In this document: positions 1-64,000 of the stretch, one piece after another
How positions within the stretch are numbered: position 1 is the stretch's first letter
Layout of the letters: each line of letters opens with the position of its first letter
Assembly: GCF_014644415.1 (NCBI RefSeq)
Contig: NZ_BMKQ01000001.1
Coordinates: 336,474-400,473 of the forward strand
DNA: 64,000 nucleotides
From: Marmoricola endophyticus
Lineage (GTDB): Bacteria; Actinomycetota; Actinomycetes; Propionibacteriales; Nocardioidaceae
Direction: 5' to 3'
Position numbers and translations under genes: made by a program
The notes under the pieces: model-generated
The model's input: only the letters and a program-made list of their open reading frames with translations
The model's database searches: none
Told to the model about the DNA's origin: nothing

Positions 1-1
1 C

Positions 2-745
2 ATGCAGACGATCCTGTGGTGGATCATCCGGCTGGCGCCGCTCGGGACGCTGGGGCTGATCGGGCGCGCCGTGTCGCAGTACGGCTGGGACCTGCTCGCG
101 CCACTGGCCACCTTCACCGTCGACGTGTACGTCGGCTGCCTGCTGGTGCTGCTCGTCGTCTACCCCGTGCTGGTCAGAGCGCACGGGCTGAGCCCGGTCA
201 AGTTCTTCACCGGCGCGTGGCCCGCCATCTGGCTGGCCTTCGTCTCGCGGTCCTCGGTCGGCACGATGCCGGTCACCCAGCGGGTGACGGTGCGCAACCT
301 CGGTGTGCCGCAGGAGTACGCCTCCTTCGCCGTGCCGCTGGGCAGCACGACCAAGATGGACGGCTGCGCGGCGATCTACCCGGCACTGGCGGCGATCTTC
401 GTGGCCCAGGTCTTCGGCGTGGACCTGTCGCTCGCCGACTACCTGCTGATCGTGTTCGTGTCGGTGGTCGGCTCGGCCGCGACGGCCGGGCTGACCGGTG
501 CGGTCGTGATGCTCACGCTCACCCTGTCGACCCTCGGGCTGCCGCTGGCGGGTGTCGGGCTGCTGCTGGCCATCGACCCGATCCTGGACATGATGCGGAC
601 GGCGACCAACGTGGCCGGTCAGGCGCTCGTCCCCGTGATCGTGGCGAAGCGGTCCGGGATCCTCGACCACGCGGTGTACGACGCGCCACGCACTGCGGAC
701 GTGCTCGGGCCGGAGGCGGAGACCCGGGAGCCCGTCGCGGTCTGA
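2..745 (+). CDS. Dicarboxylate/amino acid:cation symporter, 3' part (DAACS family)
   Basis: This is the C-terminal part of a DAACS (GltP/DctA-type) sodium- or proton-coupled symporter for C4-dicarboxylates or acidic amino acids in the cytoplasmic membrane. The family's serine-rich re-entrant loop appears as SRSSVGTMPVT, and the NMDG-like cation/substrate motif as TKMDGCAAIYPA. Several hydrophobic helices follow, then the TM8-type segment LDMMRTATNVAGQA. Full-length members have about 420-450 residues, so roughly 180 N-terminal residues lie before the window. The in-frame ATG at base 2 is probably internal, not the real start. The substrate cannot be told from this part. Confidence 0.85.
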   Translation: MQTILWWIIRLAPLGTLGLIGRAVSQYGWDLLAPLATFTVDVYVGCLLVLLVVYPVLVRAHGLSPVKFFTGAWPAIWLAFVSRSSVGTMPVTQRVTVRNLGVPQEYASFAVPLGSTTKMDGCAAIYPALAAIFVAQVFGVDLSLADYLLIVFVSVVGSAATAGLTGAVVMLTLTLSTLGLPLAGVGLLLAIDPILDMMRTATNVAGQALVPVIVAKRSGILDHAVYDAPRTADVLGPEAETREPVAV

Positions 746-764
746 GCGACGAGCGGTCCGCAGG

Positions 765-1826
765 TCACCGAGGAGGCCGCGCCCTGCGTCGTACGACGCC
801 CACGAGAGCGACCGCGGAGGCGGCGCCGGCGGCGAACACAGCGGCCGGGGAGAGTCGCTGCGGCTCCGTCGGGGCGACGAATCGGGTGCGCTCGGCCTCC
901 TCGTCGGCGAGCCGCTGCGCCTCCGCCGCCTCGCGGTCCGCGGTGGCGTCGGCGTCGGTGTGCGCCCAGGCGGCGGCGTAGAGCACGACCCGGGAGAAGT
1001 AGTTGAACCAGACCACCAGGATCAGTGCGATCCCGAACGCCTGGAACGCCGGCTGGTTCTTCGTCGAGGCGAGCAGCAGCGAGGAGAGCTGCTTGAGGAT
1101 CTCGAAGCCGATCGCGCCGAGCGCGGCGCCGGACCACAGGGCCCGGTTCGACAGCGGCGGGGCGGCGAGCAGCCGGAAGAGGCTGTAGAACAGCAGCGCG
1201 TTGGCGGCGAGCCCGAGCAGCACCGACACCAGCGTCACCAGCCAGGCGAACGTCGTCTCCAGGCCGACCAGGTCCAGCAGCGCCCCGGAAAACGCACCGA
1301 CCACCCCGGAGATCGCCACCGAGCCGATCAGGACGACGCCGAGGAGCACCAGGCTGATCAGGTCGCGGAGCTTGCCCACGACGAAGTTCGGCGTCTCCCC
1401 GGGCGGCAGGTCGAAGACCACGACGAGTGCCTCGCGCAGGCTGGAGAGCCAGCCGAGGCCGGCGTACAGCACACCGAGGACGCCGATGACCGCGGCGAAC
1501 CCGGCGAACGTCTGGACGTCGTCGAGGGAGAGCTCGCCCGACCCGTTGCCGATGAGGCCCGGGAGCACCTGGTCGATGCCGTCGAGCAGGTTCTGGCGCA
1601 CGCCCGGGTAGACCCGCGCCACGATCCCGACGACGAAGAATCCCAGCGCGAGCAGCGGGAAGAAGGAGAGGAACGCGAAGTACGTCACCGCGCCGGCCTG
1701 CTGCGAGGCGTTGGCGGCGCCGTAGCGCTGCTGCATGCGGATCACGTGGTCCAGGACGGGCCAGCGCTCGCGGGCGCGGGCCAGCCGGCTCTTGGCGTCG
1801 TCGGCGGCCTCGGTGACTCGAGACAT
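765..1826 (-). CDS. YihY/virulence factor BrkB family membrane protein
   Basis: A 353-residue polytopic membrane protein of the YihY/BrkB (UPF0761) family. The N-terminal family signature is visible (RYGAANASQQAGAVTYFAFLS, split here by function: an amphipathic lead-in, then the first helix at about residues 45-70). Five more hydrophobic segments follow, and a charged Ala/Arg-rich tail (residues 300-353) is probably cytoplasmic. The biochemical role of the family is not established; proposals include transport. It is divergent from the SPFH gene, with a -10-like TAGGAT (minus strand, 1873-1878) about 46 bases before the start. It is convergent with the symporter gene. Confidence 0.85.
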   Translation of the reverse strand: MSRVTEAADDAKSRLARARERWPVLDHVIRMQQRYGAANASQQAGAVTYFAFLSFFPLLALGFFVVGIVARVYPGVRQNLLDGIDQVLPGLIGNGSGELSLDDVQTFAGFAAVIGVLGVLYAGLGWLSSLREALVVVFDLPPGETPNFVVGKLRDLISLVLLGVVLIGSVAISGVVGAFSGALLDLVGLETTFAWLVTLVSVLLGLAANALLFYSLFRLLAAPPLSNRALWSGAALGAIGFEILKQLSSLLLASTKNQPAFQAFGIALILVVWFNYFSRVVLYAAAWAHTDADATADREAAEAQRLADEEAERTRFVAPTEPQRLSPAAVFAAGAASAVALVGVVRRRARPPR

Positions 1827-1930
1827 CGAAGGTGTGCTCCGCAGGTCGGCTCGGGGGTGGGGTGTGCGGACGATCCTAAGCAGCGGCCGTCGTCAGACGC
1901 GGGCCACGGGCTCGTAGGCTCGAGCCCGAC

Positions 1931-2422
1931 ATGGTGATCGTGGTGATCGTGGTCCTGGTGGCGGCCGCGCTGGTGGCGGGGGCGAGCCGCCTGAGGATGG
2001 TGCCCGCGGGCCACGTGGGCGTGGTGACGCAGCAGGGGACGTACGTCCGCATGGTCACCGCCGGTCTGCTCTGGCTCCCGCCGCGCGAGCAGGTGAGCGT
2101 CGTGTCCTCCACCGACCGGCAGGTCTCCGCCACGGCATCGGTGTCGAGCAGTGACGCGGCCTCCGTCGCGGCCGAGCTGCGGGTCGTGTACCGGGTCGAC
2201 GACCCGGTCCGCTACCTGACCGCGGTCGACGACGCGTCGTACGCCGTCGAGCGTGAGGCCGTCGCCGCGCTGCGCGAGCTCGCGAGCCGCACCACCGTCG
2301 CCGAGCTGGCGGCGAGCAACGTCCGGGCCGCCGAGACCGTGCGTGCGGCGCTCGAGACGCGGGTGCACCGGTGGGGCGTGGCCGTCCGCCGGGTCGACGT
2401 CGTCGTACGGACCGATGGCTGA
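1931..2422 (+). CDS. SPFH (stomatin/prohibitin-like) domain protein, short
   Basis: A 163-residue protein with one N-terminal membrane helix (residues 1-18) followed by an SPFH/band-7 domain. Visible family marks are the MVPAGHVGVVTQQGTYV start of the domain, the RQVSATASVSSSDAASVAAELRV strand region, and the YAVEREAVAALRELASRTTVAEL helix. SPFH proteins scaffold membrane microdomains or control membrane proteases. This one is short: it lacks the long coiled-coil tail of full stomatins (usually 250-380 residues). A -10-like TAGGCT (1915-1920) lies 10 bases before the ATG, so the leader is very short. Its stop overlaps the next gene by 8 bases. Confidence 0.75.
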   Translation: MVIVVIVVLVAAALVAGASRLRMVPAGHVGVVTQQGTYVRMVTAGLLWLPPREQVSVVSSTDRQVSATASVSSSDAASVAAELRVVYRVDDPVRYLTAVDDASYAVEREAVAALRELASRTTVAELAASNVRAAETVRAALETRVHRWGVAVRRVDVVVRTDG

Positions 2423-2696
2423 GCCGCTGCTCGACCTGCTGGCACGGGTGCCCACGGGGTGGAGCGCTGTCCGCTTCGCCGGGGCGCGCTGGGGTCTGCG
2501 TCGTACCGAGGCGGCGGGCGGACGCTCGGTCGCGGTGTACGCCGAGGAGCTCGGCGGCAGCGGCGTGGTCAGCGCGAATGTCTACCTCACCGACGCCGGC
2601 GCGGTCCTGCGCCCGTGCGAGATGCCGGCCGAGCGGGTGCTGTCGTTCCTGCGCGGCTGGGTGCCGCTGGAGGGTCCCGAGTCCCGCATAGGGTGA
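2415..2696 (+). CDS. Small hypothetical protein between SPFH and RNase H genes
   Basis: A 93-residue protein of unknown function, starting at an ATG inside the end of the SPFH gene (8-base overlap) and ending in a GTGA overlap with rnhA. This layout suggests translational coupling in a three-gene operon. The composition is that of a soluble alpha/beta protein; there is no signal peptide or membrane helix. A pattern such as GWSAVRFAGARWGLRRTEA followed by YAEELGGSGVVSANVY may be a small beta-sheet domain. I recognise no family motif. The frame stays open upstream of 2415, but the coupling argument favours this start. Confidence 0.6.
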   Translation: MAEPLLDLLARVPTGWSAVRFAGARWGLRRTEAAGGRSVAVYAEELGGSGVVSANVYLTDAGAVLRPCEMPAERVLSFLRGWVPLEGPESRIG

Positions 2697-3178
2697 GCGC
2701 CGTGATCGAGGTCTACACCGACGGTGCGTGCAAGGGGAACCCCGGTCCGGGGGGCTGGGCCTGGGCCGTCCGGGACGGCCCCCAGGGCTCCGGCGGCGAC
2801 CCGCACACCACGAACCAGCGGATGGAGATCCGGGCGGCGTACGAGGCCGTGCAGACGCTCGAGGGTCCGCTGCGGGTGGTCTCCGACTCGACGTACGTCG
2901 TCAACTGCTTCCGACAGGGCTGGTGGAAGGGGTGGCACAAGCGCGGCTGGCGCAACGCCGCCAAGCAGCCGGTCGCGAACCGCGACCTCTGGGAGCCGTT
3001 CGTCGACCTGGTCAACGAGCGCGGCGACGTCGAGTTCGCCTGGGTCAAGGGGCACTCCGGGCACCCGATGAACGACCTCGTCGACAGGCTGGCCGTGGCC
3101 GCCAGCCACGAGCAGCCGAAGGACGCCCCACGTCCCGCTCCGGTCTCCGTGCAGGAGGAGGAGCCCGGGCTCTGGTGA
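2693..3178 (+). CDS. rnhA: Ribonuclease HI
   Basis: A type 1 RNase H that cuts the RNA strand of RNA-DNA hybrids (primer and R-loop removal). The fold motifs are clear: YTDGACKGNPGPGGWA carries the first catalytic Asp, RMEIRAAYEAV the Glu, VVSDSTYVVNC the second Asp, and WVKGHSGHPMNDLVDRLA the last Asp and the basic-loop His. The length of 161 residues is normal. The start is taken as the GTG at 2693 because it forms a GTGA overlap with the preceding stop. A second in-frame GTG at 2702 is the alternative. The gene ends at a strong hairpin (3180-3199). Confidence 0.93.
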   Translation: MSAVIEVYTDGACKGNPGPGGWAWAVRDGPQGSGGDPHTTNQRMEIRAAYEAVQTLEGPLRVVSDSTYVVNCFRQGWWKGWHKRGWRNAAKQPVANRDLWEPFVDLVNERGDVEFAWVKGHSGHPMNDLVDRLAVAASHEQPKDAPRPAPVSVQEEEPGLW

Positions 3179-3179
3179 C

Positions 3180-3199
3180 GGCCGGCTCCTCAGCCGGCC
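3180..3199. terminator. Hairpin between convergent rnhA and SDR-like gene
   Basis: Perfect 8-bp stem (GGCCGGCT / AGCCGGCC) with a 4-base loop, two bases after the rnhA stop. The stop codon of the converging SDR-like gene lies in the loop. There is no U-run, as is usual for actinobacteria, so this is likely a bidirectional terminator rather than a proven one. Confidence 0.6.
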
Positions 3200-3582
3200 C
3201 GGAGCAGTCCGATCGCTCCGCGTCCCCCGAGCCTGCTGAGGGTGGCGGCGTCGACCCAGCGAGGCTCGCCCTCCTGGGCGAGCAGGTCGCGCAGGAAGGC
3301 GTCGTACGAGCCGCCGGCCGCGTCGACGACCAGCGCGACGCCACCGAGGTCGTGCACCCGCGCGGCGAGCAGCCGTACGTCCGCCTCGACGTGCGTGTCC
3401 ACCTGCACGCTCGCCGCCCAGACCCGTCGCTCGCGCACCAGCCTGGCGGTCTCCTGCGCCGCGGCGGTGTCGGGGTCGGCGGCCAGGACGCCAGCGCCCG
3501 CCCGGCCGAGGCGTACGGCGACCTCCCGGCCCAGCGTCGTACCCGCGCCGGTCACCAGCGCGAGTCGGTAGCGCAGCTCCAC
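3190..3582 (-). CDS. Truncated SDR-like Rossmann protein
   Basis: About 130 residues that match only the first half of a short-chain dehydrogenase/reductase. The N-terminal nucleotide-binding turn reads LALVTGAGTTLGREVAVRLG, where the usual TGxxxGxG has Thr in place of the second Gly. An acidic residue follows at the end of strand 2 (AADPD). No catalytic YxxxK is present, and families of this type normally have 240-280 residues. It may be a decayed gene or a small Rossmann protein with another role. The start is placed at the GTG 3582 because a TACGTT -10 box (3590-3595) lies 7 bases upstream. A TTG at 3606 is in frame but lies upstream of that box. Confidence 0.5.
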   Translation of the reverse strand: MELRYRLALVTGAGTTLGREVAVRLGRAGAGVLAADPDTAAAQETARLVRERRVWAASVQVDTHVEADVRLLAARVHDLGGVALVVDAAGGSYDAFLRDLLAQEGEPRWVDAATLSRLGGRGAIGLLRAG

Positions 3583-3589
3583 ATCGGCC

Positions 3590-3595
3590 AACGTA
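3590..3595 (-). promoter_or_regulatory. -10 box for leaderless SDR-like gene
   Basis: TACGTT on the minus strand ends 7 bases before the GTG at 3582. This spacing places transcription start at or next to the start codon, and the pattern recurs through the window. Confidence 0.5.
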
Positions 3596-3667
3596 GGGCG
3601 TCGCAACCCCGCCCGCGCCGACCCGTTGCCTCACGCGCGACTCATCTGCCGAGACGGATTCGGTGTT

Positions 3668-3686
3668 ACCAAGATATTTCCTAGGT
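3668..3686. promoter_or_regulatory. AT-rich imperfect palindrome upstream of the binding-protein gene
   Basis: A 19-base imperfect inverted repeat (ACCAAGATATTTCCTAGGT) in an unusually AT-rich patch, 8 bases before the -10 box of the TupA-like gene. Its position suits an operator. The MerR-HTH/TOBE protein encoded at 9674 is the obvious candidate ligand-dependent regulator, but this link is inference. Confidence 0.4.
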
Positions 3687-3693
3687 AGTGCGA

Positions 3694-3699
3694 TAGGAC
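3694..3699 (+). promoter_or_regulatory. -10 box for leaderless TupA-like operon
   Basis: TAGGAC ends 6 bases before the GTG at 3706, so the operon transcript probably starts at the first base of the start codon. No Shine-Dalgarno sequence is seen before 3706, which agrees with this. Confidence 0.55.
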
Positions 3700-3705
3700 T
3701 CTCCC

Positions 3706-5373
3706 GTGACCCTCACACACCGCTCACGCACCCTCGCGTGCGCCATCGGCCTGCTGGCCTCGGTGGCCGTCTCCCTCGGTGTCGCTCCCGCCCACGCGGA
3801 CGACTCCGTCATCAAGGTCGTCGGCACCACCGACGTCTCCGACTCCGGTCTGGTCCAGAACGTCATCGAGCCCGACTTCGAGAAGGCCACCGGTATCGAT
3901 CTGCAGTACACCCCGCAGGGGACCGGTGCCGCGATCGCCTCGGCCAAGACCGGGTCCTTCAGTGCGCTGCTGGTGCACGCCGCATCGCTGGAGAACCAGT
4001 TCGTCGCCGACGGCTACTCCGCCGAGCCGTACGGCCGCTCGCTGTTCTGGGGTGACTACGTGCTGCTCGGCCCCAAGGGCGACCCGGCCGGCGTGACCAG
4101 CGGCGGACAGCCGTCCTCCGATGCAGCCGCAGCCTTCGCGAAGATCGCGGCTGCCGGTGCGTCAGGGAAGGCGAAGTTCGTCTCCCGCGGGAGTACGCCG
4201 GGCACCACTGTCCAGGAGCACGCGATCTGGGCGCTGACCAGCGGCGTCTCCACCTGCACCGTGTCCGCTGCACAGGGCGGTGGGAAGGCGCCGGTGACCT
4301 CTGACGCCGCCGGGAGCGACTGCTCCACCACCGAGACTTCCCGGCCCTACCCGTCCTGGTACAAGGTGACCGGGTTCGGCCAGGCCGCCAACGTGACGGC
4401 CGGCGACCAGTGCGGCGACAACGTCGGCGGCAACGGCTCGAACTGCTACGTGTTCACCGACCGTGGCACGTATGCGTACCTGCAGAGCCAGGGCCAGGCC
4501 AAGAACCTGCAGATCGTGGCGCGCGACAACGCGGCCTCCGCGCCCGGTGGGGCCGACCTGCTGGTCAACTCCTTCCACGGCTACGCGATCAACCCGGCCA
4601 AGTTCGACGGGGGCGGCCAGGTGAGTGCTGCGAACGCGAAGAAGTTCCTCGACTTCCTCACCTCGCCCGAGGAGCAGAAGAAGATCGGCGCCTACCTCGG
4701 CACGGGGCGCTCCGCCGGGTTCATCCCCTCCGCGGCTCCGCTGAACACCTCCGACGCGCTGCCGACCAAGGTCACGGCGGGGTCCACCGTCACCATCCGC
4801 GGCGGCATCGCGAACGCGACGCCGGGGACGCCCACGCTGAGCGGCGTCCCGGTCGACCTGTACGCCGCCACCTCGGGCGGTCAGCCGACCAAGGTCGACA
4901 GCTTCACCTCCAACAGCGTCGGTCGCTACATCTTCTCCGTGAAGCCGACCCAGGGCACGACGTACAGCGTCCGGACGCCGCAGATCACCAAGATCGAGAA
5001 CGCCGCGCTGAACCCGCAGTTCGGCGACATCCTGCAGCCGATGGAGGCCACCATCGGCACCGTCGGTGTCGGCGGTGCGGTCACGATCACGTCAGGGGCG
5101 CCCGGCACCGGCGCGAACCGACACATCGTGACGATCAAGGGGACCGTCGCACCCGCGGCCGGCACGGGCGCGAAGATCACCGTGTTCCGCGTGCCGGGCA
5201 AGGGCGCCACCTCCGCCCAGCAGGGTGCGGCCGTCGTGCTCGCCCAGGGGGCGACCTCCTGGACGGTGGCGCAGAGCTTCCCGACGGGGGCGTGGCGCTA
5301 CTACGTGCGCTACACCAGCCCCGGTGTCTCCGCGTCGTACAGCGCCGTGAAGTCGTTCCAGAGTCCGAAGTAG
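3706..5373 (+). CDS. Secreted TupA/WtpA-like oxyanion-binding protein with C-terminal beta-sandwich region
   Basis: A 555-residue secreted substrate-binding protein. Residues 1-31 form a Sec signal peptide ending AHA. Residues 32 to about 345 match tungstate-type binding proteins (TupA, COG2998): KVVGTTDVSDSGLVQNVIEP, then QYTPQGTGAAIASAKTG, LLVHAASLENQFVADGY and WGDYVLLGPKGDPAGV. An insert in the middle carries several Cys residues. Residues 346-555 are extra and look like two Ig-like beta-sandwich modules; plain TupA proteins (about 270 residues) lack them. There is no lipobox, so retention at the cell surface must rely on something else, perhaps the PKD membrane protein encoded next. The permease and ATPase genes downstream support a tungstate/molybdate ABC importer. 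The actual ligand is unproven. Confidence 0.8.
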   Translation: MTLTHRSRTLACAIGLLASVAVSLGVAPAHADDSVIKVVGTTDVSDSGLVQNVIEPDFEKATGIDLQYTPQGTGAAIASAKTGSFSALLVHAASLENQFVADGYSAEPYGRSLFWGDYVLLGPKGDPAGVTSGGQPSSDAAAAFAKIAAAGASGKAKFVSRGSTPGTTVQEHAIWALTSGVSTCTVSAAQGGGKAPVTSDAAGSDCSTTETSRPYPSWYKVTGFGQAANVTAGDQCGDNVGGNGSNCYVFTDRGTYAYLQSQGQAKNLQIVARDNAASAPGGADLLVNSFHGYAINPAKFDGGGQVSAANAKKFLDFLTSPEEQKKIGAYLGTGRSAGFIPSAAPLNTSDALPTKVTAGSTVTIRGGIANATPGTPTLSGVPVDLYAATSGGQPTKVDSFTSNSVGRYIFSVKPTQGTTYSVRTPQITKIENAALNPQFGDILQPMEATIGTVGVGGAVTITSGAPGTGANRHIVTIKGTVAPAAGTGAKITVFRVPGKGATSAQQGAAVVLAQGATSWTVAQSFPTGAWRYYVRYTSPGVSASYSAVKSFQSPK

Positions 5374-5443
5374 GGCAGTACCCATCGGCGGCGCACCACG
5401 GCGGCTGCGGTCGGGACCCCTGGTCCTGGCCGCGGCCGCCGGC

Positions 5444-6640
5444 ATGCTCGTCGCCGCACCTGCTCCCCTGGCTGTCGGCGCCGATGTCTGTGACCAGGGC
5501 TGCCTGACGCTCGACGTGCAGGAGGACGGGTCCGCCGTGCCAGATCATCGGACCTTCTCCGTCGACGCGGTCAAGGGCGCCAGTGATCGTGGGTACACGG
5601 ATTACGGCGACTACAGCACGACTCAGGAGACGACGTCGGTGCACGCGATCCTCGTGGACCTGCTCCACATCCGTCCGCAGCAGGTCGAGAGTGTCGTGAT
5701 CATGAACGGCTCGCAGCCGCTGACCCTGTCCGGAGAGGACCTGGGCACCTCCGAGGAGCGGCCGCCGGCCTTCTACCAAGCCAGCACGGCAAGCGCGCAG
5801 ATCACTTTCATCCGGTCCAAGCAGGGCGGGGGAGTCGACCAATTCGCCGCTCACGAGATCACCGGCAGCGTCCAGGCCTCGGGCACGCTGTTGGACGTGG
5901 ACGTGAAGGGTCCGACGAGCAGCCTCGAGGACGAGCCGGTCACCTTCACGGCGACCGTCGCCGGCGAGCCACCGCCGGCGGACGCCACCGTGACGTGGGA
6001 CTTCGGGGACGGCTCTCCTCCGGGCAAGGGCCAAAGCGTGACCCACCAGTGGGAGGGCGACGGCAGGTATCCCGTGCACGCCGACGTCCAGACGCCCGAC
6101 GGTGGCGGGATCGCGGGCCTCAGGGTCAAGGTCGGTGACCCACCGACCGACCCCGGGACGCCCGGTGTCGGTGGTGACACCGAGAACGGGCCCACCACCG
6201 GCGGATCGGGGCAGGGCAAGCAGGCCGGCGGGGTGCGCGGGAAGGGGGGCGCGGGCCAGGGTGGCCAGGGTGCTCGCGGGAGCAACGACAGTGGAACCAC
6301 CGGCAGCCCCGGCACGTCGGCGACGACGAACGGCCCGGCCACCGCCTCGACCGACGGCGGCACGACGCGACGGCGCGGCAAGCAGAAGCAGCAACCCGTC
6401 GCCGACGGCGAGCGCGTGAACGGCATCCTGATCGACGCGGCCCTGGCTCGGGCGGTGCCGCAGCCGACGGGGTCCTCACCGAAGGTCGCGTCCGCCACCA
6501 CGCGCCGGGCGACCGATCTGCCCACCGACTGGCGGTGGCTGCTGGCCTGCGTACCCGTCGTGCTACTCGGCCTCGGCAGCGCCACCCGGTCCCGCTGGCT
6601 GACCCGCCGGCTCCCCGAACCCCCATGGAGGTCCTCGTGA
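5444..6640 (+). CDS. Secreted PKD-domain protein with C-terminal membrane helix
   Basis: At least 398 residues. A Sec-type hydrophobic segment is followed by a Cys-containing N-terminal module (VCDQGCLTLDVQ), a unique domain, and a PKD domain at about residues 165-230 (TVTWDFGDGSPPGKG). A long Gly/Ser/Thr/Gln low-complexity linker follows (about 235-315), then a C-terminal transmembrane helix (WRWLLACVPVVLLGLGSA) with a basic tail. The protein would thus stand outside the membrane on a flexible stalk. The ATG at 5444 falls in the middle of the signal peptide. The peptide clearly continues upstream to about 5384, where no ATG/GTG/TTG exists, so the true start is unusual or the sequence has an error. 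It precedes the ExbB-like gene with a GTGA overlap. Confidence 0.7.
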   Translation: MLVAAPAPLAVGADVCDQGCLTLDVQEDGSAVPDHRTFSVDAVKGASDRGYTDYGDYSTTQETTSVHAILVDLLHIRPQQVESVVIMNGSQPLTLSGEDLGTSEERPPAFYQASTASAQITFIRSKQGGGVDQFAAHEITGSVQASGTLLDVDVKGPTSSLEDEPVTFTATVAGEPPPADATVTWDFGDGSPPGKGQSVTHQWEGDGRYPVHADVQTPDGGGIAGLRVKVGDPPTDPGTPGVGGDTENGPTTGGSGQGKQAGGVRGKGGAGQGGQGARGSNDSGTTGSPGTSATTNGPATASTDGGTTRRRGKQKQQPVADGERVNGILIDAALARAVPQPTGSSPKVASATTRRATDLPTDWRWLLACVPVVLLGLGSATRSRWLTRRLPEPPWRSS

Positions 6641-7335
6641 GCGACGATTTCTACCAGGTCGTCTTCAAGGTCGCGGCCGCCCTCGAGCTGCCGGTCGTCA
6701 TCCTCACCGTGCTCAGCCTGGTCGTCGTGGTGGTCGAGATCGGTGCCTTCGCGCTCGAGCTCGCCCAAGTCGTACGACGTCGGTTCCCGGCGCTGGCGCG
6801 CGCGGCCCGCGCGGGGCGTACCGCCGTCGACGCCGGCGACCGCGACCAGGCGGCGACCACGCTGGCCGGCGCCGCCTGGACACCGTCGATGCGCCGCGTG
6901 CTGGACCGGTGGGCGCACCTGGCCGGCACGCCCGGGGCCGAGCCGCTGATGGCCAAGCAGCTCGCCGACTACGACTTCGACTGCACACGCCGGCTCGGGC
7001 GCACCCGGCTGCTGGTCCGCACCGGCCCGGCGCTCGGCCTGATGGGCACGCTGATCCCGCTCTCGCCGGCGCTCGAGGGGCTGGCCCGCGGCAACGTCAC
7101 CTCGCTGACCGACAACCTGCAGCTGGCCTTCAGCGTCACCGTGCTGGGCCTGCTGGTCGGGCTGGCCGGGTTCGCGCTGTCGCTGTACCGCGACCGGATC
7201 TACTCCCAGAGCCTCTCCGACCTCGAGTACGTCGCCTCCGTCCTCACCGCCGAGCCCGGCGACCTGCCGGAGCTGCGCGAGGAGAGGCCTGGGACCGCGA
7301 CGGCGGCCGACGTACCGGTCGGGAGCGCGCCGTGA
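6637..7335 (+). CDS. MotA/TolQ/ExbB-type proton channel protein
   Basis: A 232-residue membrane protein of the MotA/TolQ/ExbB family, whose members use the proton motive force to drive a partner protein. Helix 1 is at about residues 16-38, then a cytoplasmic stretch, helix 2 at about 126-147 (RTGPALGLMGTLIPLSPAL) and helix 3 at about 163-184 (LAFSVTVLGLLVGLAGFAL). Thr residues at about 138 and 168 sit where ExbB has its pore-lining Thr residues. The start is the GTG at 6637: a GGAGG box (6627-6631) lies 5 bases upstream, and GTGA overlaps the previous stop. The DUF2149 gene follows with another GTGA overlap, as expected for a channel and its single-helix partner. Confidence 0.8.
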   Translation: MSDDFYQVVFKVAAALELPVVILTVLSLVVVVVEIGAFALELAQVVRRRFPALARAARAGRTAVDAGDRDQAATTLAGAAWTPSMRRVLDRWAHLAGTPGAEPLMAKQLADYDFDCTRRLGRTRLLVRTGPALGLMGTLIPLSPALEGLARGNVTSLTDNLQLAFSVTVLGLLVGLAGFALSLYRDRIYSQSLSDLEYVASVLTAEPGDLPELREERPGTATAADVPVGSAP

Positions 7336-7688
7336 TCCCCGTCCGTCGCCGCGCCACCAGCCATGAGGACCGCGCCGGCGACCCGCTGGACGGGCTGGTC
7401 AACATGTTCGACATCGGCATCGTGCTCTCCCTCGGCTTCCTGCTCGCCGCGCTGTCGTCGCTGCAGCTGTCCAAGCAGTTCACCGAGCAGTCCGTGCAGC
7501 GGCCGAAGGACCAGATCACCGTGCCCAAGGACGCCCAGGTCAAGCAGGTGCCGAGCAGCGATCGCAAGGTGGTCGGGCAGGGGACGCAGGTCGGGCAGGT
7601 GTACCGGTTGAAGGACGGTCGCCTGGTGTACGTCGTACCCAAGAAGGGCGGAGCCGCGGCCTCGCCGAGTGCTCCGGCGACACCGTGA
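7332..7688 (+). CDS. DUF2149 single-helix membrane protein
   Basis: A 118-residue protein matching DUF2149. It has a short cytoplasmic N-terminus ending DPLDGLVNMFDIGIV, one transmembrane helix (about residues 31-50), then an extracytoplasmic part with the motif GQGTQVGQVYRLKDGRLVYV and a short Ala/Pro tail. The topology (N-in, one helix, small outside domain) is the same as ExbD/TolR/MotB, and DUF2149 genes are known to neighbour ExbB-like genes in methanogenic archaea. An ExbD-like role as partner of the 6637 protein is therefore inferred. It overlaps both neighbours by GTGA. Confidence 0.7.
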   Translation: MIPVRRRATSHEDRAGDPLDGLVNMFDIGIVLSLGFLLAALSSLQLSKQFTEQSVQRPKDQITVPKDAQVKQVPSSDRKVVGQGTQVGQVYRLKDGRLVYVVPKKGGAAASPSAPATP

Positions 7689-8407
7689 GCTTCTTCCTCG
7701 AGGGACTGCGGCAGGCCTGGCAGGAGATCACCACCCCCGGCTCCGGGATCTGGCAGGTCGTCCGCGTGACCCTGCAGGTGGCCGGCGTCTCGACCCTGGC
7801 CGGACTGGTCATCGGGCTGCCGATCGGGGTCGCGCTCGGCATCGGACGGTTCCGCGGCCGCGGCGCCCTGCTCGTCCTCGCCAACGCCGGCCTCGGCCTG
7901 CCGCCGGTGCTGGTCGGGGTGGTGCTCACGCTGCTGTTCTTCCCCGAGGCGCCGTTGGGCTTCCTGAGGCTCGGCTTCTCGCTCAAGGGTGTGTACGTCG
8001 CCCAGACCGTCCTCGCCGTGCCCGTCGTCGTCGCGCTGACCGCGTCCGCGATCCGGGACCTGCCCGTCGGGCTGCTCGACCAGGGACGGGCATTCGGCGC
8101 CTCGCGCCTGGCCCTCGGCGTGCTCGCGGTCCGTGAGGCCCGCATCGGCATCCTCGCCGCGACCATCGCCGCGATCGGCGGCGGGCTGTCCGAGGTCGGC
8201 GCGGTCGTGCTCGTCGGCGGCAACGTCGTCGGCTACGACCAGACGCTGGCAAGCGCCGCGCTGCAACGCGTCGGGGCCGGTGACTACGCCGGCGCGATGG
8301 CGGTCGGCATCCTGCTGCTGGCGCTGATCCTGCTGGTCGTGGCGGCGCTGACCTGGCTGCAGTACGCCGGCCGCCGCGGTCCGCGCGCCACGGTGCGTGC
8401 CTCGTGA
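7685..8407 (+). CDS. TupB-like ABC transporter permease
   Basis: A 240-residue permease of the tungstate type (TupB/WtpB, COG4662). Five to six hydrophobic helices are visible. The cytoplasmic EAA-like loop reads [23 protein letters not shown], followed by AIGGGLSEVGAVVLVGGNV, the conserved TupB region. It would form the membrane channel of an importer with the binding protein at 3706 and the ATPase at 8404. It starts with GTG in a GTGA overlap with DUF2149 and ends in a GTGA overlap with the ATPase, so the stoichiometry is probably set by translational coupling. Confidence 0.85.
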   Translation: MSFFLEGLRQAWQEITTPGSGIWQVVRVTLQVAGVSTLAGLVIGLPIGVALGIGRFRGRGALLVLANAGLGLPPVLVGVVLTLLFFPEAPLGFLRLGFSLKGVYVAQTVLAVPVVVALTASAIRDLPVGLLDQGRAFGASRLALGVLAVREARIGILAATIAAIGGGLSEVGAVVLVGGNVVGYDQTLASAALQRVGAGDYAGAMAVGILLLALILLVVAALTWLQYAGRRGPRATVRAS

Positions 8408-9339
8408 GCGCCCTCCTCGACGTCTCGGGGCTGTCGGTCGCCCGCGGCGGCGCACGGGTGGTGCACGACGTCGACCTGTCGGTCGCGCCCGGAGAGGTCG
8501 TCGCCCTGCTCGGCCCCAACGGTGCGGGGAAGAGCACGCTGCTGGAGTGCCTCGGAGGCGTGGCGCCGGCCGCCGCGGGAAGCGTGAGCCGCCACGGGCG
8601 TGTGGCGACGGTGCTGCAGGCACCCGGGCTCGCCCGTCGCACCGTCCGCGCCAACGTCGAGCTCGCGCTCGCGTGGTGGGGCGTGCCCCGCCCCGGGCGG
8701 CGCACCCGGGCCATGGAGGCGCTCGAGCAGATGAGCGCGGCGCACCTGGCCGCGCGACCCTCGGCAGCGCTGTCGGGAGGCGAGCGCCGGCGCGTGCACG
8801 TGGCTCGCGGCGTGGCCTGCCGGCCGGACGTACTCCTCCTCGACGAGCCGTTCGCCGGCCTCGACGGCGAGACCCACCAGTCGCTGGTCGAGGACACCTC
8901 CTCGGCGCTGCGAGACGCGTCCGGTGCCGTGGTCGTCGTCGTCCACGACCGTGCGGACGCGTGGGCACTCGCCGATCGGGTCGTCGTCCTCACCGAGGGA
9001 CGGGTGGTCGCCGACGGTCCGCCGCGCGACCTGCTGGCCGCGCCGCCGACCGCACAGGTCGCACGCTTCCTCGGGTACGACGGCCACCTCGCGGAGTCAG
9101 GCGGCTCCCTGCTGACCCGTCCCGCCCACGTGCGCGTCTCGGCCGACGGCGCGCTGGCCGGCCGGGTCGTCCGCGTCGTCGGCACCGAGGACGGTGTCCT
9201 GCTCGACGTCGAGGTCGCGGACGGGCGGCTGCGCTGCCGGGACGCGGGGGAGTGGCGCGTGGGCGACGGCGTGCGGCTCGACGTCGCCGGCGGTGTGTCG
9301 TACGACGTCGAGGGGCGGCGACGCACCGGCCGGCACTAG
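8404..9339 (+). CDS. ABC transporter ATPase of the tungstate/molybdate type
   Basis: A 311-residue ATP-binding subunit. Walker A GPNGAGKST is at residues 37-45, the Q-loop near VLQAPGL, the signature LSGGE at 123-127, Walker B VLLLDEP at 143-149, and the switch His in VVVVHDRADAW. After the ATPase core, residues 235-311 form a beta-rich C-terminal domain (GRVVRVVGTEDGVLLDVEV...LRCRDAG) resembling the TOBE-type regulatory domains of molybdate and sulfate importers. It is the last gene of the coupled run. Its stop codon lies inside the CTAG edge of a palindromic element. Confidence 0.88.
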   Translation: MSALLDVSGLSVARGGARVVHDVDLSVAPGEVVALLGPNGAGKSTLLECLGGVAPAAAGSVSRHGRVATVLQAPGLARRTVRANVELALAWWGVPRPGRRTRAMEALEQMSAAHLAARPSAALSGGERRRVHVARGVACRPDVLLLDEPFAGLDGETHQSLVEDTSSALRDASGAVVVVVHDRADAWALADRVVVLTEGRVVADGPPRDLLAAPPTAQVARFLGYDGHLAESGGSLLTRPAHVRVSADGALAGRVVRVVGTEDGVLLDVEVADGRLRCRDAGEWRVGDGVRLDVAGGVSYDVEGRRRTGRH

Positions 9340-9501
9340 GGCGCGTTGCTAAACCCATGGCCTGCTCCGCGCCGCCCATCACGCACGCTGGCTGCGTTGC
9401 GCTCGCTTGACGGGCCACCGGCCCGCCTGCGCTCCCGCGCCTTGCCATCGCACGCGCTGGACGACGCTCGCGACGGCCAGCGGTTTAGCAACACACCCTA
9501 G
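9336..9501. repeat. 166-bp palindromic element 1 with CTAG-ended inverted termini
   Basis: The ends are near-perfect 20-bp inverted repeats: CTAGGGCGCGTTGCTAAACC at 9336-9355, and the complement of CTAGGGTGTGTTGCTAAACC at 9482-9501 (18/20 identical). A CGGGCC-ACC-GGCCCG hairpin (9411-9425) sits at its exact centre, and the arms are partly complementary in between, so the whole unit can fold back on itself. It looks like a small non-autonomous mobile element (MITE-like) or a large regulatory hairpin. No protein of its own is evident. Confidence 0.65.
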
Positions 9502-9664
9502 TGCCCTGCGCACGAGATCATCAGACGGTTGGCGCCGCCATGGCACGCACCTCGCTGCGTTGGCCTCGCTGGGAAAGACGCCCGGTATGCCTGCGCGACG
9601 CCGCCTTGCGATGCACGCACCCTGGCGACGCGAACGTCCAAGCATCTCGCACGCAGGCCACTAG
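9498..9664. repeat. 167-bp palindromic element 2, sharing a CTAG with element 1
   Basis: The ends are inverted repeats: AGTGCCCTGCGCACGAGAT at 9500-9518 against AGTGGCCTGCGTGCGAGAT (complement, 9644-9662), 16/19 identical and both bounded by CTAG. It abuts element 1 through the shared CTAG at 9498-9501 and has almost the same length but different end sequences. Its right CTAG (9661-9664) overlaps the -10 box of the MerR/TOBE gene. Together the two elements fill the 334-base gap; I see no gene there. Confidence 0.55.
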
Positions 9665-9667
9665 AGT
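9662..9667 (+). promoter_or_regulatory. -10 box for leaderless MerR/TOBE gene
   Basis: TAGAGT ends 6 bases before the ATG at 9674. Its first three bases belong to the CTAG at the edge of palindromic element 2. Confidence 0.5.
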
Positions 9668-9673
9668 CGCCCC

Positions 9674-10048
9674 ATGGCGGAGTACCTGCGCATCGGCGAG
9701 GTGGCTACCGCGCTCGGCGTCTCCGTCGACACGCTGCGCCGCTGGGAGAGCCAGGGCCGGGTCGCCTTCGAGCGGCACAACAACCAGCGGGTGCTGCGTG
9801 CGGAGGACCTTCAGCCTCTGATGGCCGGACTCACTCGCGCGTCGGCGACCTCGTCCGCGCGCAACCGGATGCCGGGCGTCGTGACGTCGGTGGAGCGCGA
9901 CGGCGTGATGGCGAAGGTCGAGATGGCCTGCGGCGACTACCGGATCGTGTCCCTGATGAGCCGCGAGGCCGCCGACGACCTCGGCCTCGAGCCGGGCTCG
10001 CCCGCCACCGCGGTGGTCAAGGCCACCACCGTGATCGTCGAGCAGTAG
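9674..10048 (+). CDS. MerR-type HTH / TOBE (molbindin) regulator
   Basis: A 124-residue protein combining a MerR-like winged helix (residues 1-55, YLRIGEVATALGVSVDTLRRWESQGRV) with a C-terminal Mop/TOBE domain (about 65-124, MPGVVTSVERDGVMAKVEMACGDYRIV... VVKATTVIVEQ). Mop/TOBE domains bind molybdate or tungstate. The combination suggests a metal-oxyanion-responsive regulator, and its location directly after the TupA/B/ATPase operon makes that operon the likely target. The AT-rich palindrome at 3668 is a candidate site. The start is supported by the -10 box 6 bases upstream. Confidence 0.85.
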   Translation: MAEYLRIGEVATALGVSVDTLRRWESQGRVAFERHNNQRVLRAEDLQPLMAGLTRASATSSARNRMPGVVTSVERDGVMAKVEMACGDYRIVSLMSREAADDLGLEPGSPATAVVKATTVIVEQ

Positions 10049-10101
10049 CCGAGACGCCGCACCCGGCGGGTGGCGACGCCCCGGACGCGCCGCCTCGCGG
10101 G

Positions 10102-10974
10102 TCAGTCCTGGAGGGCGCCGATCGCGTCGGCGACGGCGAGGGTGCGCTGCGCGGACTCGACGTGCAGGTTCTCCACCATCTTGCCGTTGTACGTCACCAC
10201 GCCGGACCCCTTGCCGTCCTCCCAGGCCGCGATCAGCCCGCGGGCGTCCTCGACGGCCGCCTCGGACGGGGCGAACTCGGTGTTGGCGCCCTCGACCTGC
10301 CCGGGGTGGATCAGCGTCTTGCCGTCGAAGCCCATCTCGCGGCCCTGGCGGCACTCGGCGAGGAAGCCGTCGGTGTCCTTCACGTCGTTGTAGACCCCGT
10401 CGAGGATCGCGATCCCCGCGGCCCGGGCGGCGAGCAGTGCCTGGTGCAGCGACGGCAGGATCGGCGCCCGCCCGGGGACGTGCTCGGCGTACAGCTCCTT
10501 GACCAGGTCGTTGGTGCCCATCACGAAACAGGCCAGGCGGTCCGAGGCCCGCGCGATGGACAGCACGTCGAGGATCGCCACCGGCGTCTCGATCATCGCC
10601 CAGAGCCTGGTGTGCTCGGGCGCGCCGGCCTCCTCCATTGCCGCGACGAGCGCGACCACCTCGTCGGCACTGTTCACCTTGGGTACGACGATCGCGTCCG
10701 GGCCGGCGGCGCTCGCGGCGGCGAGGTCGTCGTCGTGCCACTCGGTCCCGATCCCGTTGACCCGGATGGTCAGCTCGCGGCGCCCGTACTCGCCGGACGC
10801 GGCCGCCGTGCAGGCCGCCTCCCGAGCGGCCGGCTTGGCGTCGGGGGCGACGGCGTCCTCGAGGTCGAGGATCAGCCCGTCGCAGGCGATCGACTTCGCC
10901 TTCTCCAGCGCCCGCTCGTTGGAGGAGGGCATGTAGAGCACGGAGCGGCGCGGCCGCAGGACGTCGGCGCTCAT
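10102..10974 (-). CDS. CitE-like HpcH/HpaI family CoA-ester lyase
   Basis: A 290-residue TIM-barrel protein of the HpcH/HpaI aldolase/citrate lyase beta family. Visible marks are LRPRRSVLYMPSSNERALEKA, the metal/CoA site LILDLEDAVAPDAK, RVNGIGTEW, AIVVPKVNSADEV, the MIETPVAILD loop and GKTLIHPGQVE. Members cleave or hydrolyse CoA esters such as citryl-, malyl- or citramalyl-CoA; the exact substrate is not readable. It starts with ATG inside the end of the paralogous gene upstream (ATGA overlap, 10971-10974), so the two are one transcription unit and may form a heteromer or act in one pathway. Confidence 0.83.
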   Translation of the reverse strand: MSADVLRPRRSVLYMPSSNERALEKAKSIACDGLILDLEDAVAPDAKPAAREAACTAAASGEYGRRELTIRVNGIGTEWHDDDLAAASAAGPDAIVVPKVNSADEVVALVAAMEEAGAPEHTRLWAMIETPVAILDVLSIARASDRLACFVMGTNDLVKELYAEHVPGRAPILPSLHQALLAARAAGIAILDGVYNDVKDTDGFLAECRQGREMGFDGKTLIHPGQVEGANTEFAPSEAAVEDARGLIAAWEDGKGSGVVTYNGKMVENLHVESAQRTLAVADAIGALQD

Positions 10975-12059
10975 GCGTCCACCTCGATCGCGTCGTACTG
11001 CTTCTTCAGCTCCGGGTCGACGGCCGCCAGCTGCTCGGCGAGCTGCACCATCACCAGGCACTGCTTGCAGGAGGCGTCGTCCTCCATCTTCCCGTCGAGC
11101 ATCACGGCGCCGGTGCCGTCGCCCATCGCGGCGACGACTCGACGCGCGTGGGTCACGTCCTCCACGGACGGGCTGAAGACGCTGTTGGCGATGGCGATCT
11201 GCTTGGGGTGCAGGCTCCAGGTGCCCACGCAGCCGAGCAGGTAGGCGTTGCGGAACTGGTCCTCGCACGCGACGACGTCCGCGATGTCGCCGAACGGCCC
11301 GTAGAACGGGTAGATCCCGTTGCTCACGCACGCGTCGACCATCCGCGAGATCGTGTAGTGCCACAGGTCCTGCTGGTACGTCGTCCGCTGGGCGTTGATG
11401 GACTCCTCGCTGCCGTCCGCGGGGTCCTGGCGCACCAGGTAGCCCGGGTGGCCGCCGCCGACGCGGGTGGTCTTCATCCGCCGGTCGGCGGCCATGTCGG
11501 CCGGGCCGAGCGAGATGCCCTGCATCCGCGGCGACGCCGCGCAGATCTCCTCGACGTTGACCATCCCGCGGGCGGTCTCGAGGATCGCGTGCACCATCAG
11601 CGGCTGGTCGAGCCCGGCCTTGGCCTCGAGCTGGGCCAGCAGCCGGTCGACGTAGTGGATGTCCTCGGCGCCCTCGACCTTCGGCACCATGATCACGTCG
11701 AGCACGTCGCCGATCTCGGTGACCAGCGTCGTCAGGTCGTCCAGGCCCCACGGCGAGTCGAGGGCGTTGACCCGGGTCCACAGCTGGGTGGGCCCGCGCC
11801 GTGCGCCGAGCGTCTCGGTCTCCTTGGCGATGCGTACGAGTCCGTCGCGGGCCGCGTCCTTGTTCTCGGCCTTGACCGCGTCCTCCAGGTTCCCGAGGAG
11901 CACGTCGACCGTCCCGACCATGTCCGGCACCTTGGCCGCCATCTTCGGGTTGGACGGGTCGAAGAAGTGGATCGCCCGTGAAGGTCGAGCCGGGATCTCG
12001 CGGAGCGGGTCGGGGGCACCGACCGCCAACGGGCGGAAGAAGTCCTTGGCTGAGCGCAT
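10971..12059 (-). CDS. Malyl-CoA lyase-like HpcH/HpaI family protein
   Basis: A 362-residue member of the HpcH/HpaI family, larger than its neighbour and closer to the L-malyl-CoA/beta-methylmalyl-CoA lyase type (usually 320-370 residues). Seen: IHFFDPSNPKMAAKVPDMVG, VLLGNLEDAV, LWTRVNALDSPWG, VIMVPKVEGAED, VHAILETARGMVNVEEI, and the C-terminal LHPKQIAIANSVFSPS. Such enzymes make or split malyl-CoA into acetyl-CoA and glyoxylate in C2/C3 assimilation routes. The start is placed at the ATG 12059 rather than 12083, because a TAGGTT -10 box (12067-12072) ends 7 bases before 12059 and would be inside the longer reading. Confidence 0.82.
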   Translation of the reverse strand: MRSAKDFFRPLAVGAPDPLREIPARPSRAIHFFDPSNPKMAAKVPDMVGTVDVLLGNLEDAVKAENKDAARDGLVRIAKETETLGARRGPTQLWTRVNALDSPWGLDDLTTLVTEIGDVLDVIMVPKVEGAEDIHYVDRLLAQLEAKAGLDQPLMVHAILETARGMVNVEEICAASPRMQGISLGPADMAADRRMKTTRVGGGHPGYLVRQDPADGSEESINAQRTTYQQDLWHYTISRMVDACVSNGIYPFYGPFGDIADVVACEDQFRNAYLLGCVGTWSLHPKQIAIANSVFSPSVEDVTHARRVVAAMGDGTGAVMLDGKMEDDASCKQCLVMVQLAEQLAAVDPELKKQYDAIEVDA

Positions 12060-12066
12060 GGATCGG

Positions 12067-12072
12067 AACCTA
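12067..12072 (-). promoter_or_regulatory. -10 box for leaderless malyl-CoA lyase-like operon
   Basis: TAGGTT on the minus strand ends 7 bases before the ATG at 12059. It drives the two-gene CitE/malyl-CoA lyase unit and argues against the upstream in-frame ATG at 12083. Confidence 0.5.
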
Positions 12073-12138
12073 GCAGCGGTCATCGGCGTCGTGACCCGGT
12101 GCGGGCTGTGGGGGATCCCTCACGCCGATGACGCGACC

Positions 12139-12144
12139 TAGGCT
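12139..12144 (+). promoter_or_regulatory. -10 box for leaderless small membrane protein gene
   Basis: TAGGCT ends 6 bases before the GTG at 12151. No Shine-Dalgarno sequence is present. Confidence 0.5.
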
Positions 12145-12150
12145 GGGTGC

Positions 12151-12438
12151 GTGAGCACTCCCGTCCCGACCGAGCGGCGTCCGTCGCCGACGCCCCCGGC
12201 CTCCCCGGACCCGACCGGCGCGCTCTTCGGGTCCTCCTCGGTCGCGGTCCACCTGGTCCGCGGCGTGGTCGGGCTGGTCCTCCTCGTCGGTGCGCTCGTG
12301 CTGGCCGGGGACCACCCGTGGGCCCTGCTCGGGCTGGTCGGCACGGTCGTGGCCTGGCGCGGCTGCCCGACCTGCTGGGCGATGGGCCTGGTCGCCACCC
12401 GCGAGCGGTGCGCCGAGGGACGGTGCGGTCGGCGGTAG
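12151..12438 (+). CDS. Small membrane protein with CPTC motif
   Basis: A 95-residue protein with a Pro-rich cytoplasmic start (residues 1-30) and two transmembrane helices (about 31-52 and 56-72). A conserved-looking motif WRGCPTCWAMGLV lies in the second hairpin half, and CAEGRC at the end supplies two more Cys. The CPTC pair looks like a metal or redox site and recalls small inner-membrane proteins of the DUF2892 type, but I cannot assign a family. Leaderless start (see the -10 box). Confidence 0.6.
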   Translation: MSTPVPTERRPSPTPPASPDPTGALFGSSSVAVHLVRGVVGLVLLVGALVLAGDHPWALLGLVGTVVAWRGCPTCWAMGLVATRERCAEGRCGRR

Positions 12439-12493
12439 CCCACCGGCGTTCGGTACGTTCACCTCGGACGACCAAGCGCGGAGAGGTGTGAGG

Positions 12494-12805
12494 GTGAGAC
12501 TGCGGGCGGGTGTGCTGGGCGCGACGACGCTCGTCCTGGTGACCGCGGCGTGCGGCGGAGGACGGCCCAGCGGCGACGAGATCTCGGACACGCTCCAGAA
12601 GGGCGTCTCGACCTCCGGCGGCTCCGACGTGAAGCTGACCGAGCAGCAGGCCGACTGCGCGGCGAAGGTGTTCCTCGCCTCCGACCTCTCCGACGAGGCG
12701 CTGCGCGCGGTCGCCGACGGCGAGCGGGGCTACAAGCTGAGCACGACCGACGAGGACGCGGAGGCCAAGATCCAGCCCCAGCTCGCCGACTGCGTGACCG
12801 GCTGA
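12494..12805 (+). CDS. Small secreted lipoprotein, unknown function
   Basis: A 103-residue protein. The N-terminus is a lipoprotein signal peptide with lipobox VTAAC (Cys at about residue 18), so the mature protein is anchored to the outer face of the membrane. The mature part is mostly alpha-helical, with two Cys (QADCAAKVF and LADCVTG) that could form a disulfide. A GAGAGG Shine-Dalgarno (12481-12486) favours the GTG at 12494 over the one at 12488. No known domain is recognised. It is convergent with map. Confidence 0.65.
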   Translation: MRLRAGVLGATTLVLVTAACGGGRPSGDEISDTLQKGVSTSGGSDVKLTEQQADCAAKVFLASDLSDEALRAVADGERGYKLSTTDEDAEAKIQPQLADCVTG

Positions 12806-12811
12806 GCGGAC

Positions 12812-13594
12812 TCAGGCGGCCGCGCGGTCCCCGCGGTCGGTCAGCACGATGGCCTCGTCCATCGTGATGGCGACGGTGTGCTCCATGTGGGCGCCGCGCG
12901 ACCCGTCCTGGGCGCGGATCGTCCAGCCGTCGGGGTCCGTGAAGATCTCGTCGGTGGTGTGCAGGAACCACGGCTCGATCGCGATCACCAGCCCCGGCCG
13001 CAGCCGCAGACCACGGCCGGCCCTGCCGTCGTTGGGCACGTGCGGGTCGCCGTGCATGGTGCGGCCCACGCCGTGCCCGCCGAACTGGGTGTTGACCCCC
13101 AGCCCGGCACCGCGGGCCACCTCACCGATCGCCGCCGAGATGTCGCCGAGGCGGTTGCCGGCCCGAGCCTGCGCGATGCCGGCGTCGAGCGCGCGCGAGG
13201 TCGTCTCGATGAGGTCGAGGTCCTCCTGGCGGGCCGTGCCCACCACCATGCTGTAGGCCGAGTCCGAGACCCAGCCGTCGACCGCGCACGCGAAGTCAAC
13301 GCTGAGCAGGTCGCCGTCGGCCAGCACGTAGTCGTGCGGGAGCCCGTGCAGGACGGCGTCGTTCACCGACGTGCACAGGACCTTGCCGAAGGGCATCGCG
13401 CCGAACGACGGGTGGTAGTCGATGTAGCAGGACTCCGCGCCGCGGTCGCGGATCATCGCGTGGGCGAGCTCGTCGAGCTCGAGGAGGTTGACGCCGACGT
13501 CGGCCTTGGCCTTCAGCGCCGTGACGACCTCGGCGACGAAGCGGCCGGCGGGACGCATCTGCTCGATCTCGGCGGGGGAGCGCAGTTCGATCAC
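12812..13594 (-). CDS. map: Methionine aminopeptidase, type I
   Basis: A 260-residue methionine aminopeptidase that removes the initiator Met from new proteins. The five metal ligands are visible: Asp in [11 protein letters not shown], Asp in WVSDSAYS, His in [13 protein letters not shown], Glu in AIEPWF and Glu in HMEHTVAIT. The length is normal for the short type I class without an N-terminal zinc or SH3 extension. It is not in the usual secY-adk-map operon position, so this may be a second map copy. The GTG start at 13594 is fixed by a TACGCT -10 box 7 bases upstream. The gene is divergent from the clpP pair. Confidence 0.92.
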
Positions 13595-13601
13595 GGGCCC
13601 G

Positions 13602-13607
13602 AGCGTA
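13602..13607 (-). promoter_or_regulatory. -10 box for leaderless map
   Basis: TACGCT on the minus strand ends 7 bases before the GTG start of map at 13594. Confidence 0.5.
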
Positions 13608-13662
13608 CGGCGCCCGACCGAGTGGTGCCGGGGGCGGGCCCGGCCGTCGGCAGATCGTCTGC

Positions 13663-13691
13663 GCGCGGATCAGCGCACAGCAGATCCGCGC
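13663..13691. promoter_or_regulatory. Inverted repeat upstream of clpP pair, candidate operator
   Basis: Perfect 9-bp arms (GCGCGGATC / GATCCGCGC) around an 11-base spacer, extended by TCTGC and GCAGA just outside. It lies in the 172-base divergent gap between map and the first clpP gene, about 75 bases before that start. It could be an operator for the ClgR/PopR-like regulator encoded downstream, or for a shared regulator of map and clpP. Confidence 0.45.
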
Positions 13692-13766
13692 TGGGCAGAA
13701 GCCGTCGTGGTGGGCGGGCGCGGCAGCCCACGCTGGCCGCGTACCGCCCACGACGAAGGAGACGAC

Positions 13767-14393
13767 ATGACACAAGCACCCACCACCCCCGTGGGGTCGC
13801 TGGACGACCAGCTGACCGCACGGCTGCTGCACCAGCGCATCATCGTTCTCGGCCAGGAGGTCGAGGACGGCATCGCCAACCGGCTGTGCGCCGAGCTGCT
13901 GCTGCTCTCGGCGGAGGACCCGAACGCCGACATCAGCCTCTACATCAACTCTCCCGGCGGCTCGGTCTCGGCGGGCCTGGCCATCTACGACACGATGCGG
14001 CTGATCCCGAACGACGTCAGCACGCTGGCGATGGGGCTGGCCGCGAGCATGGGGCAGTTCCTGCTCTCGGCCGGTACGCCGGGCAAGCGTTACGCACTGC
14101 CGCACGCACGGGTGCTGATGCACCAGGGCTCGGCCGGGATCGGCGGCACGGCGGTCGACATCGAGATCCAGGCGGAGAACCTCGAGCACACCAAGCGTGT
14201 GGTGCTCGGGCTGATCGCCGAGCACACGGGGCAGCCCCGGGAGACCGTCGAGCGCGACTCCGACCGCGATCGCTGGTTCAGTGCCGAGCAGGCGCTCGAC
14301 TACGGCTTCGTCGACCAGGTGCTCAGCGACGTGGCCGCCGTGACGCCGGCCCGCGGCCACCGCGGCATGGGGATGGGGGCGAGCGCCCGATGA
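13767..14393 (+). CDS. clpP: ATP-dependent Clp protease proteolytic subunit (first of a pair)
   Basis: A 208-residue ClpP serine protease subunit. The catalytic Ser is S94 in GLAASMGQF, the His is H119 in RVLMHQGS, and the Asp is near residue 169 ([18 protein letters not shown]). The oxyanion strand [12 protein letters not shown] is present. It would form mixed tetradecameric rings with the next gene's product and be fed by ClpX or ClpC. The pair is not followed by clpX, unlike the housekeeping clpP1P2 operon. Together with the linked ClgR/PopR-like gene it resembles the inducible clpP3-clpP4-popR set of Streptomyces. Confidence 0.92.
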
Positions 14394-14992
14394 CCTCCTA
14401 CACCATCCCGAGCGTCGTGGAGAAGACGCTCCACGGTGAGCGGGCGGTCGACATCTACAGCAGGCTGCTCTCAGACCGGATCGTCTACATCGGCACCGAG
14501 GTCGACGACGGCGTCGCCAACGTCGTCATCGCTCAGCTCCTGCACCTGGAGTCGGAGAGCCCGACGGCGCCGATCGACCTCTACCTCAACTCCCCGGGCG
14601 GATCGGTGACAGCGATGTTCGCGATCTACGACGCGATGCAGTACGTCGCCGCACCCGTGGCCACCATCTGCGTCGGGCAGGCGGCCTCGTCGGCGGCGAT
14701 CCTGCTCGCCGGCGGCGAGCGGGGGCGGCGGATGGTGCTGCCGCGCTCGCGGGTCGTGCTGCACCAGCCCTCCGGCGGCGGGCAGGGCACGCTGCCCGAC
14801 CTCGCGCTGCAGGCGGCGGAGATCGTCCGCCTGCGCAGCGAGATGGAGGACGTGCTCGCCGCGCACACCGGGCAGAGCGTGGACAAGCTGCGCGCGGACA
14901 CCGCGCGCGACCTCGTGCTCACCGCGCAGGGCGCGGTCGACTACGGGCTGGCGGACACCGTGCTGGCCAGCCGCAAGCGGGTCGCCGCCTGA
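14390..14992 (+). CDS. clpP: ATP-dependent Clp protease proteolytic subunit (second of a pair)
   Basis: A 200-residue ClpP with catalytic Ser S100 in [16 protein letters not shown], His H125 in [13 protein letters not shown], and the strand [14 protein letters not shown]. Where most ClpP proteins have SMGA after the catalytic region, this one has SSAA, as in the second subunit of actinobacterial pairs. It starts at ATG in an ATGA overlap with the first clpP. It ends RVAA. A convergent regulator gene follows after 11 bases. Confidence 0.92.
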
Positions 14993-15003
14993 CGAGGGCC
15001 GAC

Positions 15004-15366
15004 TCAGACGGCGAGGGCGACCGGACCGGTCGGGCGGCCGGGTCCGGTCGTCCGGCTGGTCAGGTCGCGCGCACCGGCCAGCTGCCGGGTGACGCGGTAG
15101 GTGAGGTCGACCAGCCGGAGCTCCAGCGCTCCCGCGATCGCGTCGAGGACCTCCGAGCTCGGCTCCTTGCGGCCGCGCTCGACCTCCGAGAGGTACGCCG
15201 TCGAGATGCCGGCCCGCTCGGCCACGTCACCGAGGGTGCGCTCGGCGTCGTGCCGGGCCCGACGGATCTCCGCACCGACCGCCTCGCGCCACAGCGGCGG
15301 CAGCGGCTCAGGCTCGCGAACAGGCTCGGGACGCTGCGTGGACCGGAGGCGGACGACGTCACCCAT
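15004..15366 (-). CDS. ClgR/PopR-like XRE-family regulator of clp genes
   Basis: A 120-residue protein with an XRE helix-turn-helix at about residues 30-90: LWREAVGAEIRRARHDAERTLGDVAERAGISTAYLSEVERGRKEPSSEVLDAIAGAL is the span, and its STAYLSEVERGRKEPSSE core is characteristic of ClgR/PopR. These activators control clpP operons, and in Streptomyces they are themselves Clp substrates with a C-terminal degron. Here the tail ends in small hydrophobic residues (ALAV), which could serve that purpose. It converges on the clpP pair, so the pair is the probable target. The start is supported by a TAGGGT -10 box 6 bases upstream. Confidence 0.8.
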   Translation of the reverse strand: MGDVVRLRSTQRPEPVREPEPLPPLWREAVGAEIRRARHDAERTLGDVAERAGISTAYLSEVERGRKEPSSEVLDAIAGALELRLVDLTYRVTRQLAGARDLTSRTTGPGRPTGPVALAV

Positions 15367-15372
15367 GCCGCG

Positions 15373-15378
15373 ACCCTA
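15373..15378 (-). promoter_or_regulatory. -10 box for leaderless ClgR/PopR-like gene
   Basis: TAGGGT on the minus strand ends 6 bases before the ATG at 15366. Confidence 0.5.
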
Positions 15379-15405
15379 GACCGGCCCGCCGACAGGCGGC
15401 CGGAG

Positions 15406-15419
15406 GTTCGCCGAGGGCA
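15406..15419 (+). promoter_or_regulatory. Possible ClgR-type box near the regulator gene
   Basis: GTTCGCCGAGGGCA matches the ClgR consensus GTTCGC-N5-GCG with one mismatch. It lies 40 bases upstream of the ClgR/PopR-like start, in a position suited to autoregulation. One partial match in GC-rich DNA is weak evidence. Confidence 0.3.
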
Positions 15420-15423
15420 GAAA

Positions 15424-15433
15424 ACCCTAGGGT
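15424..15433. promoter_or_regulatory. Palindromic -10 region for the LLM oxidoreductase gene
   Basis: The palindrome ACCCTAGGGT contains TAGGGT (15428-15433) on the plus strand, about 30 bases before the ATG at 15463. That gene also has a strong GAGGAGGA Shine-Dalgarno, so it is leadered. Because it is palindromic, the box could also fire leftward. Confidence 0.4.
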
Positions 15434-15462
15434 GAGGCGACCACCACGACGAGGAGGACCGC

Positions 15463-16497
15463 ATGAAGCTGGGACTGCAGCTGGGTTACTGGGGAGCACA
15501 GCCCCCGACGGGGACGGCCGAGCTGGTCGCGGCCGCGGAGGAGTCCGGCTTCGACGCGCTGTTCACGGCCGAGGCGTGGGGCTCGGACGCCTTCACCCCG
15601 CTGGCCTGGTGGGGCCGTGAGACCGAGCGGCTGCGCCTGGGCACCTCGATCGTGCAGATGTCGGGTCGTACCCCGACCTCGATCGCCATGCACGCGCTCA
15701 CCCTCGACCACCTCTCGGGCGGGCGGTTCGTGCTCGGCATGGGCGTCTCGGGCCCGCAGGTCGTCGAGGGCTGGTACGGCGCCCCCTTCGCCAAGCCCCT
15801 GGCGCGCACGCGTGAGGTGGTCGACGTCGTGCGCCAGGTGCTGGCCCGCGAGGCGCCGGTGACCAACGACGGGCCGCACTACCCGCTGCCGTACACCGGC
15901 GAGGGCTCGGTCGGGCTGGGCAAGCCGCTGAAGCCGATCGTCCACCCGCTGCGTTCCGACGTCCCCATCTGGCTCGGCGCGGAGGGCCCGAAGAACGTCG
16001 CGCAGACCGCGGAGATCGCCGACGGCTGGATCCCGCTGTTCTACTCGCCCTCCGTGGCGCCGATGTACGCCGAGTGGCTCGACGAGGGCTTCGCCCGCGA
16101 CGGGGCGCGGCGCACCCGTGAGGACTTCGAGATCGCCGCCACCGTGCACCTGGAGATCACCGACGAGCCGCAGCGGGTCATGGCCGGCCTCAAGCCGTCC
16201 ATCGCCCTCTACATGGGTGGCATGGGCGCCAAGGGGCAGAACTTCCACAAGGACGTCTTCACCCGGATGGGGTACGCCGAGCTCGCCGACCGGGTGCAGG
16301 ACCTCTACCTGGCCGGACGCAAGGAGGAGGCGGTCGCCGCGATCCCCGACGAGCTGATCGACGCGCTGCACATCGTCGGCGACGAGGCGAAGGTGCGCGA
16401 CAAGGTCGCCGAGTGGGAGGACGCCGGCGTCACCACCGTGCTGCTCAGCCTCACCGAGGCGGACCAGGTGCGCCGGATCGCCGACCTCCTGGCCTGA
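15463..16497 (+). CDS. LLM class, F420-dependent oxidoreductase
   Basis: A 344-residue luciferase-like monooxygenase-superfamily protein (TIM barrel). It looks like the F420-dependent group typical of actinobacteria. Seen: MKLGLQLGYWG, the AEESGFDALFTAEAWGSDAF loop, TPLAWWGRETERLRLGTSIVQMSGRTP, HLSGGRFVLGMGVSGPQVVEGWYG, IWLGAEGPKNV and AEIADGWIP. The second Gly/Ser-rich loop at VSGPQV is the usual F420/FMN phosphate site. The substrate is unknown. A GAGGAGGA ribosome site precedes the ATG. The next gene begins 10 bases downstream and is probably co-transcribed. Confidence 0.85.
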   Translation: MKLGLQLGYWGAQPPTGTAELVAAAEESGFDALFTAEAWGSDAFTPLAWWGRETERLRLGTSIVQMSGRTPTSIAMHALTLDHLSGGRFVLGMGVSGPQVVEGWYGAPFAKPLARTREVVDVVRQVLAREAPVTNDGPHYPLPYTGEGSVGLGKPLKPIVHPLRSDVPIWLGAEGPKNVAQTAEIADGWIPLFYSPSVAPMYAEWLDEGFARDGARRTREDFEIAATVHLEITDEPQRVMAGLKPSIALYMGGMGAKGQNFHKDVFTRMGYAELADRVQDLYLAGRKEEAVAAIPDELIDALHIVGDEAKVRDKVAEWEDAGVTTVLLSLTEADQVRRIADLLA

Positions 16498-16507
16498 GGA
16501 GGGCGTG

Positions 16508-17347
16508 GTGTCCCGCCTCGACCTGCTGACCCGCACCTGGTGGCGCGGCGTCGGGCGCGAGGTCGCGCTCGACGGTGCGCACACGTGGCTCGCCGGGCCG
16601 ACCAGCAGCGAGGGCGAGAGGGTCGGCGAGGGGTGGCTCGAGGAGTACGCCGCCCGCTGGTCCGGCGAGGCGGTCGAGTCCCCGGACGGCGGACTCCTCG
16701 CCGACATGTCCGTCCTGGACGGCCCCGGCTTCCGCGCGGGCGAGCTGGACCCGCGCGTCCGGGACTTCTACGAGCACACCGCCCGCTGGCGGATGGAGGT
16801 CTGGGTGGGGTGGTCGGCCTGGGCGTGGCCGGGCGGCGAGCTGATCTCGAGGCTGTTCGGCACCCGGGTCGGCCAGCTCGCGCTCCCCACCCGTTCGCTC
16901 GACGTCGCCCACGGCATGGACAGCCGGGTGGTCGTGATCCGCGGTGCCGACGGCCGGCAGCGCGCCGCAGGCTGGCTGCGCTCGCTGCGGGAGACGGGCA
17001 CGGTCGTCTACTCGGGCTGCTACTCGACCCGCACGCTGCCCGGAGCCGACCGGCCGAGCGTGCACGTCGCGTTCCCGCTCGAGCGAGGCAACGTGCAGGT
17101 GTTCCTGCGCCCGGAGAACGGCCCGGACGGGTCCCTCCTGCTGCGTTCCCCGGCAGGGGCCTTCGGCGCCGACGGGGCGTACGTCGTCGTCGAGCACGGC
17201 CGAGGGACGTTCGCCTCCCGGGCGCCGGTCCACGAGACGTTCCGCGTGCACGTCGACGGCGAGGGCGTCGTGCGTACGGACCACGACCTGCGGCTGGGCC
17301 GCGCGAGCGCGGTACGCCTGCACTACCGGCTCGAGCCGCGCACCTGA
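16508..17347 (+). CDS. Hypothetical protein downstream of the LLM oxidoreductase
   Basis: About 279 residues without signal peptide or membrane helix. The middle contains a Trp-rich helix (YEHTARWRMEVWVGWSAWAWPGGELISRLFG), followed by a beta-rich second half with repeated hydrophobic strands (DSRVVVIRGADGRQ, TVVYSGCYSTRTLPGADRPSVHVAFPLERGNVQVFLRPE). I do not recognise the family. A GGAGGG site at 16498-16503 favours the GTG at 16508 over the adjacent GTG at 16505. Close spacing to the LLM gene suggests an operon. Confidence 0.6.
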   Translation: MSRLDLLTRTWWRGVGREVALDGAHTWLAGPTSSEGERVGEGWLEEYAARWSGEAVESPDGGLLADMSVLDGPGFRAGELDPRVRDFYEHTARWRMEVWVGWSAWAWPGGELISRLFGTRVGQLALPTRSLDVAHGMDSRVVVIRGADGRQRAAGWLRSLRETGTVVYSGCYSTRTLPGADRPSVHVAFPLERGNVQVFLRPENGPDGSLLLRSPAGAFGADGAYVVVEHGRGTFASRAPVHETFRVHVDGEGVVRTDHDLRLGRASAVRLHYRLEPRT

Positions 17348-17377
17348 CGGGTGGGACGCCGCGCCGCCGTGGCCCGC

Positions 17378-17980
17378 TCAGGCGGAGGCGAGGCTCTTCA
17401 GCAGGGAGACCGTCTTGGCGGTCGTGAGGCCGCGGGCGTCGACGTCGTAGGTGTCGCCGTCGGCGCCGAGCTGGCAGTGGACGCGGGAGAGCTGCGCTGC
17501 GCCGCCGCTCTGCCCCGGCACCGAGGCCTGCTGCTGGGTGTAGTACTCCGCGCACACCGCTCCGGAGACCTTGCGCAGCTGGTAGCTGGCCTGCTGCTGC
17601 GGCGCGGCGGCGACCGGCGGGCCGTCCGGGCTGAACAGGCCGGGGTCGCCGGGGACGACCGTCACCGCGGCGAGGGCCTGCCGGTCCGGCGAGACGTAGT
17701 AGCGGTACGCGACGGCGGTCCCGTTCACCTTCTCCAGGCCGGTACGGGCCTCCTTCTGCGCCTTGCGGACCACCGGCACGCTGCCGATCTGCTGCTGGAG
17801 CGCCGCGGGCAGCTGGCCCGAGTCGAGGGCGACGAAGCCGCCCGCCTTGGCGGGCAGGTCCGGTGCCGACCCGGACTCGTCGCCGTGCGCCTTCGGCAGC
17901 ACGATGCCGAACACCGCGACGAGGGCCAGGACGACGACGCCGAGCGCCGCGCCGACGACGGCGTTGGACCGGAGCTTCAT
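17378..17980 (-). CDS. Membrane-anchored extracytoplasmic protein, unknown function
   Basis: A 200-residue protein with an N-terminal signal anchor (residues 5-28, NAVVGAALGVVVLALVAVFGIV). A soluble outside domain rich in Gln and Tyr follows (YRYYVSPDRQALAAVTVVPGDPG; CAEYYTQQQASVPGQ), with Cys in VCAEYY and RVHCQLG that may pair. No family is recognised. An AAAGG ribosome site lies before the ATG at 17980, so this gene is leadered. Confidence 0.6.
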   Translation of the reverse strand: MKLRSNAVVGAALGVVVLALVAVFGIVLPKAHGDESGSAPDLPAKAGGFVALDSGQLPAALQQQIGSVPVVRKAQKEARTGLEKVNGTAVAYRYYVSPDRQALAAVTVVPGDPGLFSPDGPPVAAAPQQQASYQLRKVSGAVCAEYYTQQQASVPGQSGGAAQLSRVHCQLGADGDTYDVDARGLTTAKTVSLLKSLASA

Positions 17981-18065
17981 GGGTGTAGACCTTTCGGTGG
18001 TCGTGGACTGGCCGCCGACCATCGTGCCTGTCCGGCCAAGCCACCGCGCGGGCAGGGGGCGGGGA

Positions 18066-18749
18066 CTACCAGCCCCGCTCGCGCCACGCGGCCACGTGCG
18101 GACGCTGCTCGCCGAGGGTCGAGTCCTCGCCGTGCCCGGGGTAGAACCAGGTCTCGTCGGGGAGCCGGTCGAAGACCTTGGCCTCGACGTCGTCGACCAG
18201 CCGGGAGAACGCCTCGCCGTCGCCGAAGGTGTTGCCGACACCGCCGGGGAACAGGCTGTCGCCCGTCCACAGGTGGTGGGAGTACGACGCCTCGCCGTCC
18301 GGGTCGGCCCAGACCAGCGCGATCGAGCCCGGCGTGTGACCGACCAGATGGATCACGTCCAGGGTGACGTCCCCGACGCTCACGGTGTCGCCGTCGCCGA
18401 CCCGCCGGTCGACCGCGACGCCGGTCTGCTCGGTGATGGCGTCGGCGTCGGGCTCGCCCGCCACGGTCGTCGCGCCGGTGGCGGCGACGACGTCGGACAG
18501 GGCGCGGTGGTGGTCCCAGTGCTGGTGGGTGGTGACCACGGTGGCGAGCCCGTCCTCGCCGAGCAGCGGGAGCAGCGTGCTGGACTCCGCGGCGGCGTCG
18601 ATCAGCAGCTGCTCACCGGTGGCGGCGCAGCGGAGCAGGTAGCAGTTGTTGGACATCTCCGGGTCGACCGCGACCTTCGTGATGTGCAGGGCCCCGAGCT
18701 CGCGGACATCCGCGTCGCCGCCGGGTGAGACCGATCCGGAGTAGCTCAT
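18066..18749 (-). CDS. MBL-fold (glyoxalase II-like) metal hydrolase
   Basis: A 227-residue metallo-beta-lactamase-fold hydrolase. The metal-binding motif is THQHWDHH (HxHxDH type), with further ligands in LVGHTPGS, LWTGDSLFPGG and the C-terminal FYPGHGEDSTLGEQRP; this last block resembles glyoxalase II and persulfide dioxygenase-type hydrolases. It probably acts on a thioester or lactone, but the substrate is unknown. A TACGAT -10 box ends 8 bases before the ATG, giving a nearly leaderless transcript. The neighbouring TetR gene is on the same strand 17 bases away. Confidence 0.82.
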   Translation of the reverse strand: MSYSGSVSPGGDADVRELGALHITKVAVDPEMSNNCYLLRCAATGEQLLIDAAAESSTLLPLLGEDGLATVVTTHQHWDHHRALSDVVAATGATTVAGEPDADAITEQTGVAVDRRVGDGDTVSVGDVTLDVIHLVGHTPGSIALVWADPDGEASYSHHLWTGDSLFPGGVGNTFGDGEAFSRLVDDVEAKVFDRLPDETWFYPGHGEDSTLGEQRPHVAAWRERGW

Positions 18750-18757
18750 GTCGGCCG

Positions 18758-18763
18758 ATCGTA
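18758..18763 (-). promoter_or_regulatory. -10 box for the MBL hydrolase gene
   Basis: TACGAT on the minus strand ends 8 bases before the ATG at 18749. It lies between the TetR stop (18766) and the hydrolase, so the hydrolase need not depend on the TetR transcript. Confidence 0.4.
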
Positions 18764-18765
18764 GG

Positions 18766-19371
18766 TCAGTCCCCGGACGGTGCCTCCGACAGCGCCGCGA
18801 CCGTCGCAGCGAGATCGGCGACGACCGCCGTGCGGCGCTCGCGGTGCCCGGCGTCGCGCTCGCCGAGCGGCAGGTCGAGCAGCAGACCGAGGACGCACGC
18901 GTCGACGAGACCCGTGGCGCGGTCGGCGAGGTGGTCGGGCACGCCGCTCTCGCGCAGGTGCGCGGCGAGGGCGGCGTACCAGCTGCGGTTGGACTCCGCG
19001 ACCACGCCGGCGTACGGCTCCTCGCCGAGCAGCCCGAGCGCGCTGGCCTCCACGTAGACCCTGACGTAGCCGAGCAGGGGGCTGCTGCTCAGCGCGGCCC
19101 ACAGGTCGTGGACGGCGGCGGACGGACCGGAGGACCGGGGGAGTGCGGCCAGTCCGTCGACCGAGCGGTCGTTGGCGAGGCGCAGCACGGTCGCGACGAG
19201 GTCGCCCTTGTCGGCGAAGTGGTAGAGCAGCATCCGGTCGCTGGTGCCGATCGCCCTCGCGAGCGGGCGCAGGCTGAGGCCGATCAGCCCGTGGGCCAGG
19301 ACGTGGTCGGTGGCCTGCTCGGCGAGCTCCTGCCGGCGGTCGCTCGGCGGCGGTGACGCGGGTCTCGACAC
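18766..19371 (-). CDS. TetR family repressor of the adjacent SMR gene
   Basis: A 201-residue TetR regulator. The DNA-binding helix-turn-helix lies at about residues 28-60 (HGLIGLSLRPLARAIGTSDRMLLYHFADKGDLVATVLR), with the typical YHF motif. The rest is the helical ligand and dimer domain. It is divergent from an SMR efflux gene. The 81-base gap holds two copies of a TGTAGC-N4-GCTACA palindrome that overlap the probable -10 boxes for both directions. The protein therefore very probably represses itself and the transporter until an inducing toxic cation or drug is bound. Confidence 0.85.
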   Translation of the reverse strand: MSRPASPPPSDRRQELAEQATDHVLAHGLIGLSLRPLARAIGTSDRMLLYHFADKGDLVATVLRLANDRSVDGLAALPRSSGPSAAVHDLWAALSSSPLLGYVRVYVEASALGLLGEEPYAGVVAESNRSWYAALAAHLRESGVPDHLADRATGLVDACVLGLLLDLPLGERDAGHRERRTAVVADLAATVAALSEAPSGD

Positions 19372-19399
19372 GGAGGGTCTCCGTCGGGTTGCTGGGTGT

Positions 19400-19415
19400 T
19401 GTAGCGGTTGCTACA
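19400..19415. promoter_or_regulatory. TetR operator O1
   Basis: Perfect palindrome TGTAGCGGTTGCTACA (6-bp arms, 4-base spacer). It contains TACA(TT) of the rightward -10 and TACA(AC) of the leftward -10, so bound repressor would block both promoters. Confidence 0.75.
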
Positions 19416-19421
19416 TTCGAG

Positions 19422-19437
19422 CGTAGCAGTCGCTACA
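19422..19437. promoter_or_regulatory. TetR operator O2
   Basis: CGTAGCAGTCGCTACA, a second copy of the palindrome with one changed outer base. It lies 22 bases (about two helical turns) after O1, as for cooperative binding of two dimers on one DNA face. Confidence 0.7.
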
Positions 19438-19452
19438 CGCACGGAGGTCGTC

Positions 19453-19779
19453 ATGTGGTTCGTGGTTCCGGTGCTCGCGCTGGCGATCGCCGCCGAGGTC
19501 GGGGCGACTGCCGTGCTGCCGCGTACCGACGGCTTCACCGTGCCCGGGTGGACGCTCGTGGTCGTGCTCGGGTACGCCGTGTCGGCCTGGCTGCTCGCCG
19601 TCCTCGTCCGGCACCTCGATGTGGCGATCGTCTACGCGACCTGGTCGGGCGCGGGCACCGCGGCGATCGCGCTGGTCGGCGTGACCCTCCTCGGGCAGAA
19701 GCTCGACGCGGTGTCGGTGCTGGCCGTGCTGCTGATCGTCGCCGGCGTCGTCGTGCTGAACCTGCGCGGAGCGCACTGA
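19453..19779 (+). CDS. SMR family multidrug/quaternary ammonium efflux protein
   Basis: A 108-residue four-helix small multidrug resistance transporter that exports toxic cations in exchange for protons. The essential membrane Glu is E15 in AIAAEVGATAV. The family block VAIVYATWSGAGTAAIALVG is intact, as are the fourth-helix AVLLIVAGVVVLNLRG residues. GGAGG (19443-19447) sets the ATG at 19453. SMR proteins work as antiparallel homo- or heterodimers; no second SMR gene is adjacent, so a homodimer is likely. Controlled by the divergent TetR protein. Confidence 0.88.
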   Translation: MWFVVPVLALAIAAEVGATAVLPRTDGFTVPGWTLVVVLGYAVSAWLLAVLVRHLDVAIVYATWSGAGTAAIALVGVTLLGQKLDAVSVLAVLLIVAGVVVLNLRGAH

Positions 19780-19903
19780 GCGGGGCGAGACCTGCCGTGC
19801 CCGGGCGCACGGCCGACGTCACCCGGACAGGCGGTGGAGACCGGCGGCCTGCGTGAGAGATTGGATCGGTGCCGCGGCGCGACTTGCGGGACGCCCGATC
19901 TTC

Positions 19904-19919
19904 GCGAACACTTGTTCGA
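19904..19919. promoter_or_regulatory. SOS (LexA) box upstream of uvrA
   Basis: GCGAACACTTGTTCGA contains a perfect CGAAC-N4-GTTCG palindrome, the Gram-positive/actinobacterial LexA box, ending 27 bases before the uvrA GTG at 19947. Confidence 0.85.
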
Positions 19920-19946
19920 TCACCCGCCGAGACCCGAAGGACACCC

Positions 19947-22910
<2,964 letters not shown>

Positions 22911-22928
22911 GAGGTTCGCGGCTGCGGA

Positions 22929-22965
22929 GGTCTCGACGCGCTCGCTGGCGCTCGCTGCTCGACCA
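22929..22965 (+). repeat. Intergenic palindrome-family repeat, copy A
   Basis: A 37-base unit beginning GGTCTCGACGCGCTCGCTGG and ending GCTGCTCGACCA, directly after uvrA. It is identical in core to copies at 22988 and 63805 and nearly so at 61282. Confidence 0.75.
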
Positions 22966-22987
22966 TCTACCGAGACGGCGCTGCTCG

Positions 22988-23024
22988 GGTCTCGACGCGC
23001 TCGCTGGCGCTCGCTGCTCGACCA
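22988..23024 (+). repeat. Intergenic palindrome-family repeat, copy B
   Basis: Identical 37 bases to copy A, 59 bases further on in the same orientation. Between them lies ATCTACCGAGACGGCGCTGC. Confidence 0.75.
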
Positions 23025-23054
23025 CGTACCGAGAGGGCGCCCCGCCCGCGGAGG

Positions 23055-23098
23055 TGGTCGAGCCCGACCGAGCTCCGGCGAGGGAGGACGTCGAGACC
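23055..23098 (-). repeat. Intergenic palindrome-family repeat, copy C (inverted)
   Basis: Begins TGGTCGAGCCCGACCGAGCT and ends GGACGTCGAGACC, the inverted partner form of copies A and B. Copies B and C together can form a long hairpin between uvrA and the next gene. The 243-base gap 22911-23153 holds these three copies and no gene. Confidence 0.7.
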
Positions 23099-23140
23099 CA
23101 GCGAGGCGCGCGTCGAGGGCGACTACAGGCCACCCGGTCC

Positions 23141-23146
23141 TAGGCT
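23141..23146 (+). promoter_or_regulatory. -10 box for leaderless methyltransferase gene
   Basis: TAGGCT ends 7 bases before the ATG at 23154. No ribosome site and no riboswitch-like leader can therefore fit. Confidence 0.5.
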
Positions 23147-23153
23147 GACGAAC

Positions 23154-24278
23154 ATGCCTCGGACCACACCCCCGTTCCACGCCGACCACGTCGGCAGCCT
23201 GCTCCGGCCACCGGAGCTGCTCCGCGCCCGCGCCGAGCACGCGGAGGGTCGCCTCGACGACGCCGGCCTGCGGGCGGCCGAGGACCAGGCGGTGTGTGAG
23301 GTCGTACGCCTGCAGGAGGAGGTCGGGCTGCAGACCCGCACCGACGGCGAGTTCCGTCGTACGTCCTGGCACATGGACTTCATCTACGCCCTCCACGGCG
23401 TCACGCGGACCGAGGACCGGCTCGAGGTGCGGATGCGCAACGCGGCCGAGGACCGCTCGTTCAGCTCCGCCGCCCTCGTGATCGACGGGAAGGTCGGGCT
23501 GGGGGAGACGATCTTCGGCGACGACTTCGCCTTCCTCCGCGACACGGTCCACGAGGCGGGCTCGGGCACGGCGAAGCTGACCATCCCCTCGCCGAGCATG
23601 GTCCACTACCGCGGCGGCGCCGCCGCGCTGGACCGCGAGGTCTACCCCGACGAGGACGAGTTCTGGGCCGACCTGTCGTCGGCGTACGCCGAGCAGGTAC
23701 GACGCGTCGCCGAGCTCGGCTGCACGTACCTCCAGCTCGACGACACCAGCCTGGCCTACCTGAACGACCCGGCCCAGCGCGCCGAGCTGGACGCCCAGGG
23801 CCGCGACGCCGAGCACCAGCACGAGCGCTACATCCGGCAGATCAACGCCGCCCTCGCCGACCGTCCCGACGGGCTGACGGTGACCACCCACATGTGTCGT
23901 GGGAACTACCGCTCGGCGTGGGCGGCCGAGGGCGGCTACGACTTCGTCGCCGAGGCGCTGTTCGGGCAGCTCGACGTCGACGGCTTCTTCCTCGAGTACG
24001 ACGACGAGCGCTCCGGTGGCTTCGAGCCGCTGCGCTACGTCCCCGACGACAAGCTCGTCGTCCTGGGGCTGGTGACGTCCAAGCGACCGGAGCTCGAGGA
24101 GAAGGACGACCTCAAGCGGCGGATCGAGGAGGCGAGCCGGTACGTCGACCTCGAGCGGCTGTGCCTCTCGCCCCAGTGCGGGTTCTCCTCCACCGTCGAG
24201 GGCAACGACCTCAGCATCGAGGAGGAGCGGGCCAAGCTGCGTCTCGTGGTGGAGACCGCGGACGAGGTCTGGGGCTGA
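23154..24278 (+). CDS. MetE C-terminal-like (YxjG family) cobalamin-independent methyltransferase
   Basis: A 374-residue protein like the C-terminal catalytic half of MetE (UROD/MetE barrel), as in YxjG/YxjH. The zinc ligands appear as HxC in TVTTHMCRGNYRS, Glu in FLEYDDERSGGFEPL, and Cys in LCLSPQCGFSS. The start FHADHVGSLLRPPELL and the RTDGEFRRTSWHMDF loop are typical. It lacks the N-terminal half of MetE, so the methyl donor may be something other than the triglutamate folate. The leaderless start excludes a B12 or SAM riboswitch in front. Confidence 0.85.
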   Translation: MPRTTPPFHADHVGSLLRPPELLRARAEHAEGRLDDAGLRAAEDQAVCEVVRLQEEVGLQTRTDGEFRRTSWHMDFIYALHGVTRTEDRLEVRMRNAAEDRSFSSAALVIDGKVGLGETIFGDDFAFLRDTVHEAGSGTAKLTIPSPSMVHYRGGAAALDREVYPDEDEFWADLSSAYAEQVRRVAELGCTYLQLDDTSLAYLNDPAQRAELDAQGRDAEHQHERYIRQINAALADRPDGLTVTTHMCRGNYRSAWAAEGGYDFVAEALFGQLDVDGFFLEYDDERSGGFEPLRYVPDDKLVVLGLVTSKRPELEEKDDLKRRIEEASRYVDLERLCLSPQCGFSSTVEGNDLSIEEERAKLRLVVETADEVWG

Positions 24279-24362
24279 CACGATCCGGATCGATCAGGTG
24301 ACACCGGGCATCCGGCGGGAGACACTTCCCTGCCGTCACCGCTCGTCCCACCGGAGGATCCC

Positions 24363-26033
24363 GTGTCCACTCGTCGCCCGTTCACCCTCGTTGCGCTGGG
24401 CGCGGTCCTGCTCGCCGGTGGGCTCGCCACCGTGCCGTCGGCGAGCGCAGACACCGCCGGACCACGCCTGACGATCTCGGGAACCCTGGTCCGGATCGCC
24501 CCGGACCAGGCCCGCGGGACCGCGGCGGTGAGGCCGACCTGGGCCGTCCAGCTGGCGGGGGGCGACCTGGTCCCGGTCGCCACGAGCTTCGCTCGGCCGC
24601 CCGCTCCGCACAGCCGGTTCCGCGGGACGGTGGCGGTGCCGGCCCCGGTGCGCCGGGTGCTGGTCTCGCGCGGCCAGGCGCCGCGCTCGACGACGTACGC
24701 CGCCACGGGCACGACCGGCCGTCGCGTCCTCGCCCTCGCGGGCAGCCGCGCCCTGGCGCTGCCGGTCGTGACGTCGACGGTGTCCGCTCCTGCGGCGCAG
24801 GCCGCTCCCGCCGTCACCGCCCATAAGGTCTACATCGCCAAGCCGACCAACCTCGGCTCCGGGACCGCGACCGACGCCGACCTGCTCGACACGGCGTCCG
24901 CGGTCGCGGACTACTGGCGCGCCCAGTCCGAGGGCACGGCGGTGCAGACGGTGCCGACCACGGTGAAGAGCTACGCGACCAGCGCCGCCGGCGCCCAGAC
25001 CGCGTGCGGCCTCGACGGCGGCGCCGCCTTCACCAACCTGGTCAACGAGGCCCGCCGGCAGATCACCGCCTACCGCCCGAACACCTCCGACCAGCTGGTG
25101 ATCGAGGTCCCGACGCGCTGCTCCGACGCCGGCGCGCTCGGCCTCGGCACGGTGGGCTCCACCTTCGCCAGCGGCGGCTACCTGGTCGCGACCTCGGACC
25201 CGACGCTGCGCGAGGGGACGCTGGCGCACGAGATGGGACACAACTACGGCTTCGCCCACGCCAACGTGGACTGCACCAGCGACGGCTGCGACGGCAACTA
25301 CGCCGGCATCTACGACGTGATGGGCGCCGGGCTGTCGGACGTCAACCAGCTCACCGCGCTGGGGACGCCGTACCGCGTCGCCAACGCGATCACCCGGACC
25401 GGCGAGATCGCCACCGGGACGACGGCCACGCTGGCACCGCGGTCGGACACCACGGGCGTCCGCAGCCTGCGGCTCGAGGACCCGACCGACGGGTCCACCT
25501 ACTACGTGGACTACCGCTCGGGCACCGGGACCGACGCGGGAGCGGCGTACACCGAGAACCTGAGGCTCCAGGGGCTGCCGTACCTCTACCGGACCGGCGT
25601 GGTCGTCCAGCGCCCGTACGACGACGGCGGGGCCACCGGTACGGAGTACCGCTCGAACGGCAGCACCCTCGCGTTCCGTGCCGGCCAGTTCTGGACGAGC
25701 CCGTCGGGCGGGCTCGCGGTCCACGTCGACAGCATCTCGGCGACGGCCGCCCAGGTCTCGGCCGTGGGGCCGGTGACCGTCACGCCGACCGTGCGGACCG
25801 GGCAGCCCACGCGGCTCACGACCGGGACCTGGCCCACGGGCACGACCTTCGCCTACCGGTGGACGCTCGACGGAACGACCGTGTCCACGGCCTCGAGCTG
25901 GACGCCGCCGCGCAGCGCGCAGGGCCACCGGCTGCAGGTCGCGGTGACCGGCCGGTCCGGCTCGACGAGCGCGACGGTGACGTCGACGGCGGTCGAGGTC
26001 AGCCCGCCGCTGGTCCGGCTGCCGCGGCTCTGA
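24363..26033 (+). CDS. Secreted zinc metalloprotease (HExxHxxGxxH)
   Basis: A 556-residue secreted protein. The signal peptide covers about residues 1-31 (ending SASA). A propeptide-like region follows, then a catalytic domain with the metzincin-type motif HEMGHNYGFAH (H289, H293, H299) and the Met-turn region YDVMGAGLSDVNQLTA. This resembles gametolysin-like (M11) peptidases. Cys pairs flank the active site (VDCTSDGCDG). The C-terminal part (about 400-556) is Thr/Ser-rich and includes an Ig-like module (TVTPTVRTGQPTRLTTGTW). It is probably an exported protease for nutrition or wall turnover. A GGAGG site precedes the GTG start. Confidence 0.82.
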   Translation: MSTRRPFTLVALGAVLLAGGLATVPSASADTAGPRLTISGTLVRIAPDQARGTAAVRPTWAVQLAGGDLVPVATSFARPPAPHSRFRGTVAVPAPVRRVLVSRGQAPRSTTYAATGTTGRRVLALAGSRALALPVVTSTVSAPAAQAAPAVTAHKVYIAKPTNLGSGTATDADLLDTASAVADYWRAQSEGTAVQTVPTTVKSYATSAAGAQTACGLDGGAAFTNLVNEARRQITAYRPNTSDQLVIEVPTRCSDAGALGLGTVGSTFASGGYLVATSDPTLREGTLAHEMGHNYGFAHANVDCTSDGCDGNYAGIYDVMGAGLSDVNQLTALGTPYRVANAITRTGEIATGTTATLAPRSDTTGVRSLRLEDPTDGSTYYVDYRSGTGTDAGAAYTENLRLQGLPYLYRTGVVVQRPYDDGGATGTEYRSNGSTLAFRAGQFWTSPSGGLAVHVDSISATAAQVSAVGPVTVTPTVRTGQPTRLTTGTWPTGTTFAYRWTLDGTTVSTASSWTPPRSAQGHRLQVAVTGRSGSTSATVTSTAVEVSPPLVRLPRL

Positions 26034-26039
26034 CCCGGC

Positions 26040-26822
26040 TCAGCCCTCCGGGCGTGCGTACGACGGCCAGCGCGGGCTGAGCGCGTCGCCGGACGAGCGG
26101 CCGGTGAGACGCCGGTGCACCCAGGGCACGGCGTCGCGACGTAGCCAGGCCGCGGCGTCGGCGCGTCGCCGGGCGCCACTGGCCGCGACCGGGTCCTCCA
26201 GCGGCAGGGGACGCAGGTCGTGCGCCACCCCCAGCGCGTCGAGGAAGGCGGTGGCCATCTGCTGGTGCCCGGCCGAGGACATGTGCATCCGGTCCTCGGC
26301 CCACATCCGCTGGTCGCGGTAGGCCCGCATCCGCCAGAAGTCGACCAGCGTCGCCCCCCGCGCCTCCGCGACCTCCCGCACCAGCTCGTTGTACGTGGCG
26401 AACCTGCCGCGCAGCGCGCCGAAGACCGGCGCACCACCCGGGTCGTACGCGGTGAAGACCACCAGCTGCGCGCCGGAGGAGCCCAGGCGCCCGAGCGCGG
26501 CGTCGTACGCGCCGACGATCGCGTCCAGGTCGACCCGCGGCCGCAGCACGTCGTTGGCGCCGGCGTACACGCTGACCAGGTCCGGCTCCAGCGCCAGCGC
26601 GGGCTCGACCTGCTCGGTCAGGATCGGGCCGAGCTTGCGGCCCCGGATGGCGAGGTTGGCGTAGCCGAAGTCCGGGTCGGCCGCGGCCAGCACGGCCGCC
26701 GCCCGGTCGGCCCAGCCGCGGACACCGTTGGGCCGGCCGGGATCCGGGTCTCCGACCCCCTCGGTGAAGGAGTCGCCGATCGCGACCCAGCGACGGAACC
26801 GAACGGTGGAGGGGACAGACAC
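26040..26822 (-). CDS. SGNH/GDSL hydrolase
   Basis: A 260-residue SGNH-fold esterase or lipase. Block I is VAIGDSFTEGVG with the nucleophile Ser, block III SVYAGANDVLRP gives the oxyanion Asn, and block V EDRMHMSSAGHQQ carries the Asp-His pair. There is no signal peptide, so it acts in the cytoplasm. The substrate is unknown (acyl ester, acetylated sugar or thioester). The GTG at 26822 is chosen because a TACCCT -10 box (26831-26836) ends 8 bases upstream. It is convergent with the metalloprotease gene, with only 6 bases between the stops. Confidence 0.85.
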   Translation of the reverse strand: MSVPSTVRFRRWVAIGDSFTEGVGDPDPGRPNGVRGWADRAAAVLAAADPDFGYANLAIRGRKLGPILTEQVEPALALEPDLVSVYAGANDVLRPRVDLDAIVGAYDAALGRLGSSGAQLVVFTAYDPGGAPVFGALRGRFATYNELVREVAEARGATLVDFWRMRAYRDQRMWAEDRMHMSSAGHQQMATAFLDALGVAHDLRPLPLEDPVAASGARRRADAAAWLRRDAVPWVHRRLTGRSSGDALSPRWPSYARPEG

Positions 26823-26830
26823 AGCAGGCG

Positions 26831-26836
26831 AGGGTA
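26831..26836 (-). promoter_or_regulatory. -10 box for the SGNH hydrolase gene
   Basis: TACCCT on the minus strand ends 8 bases before the GTG at 26822. Confidence 0.4.
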
Positions 26837-26901
26837 GTCGTCTCAGGGGAGTCACAGACCGGCGACCTACGCTGGCCGCCCAGCGACCAAGGAGACCGCC
26901 C

Positions 26902-27348
26902 GTGAGCGACGCCCCCCAGCCGGCCCGGATCGTCGGCACCGACCGCCGCACCCTCGTCCGCCACGCCGCCGTCCTCGGCGTCGGCGGCGTCTCGCTGCCG
27001 CTGCTCGCGGCCTGTGGACCGCTCGGAGGGGACGAGACCGAGGCCGAGAAGCCGTCCTCCGGGCAGAAGATCGCGGCGACCTCCGACGTACCCGTCGGCG
27101 GTGGCGTGATCCTCGACGACCCGGGCATCGTGCTCACCCAGCCGACGGAGGGCACGTTCAAGGCCTTCTCCCCGATCTGCCCGCACCAGGGCTGCAGCGT
27201 CACCAAGGTCACCGACGGCGAGATCGACTGCCCGTGCCACGGCAGCCGCTTCTCGATCGAGGACGGCTCGGTCAAGCAGGGCCCGGCCCAGAAGGGCCTC
27301 GAGAAAGTCGCGGTCACCGTGTCGGGGAACGAGATCGTCGGCGCCTGA
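26902..27348 (+). CDS. Rieske [2Fe-2S] lipoprotein with twin-arginine-like signal
   Basis: A 148-residue Rieske protein. The N-terminus has paired arginines (TDRRTLVRHAAVLG) and a hydrophobic stretch ending in lipobox LLAAC, so it looks like a Tat-exported lipoprotein, in keeping with export of a folded cluster protein. The cluster ligands are visible: C93-P-H95-Q-G-C98 and C110-P-C112-H113-G-S. C98 and C112 would form the usual Rieske disulfide. It is not next to cytochrome bc genes, so it may be a stand-alone electron carrier. An AAGGAGA ribosome site precedes the GTG at 26902. Confidence 0.88.
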   Translation: MSDAPQPARIVGTDRRTLVRHAAVLGVGGVSLPLLAACGPLGGDETEAEKPSSGQKIAATSDVPVGGGVILDDPGIVLTQPTEGTFKAFSPICPHQGCSVTKVTDGEIDCPCHGSRFSIEDGSVKQGPAQKGLEKVAVTVSGNEIVGA

Positions 27349-27380
27349 CCTGCTCGTCGAGTGGTCGGTCCTGCTGGTCC

Positions 27381-27426
27381 GAGTGGTGCCTTCTCCCGGT
27401 CGATGCACCTGAGGAAGGCACCACTC
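27381..27426. terminator. 13-bp inverted repeat downstream of the Rieske gene
   Basis: GAGTGGTGCCTTC (27381-27393) and its exact complement GAAGGCACCACTC (27414-27426), with a 20-base loop. It may be a terminator or a protein-binding repeat between the Rieske gene and uvrC. A further half-site, GGCACCACTCGACCCGG, follows at 27439-27455, repeating ACCACTCG(G/A)CCCGG. Confidence 0.5.
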
Positions 27427-27438
27427 GGCCCGGTAGGA

Positions 27439-27455
27439 GGCACCACTCGACCCGG
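27439..27455 (+). repeat. Additional direct copy of the ACCACTCG repeat
   Basis: GGCACCACTCGACCCGG repeats the right arm of the preceding inverted repeat (27417-27433) with one base changed. A CGAGTGGT half-site also occurs near 27358. Several copies in 100 bases suggest a binding-site array more than a plain terminator. Confidence 0.4.
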
Positions 27456-27502
27456 CAGGTGACCGGCGCGAGGTGCCACGGCGTTGTGTCCGAGGGGCTC
27501 CG

Positions 27503-27508
27503 TAGGGT
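27503..27508 (+). promoter_or_regulatory. -10 box for leaderless uvrC operon
   Basis: TAGGGT ends 6 bases before the GTG of uvrC. The GGAGG between them is too close to the start to act as a normal ribosome site. No SOS box is seen upstream, in contrast to uvrA. Confidence 0.5.
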
Positions 27509-27514
27509 GGAGGG

Positions 27515-29491
27515 GTGACCGACCCGAGGAGCTACCGCCCGGCGCAGGGGTCGATCCCGACCCAACCGGGAGTCTACCGCTTCCGGGACCCGAGCGGCGT
27601 CGTGGTCTACGTCGGCAAGGCGATCAACCTGCGCTCGCGGGTCTCGTCGTACTTCCAGGACATCGCGCACCTGCACCCGCGCACGGCGACCATGGTCACC
27701 ACCGCCGCGAGCGTGGAGTGGACGGTGGTCAACACCGAGGTCGAGGCGCTCCAGCTGGAGTACTCCTGGATCAAGGAGTACGACCCCCGCTTCAACGTGA
27801 AGTACCGCGACGACAAGTCGTACCCGTGGCTCGCGGTCACGTACGGCGACGACTTCCCGCGCGTGATGGTCGGCCGCGGCAAGAAGCGCCGGGGGACCCG
27901 CTACTACGGCCCGTACTCCCACGCGTGGGCGATCCGCGAGACGGTCGACCTGCTGCTGCGTGTCTTTCCGATGCGCTCGTGCAGCAACGGGGTCTTCAAG
28001 CGCTCCGCCCAGATCGGTCGCCCCTGCCTGCTCGGCTACATCGACAAGTGCGCGGCGCCGTGCGTCGGACGCGTGAGCGAGGACGAGCACCGGGCGATCG
28101 TCGACGACTTCTGCGACTTCATGGCCGGCAACACCAATGCCTTCGTACGCCGCATCGAGAAGGACATGTACGCCGCCTCCGAGGCCCAGGACTACGAGAA
28201 GGCGGCGAGGCTGCGCGACGACCTCGGCGCGCTCAACCGTGCCCTGGAGAAGCAGCAGGTGGTGCTCGGTGACGGCACCGACGCCGACGTGCTCGCGCTG
28301 TGCGAGGACCCGCTCGAGGTCGCCGTCCAGGTGTTCTACGTGCGCAGCGGGCGGATCAAGGGTCAGCGCGGCTGGGTCGCCGACCGGGTGGAGGAGGGCG
28401 ACACCGGCGACCTGGTCGGTGACTTCCTGCTCCAGCTGTACGCCGGTGAGACGGGATCCGCGATCCCGCGGGAGATCCTGGTCCCGGCGCTGCCGGAGGA
28501 CGCCGCGACCTGGGAGGAGCTGCTCACCGAGAGTCGCGGGTCCCGGGTGACGCTGCGCGTCCCGCAGCGCGGCGACAAGAAGGCGCTGCAGGAGACGGTC
28601 GCCGCCAACGCGAAGCAGTCGCTCGCGCTGCACAAGACGAAGCGGGCCAGCGACCTCACCACCCGCAACCGGGCGCTGGAGGAGATCCGCGAGGCGCTGG
28701 ACCTGGAGACGGCCCCGCTCAGGGTCGAGTGCTACGACATCTCCAACCTCCAGGGCACGGAGGTCGTGGCGTCGATGGTGGTTTTCGAGGACGGGCTGGC
28801 CCGCAAGAGCGAGTACCGCCGCTTCGTCATCCGCGGCGTCGACGGCCAGAACGACGTCGCCTCGATGCACGAGGTGATCACCCGGCGGTTCCGACGCCTG
28901 CTCGACGAGCGGGCCGACGCACCCGAGGTCCACGACGCCGACGAGGACGGGTCGCAGGGTCCGATGCTGGTCGACCCCGACACCGGGCGGCCGCGCAAGT
29001 TCGCGTACGCCCCCGGCCTGGTCGTCGTCGACGGCGGGCCTCCGCAGGTCGCGGCCGCCCAGCGGGCGCTGGACGAGCTGGGCATCGACGACGTTCCCGT
29101 CTGCGGGCTGGCGAAGCGGCTGGAGGAGGTGTGGGTGCCCTCCCAGGAGGATCCGGTGATCATGCCGCGCACCTCCGAGGGCCTCTACCTCCTGCAGCGG
29201 ATCCGCGACGAGGCGCACCGGTTCGCGATCACGCACCACCGCGGGCGCCGGTCCAAGACGATGGTCGAGAGCCTGCTCGACGACGTGCCGGGCCTCGGCG
29301 AGGTTCGCCGCAAGACGCTCATCCGGCACTTCGGGTCGCTGAAGAAGCTGCGCTCGGCCACGGTGGACGAGATCGCCGAGGTCCCCGGCATCGGCGCCCG
29401 CACCGCCACCCTGATCGCCGACGCGGTCGAGCAGCGCGGGAGCGGCCCGGTCTCGGTCAACACCGCCACCGGCGAGATCCAGGAGGACTGA
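27515..29491 (+). CDS. uvrC: Excinuclease ABC subunit C
   Basis: A 658-residue UvrC, the dual-incision nuclease of nucleotide excision repair. The GIY-YIG domain is at about residues 17-100 ([19 protein letters not shown]). The UVR motif for UvrB contact is at about 208-240 ([24 protein letters not shown]). The RNase H-like 5' nuclease domain contains [22 protein letters not shown] and [10 protein letters not shown]. Tandem helix-hairpin-helix motifs are at the end ([38 protein letters not shown]). It is the first gene of the uvrC-rapZ-yvcK-whiA operon, conserved in actinobacteria; its stop overlaps the rapZ ATG by one base. Confidence 0.96.
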
Positions 29492-30405
29492 TGGACCGGA
29501 CGCCGCCCCCCGACCCGGCCGGTGAGCAGCCGACCCCGCCCGAGGAGCCGCTGGGCGAGCTGGTGGTGCTGACCGGCATGACCGGCGCCGGACGCAGCAC
29601 GGCGGCCAAGGAGCTGGAGGACCTCGGCTGGTTCGTGGTCGACAACCTTCCGCCCGAGCTCGTCGACGACGTCGTCGCCCTCGTGGACCACAGCCGCGGC
29701 CGGGAGCAGCCCGTCGCGGTCGTGGTCGACACCCGGGCCGGCGCCTTCTTCGAGACCCTCCAGGAGCACCTGGCTCTCGGGATCCCGTCGCGGCGCACGA
29801 CGCTGGTCTACCTCGAGGCCAGTGACGACCTGCTCGTCAGGCGCCAGGAGGCGGCGCGCCGCCCGCACCCGTTGCAGGGCAGCGGCCGCCTGCTCGACGG
29901 GATCCGCCGCGAGCGGGCCGTGATGGCCTCCCTGCGCGGTGACGCGGACCTGGTCGTCGACACGACGAGCCTCAACGTGCACCAGCTGAAGAACCGGGTC
30001 TCGCGGGCCCTTGGGGCGCCCGAGCGGCTGCGGCTGCAGGTGACGGTGGTGAGCTTCGGGTTCAAGTACGGCATCCCCGTCGACTCCGACCTCGTCGCCG
30101 ACATGAGGTTCCTGCCCAACCCGTACTGGGTGCCCGAGCTGCGCGCGCTGACCGGGCGCGACACGGAGGTCGCCGACTACGTCACCGACCGCGCCGAGGC
30201 CCAGCGGTTCCTGGAGCGGTACGTGCCGGTCGTCGAGGTGCTCAGCGAGGGCTACCTGCGCGAGGGGAAGCGTTTCATGACCGTCGCCATCGGGTGCACC
30301 GGGGGCAAGCACCGCAGTGTGGCGATGACCGAGGAGATCACGGCGCGTCTGCGATCACTCGGCCTCGACGCACGGGCGACGCACCGGGACCTGGGTCGAG
30401 AGTGA
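29491..30405 (+). CDS. rapZ: RapZ family nucleotide-binding protein
   Basis: A 304-residue RapZ/YvcJ P-loop protein. The Walker A reads GMTGAGRST (residues 29-37), with Arg in place of the usual Lys, as is common in actinobacterial members. The family C-terminal part is intact: VVSFGFKYGIPVDSDLVADMRFLPNPYW, then VAIGCTGGKHRSVAMTEEI. In E. coli RapZ controls glucosamine-6-phosphate synthase RNA; in actinobacteria, which lack those small RNAs, the role is open but is linked to cell-wall precursor signalling. The ATG overlaps the uvrC stop, and the yvcK GTGA overlap follows. Confidence 0.93.
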   Translation: MDRTPPPDPAGEQPTPPEEPLGELVVLTGMTGAGRSTAAKELEDLGWFVVDNLPPELVDDVVALVDHSRGREQPVAVVVDTRAGAFFETLQEHLALGIPSRRTTLVYLEASDDLLVRRQEAARRPHPLQGSGRLLDGIRRERAVMASLRGDADLVVDTTSLNVHQLKNRVSRALGAPERLRLQVTVVSFGFKYGIPVDSDLVADMRFLPNPYWVPELRALTGRDTEVADYVTDRAEAQRFLERYVPVVEVLSEGYLREGKRFMTVAIGCTGGKHRSVAMTEEITARLRSLGLDARATHRDLGRE

Positions 30406-31373
30406 GTGGCTACGGCGGCTCGCGGGACGTTGCGGCACGGGTCCTCGCCGGGCCGAAGGTGGCCGCGCTCGGCGGCGGTCACGGGCTGGCCGCCTCACTC
30501 AGCGCGCTGCGTCAGGTCGCCGGGTCGTTGTCGGCGATCGTCACCGTGGCCGACAACGGCGGTTCGTCCGGCCGGCTGCGCGACGAGTTCGGCTCGCTGC
30601 CGCCCGGGGACCTCCGCATGGCCCTGGCCGCGCTGTGCGGCGACGACGACTGGGGTCAGACCTGGGCCCGCCTGCTGCAGCACCGCTTCGACTCCGAGGG
30701 CGAGATGCACGGCCACGCGGTCGGCAACCTGCTGATCGTCGCGCTCTGGGAGCTGCTGGGCGACCAGGTCTCGGGTCTGGACTGGGTGGGACGTCTGCTC
30801 GGCGCGCAAGGCCGCGTGCTGCCGATGTCGCTGACGCCGCTCGACATCACGGCCGAGGTGTCGGACGGAGCGGGACTGGTCCGGGTCCGTGGCCAGGTCC
30901 AGGTCGCGACGGCGCCCGGCACGGTCCGGTCGGTCGCGCTCGAGCCGTCCGACCCCCAGGCGTGCCCCGAGGCGCTCGCGGTCGTGGACGACGCCGACTG
31001 GGTCGTCCTCGGTCCCGGCTCGTGGTACTCCAGCGTCATCCCGCACCTCCTGGTGCCCGCGCTGCGGGACGCCGTGGTGACCACCAGCGCTCGGCGACTG
31101 GTGAACCTCAACCTCGTCGCGCAGCCGGGGGAGACCGACGGCCTGGACCCGGTCGGCCACCTCGACGCGCTCGTCCGGCACGCTCCCGACCTGCGCATCG
31201 ACGTGGTGGTGGCCGACCGCGGGTCGGTCGCCGATCCCGGTCGGCTCGAGGCCCGTGCCCACGACCTCGGTGCGGCCCTCGTCCTCGCCGACGTCGCACG
31301 GCGAGGCGTACCCGGTCAGCACGATCCGGACAAGCTGGCCCGCGCCTATGCGGAAGTTCTGAGGCCGTCATAA
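30402..31373 (+). CDS. yvcK: YvcK-type (gluconeogenesis factor) protein
   Basis: A 323-residue YvcK/CofD-like Rossmann protein. The nucleotide-sugar (UDP-GlcNAc) binding start is [17 protein letters not shown], followed by [44 protein letters not shown], and the [18 protein letters not shown] block. In other bacteria YvcK affects carbon flux to peptidoglycan. It starts with GTG in a GTGA overlap with rapZ. An 80-base gap then separates it from whiA. Confidence 0.92.
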
Positions 31374-31443
31374 GGTGTGTCGATGTGCTCCTGCGGGCCG
31401 TACGGACCCGGGCACGTCGACGGCAGTGGAGGCGAACGGCAAC

Positions 31444-32427
31444 GTGGCGATGACCGCACAGGTGAAGGCGGAGCTGGCAAGCACACCGGTCACCAAGACC
31501 TGTTGCCGCAAGGCCGAGGTCTCCGCGATGCTCCGGTTCGCCGGCGGTCTGCACATCGCGAACGGCCGCATCGTGGTCGAGGCCGAGCTGGACACCGGAG
31601 CGGCGGCCCGTCGGCTGCGGCGTGACATCGCCGACGTCTTCGGCCACCAGTCGGACGTCGTCCTCGTCCAGGGCAGCGGGATCCGCAAGGGCAGTCGGTA
31701 CGTCGTCCGGGTCACCCGCGAGGGCGAGTCCCTCGCGCGCCAGACCGGTCTGATCGACCAGCGCGGGCGGCCCGTCCGGGGACTGCCGCCGCAGGTCGTC
31801 TCCGGCTCGGGTTGCGACGCCGTCGCCGCCTGGCGAGGCGCCTTCCTCGCCCACGGCTCGCTGACCGAACCCGGGCGCTCGTCCTCCCTGGAGGTCACCT
31901 GCCCGGGCCCTGAGGCCGCACTCGCACTGGTCGGCTCGGCCCGGAGACTGAGCATCTCCGCCAAGGCGCGCGACGTCCGCGGCGTCGACCGGGTCGTGAT
32001 CCGGGACGGCGACGCGATCGGCGAGCTGCTGACCCGGCTGGGTGCCCACGAGACGCTGATGGCCTGGGAGGAGCGTCGGATGCGCCGCGAGGTCAAGGCC
32101 TCGGCGCACCGACTGGCGAACTTCGACGACGCCAACCTGCGCCGCTCGGCGCGCGCGGCGGTCGCGGCCGGGGCCCGTGTCGAGCGCGCGCTGGAGATCC
32201 TCGGCGACGAGATCCCCGACCACCTGCACCAGGCGGGTCGACTGCGCCTGGACCACAAGCAGGCCTCCCTCGAGGAGCTCGGTCAGCTGCACGAGCCCGC
32301 ACTCACCAAGGACGCCATCGCCGGGCGCATCCGCCGCCTGCTCGCCATGGCCGACAAGCGGGCCGAGGAGCTCGGCGTCCCGGACACCGAGGCCTCGCTG
32401 ACGGCGGAGATGCTCGCCGAGGACTGA
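31444..32427 (+). CDS. whiA: WhiA DNA-binding protein
   Basis: A 327-residue WhiA: an N-terminal degenerate LAGLIDADG homing-endonuclease-like fold ([24 protein letters not shown] ... [24 protein letters not shown]) followed by a C-terminal helix-turn-helix ([30 protein letters not shown]). In Streptomyces it works with WhiB for sporulation septation; in other Gram-positives it affects division and chromosome segregation. The start is taken as the GTG at 31444 ([11 protein letters not shown]), matching the usual (M/V)AMTA start. A GGAGG lies at 31428-31432. The ATG at 31450 is the alternative. Confidence 0.93.
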
Positions 32428-32436
32428 GCTCCTGCG

Positions 32437-34047
32437 TCAGCCGCCACAGCTGATCGACGGCTCGCGGTCGACGAGCCAGCTCGTCAGCGCCTGCGTGCCG
32501 CACCGGTCCGACCCGAGCACCACGTGCTCCGGTCCGGCTCGGTCCACCAGGACAGCGCGTGCACCCAGCGCCCTCACGAGCCGGCGTACGCCCGCAGCCG
32601 GGGACCGGTAGTCCGAGCGGTGGTGCAGCACCAGCACGTTGGGTCGCCCGCTCCACCCGCGGTCGGTCAGCGTCGGCCGGGAGCCGCTCGGCGCGATCGA
32701 GGGCCAGAACGCACAGGGCGAGGGCGCAGCGAATGCGCCCCTGGTCAGCGGGGCGGCTGCGGCGTCGTCGGTGAGCCACCGGGCATACGTGGCGACGTCG
32801 CGCGGCCAGCGGTCGTCGGCGCACCGGACGGCCAGCCCGGCGTCCACCGCCTGCTCGGTGTCCTGGCCGTTGACCGGACCGCCGTCGTCGCCGTCGACCT
32901 TGCCGAGGCGGCGCAGGAGCTCCGCGGACGACGGTGCCCCCGGAGCTCCGGCGAGGAGCTGCAGCGTCGCCGCGAGCGCCGGCACCGCGGCGTCGTCGCC
33001 CAGCGCGGGCAGGACGCGGGCCTGCTCGAGCGCCGCACGGTCGACGCGCTCACCGGCGATCCGGCGCGGTCGGCGCGCCAGGTCGTTCGCCACCCGGTCG
33101 TACGTCGCGCGCACCTCTACGGCGGTCGACCCGAGGTGCCACCGGCCGTTCTGGGCGGCGAGGCGCGTCGTGATCTGGCGAAACCGTGCCTCCGCCGCCG
33201 GGCCCTGCTCCCGGCGCACCTCGTACCACGGACGCGTGGGGTCCGACGGGCTGTCGAGGACCACGCGGCCGGTGTGGTCGGGGTAGGCCGTCGCGTAGCC
33301 GACCGCGAGGTCGGCGCCGTACGACGTGCCGACGATCGACAGCCGCTCTCGCCCCAGTGCCCGACGGATCATCTCCAGGTCGCGGATCACGTCCGCCGTG
33401 CCGACGTGGGCCAACCGCTGGCCCGCGCCGCGCTCGCACCGGGCGGCGACCGTTCGCGCTGCTGCGAGGTCCTCCGCGAACGACCTCGGGAGCACTGCGC
33501 CGGTCTGCGAGCGGGTCAAGTCGGGCGTGAGGTCGCAGCGCACCGGGGCGGAGCGGTTGACGCCGCGCGGGTCGAACCCGACGAGGTCGTAGTGCCGGCG
33601 CAGCCGGCCGCCCGTGGCACCGTCGACGCCGAGAGAGTTGAACAGGCCGGTGGCGCCCGGGCCGCCGGGGTTCGAGACCAGGATCGGCCGGTCCGTACCG
33701 GAGGACAGCCGCGACACGACGACGCCGATCGTCGGTCCGTCCGGGTCGCGGTAGTCGAGAGGGAGCTGCAGTCGCGCACACCGCAGACCGTGCCGGCCCG
33801 GATCGACTCCACCTCTCAGCTGGGGACAGCGTGTCCATCGAGCGCGCGGGGCCGGCAGCGTGTCGGTCAGTCGACCGGAGACCGGTCCGTCCATGCCGTC
33901 GAACCCGCCCGTGGGCACGTCGTCCTGGCCGCTTCGCAGGAGCACGACGACCGTGGTGACGACCAGGGCGAGCACGAGGAGCGCGGCCAGGACACCGACC
34001 CGGGCTGCGCCGGGCCGGGCGAGGGTCGCTGGCCGTCCCCGGTCCAT
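32437..34047 (-). CDS. Membrane-anchored alpha/beta hydrolase, tripeptidyl aminopeptidase type
   Basis: A 536-residue exported hydrolase. One N-terminal membrane helix (about residues 16-37) anchors it outside. The alpha/beta-hydrolase domain shows the oxyanion motif LVSNPGGPGATG, DLVGFDPRGVNRSAPVRCD and the nucleophile elbow GTSYGADLA. The TAP-like C-terminal domain ends with PNVLVLHHRSDYRSPA and the catalytic His in GPEHVVLGSDRCG. The family (Streptomyces Tap, mycobacterial CaeA/Hip1) cleaves peptides or esters at the cell surface. It converges on whiA with 9 bases between the stops. Confidence 0.85.
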   Translation of the reverse strand: MDRGRPATLARPGAARVGVLAALLVLALVVTTVVVLLRSGQDDVPTGGFDGMDGPVSGRLTDTLPAPRARWTRCPQLRGGVDPGRHGLRCARLQLPLDYRDPDGPTIGVVVSRLSSGTDRPILVSNPGGPGATGLFNSLGVDGATGGRLRRHYDLVGFDPRGVNRSAPVRCDLTPDLTRSQTGAVLPRSFAEDLAAARTVAARCERGAGQRLAHVGTADVIRDLEMIRRALGRERLSIVGTSYGADLAVGYATAYPDHTGRVVLDSPSDPTRPWYEVRREQGPAAEARFRQITTRLAAQNGRWHLGSTAVEVRATYDRVANDLARRPRRIAGERVDRAALEQARVLPALGDDAAVPALAATLQLLAGAPGAPSSAELLRRLGKVDGDDGGPVNGQDTEQAVDAGLAVRCADDRWPRDVATYARWLTDDAAAAPLTRGAFAAPSPCAFWPSIAPSGSRPTLTDRGWSGRPNVLVLHHRSDYRSPAAGVRRLVRALGARAVLVDRAGPEHVVLGSDRCGTQALTSWLVDREPSISCGG

Positions 34048-34123
34048 CGGGCCATGGTGACAGTGACGGTCGTCTCACATCTTGGAACGATCCAACCGGA
34101 TGTGGTCGCTACTCGCCCGTACG

Positions 34124-35188
<1,065 letters not shown>

Positions 35189-35193
35189 GCGAC

Positions 35194-36426
35194 GTGGCGC
35201 AGGAGACGGCGCCTCAGGGCAACGGGATCGAGTCGCTCGGCGACCTCACTGGACGGCGGGTGCTGGTCCGCTCGGACCTGAACGTCCCGCTCGACGGGTC
35301 GCGGATCACCGATGACGGGCGCGTGCGTGCGAGTGTGCCCACGATCCAGGGACTGCGCGACGCGGGGGCTCGGGTCGTCGTCCTGGCCCACCTGGGCCGC
35401 CCGAAGGGCGAGCCGGACCCCGCGTACACCCTGGCCCCGGTGGCCGAGCGGCTCGGCGAGCTGCTCGGCACCGAGGTCGCCTTCGCGACCGACACGGTGG
35501 GGGAGAGCGCCCGCGCGGTCGTCGCCGGGCTCGGCGACGGCGACGTGGCCGTGCTGGAGAACGTCCGCTTCAACGCCGGCGAGACCAGCAAGGACGACGC
35601 CGAGCGAGGCGCGTTCGCCGACGAGCTGGCCTCCCTGGTCGGTGACGACGGCGCGTTCGTCAGCGACGGGTTCGGGGTGGTGCACCGCAAGCAGGCCTCG
35701 GTGTACGACGTCGCCCAGCGCCTGCCGCACGCGATGGGCGGCCTGGTGGCGGCCGAGGTCGAGGTGCTCCGCCGCCTGACCGAGGACCCGGACCGGCCGT
35801 ACGTCGTCGTCCTCGGCGGTTCGAAGGTCTCCGACAAGCTGGCGGTGATCGACAACCTGCTCGGCAAGGCCGACAAGCTGCTGATCGGCGGCGGCATGCT
35901 GTTCACCTTCCTGGTCGCCCAGGGCCACTCGGTCGGCCAGAGCCTGCTCGAGGAGGACCAGGTGGAGACCTGCCGCGACTACCTGCGGCGGGCCGAGGAG
36001 ACCGGGGTCGAGATCGTGCTGCCCAGCGACGTCGTCGTCGCCTCGTCCTTCCCGTCCGGTGGCGCAGCCGTCGAGGCGAGCGTCGTACCCGCCGACGCGA
36101 TCCCGGACGACAAGCTCGGCCTGGACATCGGCCCCGACGCGGGCCGCGCCTTCGCCGCGGCGCTGAAGGGTGCGCGCACCGTGTTCTGGAACGGCCCGAT
36201 GGGCGTCTTCGAGGTGCCCGAGTTCGCCGAGGGCACCCGCGCGGTGGCCCAGGCCCTGACCGAGTGCGAGGGCCTGTCCGTCGTCGGCGGGGGGGACTCC
36301 GCCGCGGCCGTGCGCCAGCTCGGCTTCGAGGAGTCGGCCTTCGGCCACATCTCGACCGGCGGTGGCGCAAGCCTGGAGTACCTCGAGGGCAAGGCCCTCC
36401 CCGGCATCGACGTCCTGGAGGACTGA
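35194..36426 (+). CDS. pgk: Phosphoglycerate kinase
   Basis: A 410-residue phosphoglycerate kinase (1,3-bisphosphoglycerate + ADP to 3-phosphoglycerate + ATP). The N-terminal signature is [15 protein letters not shown], followed by [25 protein letters not shown], the hinge [15 protein letters not shown] and the nucleotide motif [10 protein letters not shown]...[11 protein letters not shown]. The GTG at 35194 lies 5 bases after gap and is kept because the protein's N-terminus has normal length. tpiA follows after 4 bases. Confidence 0.96.
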
Positions 36427-36430
36427 GCAC

Positions 36431-37240
36431 ATGGCAGCACGTACCACCGCCGGCCGGGTCCCGCTGATGGCGGGCAACTGGAAGATGAACCTCAACCACC
36501 AGGAGGCCGTGGTCCTGGTGCAGAAGCTCGCCTGGACGCTGAGCGACAAGAAGCACGACTACGGGCAGGTCGAGGTGGTCGTCGCGCCGCCGTACGTCGA
36601 CCTGCGCAGCGTGCAGACGCTCATCGACGGCGACCGGCTGCGGATCGGCTACAGCGCGCAGGACGTCTCGGCGCACGAGTCCGGTGCGTACACCGGTGAG
36701 GTGTCCGCGGCGATGCTGGCCAAGCTCGGGTGCGACTACGTGATCGTCGGGCACTCCGAGCGCCGCGAGCTGCACGGCGAGGACGACGGGCTGGTCAACA
36801 CCAAGGCGCTGCGCACGCTGGCCGCCGGGATGACGCCGATCGTCTGCGTGGGCGAGGGCCTCGAGGTCCGCAAGGAGGGCCGCCAGGTCGAGCACACCCT
36901 CGACCAGGTCGACGGGTCGCTCGCGGGGCTCGACCCGGCACAGGTCGCGTCGCTGGTGATCGCGTACGAGCCCGTCTGGGCGATCGGGACCGGCGAGGTC
37001 GCCACGCCCGACGACGCGCAGGAGGTCTGCGCGGCCATCCGCGGTCGGATCCGGGAGACGGTGGGGGTCGAGGCGGCCGAGTCGATCCGGCTCCTGTACG
37101 GCGGGTCGGTGAAGTCCGGCAACGTCGTCGGCATCATGGACGAGCCCGACGTCGACGGTGCTCTGGTCGGCGGCGCCTCCCTGGACCCGGCGGAGTTCGC
37201 GGCGATCTGCCGGTACTACGCACTCCCCGCGGTGTCGTGA
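36431..37240 (+). CDS. tpiA: Triosephosphate isomerase
   Basis: A 269-residue TIM. The N-terminal motif [12 protein letters not shown] holds the catalytic Lys, VIVGHSERR the His, and the signature [11 protein letters not shown] the catalytic Glu; the phosphate loop is [12 protein letters not shown]. It interconverts glyceraldehyde-3-phosphate and dihydroxyacetone phosphate. Third gene of the glycolytic cluster. Confidence 0.97.
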
Positions 37241-37261
37241 GGACGGCGCTCACCGGTGACG

Positions 37262-37267
37262 TAGGGT
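37262..37267 (+). promoter_or_regulatory. -10 box for leaderless secG
   Basis: TAGGGT ends 7 bases before the GTG of secG. secG can thus be made independently of the gap-pgk-tpiA transcript. Confidence 0.5.
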
Positions 37268-37274
37268 TGACGCC

Positions 37275-37511
37275 GTGGTGATCGTCTTCGAGGTCCTGCT
37301 TGTGCTGACCAGCCTGCTGCTGATCCTCCTGGTGCTGCTGCACAAGGGGCGTGGCGGTGGCCTGTCCGACATGTTCGGCGGCGGCATGTCCAGCGGCCTC
37401 GGCGGCTCCTCAGTGGCCGAGCGCAACCTCGACCGGATCACCATCGGCGCGGGCGTGCTGTGGTTCGTCTGCGTCGTGGGCCTCGGGCTGCTCCTCCGGG
37501 CCGGCAGCTAG
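37275..37511 (+). CDS. secG: Preprotein translocase subunit SecG
   Basis: A 78-residue SecG with two transmembrane helices (about residues 3-22 and 54-74) joined by the conserved cytoplasmic Gly-rich loop LLHKGRGGGLSDMFGGGMSSGLGGSSVAERNLDR (given as a span, residues about 21-54). It is the small non-essential subunit of the SecYEG channel. Its place after tpiA is conserved in actinobacteria. Confidence 0.93.
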   Translation: MVIVFEVLLVLTSLLLILLVLLHKGRGGGLSDMFGGGMSSGLGGSSVAERNLDRITIGAGVLWFVCVVGLGLLLRAGS

Positions 37512-37545
37512 CCGACTCGGTACTCACGGACAGGACACGAACGAC

Positions 37546-37914
37546 GTGGTTGCAGGGGTGGGGGGCGGCAACGCCATCAGGGGAAGCCGGGTCGGAGCCG
37601 GTCCGATGGGCGAGGCCGAGCGCGGCCAGACGGCCCCGCGGCAGGACGTGACGTACTACTGCTCCAACGAGCACCGCACGCTGATCGCGTTCTCTGTCGA
37701 GGCGCAGGCGCCGGACGCGTGGGACTGCCCACGGTGCGGTCTGCCCGCCAGCCTCGACAGCGAGAACCCTCCGCCGGCGCCGAGGATCGAGCCGTACAAG
37801 ACCCACCTCGCGTACGTGAAGGAGCGCCGCTCCGACGCCGAGGCCGAGTCGATCCTCGACGAGGCGGTCAAGCTCCTCCGGGCGCGACGCAAGTCCGGCG
37901 ACATCATCTTCTAG
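37546..37914 (+). CDS. rbpA: RNA polymerase-binding protein RbpA
   Basis: A 122-residue RbpA, an actinobacterial transcription factor that binds RNA polymerase and the principal sigma factor and stabilises open complexes. The N-terminal tail is GGGNAIRGSRVGAGPMGEAERG. The zinc-like core has YYCSNEHRTLIAFSVEAQAPDAWDCPRCGLPA, where the first ligands are C and H instead of CxxC. The basic linker and sigma-interacting helix end TRRK-like as LLRARRKSGDIIF. GTG codons at 37546 and 37558 are both possible; 37546 is kept for its spacing to GGACAGGA. Confidence 0.88.
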   Translation: MVAGVGGGNAIRGSRVGAGPMGEAERGQTAPRQDVTYYCSNEHRTLIAFSVEAQAPDAWDCPRCGLPASLDSENPPPAPRIEPYKTHLAYVKERRSDAEAESILDEAVKLLRARRKSGDIIF

Positions 37915-37978
37915 CCGACGAGACCCGTCGCCGACACCGCCGGTGGTCGCCGGACCAGCTCCCGGCACGGTGAGGCAA

Positions 37979-38074
37979 CGTGCCTCGGCTGCCCGGTCAG
38001 CCCTGTGGAACGTGCCTCAGGTGCCCGGTCGGCGCTGTAGAGCGTGCGTGAACTGCCCGGTCAGGTGTCCAGAG
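37979..38074. repeat. Three degenerate 32-bp tandem repeats
   Basis: Copies at 37979-38010, 38011-38042 and 38043-38074 share the frame CGTGC(C/G)T...TGCCCGGTC with an exact 32-base period. They lie between the convergent rbpA and pgl genes and run into the last codons of pgl. No spacers differ systematically and no cas genes are near, so this is a small tandem repeat, not a CRISPR. Confidence 0.65.
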
Positions 38075-38795
38075 CGGACGCCGCGGCGTCGTCGAGGAAC
38101 CAGACGGTCTCCTCACGTCCGGCCGCGCCACGCGCGGGGATGTCGAGCACGGGGCCCTCGTCGAGTGCCTGCGCCACGGCGTCGGCCTTGCCCTCGCCGC
38201 TGACCAGGAACCAGGTCGCGCGGGTGTGGTTGAGCGCGTCGAGGGTGAGGCTGATCCGCTCGGGCGGCGGCTTGGGGGAGTCGGTGACCCCTACGGCGAC
38301 GTGGTCGTGGTCCTCGACCTGCGCGAAGCCGGGGAACAGCGACGCCACGTGCCCGTCCGGGCCGAGGCCGAGCATCACGACGTCGAACTCGTGAGCGTCG
38401 CTGCCCCGCACCTCGTCGCCGTACGCCGCAGCGGCCTCGTCGACGCTGGCTGCGCTCTCGGTCGACGGGGCCTCGTGGACCCGAGCGGGGTCGACGTCGA
38501 CGTGGTCGAGGAACGCCCGCCGGGCCTGCACGGCGTTCCGGTCCTCGGAGCCGCGGGCGACGAAGCGCTCGTCGCCCCACCAGAAGTCCACGGACCGCCA
38601 GTCGACCTGCGAGCTCGGGGCGAGGCGCGCGAGCGTCGCGTGGATCGTGTCGGCGATGGTGCCCCCGGTGAGGACGACCTGGGGGACACGACCGTCGGCC
38701 TGGACCTCACGGATCACCACGAGCAGCCGCTCGGCAACGTCCTCGGCGAGCGCCTCGGGCCCGGCGTGACGTCGGATCTCCGCCTCGGCGCTCAC
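38061..38795 (-). CDS. pgl: 6-phosphogluconolactonase
   Basis: A 244-residue SOL/NagB-type lactonase that hydrolyses 6-phosphogluconolactone in the oxidative pentose phosphate pathway. Family marks: [16 protein letters not shown], the [27 protein letters not shown] block, [15 protein letters not shown], and [29 protein letters not shown]. The start is the GTG at 38795, in a GTGA overlap with pgi. In most actinobacteria zwf and opcA lie directly upstream of pgl; here pgi takes that place. Confidence 0.92.
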
Positions 38796-40444
38796 GAGCG
38801 GTGCTCCCGGTACCAGCCGATCAACGCCCGCGAGGACGCGTCCTGGTCGGCCAGCGCCTCGGCGTCCCCCTCGATCGCGGGGCCGACCTCGAGGGCGAGC
38901 TTCTTGCCCAGCTCGACCCCCCACTGGTCGAAGGAGTCGATGCCCCACACCGCTCCCTGCACGAAGGTGATGTGCTCGTACAACGCCACGAGCTGGCCGA
39001 GTACCGACGGCGTCAGTGCCGGAGCCATGATCGAGGCGGTGGGTCGGTTGCCCGTGAAGACCCGGGCCGGGACGACCGCCTCGTCAGTCCCCTCCGCACG
39101 CACCTCGTCGGCGGTCTTGCCGAACGCCAGCGCACGGGTCTGCGCGAAGAAGTTCGCCAGGAAGAGCTCGTGCACGTCCTGGTCGCCGTCGGACAACGGG
39201 TACGCCGGCTCCGCGAAGGCCACGAAGTCGGCCGGGATCAGCCGCGTCCCCTGGTGGATCAGCTGGTAGAACGCGTGCTGCCCGTTGGTCCCCGGCTCGC
39301 CCCAGAACACCTCGCCGGTGTCGGTCGTGGCCGGGCTGCCGTCCCAGCGCACGCCCTTGCCGTTCGACTCCATGGTCAGCTGCTGGAGGTACGCCGGGAA
39401 CCGGTGCAGCAGCTGCGAGTACGGCAGGACAGCGTGCGACTGGGCACCGAGGAGCGTGGAGTACCAGACGTCGAGCAGCCCCATCAGCACCGGCACGTTC
39501 TGCTCCGGCGGGGCGGTGCGGAAGTGCTCGTCCATCGCGTGGAACCCGGCCAGCATCTCCGCGAACCGGCCGGGCCCGATCGCGATGACCAGCGAGGTGC
39601 CGATCGCGGAGTCCACGGAGTAGCGGCCACCGACCCAGTCCCAGAAGCCGAACGCGTTGTCGGGGTCGATCCCGAAGTCGGCGACCTTGTCCAGCGCCGT
39701 GGAGACCGCGACGAAGTGCCGGCGTACGGACTCGTCCGGGTCGGAGTCGGGCAGCGCGTCGAGCAGCCACGCCTTGCACAACCGAGCGTTGGTCAGCGTC
39801 TCGAGGGTCCCGAAGGTCTTCGAGGAGACGATGAACAGCGTGGTCTCCGGGTCGAGGCCCTCGAGCGTCTGCGCGGCGTCGGTCGGGTCGATGTTGGACA
39901 GGAAGCGGCACTCGAGCCCCTCCTGGCGGTACGGCGCGAGCGCCTCGTACGCCATCACCGGGCCGAGGTCGGACCCACCGATGCCGATGTTGACGACCGA
40001 CTCGATCCGCCTGCCGGTGACCCCGGTCCACTCACCCGAGCGGACCTGGTCGGCGAAGGCGTAGACCCGGTCCAGCACCTCGTGCACGTCGTGGACGACG
40101 TCTTGCCCGTCGACCTGCAGCGACGCGTCGCGGGGGAGCCGCAGCGCGGTGTGCAGCACCGCGCGGTCCTCGGTGACGTTGATGTGCTCGCCGGCGAGCA
40201 TCGCGTCGCGCCGCTGCGCCACGCCGGTCTGCTCGAAGAGCTCGAGCAGACCGGAGGTGACGTCCTCGTCCAGGAACGACTTCGACAGGTCGACGTGCAG
40301 GTCGGCCGCGTCGAACGTCAGCCGCTCGACCCGGTCGGGCTGGTCGGCGAACCAGGCCCGCAGGTCGGGGGAGAAGTCGGCGGCCAGGTCGGCCAGCCGG
40401 TCCCAGGCGGGAGTCGTGGTCGGGTCGACGGGGCCGTCGGTCAC
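38792..40444 (-). CDS. pgi: Glucose-6-phosphate isomerase
   Basis: A 550-residue phosphoglucose isomerase (glucose-6-phosphate to fructose-6-phosphate). Signatures: [37 protein letters not shown], the region [24 protein letters not shown] with the GGRYS loop, [32 protein letters not shown], and the C-terminal [14 protein letters not shown]. Normal length. GTG start in a GTGA overlap with tal; its stop overlaps the start of pgl, so the three genes are translationally coupled. Confidence 0.96.
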
Positions 40445-41535
40445 TCGCCCGCCGCCTCCATCTGGCCCTTCACGGTGTCCAGCAGCTCCGACCAGGACTT
40501 CTCGAACTTCTCCACGCCCTCGCGCTCGAGCACCGCGATGACGTCGTCGTAGTCGACGCCCGCGTCCTTCAGCGCGGCCATCACGCCGTCGGCGTCGTCG
40601 TAGTGGTTCGTCACCTGGTCGCCCTGGACGTCGGAGTGGTCGCGCACCGCGTCGAGGGTCTTCTCCGGCATCGTGTTGACGGTGTTCGGCGCGACGAGGT
40701 CGTCGACGTACATCGTGTCGCGGTAGTCGGGGTTCTTGACCCCGGTCGAGGCCCAGAGCGGCCGCTGCTTGTTGGCCCCGGCGGCGGCCAGCGCCTCCCA
40801 GCGCTCACCGCTGAAGAACGTCTCGTAGTCGCGGTACGCGAGCCGGGCGTTGGCGACCCCGGCCTTCCCCGCGAGGTCGGATCCCTCGCCGAGGCGAGCG
40901 TCGATCTCGGTGTCGACACGGGAGACGAAGAAGGACGCGACCGAGTGGATCGTCGACAGGTCGTGGCCGTTGGCCTTCGCCTGCTCGAGGCCGGCGACGT
41001 ACGCCTCCATCACCTTCGCGTAGCGACCCAGGCCGAAGATCAGGGTCACGTTGACGCTGATCCCCTCGGCGAGGGCCGCCGTGATCGCGGGCGTGCTCTC
41101 GTCGGTCGCCGGGATCTTGATGAACAGGTTCTCCCGGTCCACCTCGGCCCACAGGGCCTTGGCGGACTCGATCGTCTCGGCCTCCTTGTGCGCGAGGTAC
41201 GGGTCCACCTCGATCGAGACCCGCCCGTCCACGCCGCCGGTGGCGTCGAAGACCGGCTTCATCACGTCGCAGGCGTTGCGCACGTCGGTGGTCGTCAGGC
41301 CGAACACGACCCCGTCCACGTCCTTGCCCGCGCCGACGAGCTCGGCGACCTGCGCGTCGTACCGCTCGCCCTCGGACAGTGCCGCGGCGAAGATCGACGG
41401 GTTGGTGGTCACGCCCTGGACGTGGGAGTCCTTGGCGAGCCCGGCGAGGTTGCCGGACTCGATGCGCTCGCGGGAGAGGTCGTCGAGCCAGACGGCCACG
41501 CCTGCATCGGTCAGCTGCTGAAGATTGTCTGCCAT
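40441..41535 (-). CDS. tal: Transaldolase
   Basis: A 364-residue transaldolase of the long actinobacterial type. The N-terminal signature is [15 protein letters not shown], and the Schiff-base Lys lies in [12 protein letters not shown]. Also seen: [74 protein letters not shown]. It moves a dihydroxyacetone unit between sugar phosphates in the non-oxidative pentose phosphate pathway. An AGGAGGAGCT ribosome site precedes the ATG. It lies 28 bases downstream of tkt in the same direction. Confidence 0.96.
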
Positions 41536-41563
41536 AGCTCCTCCTGGAATGTGGGTGCGCGTC

Positions 41564-43654
41564 TCAGGCCGAGACGCGGATGCTGTCGACGGCCGCGTCG
41601 GCGACGGCCTGCGCGGTGACGCCGAACTCGGTGTAGATGCGCTCGTAGTCGGCGGACGCGCCGTAGTGCTCGATCGACACGATGCGGCCGTGGTCGCCGA
41701 CCACCTCGCGCCAGCCCTGCGCGATGCCGGCCTCGACGCTGACGCGCGCTGTCACCGTGGGCGGGACGACCGTCTCGCGGTACGCCGCGTCCTGCGCGTC
41801 GAACCACTCGCGGCACGGCATCGAGACCACGCGAGCGGCGATGCCCTGCTCGGCGAGGATCGCTCGCGCCTCCACGGCCAGCTGCACCTCGGAGCCGGTC
41901 CCGATCAGCACGACGTCCGGCTGGCCCTCGGTGTCGAGCAAGGTGTAGCCACCCCGCCGCACGTTCGTGGTGTCGGCGTAGCCGTCGCTACCCCGCGGGA
42001 AGACCGGCAGGTTCTGCCGGCTCAGCACCAGGCCGGCCGGGCGGTCGGTGTGCTCAAGAACTGCCTGCCAGCAGGCGACGGTCTCGTTGGCATCCGCCGG
42101 GCGGACCACGTCCAGGCCCGGGATCGCCCGCAGCGCGGCGAGGTGCTCGATCGGCTGGTGGGTGGGCCCGTCCTCGCCGAGACCGATCGAGTCGTGGGTC
42201 CACACGTACGTGACCGGGAGCCCCATGAGCGCCGCGAGGCGGACCGAGGGACGCATGTAGTCGGAGAAGGTGAGGAACGTCGCGCCGAACACGCGGGTCC
42301 CGCCGTGCACAGCGATGCCGTTGAGGATCGAACCCATCCCGTGCTCGCGAATGCCGAAGTGGAGCACGCGCCCGGCGTACGGGTCGCCCTTCCACATCCC
42401 GGTGGAGCGCCCCTTGGGGATGAAGGACGGTGCGCCCTCGATGGTCGTGTTGTTCGACCCGGCCAGGTCGGCCGATCCGCCCCACAGCTCCGGGACCGTC
42501 GCCGCGATCGCGTTGATCGCGGCTCCGGAGGCCTTGCGGGTCGCGACGCCCTTGGGGTCGGCGGGGTACGACGGCAGCTCGGCGTCCCAGCCATCGGGGA
42601 GCGTGCGGGTCTGCATGCGCTCGAACAGTGCGACGTCCGCCGACGGCTTCGTGGTCCAGTGCCGATAGGCCGCGTCCCACTCCTGGTGCGCCTGCTGACC
42701 GCGCTCCAGAGCCTTGCGGGTGTGCTCGAGGACACCTGGGGGCACCTCGAAGGTCTGCTCGGGGTCGAAGCCGAGAACCCGCTTGGTGGCGGCGACCTCC
42801 TCCGCTCCCAGTGCAGAGCCGTGGGCGGCTCCGGTGTTCTGCGCCTCGGGCGCGGGCCAGGCGATGATGGTGCGCAGCACGATCAGGCTGGGCTGGTCGG
42901 TGACGCCCTCGGCACGCTTGATCGCGTCATAGAGCCCGTCGACGTCCTCGGTGTACTGCCCGCCGCCGTTGGTCCAGTCGACGACCTGCACGTGCCAGCC
43001 GTACGCCTCGTAGCGCGCGGCGACGTCCTCGCTCAGCGCGACATCGGTGTCGTCCTCGATCGAGATCTGGTTCTCGTCGTAGATCAGAGTCAGGTTGCCC
43101 AGCTGCTGGGTGCCCGCCAGCGAGGAGGCCTCCGAGCTCACGCCCTCCTCGATGTCACCGTCGCTGGCGATCGCGTAGACGTGGTGGTCGAAGGGGGACT
43201 CGCCCTCGGCGGCGTTCGGGTCGAGCATCCCGCGCTCGCGGCGTGCGGCCATGGCCATGCCGACGGCGTTGCCGATGCCCTGACCGAGCGGCCCGGTGGT
43301 CGTCTCCACGCCAGCGGTGTGGCCGTACTCCGGGTGGCCGGGGGTCTTGCTGCCCCACGTGCGCAGCGTCTTGAGGTCCTCCATCTCCAGGCCCCAGCCA
43401 CCGAGGTAGAGCTGGATGTAGAGGGTGAGGCTCGAGTGACCGCAGGAGAGCACGAACCTGTCGCGGCCGGGCCAGTACGGGTCGGCGGGGTCGTGACGCA
43501 TCACCTTCTGGAACAGCAGGTACGCCGCGGGTGCCAGGCTCATCGCGGTGCCGGGGTGGCCGTTGCCGACCTTCTGCACCGCGTCCATCGCCAGCACGCG
43601 GATCGTGTCCACGGCCTTGTCGTCCTGATCGTTCCAATCCAAGCCGGCACTCAC
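41564..43654 (-). CDS. tkt: Transketolase
   Basis: A 696-residue thiamine diphosphate-dependent transketolase. Seen: the N-terminal [12 protein letters not shown] and [39 protein letters not shown], and the ThDP/metal motif [32 protein letters not shown]. In the second domain: [49 protein letters not shown] and the C-terminal domain [15 protein letters not shown]. First gene of the tkt-tal-pgi-pgl operon. A -10-like TAGGCT (minus strand, 43705-43710) and a GGAGGG ribosome site precede the GTG start. Confidence 0.97.
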
Positions 43655-43901
43655 GTCTGTGCTTCCCTCCGGGTCGTCTTCTCGTGGTCTTCGCGTCGGG
43701 GTCGAGCCTACTCAGCACGGTGCCGCACCTGCGAGCCCCCGACCGCTCGGTGAACTCCTCGGGGATACGCTGGGCGCGGCCCAGGACCCGACGTCTCCGT
43801 CCACCGGCACCGGCACGGTGCCCAGGAGCGTCCAAGGCATGCGGCCCAGGGGCCGCAGGGTCGGCCCAGGAGACGTCAGCGACCGAGAAGGCGAGGGGTG
43901 C

Positions 43902-44882
43902 GTGACCGCGCTCAGCAGCTCGTCCCCCAGGGCGACGAACCGCGCCGCCCGCGAGGCACGGGGCGAGATCAGCCCGACGCGGTGGTCGAAGGCCCGTGAC
44001 GTCGTCGCGGCGTACGTCGGCCTGACCAAGCCGCGCGTGATCGAGCTGCTCCTGCTGACCACGGTGCCGGTGATGTTCTTCGCCCAGCGGGGGGTGCCGC
44101 CGCTGGGCCTGGTGGTCGCCACGGTAGTCGGCGGGACGCTCTCCGCCGGCAGCGCCAACGCGCTGAACTGCGTGTACGACCGCGACATCGACGAGCAGAT
44201 GCGACGGACCCGGCGCCGGGCACTGCCCCGTCACGTGGTGAGCCCGCTCGCCGCACTCGTCTTCGGCGTGACGCTCATGGTGCTCTCCACGCTGGCGCTC
44301 GGGGTGTGGGTCAACTGGCTCTCGGCATGGCTCTCCGTGGCGGCGAACGCGTTCTACCTCTTCGGCTACACGATGGTCCTCAAGCGGCGGACCACCCAGA
44401 ACATCGTCTGGGGCGGAGTGGCCGGCTGCTTCCCGGCGCTGATCGGCTGGACGGCCGTGACCGGTTCGCTCTCGTGGGCGCCCGTCGTGCTGTTCGGGGT
44501 GGTCTTCCTCTGGACCCCGCCGCACACCTGGGCACTGGCGATGCGCTACCGCGAGGACTACGCGCGCGTCGACGTCCCGATGCTCCCGGTGGTGCGCCCC
44601 GCGCGCGTCGTGGCCCGCCAGATCGTCCTCTACTCCTACGCGATGGTCCTGGTCTCGCTCCTGCTGTGGCCGGTGGCGGGCACCGGACTGCTCTACCCCG
44701 TGGCCGCGGTCGTCCTGGGAGCGGCGTTCCTCGTCGAGGCGCACCTGATGCTCGCGCGGTCGCGGCACAGCGACGAGCTGACGGTCGTACGCCCGATGCG
44801 GCTGTTCCACTGGTCGAACATGTATCTCTCCCTGCTGTTCGTCGCGGTCGCGCTCGACCCCCTGACCCGTCCGTTGGTCTAG
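43902..44882 (+). CDS. ctaB: Protoheme IX farnesyltransferase (heme O synthase)
   Basis: A 326-residue UbiA-family polytopic enzyme that adds a farnesyl group to heme b, giving heme O for cytochrome oxidase. The prenyl-diphosphate/metal motif is [21 protein letters not shown], followed by the conserved cytoplasmic loop [28 protein letters not shown] and [30 protein letters not shown]. About nine hydrophobic helices. A GAGGGG site precedes the GTG at 43902. It is divergent from tkt, as in other actinobacteria. ctaA lies about 6.4 kb further on. Confidence 0.95.
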
Positions 44883-45155
44883 AGGTCCGACCGGCCTGGT
44901 TCCGTCATTTCGGACATTTGCGCGGTAATTATTTTCCGTGCGAATTGGACATATGGCGTGAATGTTGTGAGGCGCAGCCCACATTCTCGATTTGCGGGGT
45001 GTGCAAGCGTTCCCACTGCGGTAGAAAAGTTTCCGTCGGATGCGTCGCACACGGGGAGTGACGCGAGGGGGATCCGGCCATCGAGGGCCAGCCGATCCGT
45101 GAACGGACGGCCGCCATCAGCCCTCGGCCGTCAACTCACAGGGGGAACGCACCAC
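44883..45155 (+). promoter_or_regulatory. Low-GC leader before the polysaccharide-type cluster
   Basis: This 273-base gap has no credible gene. Bases 44881-45000 are about 53% GC by count, against about 72% around them. It contains TAATTATTTT and two GGACAT(T/A) direct repeats 35 bases apart (44912 and 44947). It probably holds the promoter and regulatory sites of the downstream glycosyltransferase genes, and may mark the edge of transferred DNA. Confidence 0.45.
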
Positions 45156-46136
45156 ATGACCAGCACCCAGCAGCCGCGCCTGACATCGCTCGACGGCGGA
45201 GCCGATCACGTCTCGCGCAGCCGGGTCGAGGACCTCGACAGGATCCTCGCCGGCAGTCTGTCGGTCGGGGAGCAGCAGGCAGCTGTGCTCCCGGTGAGCA
45301 TCGTCATCCCGACCTGGAACGAGGCCGAGAACATCGGCCACGTGCTGCGAGCGATGCCGGCCGTGGAGCAGCTGGTGATCGTCGACGCCGACTCGGACGA
45401 CGGCACCGCCGACGTCGTGCGCGAGACGCACCCGGAAGCGACCATCCTGCTCCAGAAGCCGAGTGGCAAGGGCAACGCGACGCGTGCCGGCCTGGAGGTG
45501 GCGAGCGCCGAGTTCGTGATCTGCATGGACGCCGACGGAAGCATGGACCCCGGCGAGATCCCCGCGTTCGTCGCGCTGCTGCAGCAGGGCTTCGACATGG
45601 TCAAGGGGTCCAGGGGCGCGGTGGGCGGTGGCTCGACCGACTTCACTCCGCTGCGTCGCGCGGGCAACCGCAGCCTGGTGATGGCGTACAACGCGTTGTT
45701 CGGCACTCGCCTGACCGACATCACGTTCGGCTACATCGGGTTCCGCCGCGACATCCTGCCCCAGCTCGGTCTGTACGCCACCGGCTTCGAGATCGAGGTG
45801 CAGATGGTCGCGCACAGCGCGCTCGCCGGGCTGCGCTTCGCGGAGCTCCCGAGCACCGAGGCCGACCGGATCTCCGGCGAGAGCCACCTGAGCACCTGGG
45901 GCGACGGCAAGCGGGTGCTCGCCACCATCGTGAAGTCCCGCTTCCAGCCGGGTCGGGAGTGGTGGCGGCACCGCGGCGCCGTGCGCCCGGTGTACGACGT
46001 GCTCCCCACGCAGGTCGAGGCCCTGGAGGCTGCACTGGCACTGGCTGCGACGCCGGAGGCGGGTGCGGTCGAGCGTCGCGGTGCCGCGGTCCGCCTGCCT
46101 CGGCAGCGCGTGGCCCCCACCGACGCGCGTCTGTGA
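45156..46136 (+). CDS. Family 2 glycosyltransferase (polyprenyl-phosphate sugar transferase-like)
   Basis: A 326-residue GT2 enzyme. A 45-residue N-terminal extension is followed by the GT-A fold: SIVIPTWNEAENIGHVL, VIVDADSDDGTADVV, and the DxD-type motif CMDADGSMDPGEIP. GNRSLVMAYNALFGTRLTDITFGYIGFRRDIL resembles dolichol/polyprenyl-phosphate mannosyltransferase-like enzymes. No membrane helix is seen, so it acts on the inner membrane face. It is the first gene of a cluster with a second GT2 and a large membrane protein (GTGA and ATGA overlaps), likely making a surface glycan. Confidence 0.85.
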   Translation: MTSTQQPRLTSLDGGADHVSRSRVEDLDRILAGSLSVGEQQAAVLPVSIVIPTWNEAENIGHVLRAMPAVEQLVIVDADSDDGTADVVRETHPEATILLQKPSGKGNATRAGLEVASAEFVICMDADGSMDPGEIPAFVALLQQGFDMVKGSRGAVGGGSTDFTPLRRAGNRSLVMAYNALFGTRLTDITFGYIGFRRDILPQLGLYATGFEIEVQMVAHSALAGLRFAELPSTEADRISGESHLSTWGDGKRVLATIVKSRFQPGREWWRHRGAVRPVYDVLPTQVEALEAALALAATPEAGAVERRGAAVRLPRQRVAPTDARL

Positions 46137-47203
46137 GGGCCGGGGCCGACACCCGAGCCCACGACGACCCGCCCGGAAGCGCGACCCCCGGCGCCGAGAA
46201 GGTCCAGAATGTCCCCGTGACCGGGGCGACGCCCAGTGGATCCGTACTGATCTGCTGCTACACACTCCACCGATGGGACGACGTCCTGGCGGCGGTGGAG
46301 TCTGCGCTCGAGCAGCACCCGGCGCCGCTCGAGGTGATCGTCGTGGTCGATCACAACGACGAGCTGCTGAGCCGGTTGGAGACGGTGCGGACCTCGTCGT
46401 GGGCACGGCAACCGGTGCGAGTGGTGCCCAGCTCCCACCGGCAGGGACTCTCCGGTGCCCGCAACACCGGGCTGGCGCTGGCCAAGGGGGAGGTCCTGGT
46501 CTTCCTCGACGACGACGCCCGTGCCCAGCCGGGCTGGCTGGCGACCCATCTCGCGGCGTACGCCGAGCCTCGCGTCCTCGGCGTGGGCGGCCGGCTGGAC
46601 CCGCGGTGGGACACCGCGCGACCCGCCTGGTTCCCGCACGACTTCGACTGGGTGATCGGGTGCACGCACTCGGGCGTACCCGTCGGCGCCGCACCCGTCC
46701 GCAACGCGATCGGCGCCAACATGTCCTTCCGCACCGGCCTGCTGCGCGAGGCGGGTGGGTTCAGCGAGGAGCTGGGGCGGATCGGGACCGTGCCGCTGGG
46801 ATGTGAGGAGACCGAGGCGAGCATCCGTGTGGGCCGACTCCGACCTGACGGGGACGTCTGGTACCTCCCCGACGCCGTCGTCCAGCACCGGGTGACCGCG
46901 GCCCGCGCCACGTGGGACTACTTCAGCCGGCGGTGCGTCGCGGAGGGGCGTTCCAAGGCGACCGTACGCGCGCTCTCGGCCGAGCCGCTCGCCACCGAGC
47001 GCGACTACGCGACCAGGGTGCTGCCGCGCTCGGCCGCGCGAGCCGTCTGGTCCGGACTCCGCGGGGACCCGGCCGGCCTGCGACGCGCGGGCGCCATCGG
47101 CGCCGGCCTGGGGCTGACGGCGTACGGCTTCCTCACCGGCCTCGTGCGCGACGGCGCCTCGCGCAGACGACTGGCCGACCTCGCCGGGCAGGGCTCGCGA
47201 TGA
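46133..47203 (+). CDS. Family 2 glycosyltransferase
   Basis: A 356-residue GT2 enzyme: SVLICCYTLHRWDDVLAAVESAL, VIVVVDHNDELLSRLE, the RQGLSGARNTGLALAKGEVLVFLDDDARAQPGWL nucleotide-sugar motif (DDD), and the acceptor-side block RNAIGANMSFRTGLLREAGGFSEELGR with CEETEASIRVGR. The C-terminal 60 residues are hydrophobic with arginines and may associate with the membrane. The GTG at 46133 forms a GTGA overlap with the first GT2; the GTG at 46217 is an alternative start that would drop a disordered 28-residue lead. Its stop overlaps the next ATG. Confidence 0.83.
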   Translation: MRAGADTRAHDDPPGSATPGAEKVQNVPVTGATPSGSVLICCYTLHRWDDVLAAVESALEQHPAPLEVIVVVDHNDELLSRLETVRTSSWARQPVRVVPSSHRQGLSGARNTGLALAKGEVLVFLDDDARAQPGWLATHLAAYAEPRVLGVGGRLDPRWDTARPAWFPHDFDWVIGCTHSGVPVGAAPVRNAIGANMSFRTGLLREAGGFSEELGRIGTVPLGCEETEASIRVGRLRPDGDVWYLPDAVVQHRVTAARATWDYFSRRCVAEGRSKATVRALSAEPLATERDYATRVLPRSAARAVWSGLRGDPAGLRRAGAIGAGLGLTAYGFLTGLVRDGASRRRLADLAGQGSR

Positions 47204-49212
47204 GCGCGAGCCAGGGTCAGGCGGCCCGCGTGACGGGAGCGGACGTGGCCGGCACCCTGTCGTTCCGCGCGCTCGGCCAGGGGTCGGGCGCGGCGCGCCG
47301 GTGGCTGGGTGCGCACCGGGGCGCGGTGACCGCGATCGCCCTCTCCGTGGTCTCGCTCGTCGCCTGGTTCTCCGCCTGCACCCAGATGAGCGTCTCGGAG
47401 TACACCGACCTCGGGCTCTACAGCGCGACGACGCTCCGCTTCTGGCTCGCCCTCGTCGGCGGCGTGGTCGCCCTGGTGATCGCGATCCGTGCCTCCCGGT
47501 TCAGCCACCTGGCGGCACTGTGCGCGGTCTCCGTCCTGGTGGCGGTCCTGTACTCCACGCCCTCCGTGGTCGAGGGGACCCCGCGGGTGGAGGCGGTCTA
47601 CCGGCACCTGGGACTCATCCAGCACTTCGCCACGACCGGCCAGCTGGAGCGCTATCTCGACGCCTACTCGAACTGGCCCGGGTTCTTCGGCATCCTCGGC
47701 ATCGTCCAGGGGGCCACCGGTGTCCAGAACCTCCTCGTGCTCGCGGTGTGGGCGCCGACGATCGCGGCGCTGTCGTACATCGCGCCGGTGCTGCTCATCG
47801 CCCGCTCGCTCAACCCGTCGCCCCGGGTGGCCTGGCTCGCGGTGAGCATCTTCCTGGCCGCCAACTGGAGCGGCCAGGACTACCTCGCACCGCAGACGTT
47901 CGCGCTGTGGGCCCTGCTGAGCATCGCCGGCATCGTGATGACGGTCCTGCGCCGCAAGGACGACGCGTCGGCGGAGGGCCCGGCGGGTCCGCTGATCGAC
48001 CGGTTGCCACGCGTCCTGGGGCGCACCTTCGGGCGTTCCGCCAACCGCTCGTGGGTCGCGGCGGAGGGCACCCGTGTGCGGCTCACGTCCGCCGAGTGGG
48101 TGGGCGTCCACGTCCTCCTGTGCGTCGCGATCATCGCCATCAGTGCGGCTCACCAGCTGACCCCCTTCATGCTCGCGATGACGCTGCTGCTGCTGTGGGC
48201 CATCGGCCGCTCGCCCCACTGGTGGCTGTGGGGGCTGAGCATCCTCGTCATCGTGTTCTGGTTGGCGGTCCCGGCACTTCCCTTCATCCGAGGAAACCTG
48301 CCCAGCATGATCTCGGGGGTCGTCGACGTCTTCACCGGCAGCGGTACGGATGACGGCCCGACCCTGGGCAGCCGCACGGCGAGCGGCAGCGTGCTGCACC
48401 AGCTGGTGGTCGAGGTCCGGATCAGGGAGACACTGGCGGTCTGGATCCTGGCCGGACTCGGGGCCCTGGTGATGATGGCGTCGCGTCGTCGTGCGCGAGA
48501 GGCGATCCTCCTTGCCGGCTCCCCGCTCCTCCTCATCCCGGTCTCCGCGTACGGCGGGGAGATCCTGATCCGCGCCTTCCTGTTCGGGCTGCCCCTCATG
48601 GCTTTCCTCGCGGCGGTGTTCCTGCTGTGGACGTGCGCCGCGGGCGGGTGGCGCAACGGCGTCCTCGCCGTCGTGCTGGTGGCGCTCGTCGGGACGACCG
48701 TGCTGACCCGCTACGGCAACGAGCGCGGGGAGTCGTTCCGCCCGTCGGAGATCGGCGCCCTCGACTGGCTGTACGCGCACACCGCCCCGGACGCGACGGT
48801 CGTCCAGTTCACCCAGAACACCCCGCGTCCGATCGAGCGGTACGCCGACAACACCTGGGTCTTCCTGAACAACGGCTCACCGGGCCCTCGGTGGCCGCAG
48901 CAGGTCACGCCGAGCCGCCTGGTCGCGTACGGCCTCGCGACGCGCGAGCTCGGCAAGGCGAGCCGGCGCGACCAGCCGATCTACTTCATCTACAACCGCG
49001 CGCAGACCGAGCTCGCGGAGCTCTCGGGCAACACGTCCGCCGCGGCGATGCAGCGCTCGGTGCGAGAGATGGATGCCGACCCACGGGTACGGACGATCTA
49101 CCGCAACGCCGACGCGCAGATCTGGCGGCTGCGGCCAGGGGTCAGGCCGGTGACGGGCCTCGACCAGGCCGAGCTGGCCGGCCGGGTGGGTGAGACAGCC
49201 TCCGCAGGCTGA
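47200..49212 (+). CDS. Large polytopic membrane protein of the glycan cluster
   Basis: A 670-residue membrane protein with about 11-13 hydrophobic helices (from about residue 43 to 520) followed by a soluble C-terminal domain of about 150 residues (ALDWLYAHTAPDATVVQFTQNTPRPIERYADNTW...). The layout (many helices, then an extracytoplasmic domain beginning with a LDWLYAH-type motif) is that of GT-C glycosyltransferases and related exopolysaccharide proteins, but no catalytic motif can be fixed. ATG start in an ATGA overlap with the second GT2. It probably transfers or polymerises sugar units outside the membrane. Confidence 0.65.
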   Translation: MSASQGQAARVTGADVAGTLSFRALGQGSGAARRWLGAHRGAVTAIALSVVSLVAWFSACTQMSVSEYTDLGLYSATTLRFWLALVGGVVALVIAIRASRFSHLAALCAVSVLVAVLYSTPSVVEGTPRVEAVYRHLGLIQHFATTGQLERYLDAYSNWPGFFGILGIVQGATGVQNLLVLAVWAPTIAALSYIAPVLLIARSLNPSPRVAWLAVSIFLAANWSGQDYLAPQTFALWALLSIAGIVMTVLRRKDDASAEGPAGPLIDRLPRVLGRTFGRSANRSWVAAEGTRVRLTSAEWVGVHVLLCVAIIAISAAHQLTPFMLAMTLLLLWAIGRSPHWWLWGLSILVIVFWLAVPALPFIRGNLPSMISGVVDVFTGSGTDDGPTLGSRTASGSVLHQLVVEVRIRETLAVWILAGLGALVMMASRRRAREAILLAGSPLLLIPVSAYGGEILIRAFLFGLPLMAFLAAVFLLWTCAAGGWRNGVLAVVLVALVGTTVLTRYGNERGESFRPSEIGALDWLYAHTAPDATVVQFTQNTPRPIERYADNTWVFLNNGSPGPRWPQQVTPSRLVAYGLATRELGKASRRDQPIYFIYNRAQTELAELSGNTSAAAMQRSVREMDADPRVRTIYRNADAQIWRLRPGVRPVTGLDQAELAGRVGETASAG

Positions 49213-49288
49213 CCTGCGACGGCACGTCGGGCAGTGCCATGGCCCGCCGGGTGGAACCCCCGATCCACCCGGCGAGCCGGTCTGGTGC

Positions 49289-50671
49289 TCAGCGCTCGAG
49301 CGCGCCGATGTCGAGGCCGCTGCGCCGGTCGCCGTTGCCGTCGCGGCACGTGCGGCTGGAGGCGCCGAGGGACGGGGAGGGCACCTGGTCGATCAGGACG
49401 GGGCGACAGACGCCGGCGGTGTCCACTGCGCTGCTGGCGGCGACGAGCCTGAGGTCCCGACGCCGGTCGACGAAGAGGCGCCGTGCGGTGCTCGGGTCCG
49501 AGTCGTTGACGAGGATGTTGTTCCTGCCACCCATCCCGCTGCCGTCGGTCCACGTCGGGCTCCGCCGCGCGACGATGATGTTGTCGCTGGCGCTCATGAT
49601 CGCCGGCGAGCACCCCGCGTAGCAGACCAGACCGCCATCGCCGTCACCGTTCATCGCCACGGAGTTGTGGTTGACCACGGTTCCGCGCACGGGCCCGAAG
49701 GAGTCCGCAGCGCCGCGCGTCACGACGAAGTAGCCGTTCGGCACGACCGACGTCACGGTGTTGCGGATGATCCGGGTGGCGTTGGTCGACGCGTCCCCGA
49801 GCTCGACGAAGGTGGAGTTGTCGATCGAGCTGTTGCCCGAGATCGTGGTGTCGCGTGCCCCGTACACCTCGACGGCCGAGCCTTCGATGCCGTAGTCGGG
49901 TGACGGCGCGTGGTGCCCGCTGATCCGGTTACCCGTGATCACGGTCCGGGTGCCCTGCACGGCGACACCGTTGACCCCGGAGTCGTCGTTGGGGCCGTCC
50001 TTGCCCGGGGACAGACGTCGGTTGTCGTAGATGTCGTTGCCGACGATCCGGGCGTCGGTCGCCGAGGGCATGACGTGCACGCCGGCGACGTTTCCGGTGA
50101 CCCGCATCCCGTGGACCGTCTGGTGGGCGCCCTGCACGCTGACTCCCGCCCAGGCGCAGTTGCGGACGAGCAGGCCGGAGACGTCGACGTACGAGCCGTG
50201 CAGCTGGAGGCACTCCCCGTTCTCGATCACCGGAGCGGCGCCGGACCCGATCGGGGCGATGCGGATCGGGCGTGCGGCGGTGCCGGACCCGGAGACCGAG
50301 AGGGTGCCCTGATAGGCCGCCCCACGGTCGAGGACCAGGAGGGCACCCGCGGGCAACGGGTCACGCGAGGCGCGGGCGAGGGTCCGCCACGGCGCCAGCA
50401 CCGAGCCGCTCGCGGCGTCGTTGCCGGTCGGGGAGACCCTGCGCACGACGGTGGCGGGCGACTCGGCGCTCGCGGTCGAGCTGCGCAGGCTGGTGGCCGA
50501 CCGGGTGATGGTGAGGGCGGGTCCCGGTGGCGTGGGACCGGCGGAGGCGGTGGTCGCGCCGGCACTCGGAACGGCGGATGCCGGTCCGACGAGGGTCAGG
50601 GCGGCTCCCGCGAGCACGACCACACCGGCAGCGAGGGTCGCGGAGCGACGGGGAGGAAGGAGTCGGGACAT
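49289..50671 (-). CDS. Secreted right-handed parallel beta-helix protein
   Basis: A 460-residue secreted protein. The signal peptide is at about residues 1-34 (ends GPASA). A Ser/Thr/Ala-rich linker follows, then a pectate-lyase-like beta-helix with repeated coils such as LQLHGSYVDVSGLLVRNCAWAG, GAHQTVHGMRVTGNVAGVHV, ARIVGNDIYDNRR, VITGNRISGHH and TTISGNSSIDNS (PbH1-type). A Cys-containing cap ends the protein. It is a candidate polysaccharide lyase, hydrolase or glycan-binding surface protein. It converges on the glycosyltransferase operon and so may act on its product. Confidence 0.8.
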   Translation of the reverse strand: MSRLLPPRRSATLAAGVVVLAGAALTLVGPASAVPSAGATTASAGPTPPGPALTITRSATSLRSSTASAESPATVVRRVSPTGNDAASGSVLAPWRTLARASRDPLPAGALLVLDRGAAYQGTLSVSGSGTAARPIRIAPIGSGAAPVIENGECLQLHGSYVDVSGLLVRNCAWAGVSVQGAHQTVHGMRVTGNVAGVHVMPSATDARIVGNDIYDNRRLSPGKDGPNDDSGVNGVAVQGTRTVITGNRISGHHAPSPDYGIEGSAVEVYGARDTTISGNSSIDNSTFVELGDASTNATRIIRNTVTSVVPNGYFVVTRGAADSFGPVRGTVVNHNSVAMNGDGDGGLVCYAGCSPAIMSASDNIIVARRSPTWTDGSGMGGRNNILVNDSDPSTARRLFVDRRRDLRLVAASSAVDTAGVCRPVLIDQVPSPSLGASSRTCRDGNGDRRSGLDIGALER

Positions 50672-50871
50672 GGGGGGTCACCTTCTGTGCGCGCCACCTC
50701 GGGGTGGTGACGACACGGCAGACCGTAATGTCCGAATAGTGAACTAATGCACGTTGAGTCGCGTCTGTCCCATATCGCGAGACGCTGGGTGGTCAGCGGC
50801 GCGCGGGGCGTTGACCTAGGCTGGTGGCGCCGTGGGGTGCCGGGCCTCGCGCGTCGAGGGCCGGGGGACGG

Positions 50872-51273
50872 ATGCGCTACCTGACGCTGTTCGTGGCGCT
50901 GGCCCTGTGCGCCGCCGCGTCGACCGTGCTGGCGGTGGATGCGCCGGCCGCGGTCTCCCTGCTGAGCGTCGGGGCCTTCATGATCTTCACGCCCGGCCTG
51001 CTCCTGACCCACGCGCTGGCGCTGCCCGATCGGCTCCTGGCGCTCGTCGTCGGCCTCCTGACAGGACCGACGCTGTGGGTCCTCGTCGCGACCTTCCAGC
51101 TCTTCGCCGGGCTGTGGGCCCCGCGGACGACGGTCCTGTGGGCGGCAGGTGGGTTGGGTCTCGTCACGCTGGTCCTGGCGGCCAGAGGCCTGCGGCGCGA
51201 GGTCGAGTCCGACGACGAGGCCCCGGTGCGCGCCCCCCGCGTGGAGCAGTACGCCGTCGACGACGGCGAGTAG
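50872..51273 (+). CDS. Small membrane protein, unknown function
   Basis: A 133-residue protein with four hydrophobic helices (about residues 3-20, 24-45, 52-75, 82-100) and an acidic tail (VESDDEAPVRAPRVEQYAVDDGE). No family recognised; such proteins often accompany glycan-assembly genes. A -10-like TAGGCT is at 50817-50822, and the GGGGGACGG before the ATG at 50872 may act as ribosome site. An upstream in-frame GTG at 50824 lies only 1 base after that box and is unlikely. Confidence 0.6.
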   Translation: MRYLTLFVALALCAAASTVLAVDAPAAVSLLSVGAFMIFTPGLLLTHALALPDRLLALVVGLLTGPTLWVLVATFQLFAGLWAPRTTVLWAAGGLGLVTLVLAARGLRREVESDDEAPVRAPRVEQYAVDDGE

Positions 51274-51300
51274 GCAGCCTCGCTCAGCCCGCGGTGAGAC

Positions 51301-52245
51301 TCACCCCGGCACGCTCGCGGGCGGCGAGGTCGTCGTACGGCGCGGGCGAGCGGTCTCGAGCAGCATCCAGGTCAGTGCCGCCGAGGTGAGCGCGGCGCCG
51401 AGCAGGTGCAGGCCGACCAGCAGGACCGGGAGCCCGGTGGCGTACTGGGTGACCCCGACGACGCCCTGGGCGAGCTCGACCGCCAGGAGGACGCGGGCGG
51501 CGCGGTAGGCGCCGTACGAGCCGGTGACGCGCAGGGCCACGACGAGGCCGACCGTCAGACCGACGAGCAGGAAGACGGCGTCGGCGTGCAGCTGGGAGAG
51601 CCGCTCGGGGTCCAACCCGTTGCGCGGGGAGTCCACGTCGCCGGCGTGCGGCCCCGAGCCGGTGACCACGGTGCCCAGGTAGAGCACCACCCAGCCGGCG
51701 GCGAAGGTGCCGACGGCCAGCCCGCGCAGCGTGCCGCGCGGCCGTGTCGCCGCCTGCCCGGCCGACCACGATGCGCGCCACAGGAAGAGCACGCAGACAC
51801 CGATGATCGCCATCGAGAGCAGCAGGTGCAACGACACGATCCACGGGTTCAGATCGGTGAGGACGGTGATCCCGCCGAGGACGGCCTGCGCGGGGATGGC
51901 CAGCGCCATCAGCACCGAGAGACCACGCAGGTCGCGGCGCGCGGAGCGGAACACGGCGACGATCGTGAGGATCGCGACGGTCACCAGCACCCCGTTGAGG
52001 GTGCGGTTGCCGAACTCGATCAGCGAGTGGATGTCGTACGCGCCGTGCGGCGTGAACGAGGAGCCGTTGCACCGGGGCCAGGTGTCGCAGCCCAGGCCGG
52101 ACCCGGTGAGGCGTACGGCGCCCCCGGTGCAGACGATGACGACGTTGGCCACCAGGCTGAGCCAGCCCGCCCGGACGACCCACCTCTGCGCCGAGCGGTC
52201 GGCCGTGTCGGTGTGCACGGGTGGAGCCTCGAGGTTCACTCCCAT
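51301..52245 (-). CDS. ctaA: Heme A synthase (COX15/CtaA family)
   Basis: A 314-residue eight-helix membrane enzyme that oxidises heme O to heme A for aa3-type cytochrome oxidase. Conserved parts: VVIVCTGGAVRLTGSGLGCDTWPRCNG, HSLIEFGNRTLNGVLV (heme-ligand His), WIVSLHLLLSMAII, VVLYLGTVVTGSGPHAGD, LSQLHADAVFLLVG and LPVLLVGLHLLGAALTSA, giving four helix His residues. The loop Cys typical of Bacillus-type CtaA is present as GLGCDTWPRC. Start at ATG 52245, overlapping the end of the ABC permease by 10 bases. With ctaB this completes heme A synthesis. Confidence 0.93.
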   Translation of the reverse strand: MGVNLEAPPVHTDTADRSAQRWVVRAGWLSLVANVVIVCTGGAVRLTGSGLGCDTWPRCNGSSFTPHGAYDIHSLIEFGNRTLNGVLVTVAILTIVAVFRSARRDLRGLSVLMALAIPAQAVLGGITVLTDLNPWIVSLHLLLSMAIIGVCVLFLWRASWSAGQAATRPRGTLRGLAVGTFAAGWVVLYLGTVVTGSGPHAGDVDSPRNGLDPERLSQLHADAVFLLVGLTVGLVVALRVTGSYGAYRAARVLLAVELAQGVVGVTQYATGLPVLLVGLHLLGAALTSAALTWMLLETARPRRTTTSPPASVPG

Positions 52246-53021
52246 CGGAACGTCCTCCCGGTCAGGGCACCGCCGACGACGGCCCATACGGCCAGCGTCA
52301 GCAAGGAGCGCAGGTCGAGCACGCCCGAGAGCGCGGCGTCGCGCATGCCGTCTCCCAGAGCGCCCGAGGGCAGCCAGCGGGCGACCTCACCGAAGTCGCC
52401 GTACGACGACGAGGGGAGCACGACCGCGCCCGCGGCCAGCAGCAGCAGGTAGACGAGGTTCGCGGCGGCCAGGGTGGCCTCCGCCCGCAGGGTGCCGGCC
52501 AGGAGCAGCCCGAGCCCGGCGAAGGCCGCCGTGCCGACCAGCAGGAAGAGCACGGCCGAGCCCACCGCCGCGGGGGAGTACGAGGGCCGCCAGCCGAGTG
52601 CGAGCGCCACGGCGCCGATGACGACGACCTGCAGCACCTCGACGAGCAGCAGCGCCCCGACCTTGCCGGCCAGCAGCCCGGTGCGGGGCAGCGGGGAGGT
52701 GCCGAGCCGCTTGAGCACGCCGTAGCGCCGCTCGAAGCCGGTGGCGATCGCCAGCGAGGCGAACGCCGTCGACATGACCGCGAGGGCGAGCACGCCCGGG
52801 GCGAGGACGTCGACCGGACGGTGGCCGCCGAGACCGAGGTCGACGTGTTTCGCGCCCTCCACGCCACCGACCAGCACGATCACCGGGATCACGACCGCCA
52901 GCAGGAGCTGCTCGCCGTTGCGGAGGATGAGCCGCGACTCCATCCGCGCCTGGGCGAGCACCATCTGCGCCATCGGCGCCGAGCCCGGACGCGGGACGAA
53001 GCTGCCGGTCCGGGCGCTCAT
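52236..53021 (-). CDS. ABC-2 type exporter permease
   Basis: A 261-residue membrane protein with six helices, typical of ABC-2 permeases (DrrB-like). Seen: the amphipathic lead-in MVLAQARMESRLILRNGEQL, the conserved loop ATGFERRYGVLKRLGTSPLPRTGLLAGK between helices 2 and 3, and the helix 6 segment. It pairs with the ATPase gene upstream (ATGA overlap) and precedes ctaA. This ABC pair next to ctaA is conserved in actinobacteria, as in Mycobacterium, but its substrate is unknown; a link to heme or cytochrome oxidase assembly is plausible. Confidence 0.85.
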   Translation of the reverse strand: MSARTGSFVPRPGSAPMAQMVLAQARMESRLILRNGEQLLLAVVIPVIVLVGGVEGAKHVDLGLGGHRPVDVLAPGVLALAVMSTAFASLAIATGFERRYGVLKRLGTSPLPRTGLLAGKVGALLLVEVLQVVVIGAVALALGWRPSYSPAAVGSAVLFLLVGTAAFAGLGLLLAGTLRAEATLAAANLVYLLLLAAGAVVLPSSSYGDFGEVARWLPSGALGDGMRDAALSGVLDLRSLLTLAVWAVVGGALTGRTFRWE

Positions 53022-54007
53022 CCGACCACCGACGCGGACGGTCTCGCGGTGACCGACGGGGCCTCGTCGGCCCCGGCGGCGAGGGGACGCCCGGTCAGCT
53101 CGAGGAAGACGTCCTCCAGGGTGCGCTGACCGAGGTTGAGCGACTCCGGGAGCACGCCCTGTGCCTCGCACCAGCGCGAGACCGTGCCCAGGGTGGTGGA
53201 GTCCGCCGGGCCGGAGATGACCAGGCTGCGCTCGTCGATCGCGGTGACGTCCGTGCCGGGACCCAGCGAGGCGCGCAGCGACTCGGGGGCGCCGGGGGGA
53301 AAGGGCTCCGTGACCACCAGGCGGATCGTGGCGTGGGTGCCGCCCCGGGTGAGCTCCAGCGGCGAGCCCGTGGCGATCCGACGGCCGTGGTCGATGATGT
53401 GCACCCGGTCGGCCAGCCGCTCGGCCTCGTCGAGGTAGTGCGTCGTCAGCACCACCGTGACGCCGTCGGACCGCAGCTCCTCGAGGAGCGCCCACGTGGT
53501 GCGCCGCGCCGCCGGGTCCAGCCCGGCGGTCGGCTCGTCGACGAAGACCAGCTCGGGGCGGCCGACCACGGCCATCGCGAGGCCGAGGCGCTGCTGCTGC
53601 CCGCCGGAGAGACGGCGGTACGGCGTGCGCCCGCACTCGTCGAGGCCGAGCCGCTCGACGAGGTCCTCGACGGGAAGCGGGTGCGCGTGGAGGGCGGCGA
53701 CGTGGCGCAGCATCTCGACGGCCCGCACCCCCGACCAGGCACCGCCGGCCTGCAGCATCACACCGATCCGTGGCAGCAGCTCCCGCTGCTGGTGCACGGG
53801 GTCCAGACCGAGCACCCGCACGCGACCGGCCTGGGGCCGCCGGTAGCCCTCGCAGGTCTCCAGCGTCGTCGTCTTGCCCGCGCCGTTGGGCCCCAGGACC
53901 GCGGCGATCTCGCCCCGCTCCACGACCAGGTCCATGCCGGCGACGGCGACGGTGTCGCCGTACCGCATCTGCAGCCCCTCGACGAGGACGGCGGGATCGG
54001 CGGGCAC
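53018..54007 (-). CDS. ABC exporter ATPase (DrrA/CcmA type)
   Basis: A 329-residue ATPase. Walker A GPNGAGKTT, signature LSGGQQQRLGLAMA, Walker B LVFVDEPTAGLDPAARR and the switch His in TTHYLDEAERLADRV are all intact. The C-terminal ~100 residues form the DrrA-like domain (IRLVVTEPFPPGAPESL...RTLEDVFLELTGR). It energises the ABC-2 permease encoded next. The GTG at 54007 is supported by a TACACT -10 box 6 bases upstream, so the ABC-ctaA operon is leaderless. Confidence 0.9.
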   Translation of the reverse strand: MPADPAVLVEGLQMRYGDTVAVAGMDLVVERGEIAAVLGPNGAGKTTTLETCEGYRRPQAGRVRVLGLDPVHQQRELLPRIGVMLQAGGAWSGVRAVEMLRHVAALHAHPLPVEDLVERLGLDECGRTPYRRLSGGQQQRLGLAMAVVGRPELVFVDEPTAGLDPAARRTTWALLEELRSDGVTVVLTTHYLDEAERLADRVHIIDHGRRIATGSPLELTRGGTHATIRLVVTEPFPPGAPESLRASLGPGTDVTAIDERSLVISGPADSTTLGTVSRWCEAQGVLPESLNLGQRTLEDVFLELTGRPLAAGADEAPSVTARPSASVVG

Positions 54008-54013
54008 CCGGTC

Positions 54014-54019
54014 AGTGTA
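54014..54019 (-). promoter_or_regulatory. -10 box for leaderless ABC-ctaA operon
   Basis: TACACT on the minus strand ends 6 bases before the GTG at 54007. Confidence 0.5.
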
Positions 54020-54073
54020 GGAGCGACCGCCGGTGCGGCGAACCCGCCCGTGGGTGACCTTCGTGACGGGTCC

Positions 54074-56536
54074 TCAGACCTCGACGCCGCCGTCGACGTC
54101 GCCGTGCTGGGGGACGAGGGAGTCGAAGTACGCGGGCGGCTCGCGCCACGGATCGGGACGCCGGCCGTCGCCGGCGTCCCGGGCCGCCTGCCAGACCCGC
54201 TGCGGGGTGCACGGGATGTCGACGTGGCGAACGCCGAGGTGGCTCAGGGCGTCGACGACCGCGCTCTGGACGGCGGGCGTGGAGCCGAGGGTGCCCGACT
54301 CGCCGATCCCCTTGGCCCCGAGCTCGTTGAGCGGGGTGGGCGTCTCGATCGTGCGCGCCTCGTAGCTCAGCGTGTCCGCCGCCGTGGGCATGGCGTAGTC
54401 GGCCAGCGTCGAGGTGACCGGCTGCCCGTCGACGTCCCACTGCATGTGCTCCCACAGCGCCTGGGAGATGCCCTGGGCGATCCCGCCGTGCTGCTGGCCG
54501 GCCACGATCGTCGGGTTGAGGACACGGCCGCAGTCGTCGACGGCCACGTGGCGCAGTGCTCGCACGAGCCCCGTCTCGACGTCGACCTCGACCACGCTGA
54601 CGTGCGCGCCGTTGGGGAAGGTGGCGCCGTCCTGCGGCACGTCCATGTCGGCCCGCAGCGAGACCCCGCGCCGCTCGGCCTCGCCGGCGAGCTCGGTCCA
54701 CGACCGGCGCCTGTCGGGGACCCCGCGCACGCCGACGCCGTCCGGCGCGGTCTCGACGTCCTCCGGCGCCGCCTCCAGGACCTCGGCGGCCAGCTCGAGG
54801 ACCCGGTCGCGCACCTCGCGGGCCGCGGCCGAGACCGCGCTGCCGCCCAGCTGCAGCGACCGCGAGCCTCCGGTGCCGCCGCCGGAGCGCACGACGGCGG
54901 TGTCGGACTGGACGTAGCGGACGGCGTCCACGCCCACACCGAGCCGGTCCGCGACGATCATCGCGAAGGACGTGGCGTGACCCTGGCCGTGCGCCGACGT
55001 GCCCGACATGACGACCACGGACCCGTCGGGCTCGATGCGCACGCTGCCGAGCTCGCTGCCGCCGAAGCCGGTCACCTCGACGTAGGTCGACACGCCGATC
55101 CCCAGCTGCCGTGCCTCGCCGGCCGTACGACGGCGGGCCTGCTCGGCTCGCAGCGTCTCGACGTCGGCGACCCGCAGTGCCTCGTCCAGCGCACGTACGT
55201 AGTCCCCGACGTCGTACGTCGCACCGGTGAGCGTGGCGTACGGGAACGCCTCGGGCGGGAGCAGGTTGCGTCGTCGGATCTCCTCCGGGGCGAGCCCGAG
55301 CTCGGCGGCCCCCAGGTCCATCATCCGCTCGAGCAGCGCCGCCGCCTCGGGACGCCCGGCTCCGCGGAAGGCGCCGTTGGGTGCGGTGTTGGTCATCACG
55401 GCGACGGCCGAGTAGTCGATGGCCGGGATCGCGTACGGGCCCTGGGCCATCAGGTGCCCCGGCCCGACGGCGAGCGAGCCGCCGAACCCGGCGTACGCGC
55501 CGCAGTCGCCGATGTTGCGGCACCGCAGCCCGACCGCACGTCCGTCACGGGTGAAGCCCATCTCGGCGAACTGCACGTGGCCGCGCCCGGTCATCGAGAG
55601 CATCGCCTCGCTCCGGGTCTCGGTCCACGCGACCGGTCGGCCGAGCAGCCGCGCGGCGGCCACCACGGCGCCGTGGGTGTACGAGATGCCGGCCTTGCCG
55701 CCGAATGCCCCACCGACGTGCGGCGCGACGACGCGCACCTGCGGCGGCTCCAGCCCGGTGTAGCGGGCGATCAGGTCGCGGGCGGTGTGCGGCTGCTGGG
55801 TCGCGACGTAGGCCGTCAGCGCGATGTCGGTGCCGTCGTGGCTGCTCGGACGCGGGTCGACGAGGATGGCGTTGGGCTCGATCGGGGCGGTGGCGAGGCG
55901 CTGGTTCTCGATCCGGGCGCGGACCACGACGTCGGCGTCGGCGAGGACGTCGTTCGACCCCGTCGGCAGGCCGTGCACCGCCCGGACCGACTGGGCGACG
56001 TTGGTCCCCAGGGCGGGGAACTGCAGCGGGGCGTCCGCGGCGAGCGCGGACTCGGGGTCGACCACCACGGGCAGGTCCTCGTAGTCCACGTCGACCAGCT
56101 CGGCGGCGTCGCGGGCGAGGGCGACGGTCTCGGCGACGACGAGCGCCACCGCGTCGCCGACGTAGCGCACCACCCCGTCCGCCAGCGGGCCGTGCCCGAC
56201 CTCCTTGTTGATCTGGGCGAAGCCGGGCACCCAGTCGGAGCCGAGGGAGTCGCTGGTGTGCACCGCGAGGACGCCCGGCGCGGACTCGGCCTCGGTCGTG
56301 TCGATGCCGACGATCCGCGCGTGGGCGACCGGACTGGTCACGAACACAGCGTGGGCCACGGCCGCGCCGGGGTCGTCGGGCCGCAGCTCGTCGAGGCGGA
56401 GGTCGTCGACGTACCTGCTCTGGCCGGTCAGGAGGTCGGGGTCCTCGACGCGGGGGACCGCGTTGCCGAGCAGTGAGCCGGGGGGCCAGGACGCGCCGGG
56501 GGCCGCGGCGAGGCTGGTCGTCGGGGCAGGCGTCAT
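54074..56536 (-). CDS. Molybdenum hydroxylase large subunit (xanthine dehydrogenase/CoxL family), without partner subunits
   Basis: An 820-residue molybdopterin-binding subunit. Seen: [20 protein letters not shown] at the N-terminus, [16 protein letters not shown] motif [14 protein letters not shown], the active-site loop [17 protein letters not shown] (AYRGAGR type, as in form II CoxL-like and related enzymes), [16 protein letters not shown], and the C-terminal [25 protein letters not shown] with the catalytic Glu. Such enzymes normally need a [2Fe-2S] and an FAD subunit; neither is adjacent, nor fused here. The ATG at 56536 is chosen over 56542 because a TAGCGT -10 box ends 7 bases before it. 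Confidence 0.86.
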
Positions 56537-56543
56537 GCTCATG

Positions 56544-56549
56544 ACGCTA
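56544..56549 (-). promoter_or_regulatory. -10 box for leaderless Mo-hydroxylase gene
   Basis: TAGCGT on the minus strand ends 7 bases before the ATG at 56536 and only 1 base before the ATG at 56542, which decides the start. Confidence 0.5.
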
Positions 56550-56637
56550 CTCGCGCCACGGCCCCGGAGCGCTCGCGGTGATCGCGATGGTCTCGACAGC
56601 CACCTTGGGGCCACCGTGCAGGTAAGGATGACCTTGC

Positions 56638-56667
56638 TTGAAACCGCTCGGCCAATATCGCCACACT
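56638..56667 (+). promoter_or_regulatory. Promoter of sufR (leaderless)
   Basis: -35 TTGAAA (56638-56643), 18-base spacer, -10 CACACT (56662-56667), and then 6 bases to the GTG at 56674. Transcription would begin at the start codon of sufR. Confidence 0.6.
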
Positions 56668-56677
56668 GTCGTTGTGG
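56663..56677. promoter_or_regulatory. SufR-type operator overlapping the sufR start
   Basis: ACACT-GTCGT-TGTGG fits the ACACT-N5-TGTGA motif that I recall for mycobacterial SufR (one mismatch). It overlaps the -10 box and the start codon, ideal for autorepression by cluster-loaded SufR. Confidence 0.6.
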
Positions 56678-57396
56678 AATTCGAGGCGAGCGGGACCGCG
56701 GGAGGCGTACTTCCCGACGGCTCCACGCGCCAGCGCGTGGCTGCCTCGATCCTGCAGGCCGGTGCACGCACCGCCGCCGACCTCGCCACCGAGCTGGGGC
56801 TGACGCCGGCCGCCGTCCGACGCCACCTCGACCAGCTCCTCGACGACGGGCTGGTCGTCTCGCGACCGGTCCGCAGCCGCGGGGAGCGCCGGCGCGGGCG
56901 CCCCGCGCGCGAGTTCGTCCTCACCGACGCGGGTCGCGACACCTTCGACCAGCAGTACGACGACCTCGCCGCCGCCGCGCTCCGCTTCCTGTCCGAGACC
57001 GCGGGCGAGGACGCCGTCCGGGAGTTCGCCCGTCGCCGGATGTCCTTCGTCGAGCGCCGGTACGCCGAGCTCGTGGGCCGTCACCCCGACGCCGACCCCG
57101 CCGAGCTGCTCGCCGAGGTCTTCAGCGCCGAGGGCTACGCCGCGTCCACCCGGACCGGACCGGTCGGCGAGCAGCTGTGCCAGCAGCACTGCCCGGTCGC
57201 CCACGTGGCCGCCGAGTTCCCGCAGCTGTGCGAGGCCGAGACCGAGGCCATCGGCCGCGTCCTCGGCAGCCACGTCCAGCGGCTGGCCACCATCGCCCAC
57301 GGCGACGGCGTGTGCACGACCTGCATCCCTTCGGCGACCGGCGCGCCGAGCGGGAACACCCAGACCACTCCTCGCGCTGCGCCTGCGGCGCGCTGA
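56674..57396 (+). CDS. sufR: SufR iron-sulfur-sensing repressor of the suf operon
   Basis: A 240-residue winged-helix regulator. The DNA-binding part is at about residues 15-65 ([38 protein letters not shown]). The C-terminal Cys cluster that binds an Fe-S cluster is visible as [21 protein letters not shown] and, near the end, CTTC. Cluster-loaded SufR represses the suf operon; loss of the cluster under iron or oxidative stress releases it. It is the first gene of the suf operon. The GTG at 56674 is set by the promoter spacing and by the usual VEFEASGT start. Confidence 0.9.
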
Positions 57397-57452
57397 GCGA
57401 CGCAGCACCTCCGACCAGCAACCCGACAGACCCCGACGAAAGGTCGCACCAG

Positions 57453-58871
57453 ATGACGACGATCGAGGAGCTCAACCCCGAGCTCAAGGGCATCGGCCGC
57501 TACGAGTACGGCTGGGCCGACTCCGACTCCGCGGGCGCCTCCGCGCAGCGCGGCCTCTCCGACGCCGTGGTGCGCGACATCTCCGGCAAGAAGAGCGAGC
57601 CGGACTGGATGCTCGACCTGCGGCTCAAGGGCCTGAAGCTGTTCGGCCGCAAGCCGATGCCGACGTGGGGCTCGGACCTCTCCGACATCGACTTCGACAA
57701 CATCAAGTACTTCGTCCGCTCCACCGAGCAGCAGGCCGCCTCCTGGGAGGACCTGCCCGAGGACATCAAGAACACCTACGACAAGCTCGGGATCCCGGAG
57801 GCGGAGAAGCAGCGCCTGGTCGCCGGTGTCGCCGCGCAGTACGAGTCCGAGGTCGTCTACCACCAGATCCGCGAGGACCTGGAGGAGCAAGGCGTCATCT
57901 TCGTCGACACCGACACCGCGCTGAAGGAGCACGAGGAGCTCTTCAAGGAGTACTTCGGCACCGTCATCCCGGTCGGTGACAACAAGTTCGCCGCGCTGAA
58001 CACCTCGGTGTGGTCCGGCGGGTCCTTCATCTACGTGCCGAAGGGCGTGCACGTGGACATCCCGCTGCAGGCGTACTTCCGGATCAACACCGAGAACATG
58101 GGCCAGTTCGAGCGGACGCTGATCATCGTCGACGAGGACGCCTACGTGCACTACGTCGAGGGCTGCACCGCGCCGATCTACAAGTCGGACTCGCTGCACT
58201 CGGCCGTCGTCGAGATCGTGGTGAAGAAGGGCGGCCGCTGCCGCTACACGACCATCCAGAACTGGTCGAACAACGTCTACAACCTCGTCACCAAGCGCGC
58301 GACCTGCGAGGCCGGAGCGACGATGGAGTGGGTCGACGGCAACATCGGCTCCAAGGTGACCATGAAGTACCCGGCCGTCTACCTGATGGGCGAGCACGCC
58401 AAGGGCGAGACGCTGTCCATCGCGTTCGCCGGCGAGGGCCAGCACCAGGACGCCGGCTCCAAGATGGTGCACGCCGCGCCGCACACCTCGTCGTCGATCC
58501 TGTCGAAGTCGGTCGCACGCGGCGGTGGGCGTACGTCGTACCGCGGTCTGGTGCAGGTCAACGAGGGCGCGCACCACTCCAAGTCGAACGTGCTGTGCGA
58601 CGCGCTGCTGGTCGACCAGATCAGCCGCTCGGACACCTACCCGTACGTCGACATCCGCGAGGACGACGTCTCCATGGGCCACGAGGCGACCGTCTCCAAG
58701 GTCTCCGAGGACCAGCTCTTCTACCTCATGTCGCGCGGCATGGAGGAGGACGAGGCCATGGCGATGATCGTGCGCGGCTTCGTCGAGCCGATCGCCAAGG
58801 AGCTCCCGATGGAGTACGCCCTCGAGCTCAACCGGCTGATCGAGCTGCAGATGGAGGGCGCTGTCGGCTGA
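57453..58871 (+). CDS. sufB: Fe-S cluster scaffold protein SufB
   Basis: A 472-residue SufB, the scaffold subunit of the SufBC2D complex. Conserved segments: [91 protein letters not shown] (Cys), [18 protein letters not shown], the [22 protein letters not shown] region, and the C-terminal [38 protein letters not shown]. There is no intein, unlike many mycobacterial SufB proteins. GAAAGG precedes the ATG. Confidence 0.97.
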
Positions 58872-59001
58872 CGACGAGCGCTTCGCGCTGCCGCCAGCCG
58901 ACAGGCCCAGCTCGCCCTCGCCTGGCGGCTCGGGCTCGGTCCGGTTCCTGCGGGTGCCGGACTCACCGCCCTGGACTCATGCTCCTAGAGAAGGATTTCC
59001 G

Positions 59002-60180
59002 TTGACTGTGACCGATACCCCCGTGGGGGACGCCGTGGAGACGGTGGAGAGCGGGACGATCCGCTCGCACCTGAACCCGCCGCCGTCGTACGACCTCGCC
59101 GACCACCCGGTGCCCGTGGGCACCGAGGAGGTCTGGCGGTTCACCCCGCTCAAGCGGCTGCGCGGGCTGCTGGACGGGGAGCCGTCCGAGGCGAGGCTGA
59201 CCCAGGAGAACTCTGTGCCCGCGGGCATCGAGGTCTCGCACATCACCGCCGAGCAGGCGCGCGAGATCGGTGAGGTGCCGCCCAGCGAGCGGCCTGCCGC
59301 CCTCGCGGTGAGCCTGGCCGGCGGGGCGACGCTGGTCGACGTGCCGGCCGAGGCCGAGATCGACGAGCCGATGGTCGTCGACCTGTCGGGCGACTCGGTC
59401 GACACCCGGGTCTGGGGCCACACCGTCTACCGGATCGGCAACCACGCGAAGGTCACCGTCGTCGTGCGCCACACCGGCTCGGCGACGTACTGCTCGACGA
59501 CGTCGTTCCTCGTCGGCGACGGCGCGGACGTGACGATCCTCAGCCTGCAGGACTGGGCCGACGACGCCGTCCACCTGGGCCGCGACGCGATCCGGGTCGG
59601 GCGCGACGCCAAGGTCAAGCACACCTCGATCTCCTTCGGCGGCGACCTGGTCCGGATGCACGCCAACGTCGAGTACGACGGTCCCGGCGGCGAGGCCGAG
59701 CTCCTCGGGCTGTACTTCGCCGACGCGGGTCAGCACCTCGAGCACCGGCTGTTCGCCGACCACACGGCGCCTCGTACCAAGTCCCGGGTGACCTACAAGG
59801 GCGCCCTGCAGGGGCAGGGCGCGCACACCGTGTGGATCGGCAACGTGCTGATCCGCAAGGTCGCCGAGGGCATCGACACCTACGAGGAGAACCGCAACCT
59901 GGTCCTCACCGAGGGCTGCCAGGCCGACTCCGTGCCCAACCTCGAGATCGAGACCGGTGACATCGAGGGGGCCGGGCACGCCTCGGCCACGGCTCGGTTC
60001 GACGACGAGCAGCTGTTCTACCTGCGCTCGCGCGGGGTCTCGGAGAAGGAGGCGCAGCGCCTGGTGGTGCACGGCTTCTTCAACGACCTGATCCGTCGCG
60101 TCGGCATCCCCTCGATCGAGGACCGGCTGCTCGAGACGGTCGAGGCCGAGCTCGCGCGCAACGTCCTCAAGGAGTCCTGA
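59002..60180 (+). CDS. sufD: Fe-S cluster assembly protein SufD
   Basis: A 392-residue SufD, partner of SufB in the scaffold complex. Seen: EEVWRFTPLKRLRGLLDGE, the beta-helix core (VTILSLQDWADDAVHLGRDAIRVGRDAKVKHTSISFGGDLVRM), HTAPRTKSRVTYKGALQGQGAHTVWIGNVLI, and the C-terminal His region ASATARFDDEQLFYLRSRGVSEKEAQRLVVHGFFNDL. The start is the rare TTG at 59002: AGAAGGA (58988-58994) is 7 bases upstream. The GTG at 59008 is 13 bases away. A 130-base gap separates it from sufB. Confidence 0.95.
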   Translation: MTVTDTPVGDAVETVESGTIRSHLNPPPSYDLADHPVPVGTEEVWRFTPLKRLRGLLDGEPSEARLTQENSVPAGIEVSHITAEQAREIGEVPPSERPAALAVSLAGGATLVDVPAEAEIDEPMVVDLSGDSVDTRVWGHTVYRIGNHAKVTVVVRHTGSATYCSTTSFLVGDGADVTILSLQDWADDAVHLGRDAIRVGRDAKVKHTSISFGGDLVRMHANVEYDGPGGEAELLGLYFADAGQHLEHRLFADHTAPRTKSRVTYKGALQGQGAHTVWIGNVLIRKVAEGIDTYEENRNLVLTEGCQADSVPNLEIETGDIEGAGHASATARFDDEQLFYLRSRGVSEKEAQRLVVHGFFNDLIRRVGIPSIEDRLLETVEAELARNVLKES

Positions 60181-60185
60181 CCCGG

Positions 60186-60509
60186 ATGGCCTTCCAGCGC
60201 GCCTGCGCCGTCGCGGACCTCCGCGACGGCGAGGCCCTGCCACTCGACGTCGGCGGCGTCGAGGTGGCGCTCGTGCGCACCGACGAGGGCGTCTTCGCCG
60301 TCGAGGACGAGTGCTCGCACGCCAAGGTCGCCCTCTCCGAGGGCGACGTCGAGAACTGCACGATCGAGTGCTGGATGCACGGCTCGGCCTTCGACCTGCG
60401 CACCGGCGAACCGACCGGCCCACCTGCCACCGAACCGGTCGCGGTCTACCCCGTACGGGTCGACGGCGACGACGTACTGATCGACCTACAGCCCACAGGA
60501 GAGAGCTGA
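60186..60509 (+). CDS. Rieske-type ferredoxin in the suf operon
   Basis: A 107-residue soluble Rieske ferredoxin (NirD/BphA3-like). The cluster motifs are CSHAKVALSEG (CxH, with the second half of the box degenerate) and CWMHGSAFDLRTG (CxxH). Disulfide cysteines are missing, as in ferredoxin-type Rieske proteins. It lies between sufD and sufC in many actinobacteria and may supply electrons or test the cluster pathway; the role is not established. It is only 5 bases after sufD and 1 base before sufC. Confidence 0.88.
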   Translation: MAFQRACAVADLRDGEALPLDVGGVEVALVRTDEGVFAVEDECSHAKVALSEGDVENCTIECWMHGSAFDLRTGEPTGPPATEPVAVYPVRVDGDDVLIDLQPTGES

Positions 60510-60510
60510 C

Positions 60511-61272
60511 ATGGCAACCCTGGACATCAAGGACCTCCACGTCACCGTGGACACCGAGGACGGCACCAAGGAGATCCTCAAGGGGGTCGACCTCACCATC
60601 AAGGACGGCGAGACCCACGCCATCATGGGGCCCAACGGCTCCGGCAAGTCGACGCTGGCGTACTCCATCGCCGGCCACCCGAAGTACACCGTGACCGGCG
60701 GCTCGGTGACCCTCGACGGCGCCGACGTGCTCGAGATGAGCGTGGACGAGCGTGCGCGGGCCGGCCTCTTCCTCGCGATGCAGTACCCCGTCGAGGTGCC
60801 CGGCGTCTCCGTCGCGAACTTCCTGCGGACGGCCAAGACCGCGATCGACGGCGAGGCCCCGAAGCTGCGCACCTGGGTCAAGGACGTCAACGGCGCGATG
60901 GAGAAGCTCTCCATGGACCCGTCGTTCTCGCAGCGCTCGGTCAACGAGGGCTTCTCCGGCGGTGAGAAGAAGCGTCACGAGATCATGCAGCTCGAGCTGC
61001 TCGACCCGAAGGTCGCGATCCTCGACGAGACCGACTCCGGGCTGGACATCGACGCGCTGAAGATCGTCAGCGAGGGCGTCAACCGCTTCAAGCAGAACAG
61101 CGACAAGGGCGTCCTGCTGATCACGCACTACACCCGGATCCTGCGCTACATCACCCCCGACTTCGTCCACGTCTTCGTCGACGGCCGGATGGCCGAGCAG
61201 GGCGGCCCCGAGCTCGCCGAGGAGCTCGAGTCCACCGGCTACGACAAGTACGTCAGCGCCGCCCGCGCCTGA
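60511..61272 (+). CDS. sufC: Fe-S cluster assembly ATPase SufC
   Basis: A 253-residue ABC-type ATPase of the SufBC2D complex. Walker A GPNGSGKST, Q-loop AMQYPVEVPGVSVANFLRTA, signature FSGGEKKRHEIMQLELL, Walker B VAILDETDSGLDIDALKIVSEGVN, and switch His in LLITHYTRIL. The DETDSGLD sequence is diagnostic of SufC. A GGAGAGAGCTGAC stretch serves as ribosome site. A 191-base gap with repeats separates it from sufS. Confidence 0.97.
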   Translation: MATLDIKDLHVTVDTEDGTKEILKGVDLTIKDGETHAIMGPNGSGKSTLAYSIAGHPKYTVTGGSVTLDGADVLEMSVDERARAGLFLAMQYPVEVPGVSVANFLRTAKTAIDGEAPKLRTWVKDVNGAMEKLSMDPSFSQRSVNEGFSGGEKKRHEIMQLELLDPKVAILDETDSGLDIDALKIVSEGVNRFKQNSDKGVLLITHYTRILRYITPDFVHVFVDGRMAEQGGPELAEELESTGYDKYVSAARA

Positions 61273-61281
61273 GGGCAGGGT

Positions 61282-61410
61282 GGTTTCGACGCGCTCGCTG
61301 GCGCTCGCTGCTCAACCACCCCAGGCGGTCGGGCCTGAGGCGAGCGCAGCGAACGGGACCCGAGGGTGGTCGAGCCTGAGGCGAGCGCAGCGAGCGAGGA
61401 CGTCGAGACC
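61282..61410. repeat. Intergenic palindrome-family repeat inside the suf operon
   Basis: A left unit at 61282-61318 (GGTTTCGACGCGCTCGCTGG start, ending GCTCAACCA) and an inverted unit at 61367-61410 (start TGGTCGAGCCTGAGGCGAGC, end GACGTCGAGACC). A truncated third copy lies at 61328-61358. The two outer units can pair into a long hairpin between sufC and sufS. The gap holds no gene. Confidence 0.7.
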
Positions 61411-61463
61411 CCCGCACCCGAACGCCGACCGCAACCACACCGCCGCACGAGAGGAGAGACCAG

Positions 61464-62735
61464 ATGAGTGACATCCCCGGCCTGCTGCCTGGGCTCGAGG
61501 TGGTCCGCCAGGACTTCCCGATCCTGGAGCGCCGCTTGGCCGGCGACGTACCGCTGGTCTACCTCGACTCGGCGAACACCTCCCAGAAGCCGCAGGTGGT
61601 GATCGACGCGATGGTCGACCACCTCGAGCGTCATAACGCCAACGTCGCGCGGGCGATGCACCAGCTCGGCGCGGAGTCCTCGGAGGCGTTCGAGGCGGCG
61701 CGGGACACGGTCGCGGCGTTCCTGAACGCACCCTCGCGCGACGAGGTGATCTTCACGCGCAACGCCTCCGAGGCGCTCAACCTGGTCGCCAACACGATCG
61801 CCTGGGCGCCGACCGGCGACGGCGAGCTCGGCATCGGGCCCGCCGACAACGTCGTGATCACCGAGATGGAGCACCACTCCAACATCGTGCCGTGGCAGCT
61901 CGCGACCGAGCGCAAGGGCGCCGACCTGCGCTGGTTCGGGCTGACCGACGACGGCCACCTCGACCTCAGCCGCGTCGACGACCTGATCGACGAGCACACC
62001 AAGGTCGTCTCGCTGACCTGGGTCTCGAACATGCTCGGCACCGTCAACCCGGTCGCCGAGATCGCCCGCAAGGCGCACGCCGTCGGGGCGGTCGTCGTCG
62101 TGGACGCCTCCCAGGCGGCGCCGCAGATGCCGGTCGACGTGCAGGCCGTCGACGCGGACTTCGTGGCGTTCACCGGCCACAAGACCGTCGGCCCCACCGG
62201 CATCGGCGTGCTGTGGGGGCGTGCCGAGCTGCTGGACCGGCTCCCGGTCTTCCTCGGCGGCGGAGAGATGATCGAGACCGTCACGATGGAGCGCTCGACG
62301 TACGCCAAGGCACCGCACAAGTTCGAGGCGGGGACCCCGCCGATCGTCGAGGCCGTCGGCCTCGGGGCGGCGCTGCGCTACCTCGGCGACCTCGGCATGG
62401 AGGCGGTGCACACGCACGAGAAGGCGGTGACCGGCTACCTCCTCGACGGCCTCGCCTCGGTCGGCGGGGTGCGGGTGCTCGGGCCCACCGACCCCGCTGA
62501 GCGCGGGGGAGCGGTCTCGTTCGAGCTGGAGGGCGTCCACCCCCACGACGTCGCGCAGCTGCTCGACAGCCGGGGCGTGGCCGTCCGGGCGGGGCACCAC
62601 TGCGCCAAGCCGGCACACAAGAGGTACGGCGTGCAGTCCTCGACGCGCGCCTCCTCGTACCTGTACACGAGCCCTGAGGAAATCGACGCGCTGGTCGATG
62701 CGTTGGGCTACACCAAGAGCTACTTCAAGGTGTGA
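61464..62735 (+). CDS. sufS: Cysteine desulfurase SufS
   Basis: A 423-residue PLP-dependent group II cysteine desulfurase that provides sulfur for cluster assembly. Seen: PLVYLDSANTSQKPQVVIDAM, ITEMEHHSNIVPWQL, VDASQAAPQMPVDVQ, the PLP-Lys motif FTGHKTVGPTGIGVLWG, and the active-site Cys in VRAGHHCAKPAHKRYG. The short RxGHHCA loop is the SufS/CsdA type, which needs a partner to accept the persulfide; the sufU product encoded next is that partner. A GAGGAGAGACC site precedes the ATG. Confidence 0.96.
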   Translation: MSDIPGLLPGLEVVRQDFPILERRLAGDVPLVYLDSANTSQKPQVVIDAMVDHLERHNANVARAMHQLGAESSEAFEAARDTVAAFLNAPSRDEVIFTRNASEALNLVANTIAWAPTGDGELGIGPADNVVITEMEHHSNIVPWQLATERKGADLRWFGLTDDGHLDLSRVDDLIDEHTKVVSLTWVSNMLGTVNPVAEIARKAHAVGAVVVVDASQAAPQMPVDVQAVDADFVAFTGHKTVGPTGIGVLWGRAELLDRLPVFLGGGEMIETVTMERSTYAKAPHKFEAGTPPIVEAVGLGAALRYLGDLGMEAVHTHEKAVTGYLLDGLASVGGVRVLGPTDPAERGGAVSFELEGVHPHDVAQLLDSRGVAVRAGHHCAKPAHKRYGVQSSTRASSYLYTSPEEIDALVDALGYTKSYFKV

Positions 62736-63232
62736 TCGCAGTGAGCCAGCAGCAAGCGGACCTGGACGCGATGTACCAGGAGATCATCCTCGACCACTAC
62801 AAGAACCCCCAGAACGAGGGCCTGCGCGACCCGTTCGAGGCCGAGGTCCACCACGTCAACCCGACGTGCGGCGACGAGGTGACGTTGCGCGTCCACGTGA
62901 GCGGTGCCGGCGACGACGCGGTCGTCGCGGACGTCTCGTACGACGCCGAGGGGTGCTCGATCAGCCAGGCCGCCACGTCGGTGATGACCGAGCTGCTGAT
63001 CGGGCGTCGCGTCAGCGAGGCGATGGGCGTGCACGAGCAGTTCCTCGAGCTGATGCAGGGGCGCGGCCAGGTCGAGCCGGACGAGGACGTCCTCGAGGAC
63101 GGCGTCGCGTTCGCCGGCGTCGCGAAGTTCCCCGCACGCGTGAAGTGCGCACTGCTGAGCTGGATGGCCTGGAAGGACGCGACCGCGCAGGCCCTGGACC
63201 GTGCAGACAACCCGACGGAGGAGAACCGATGA
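62732..63232 (+). CDS. sufU: SufU sulfur-transfer protein
   Basis: A 166-residue SufU (IscU-like fold, Gram-positive type) that takes the persulfide from SufS via a zinc site. The ligands are visible: NPTCGDEVTL (Cys, Asp), GCSISQAATSVMTELLIGR (Cys), and RVKCALLSWMAWKDA (Cys). The typical SufU insertion between the second and third Cys is present. The GTG at 62732 forms a GTGA overlap with sufS; GTG 62741 is also possible. An ATGA overlap with sufT follows. Confidence 0.94.
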   Translation: MIAVSQQQADLDAMYQEIILDHYKNPQNEGLRDPFEAEVHHVNPTCGDEVTLRVHVSGAGDDAVVADVSYDAEGCSISQAATSVMTELLIGRRVSEAMGVHEQFLELMQGRGQVEPDEDVLEDGVAFAGVAKFPARVKCALLSWMAWKDATAQALDRADNPTEENR

Positions 63233-63624
63233 GCGAGCCGATCACCGACCGACCCACTGCCGAGGGCATGGGCGCAGCCGCGACGGACCTCCCGGACGTC
63301 ACGGCCGGGCAGTCCGGGACCAGCCGCGACGACGTCGTCGAGGCGATGAAGGACGTCGTCGACCCCGAGCTGGGGATCAACGTCGTCGACCTCGGACTGG
63401 TGTACGACGTCCACCTCGACGAGGGCACCCGCTGCTTGCTCGACATGACGCTGACCTCGGCGGCCTGCCCGCTGACCGACGTCATCGAGGACCAGACCCA
63501 CACCGCGCTCGACGGCATCGTCAACGACGTCGCCATCAACTGGGTCTGGATGCCGCCGTGGGGCCCGGACAAGATCACCGACGACGGCCGCGAGCAGCTC
63601 CGCGCCCTCGGGTTCAATGTCTGA
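63229..63624 (+). CDS. sufT: SufT/MIP18-family (DUF59) Fe-S assembly factor
   Basis: A 131-residue DUF59 protein. A 30-residue disordered lead is followed by the domain: VVEAMKDVVDPELGINVVDLGLVYDVHLDEG, then LDMTLTSAACPLTDVIEDQTHTAL with the conserved TxxxCP motif, and WMPPWGPDKITDDGREQLRALGF. Such proteins help deliver clusters to target enzymes. Last gene of the suf operon; ATG in an ATGA overlap with sufU. A terminator-like hairpin follows immediately. Confidence 0.93.
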   Translation: MSEPITDRPTAEGMGAAATDLPDVTAGQSGTSRDDVVEAMKDVVDPELGINVVDLGLVYDVHLDEGTRCLLDMTLTSAACPLTDVIEDQTHTALDGIVNDVAINWVWMPPWGPDKITDDGREQLRALGFNV

Positions 63625-63626
63625 GC

Positions 63627-63655
63627 TCACGCTGCGAGCGGAGCGAGCAGCGTGA
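63627..63655 (+). terminator. Hairpin after the suf operon
   Basis: 9-bp stem TCACGCTGC / GCAGCGTGA with an 11-base loop, three bases after the sufT stop. No U-run follows. Probable terminator of the suf transcript. Confidence 0.55.
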
Positions 63656-63804
63656 AGGCGAAGAGGTCGAGCAAGCCCCGCGGCTGAGCCCTTCGACGTT
63701 CGGCTTCGCCAGCTCAGCCGAGCTCAGGAACCACCTGCGAAGCCGCGACGGGCGGGTCGAGACCTAGCCACACGGTGCCATGGCGGCCCGTGCGTATGTC
63801 ATCG
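63656..63804. other. Non-coding stretch leading into the tandem palindromic repeats
   Basis: No credible gene. It contains partial forms of the same repeat family (GGTCGAGCAAGCC; GGCGGGTCGAGACC) and a GGCGGCCCGTGCG spacer sequence that recurs at 63907, so it is probably decayed repeat DNA. Confidence 0.4.
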
Positions 63805-63898
63805 GGTCTCGACGCGCTCGCTGGCGCTCGCTGCTCGACCACCCGGGTACGAGGTGGTCGAGCCCGACCGAGCGCCAGCGAGGGAGGACGTCGAGACC
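63805..63898. repeat. Palindromic repeat unit 1 at the right end
   Basis: A 94-base unit starting GGTCTCGACGCGCTCGCTGG and ending GGACGTCGAGACC. The two halves are complementary around GCTCGACCACC-CGGGTACGA-GGTGGTCGAGC, so it folds into a long hairpin. It is the complete form of the family seen after uvrA and sufC. Confidence 0.8.
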
Positions 63899-63928
63899 TC
63901 CGTCAGGCGGCCCGTGCGCACGTCACCG

Positions 63929-64000
63929 GGTCTCGACGCGCTCGCTGGCGCTCGCTGCTCGACCACCCGGGTACGAGGTGGTCGAGCCCGACCGAGCGCC
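63929..64000. repeat. Palindromic repeat unit 2, cut by the window end
   Basis: Starts 124 bases after unit 1 and is identical to it over the 72 bases present. The spacer between the units (GGCGGCCCGTGCG...GTCA.CGGG) is itself nearly identical to the one before unit 1, so the tandem period is 124 bases. Confidence 0.75.

What the first reader, a model, noticed from the sequence alone, without database searches (positions are those of the whole stretch)
3706..10048. A Ton/Tol-like energised module fused into a tungstate-type ABC importer operon of a Gram-positive
One coupled run encodes a TupA-type binding protein with extra Ig-like modules, a secreted PKD protein with a C-terminal membrane helix, an ExbB/TolQ/MotA-type channel, a DUF2149 protein with ExbD-like topology, a TupB-like permease and an ABC ATPase. 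The four junctions from PKD to ATPase are all GTGA overlaps, so the ratio of products is probably fixed. ExbB/ExbD pairs normally power outer-membrane receptors, yet this organism should have no outer membrane. My hypothesis is that the channel/DUF2149 pair uses the proton motive force to move the stalked PKD protein or the large surface binding protein, for example to release substrate or to reach through the thick wall. The MerR/TOBE gene after it would sense the oxyanion.
Basis: partly seen in the sequence, partly recalled or inferred. Interest (0 to 1): 0.82.

Follow-up and report, generated by a model that had tools for sequence, protein, structure and literature searches.

The report
Ton-like motor without an outer membrane
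A Nocardioides-like bacterium in which no outer-membrane receptor gene was found carries, inside an operon for a tungstate- or molybdate-type importer, a proton-channel-family gene of the kind that powers outer-membrane uptake in other bacteria, and this channel is predicted to pull on a membrane-anchored surface protein through a short sequence tag of which similar forms stand on unrelated surface proteins of archaea and gut bacteria.

Summary
In detail: TupA-like / PKD / ExbB-like / DUF2149 / TupB-like / ATPase, with four GTGA overlaps, in a genome without detected ExbD or TonB-dependent receptor. Comparison changes the interpretation. The conserved unit is ExbB + DUF2149, usually with a secreted protein held by one C-terminal membrane helix. 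The pair stands together in 78 of 80 ExbB-selected loci (Actinobacteria, methanogens/ANME, Bacteroidota, Planctomycetota and others). Its anchored neighbours are unrelated: PKD proteins, squalene-cyclase-like toroids, DUF3344, CobN/HmuS dechelatases. Before the helix many carry a short box (here VNGILI): 20 of 20 PKD proteins against 0.3 expected, 9 of 20 later-collected loci against 0.2. Box and position resemble the TonB 'D-box' that ExbD grips. The Tup pairing is one of several (Tup, Peripla_BP_2/FecCD, ECF, CobN) and rare among TupB-type permeases (1 of 87 genomes adjacent). Where it occurs, 9 of 10 TupA-like proteins lack a lipoprotein anchor. Best reading: an outer-membrane-independent Ton-type motor that moves anchored surface proteins; here it likely handles the unanchored TupA-like binding protein. 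Coupling is inferred: no complex could be modelled, DUF2149-ExbD homology was not significant, and the substrate is unproven.

The parts
3706..5373 (+). TupA-like substrate-binding protein, secreted without lipobox, with a C-terminal extension from about 4735
   Evidence: PF12849 59.6 bits; matches solved TupA-type proteins 5my5 8.6e-23 and 3lr1 2.2e-22, including the SRG loop; signal peptide ending AHA/DD without lipobox Cys, by eye
5405..6640 (+). PKD stalk protein: signal peptide, N-terminal domain, PKD domain, disordered linker, box, C-terminal TM helix, basic tail; start codon uncertain (ATG 5444 or an upstream non-ATG start)
6416..6433 (+). Conserved box VNGILI before the TM helix, proposed D-box-like docking strand
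   Evidence: Box Gly (G327 of the 398-aa form) invariant in 26 of 26 aligned PKD-class proteins; enrichment test
6530..6589 (+). C-terminal transmembrane helix of the PKD protein
   Evidence: AF2 helix 363-382; hydropathy
6637..7335 (+). ExbB/TolQ/MotA-type channel subunit; pore threonines at 7048-7050 and 7138-7140
   Evidence: PF01618; Thr138 in 139 of 140 and Thr168 in 140 of 140 rows, some rows being duplicate loci; profile hits MotA 8gqy 1.2e-5 and TolQ 8vlw 0.014
7332..7688 (+). DUF2149 protein, proposed axle; conserved N-x-F-D with Asp codon at 7410-7412
   Evidence: PF09919 59.8 bits; N24, F26 invariant and D27 in at least 90% of 42 rows
7685..8407 (+). TupB-like ABC permease
   Evidence: NF038017 147.1 bits over cut-off 100
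8404..9339 (+). ABC ATPase (TupC-like)
   Evidence: PF00005 8.3e-27
9674..10048 (+). MerR-type HTH fused to a Mop/TOBE domain; possible oxyanion-responsive regulator
   Evidence: PF03459, PF00376, TIGR00638 55.6 bits against cut-off 55; also downstream of TupC in L014 and L109

Best explanation
The operon encodes an ExbB-type channel with a conserved DUF2149 partner that together likely form a proton-driven motor acting, without any outer membrane, on a C-terminally anchored PKD surface protein, which is predicted to be gripped by the DUF2149 domain through a short D-box-like box before its membrane helix and to move the unanchored TupA-like binding protein towards or off the TupBC importer. 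Shown: the genes, their overlaps, the ExbB-DUF2149 pairing, the conserved pore and axle residues, the anchored partner with its box, and the lack of detectable ExbD and TonB-dependent receptor genes. Inferred: that the pair assembles and is proton-driven, that the box is the docking strand, that the motion serves substrate delivery, that no outer membrane exists, and that the substrate is tungstate or molybdate. In other genomes the same motor likely drives other anchored proteins (heme dechelatase CobN/HmuS, toroid proteins, PKD proteins beside Peripla_BP_2/FecCD-type importers).
For: ExbB-DUF2149 together in 78 of 80 ExbB-selected loci (the best 80 of 482 relatives), in 11 of 12 over-cut-off places of the phylum sample (the miss is at a contig edge) and in 38 of 40 regions of the class sample (misses: one contig edge, one below cut-off). 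Conserved pore residues and N-x-F-D. Unrelated neighbours share one C-terminal TM helix and many share the box; strict box 20 of 20 PKD, 7 of 25 CobN, 4 of 7 toroid, 9 of 20 later-collected, expected 0.1-0.4 from shuffled tails and 0.2-0.6 from other windows of the same proteins. The TonB D-box has the pattern hydrophobic-polar-hydrophobic-polar-hydrophobic-hydrophobic-polar, lies near the membrane and is recruited as a strand by the ExbD dimer (PMC10907165, passages; PMC12905483, passages); the PKD box is hydrophobic-x-G-x-hydrophobic-hydrophobic. No ExbD match in G000/G011; no TonB-dependent receptor match in 9 of 10 genomes tested, the exception being Phocaeicola. TupA: 9 of 10 motor-linked ones lack a lipobox, by eye; of 17 readable ones away from the motor, 4 of 6 in motor-bearing genomes lack it, against 1 of 11 by pattern (none by eye) in motor-free genomes. 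TupB and DUF2149 occur in the same 2 of 24 genomes of the genus. HmuS is described with single TM helices at both ends (PMC12583661, passages).
Against: Profile comparison of DUF2149 with ExbD is not significant (probability 0.2%, E 0.28), although its only alignment puts the two Asp in register. The DUF2149 model is poor outside its helix. No complex could be modelled. The strict box is weaker in CobN (7 of 25); tails L121 and L129 lack even the relaxed box; the relaxed form was made after seeing those tails and has real background: 16 of 53 other C-anchored ORFs match it, as do all 3 C-anchored ORFs screened from loci without the motor, none of them strictly. The later-collected loci are relatives of the first set, not independent. 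In at least ten of 35 actinobacterial loci (L009-L013, L016, L017, L019, L020, L025) no credible anchored protein lies directly upstream of ExbB. Most TupB importers occur without the motor. No tungsten-enzyme family AFOR_C in 10 of 10 motor+Tup genomes, some of them incomplete, so tungstate is unproven; molybdopterin enzymes are in all 10.
Confidence: 0.5

Rival explanations
1. The motor and the PKD protein form a wall- or surface-related machine (adhesion, wall crossing, sensing) that is only co-regulated with the importer; it has no part in substrate delivery.
For: Many motor loci have none of the importer genes that I screened for: PKD without TupB or Peripla_BP_2 in 7 of 34, and none of the screened partners in 10 of 34 motor loci of the genome contigs actinobacterial set. 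Most TupB permeases lack the motor.
Against: Recurrent neighbourhood of three importer types: Tup, Peripla_BP_2 binding proteins with FecCD permease and ABC ATPase, ECF S-like components (over a Pfam cut-off in L116 and, as DUF6580, in L144, below it in L104 and L145). At least 5 changes of the Tup label forced by well-supported branches; TupB and DUF2149 in the same 2 of 24 genomes of the genus; unanchored TupA where the motor is present.
Confidence: 0.22
2. ExbB-DUF2149 drives the importer or a membrane carrier directly (ion-coupled help to the permease), and the PKD protein only tethers TupA.
For: In archaea and Bacteroidota a polytopic protein (DUF2162 or the HmuT-like protein) stands directly upstream of ExbB; GTGA coupling of DUF2149 to TupB in the window.
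Against: The permease type changes between loci while an anchored protein recurs; the box Gly is invariant in 26 of 26 PKD-class proteins.
Confidence: 0.13
3. It is a degenerate, non-functional remnant of a Ton system, as a 2025 survey suggests for incomplete Ton systems in monoderms.
For: PMC12204202 (passages) calls such sets in monoderms, Actinobacteria included, likely non-functional.
Against: Pore residues invariant or nearly so in 140 rows, a partner protein of its own kept, similar operon logic in distant classes and in archaea, tight overlaps.
Confidence: 0.05

Closest known systems
Ton system (ExbB-ExbD-TonB with D-box) of diderm bacteria
   Same: ExbB-type subunit with conserved pore threonines, a single-TM axle candidate with a membrane Asp, a single-TM partner carrying a short box near the membrane
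   Different: No ExbD and no TonB-dependent receptor found in the genome; DUF2149 instead of ExbD; the partner is anchored at its C-terminus and is itself the surface protein; the box has Gly at its third position
Hmu heme system of Bacteroidota (HmuY-R-S-T-U-V)
   Same: HmuU is ExbB-like, HmuV is DUF2149 and HmuS is a TM-anchored CobN-like dechelatase; the same ExbB-DUF2149 pair (PMC10434189, PMC12583661, PMC13227078, passages)
   Different: One paper assigns HmuU/HmuV to powering the outer-membrane receptor HmuR, another leaves HmuV without known homology; here no outer-membrane receptor was found and the partner is a PKD protein
TupABC tungstate ABC importer
   Same: TupA-type binding protein, TupB-type permease, ATPase
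   Different: TupA-like protein is longer and has no lipobox; a motor and a stalk protein lie inside the operon; scores stay under the TupA and TupB equivalog cut-offs
MotAB, TolQR and other 5:2 ion-driven motors
   Same: The ExbB-like profile matches MotA and TolQ structures
   Different: Stoichiometry and rotation untested; Pfam names no peptidoglycan-binding domain in the DUF2149 protein

Membership tests
[quoted passage not shown]
   29.8 bits against 22.9; Thr138 139/140, Thr168 140/140 rows; aligned to the pore helices of MotA
Ton system | ExbD subunit (PF02472) | tested here: not met
   0 matches in G000 and G011; DUF2149 vs ExbD profiles not significant
Ton system | TonB-dependent outer-membrane receptor (PF00593) | tested here: not met
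   0 matches in G000
Ton system | Single-TM transducer with a membrane-near strand motif bound by the axle protein | tested here: inconclusive
   Box and TM present and conserved; binding not tested
DUF2149 (PF09919) | Profile match over cut-off | tested here: met
   59.8 bits against 27.1
TupABC tungstate importer | TupA and TupB equivalog scores | tested here: not met
   80.8 against 400 and 106.5 against 320; similarity above the equivalog level only
TupABC tungstate importer | Tungstate transport or a tungsten enzyme to supply | tested here: inconclusive
   No AFOR_C in 10 of 10 genomes; molybdopterin enzymes in 10 of 10; transport not measured
5:2 rotary motors | Five A subunits around two B subunits, ion-driven rotation | not testable with these tools
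   No multimer prediction or experiment available

The most novel reading that the evidence does not exclude
ExbB-DUF2149 is a third, outer-membrane-independent branch of Ton-type force transduction: a D-box-like box plus a C-terminal TM helix is a transferable tag by which one proton-driven motor pulls on unrelated surface machines (heme dechelatases, toroid proteins, PKD stalks that handle unanchored binding proteins) in monoderm bacteria, archaea and Bacteroidota, also in trans; the HmuU/HmuV pair of gut bacteria would then drive HmuS, not the outer-membrane receptor.
Probability: 0.35. Interest if true: 0.9.

Novelty: new variant of a known kind. Interest (0 to 1): 0.77.

Why it matters
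A review states that it remains to be tested whether and how Ton-system orthologs work in Gram-positive cells (PMC9389320, passage), and a 2025 survey calls incomplete Ton sets of monoderms likely non-functional (PMC12204202, passage). This operon family gives a concrete, testable case with its own set of parts and a candidate coupling sequence. It would extend force-driven uptake beyond the outer membrane, suggest a role for DUF2149, and give a different reading of HmuU/HmuV in the heme-iron system of gut Bacteroidota.

Tried and rejected
Rejected: 'tungstate-only motor' (pairing is variable; tree label changes). Rejected: DUF2149 as a demonstrated ExbD homolog (not significant; the profile's PDB hits, best E 0.46, are unrelated names). 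A phmmer search of the single window ExbB against the PDB found nothing up to E 1; the profile did. The N-terminal domain of the PKD protein stayed unidentified: Pfam gave only PKD-type and a few scattered other hits over 26 members, and the fold searches were filled by the PKD domain; a separate model of it could not be made (2 of 2 jobs used). Gibbs motif search in the PKD class landed on a shifted register and beat its shuffles only modestly (215 against 193-208), unlike CobN (313 against 215-228) and toroids (96.6 against 88-91); the regex test is therefore the main evidence. In that test near-identical tails were dropped (20 of 21 PKD, 25 of 26 CobN, 7 of 8 toroid used), and four tails were left out beforehand (L104, L105, L106, L047: multi-TM, or no clear helix or box at the end); L131, L144 and L145 were left out of the later set for the same kind of reason, and its duplicate loci as well. 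The strict box was fixed on the first set before the later set was looked at; the relaxed box (18 of 20) was made after seeing it. Control of other C-anchored ORFs: 6 of 53 strict and 16 of 53 relaxed matches; the six strict ones all lie in motor loci and look like partners themselves (one a second copy of L100, one the G011 PKD protein, two toroid-locus proteins, two PKD proteins), so that control is contaminated, and the relaxed box alone is weak evidence. 'Peripla_BP_2' labels came from a query cut out of frame; one search repeats the counts with the right frame (strong hits in L012, L022, L025, L063, L077, L133, L134 and the duplicate L146), and the report uses those. The tree keeps the old 'heme' label; its Tup counts are not affected. 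Paper searches for DUF2149, DUF2162, TupA with ExbB, ExbB with cobN/methanogen/tungstate, ExbB in Gram-positives, ExbB homologs and archaea and ExbB with archaeal surface terms showed no listed title that describes this module; only listings and passages were seen, no paper was read whole.
Full report
1. What is there. The window encodes, on the + strand, a TupA-like binding protein (3706-5373), a PKD protein (to 6640), an ExbB/TolQ/MotA-type protein (6637-7335), a DUF2149 protein (7332-7688), a TupB-like permease (7685-8407), an ABC ATPase (8404-9339) and, 335 bases further, a MerR-TOBE gene (9674-10048). The four junctions from PKD to ATPase are GTGA overlaps. The organism is most likely a Nocardioides: the relative G011 of the same genus has a 664,952-base contig, and ExbB homolog P0133, whose longest contig has that very length, is named Nocardioides mangrovicus.

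2. No sign of an outer-membrane setting. ExbD (PF02472) has no match in the window's genome or in G011, while all five diderm genomes searched beside them have matches. TonB-dependent receptors (PF00593) have no match in 9 of 10 genomes tested, among them the window's own, four other actinobacterial genomes holding a Tup+motor locus, and Methanoculleus; the tenth, Phocaeicola, has 25. Other outer-membrane markers were not searched.

3. The conserved unit. Starting from DUF2149 instead, ExbB is next door in 11 of 12 over-cut-off places in 396 genomes of the phylum; two further matches below the cut-off were not confirmed. ExbB keeps the pore: Thr138 in 139 of 140 rows, Thr168 and P131, G134-M136, L139-I140, P144, G152, G171 in all 140, some rows being duplicate loci; its profile finds MotA (1.2e-5) and TolQ (0.014) in the PDB. 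DUF2149 keeps N-x-F-D at the start of its helix. Homology of DUF2149 to ExbD is not shown by sequence.

4. The partner. Directly upstream of ExbB, or as the CobN gene of the cluster, often stands a secreted protein ending in one TM helix and a short, mostly basic tail. The ectodomains are unrelated: PKD, toroid of squalene-cyclase type with or without CARDB, DUF3344, CobN/HmuS. In archaea and Bacteroidota a polytopic DUF2162 or HmuT-like protein is added. HmuS of Bacteroides is reported to have one TM helix at each end (PMC12583661, passages). In at least ten actinobacterial loci no such protein was found directly upstream.

5. The box. In the PKD class the linker is poorly conserved, yet the alignment of 26 proteins has only four invariant columns: the start, a Trp of the PKD domain, the Gly of V-x-G-x-[LV]-[LIV] and a Gly in the TM helix. 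Strict pattern [VI].G.[LVE][LIVM] in the 60 residues before the helix: PKD 20 of 20 (expected 0.3 from shuffled tails, 0.2 from other windows of the same proteins), toroid 4 of 7 (0.1; 0.6), CobN 7 of 25 (0.4; 0.5), DUF3344 1 of 1; in 20 loci collected afterwards 9 (0.2; 0.3), and 18 with a relaxed form defined after seeing them (2.1; 3.5). Loci are related to each other, so these counts are not independent events, and the relaxed form has background (16 of 53 other C-anchored ORFs). The box (relaxed form) ends a median of 29 residues from the helix, range 0-43, n 56. The TonB D-box has a closely similar hydrophobic pattern, lies about 10-15 residues from the TM helix and is recruited as a strand by the ExbD dimer (PMC10907165 and PMC12905483, passages). 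That makes the box a candidate docking strand for DUF2149; binding is inferred.

6. Link to import. TupB lies within 6.5 kb on the same strand in 8 of 35 actinobacterial loci of the first set, 1 of 11 motor loci of the phylum sample (the window's own) and in G011, 2 of 38 of the class sample (2 of 30 without the duplicates) and 0 of 45 non-actinobacterial loci. Other neighbours are Peripla_BP_2-type binding proteins, some with FecCD permease and HtaA heme-binding genes, ECF S-like components and CobN. On a 120-row ExbB tree (quick method, several long branches) the Tup label needs 7 changes, at least 5 forced by well-supported branches: gain and loss cannot be told apart, but the pairing has changed repeatedly. 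From the importer side, 87 of 396 genomes of the phylum have a TupB-like permease and only the window's has it beside the motor; four others hold both on different contigs. In the class sample it is 23 of 249, one of them adjacent. In the genus the same 2 of 24 genomes hold both.

7. The unanchored binding protein. Nine of ten motor-linked TupA-like proteins have an ordinary signal peptide without lipobox, judged by eye, and a longer C-terminal part; the tenth (L047) is a short lipoprotein. Of 18 TupA genes away from the motor, 12 have a lipobox by pattern, one (L180) is masked, one (L172, motor-free genome) ends its hydrophobic stretch in GC and is a lipoprotein by eye, and four lack it; all four lie in genomes that carry the motor elsewhere. 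Three of those four loci also hold a C-anchored protein with a box of this kind (VTGYPL, VSGVTL, VTGFPL), seen in none of the 14 loci of motor-free genomes; they have no Pfam match. This is post hoc, small, and suggests action in trans. A binding protein that is not held by a lipid needs another holder; the anchored box protein is the obvious candidate, and this is the link proposed between motor and importer.

8. Substrate. TupA-like similarity to solved tungstate-binding proteins is clear, but scores are below the equivalog cut-offs. The tungsten-enzyme family AFOR_C has no match in the 10 motor+Tup genomes tested, and molybdopterin enzymes are present in all 10. Molybdate is as likely as tungstate.

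9. Known or new. The pair itself is known in Bacteroidota as HmuU/HmuV, where one paper lets it power the outer-membrane receptor and another leaves it open. In print, Ton-like sets of Gram-positives are called untested (PMC9389320, passage) or, for incomplete sets in monoderms, likely non-functional (PMC12204202, passage). No title in the listings of searches describes the box, the anchored-partner rule or the Tup pairing; subscription papers and preprints are not in that library. I rate it a new variant of the ExbB/MotA motor kind.

Noticed in passing
window 9332-9505: A 31-nt inverted repeat (87% complementary, 112 nt apart) spans the stop codon of the ATPase gene and separates it from MerR-TOBE; MITE-like element or large terminator. 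Its 11-base core occurs only here in the window.
   Followed up: partly
window 5351-5444: The PKD gene has no ATG, GTG or TTG in frame upstream of 5444, yet the upstream stretch reads as the n-region of a signal peptide (CTG at 5405, ATC at 5384); the protein database's model (P0121, 367 aa) would start at 5537 and lose the signal peptide.
   Followed up: partly
L173:3600-4781, L178:8775-10055, L179:3499-5109: Box-bearing C-anchored proteins without Pfam match near TupABC in genomes whose ExbB-DUF2149 lies elsewhere: possible trans clients of the motor.
   Followed up: partly
L133:2153-3475 and L134:2494-3606: PKD proteins with the box on the strand opposite to the motor pair, in loci that also hold HtaA-type and Peripla_BP_2 genes.
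   Followed up: no
L011, L013, L016, L017, L019, L020: ExbB-DUF2149 without a credible anchored protein directly upstream, between opposite-strand genes that cluster with a B12-dependent methionine synthase (Pfam on L016) and an aldehyde dehydrogenase (Pfam on L020).
   Followed up: no
L007:6771-8252: Two adjacent TupB-like permease genes between DUF2149 and the ATPase; L006, L008, L026, L030 and L122's genome also show two TupB hits.
   Followed up: no
L166 (G644): TupB-like permease 58% identical to the window's, with ATPase, but no ExbB, DUF2149 or recognisable TupA in the fetched 19 kb.
   Followed up: no
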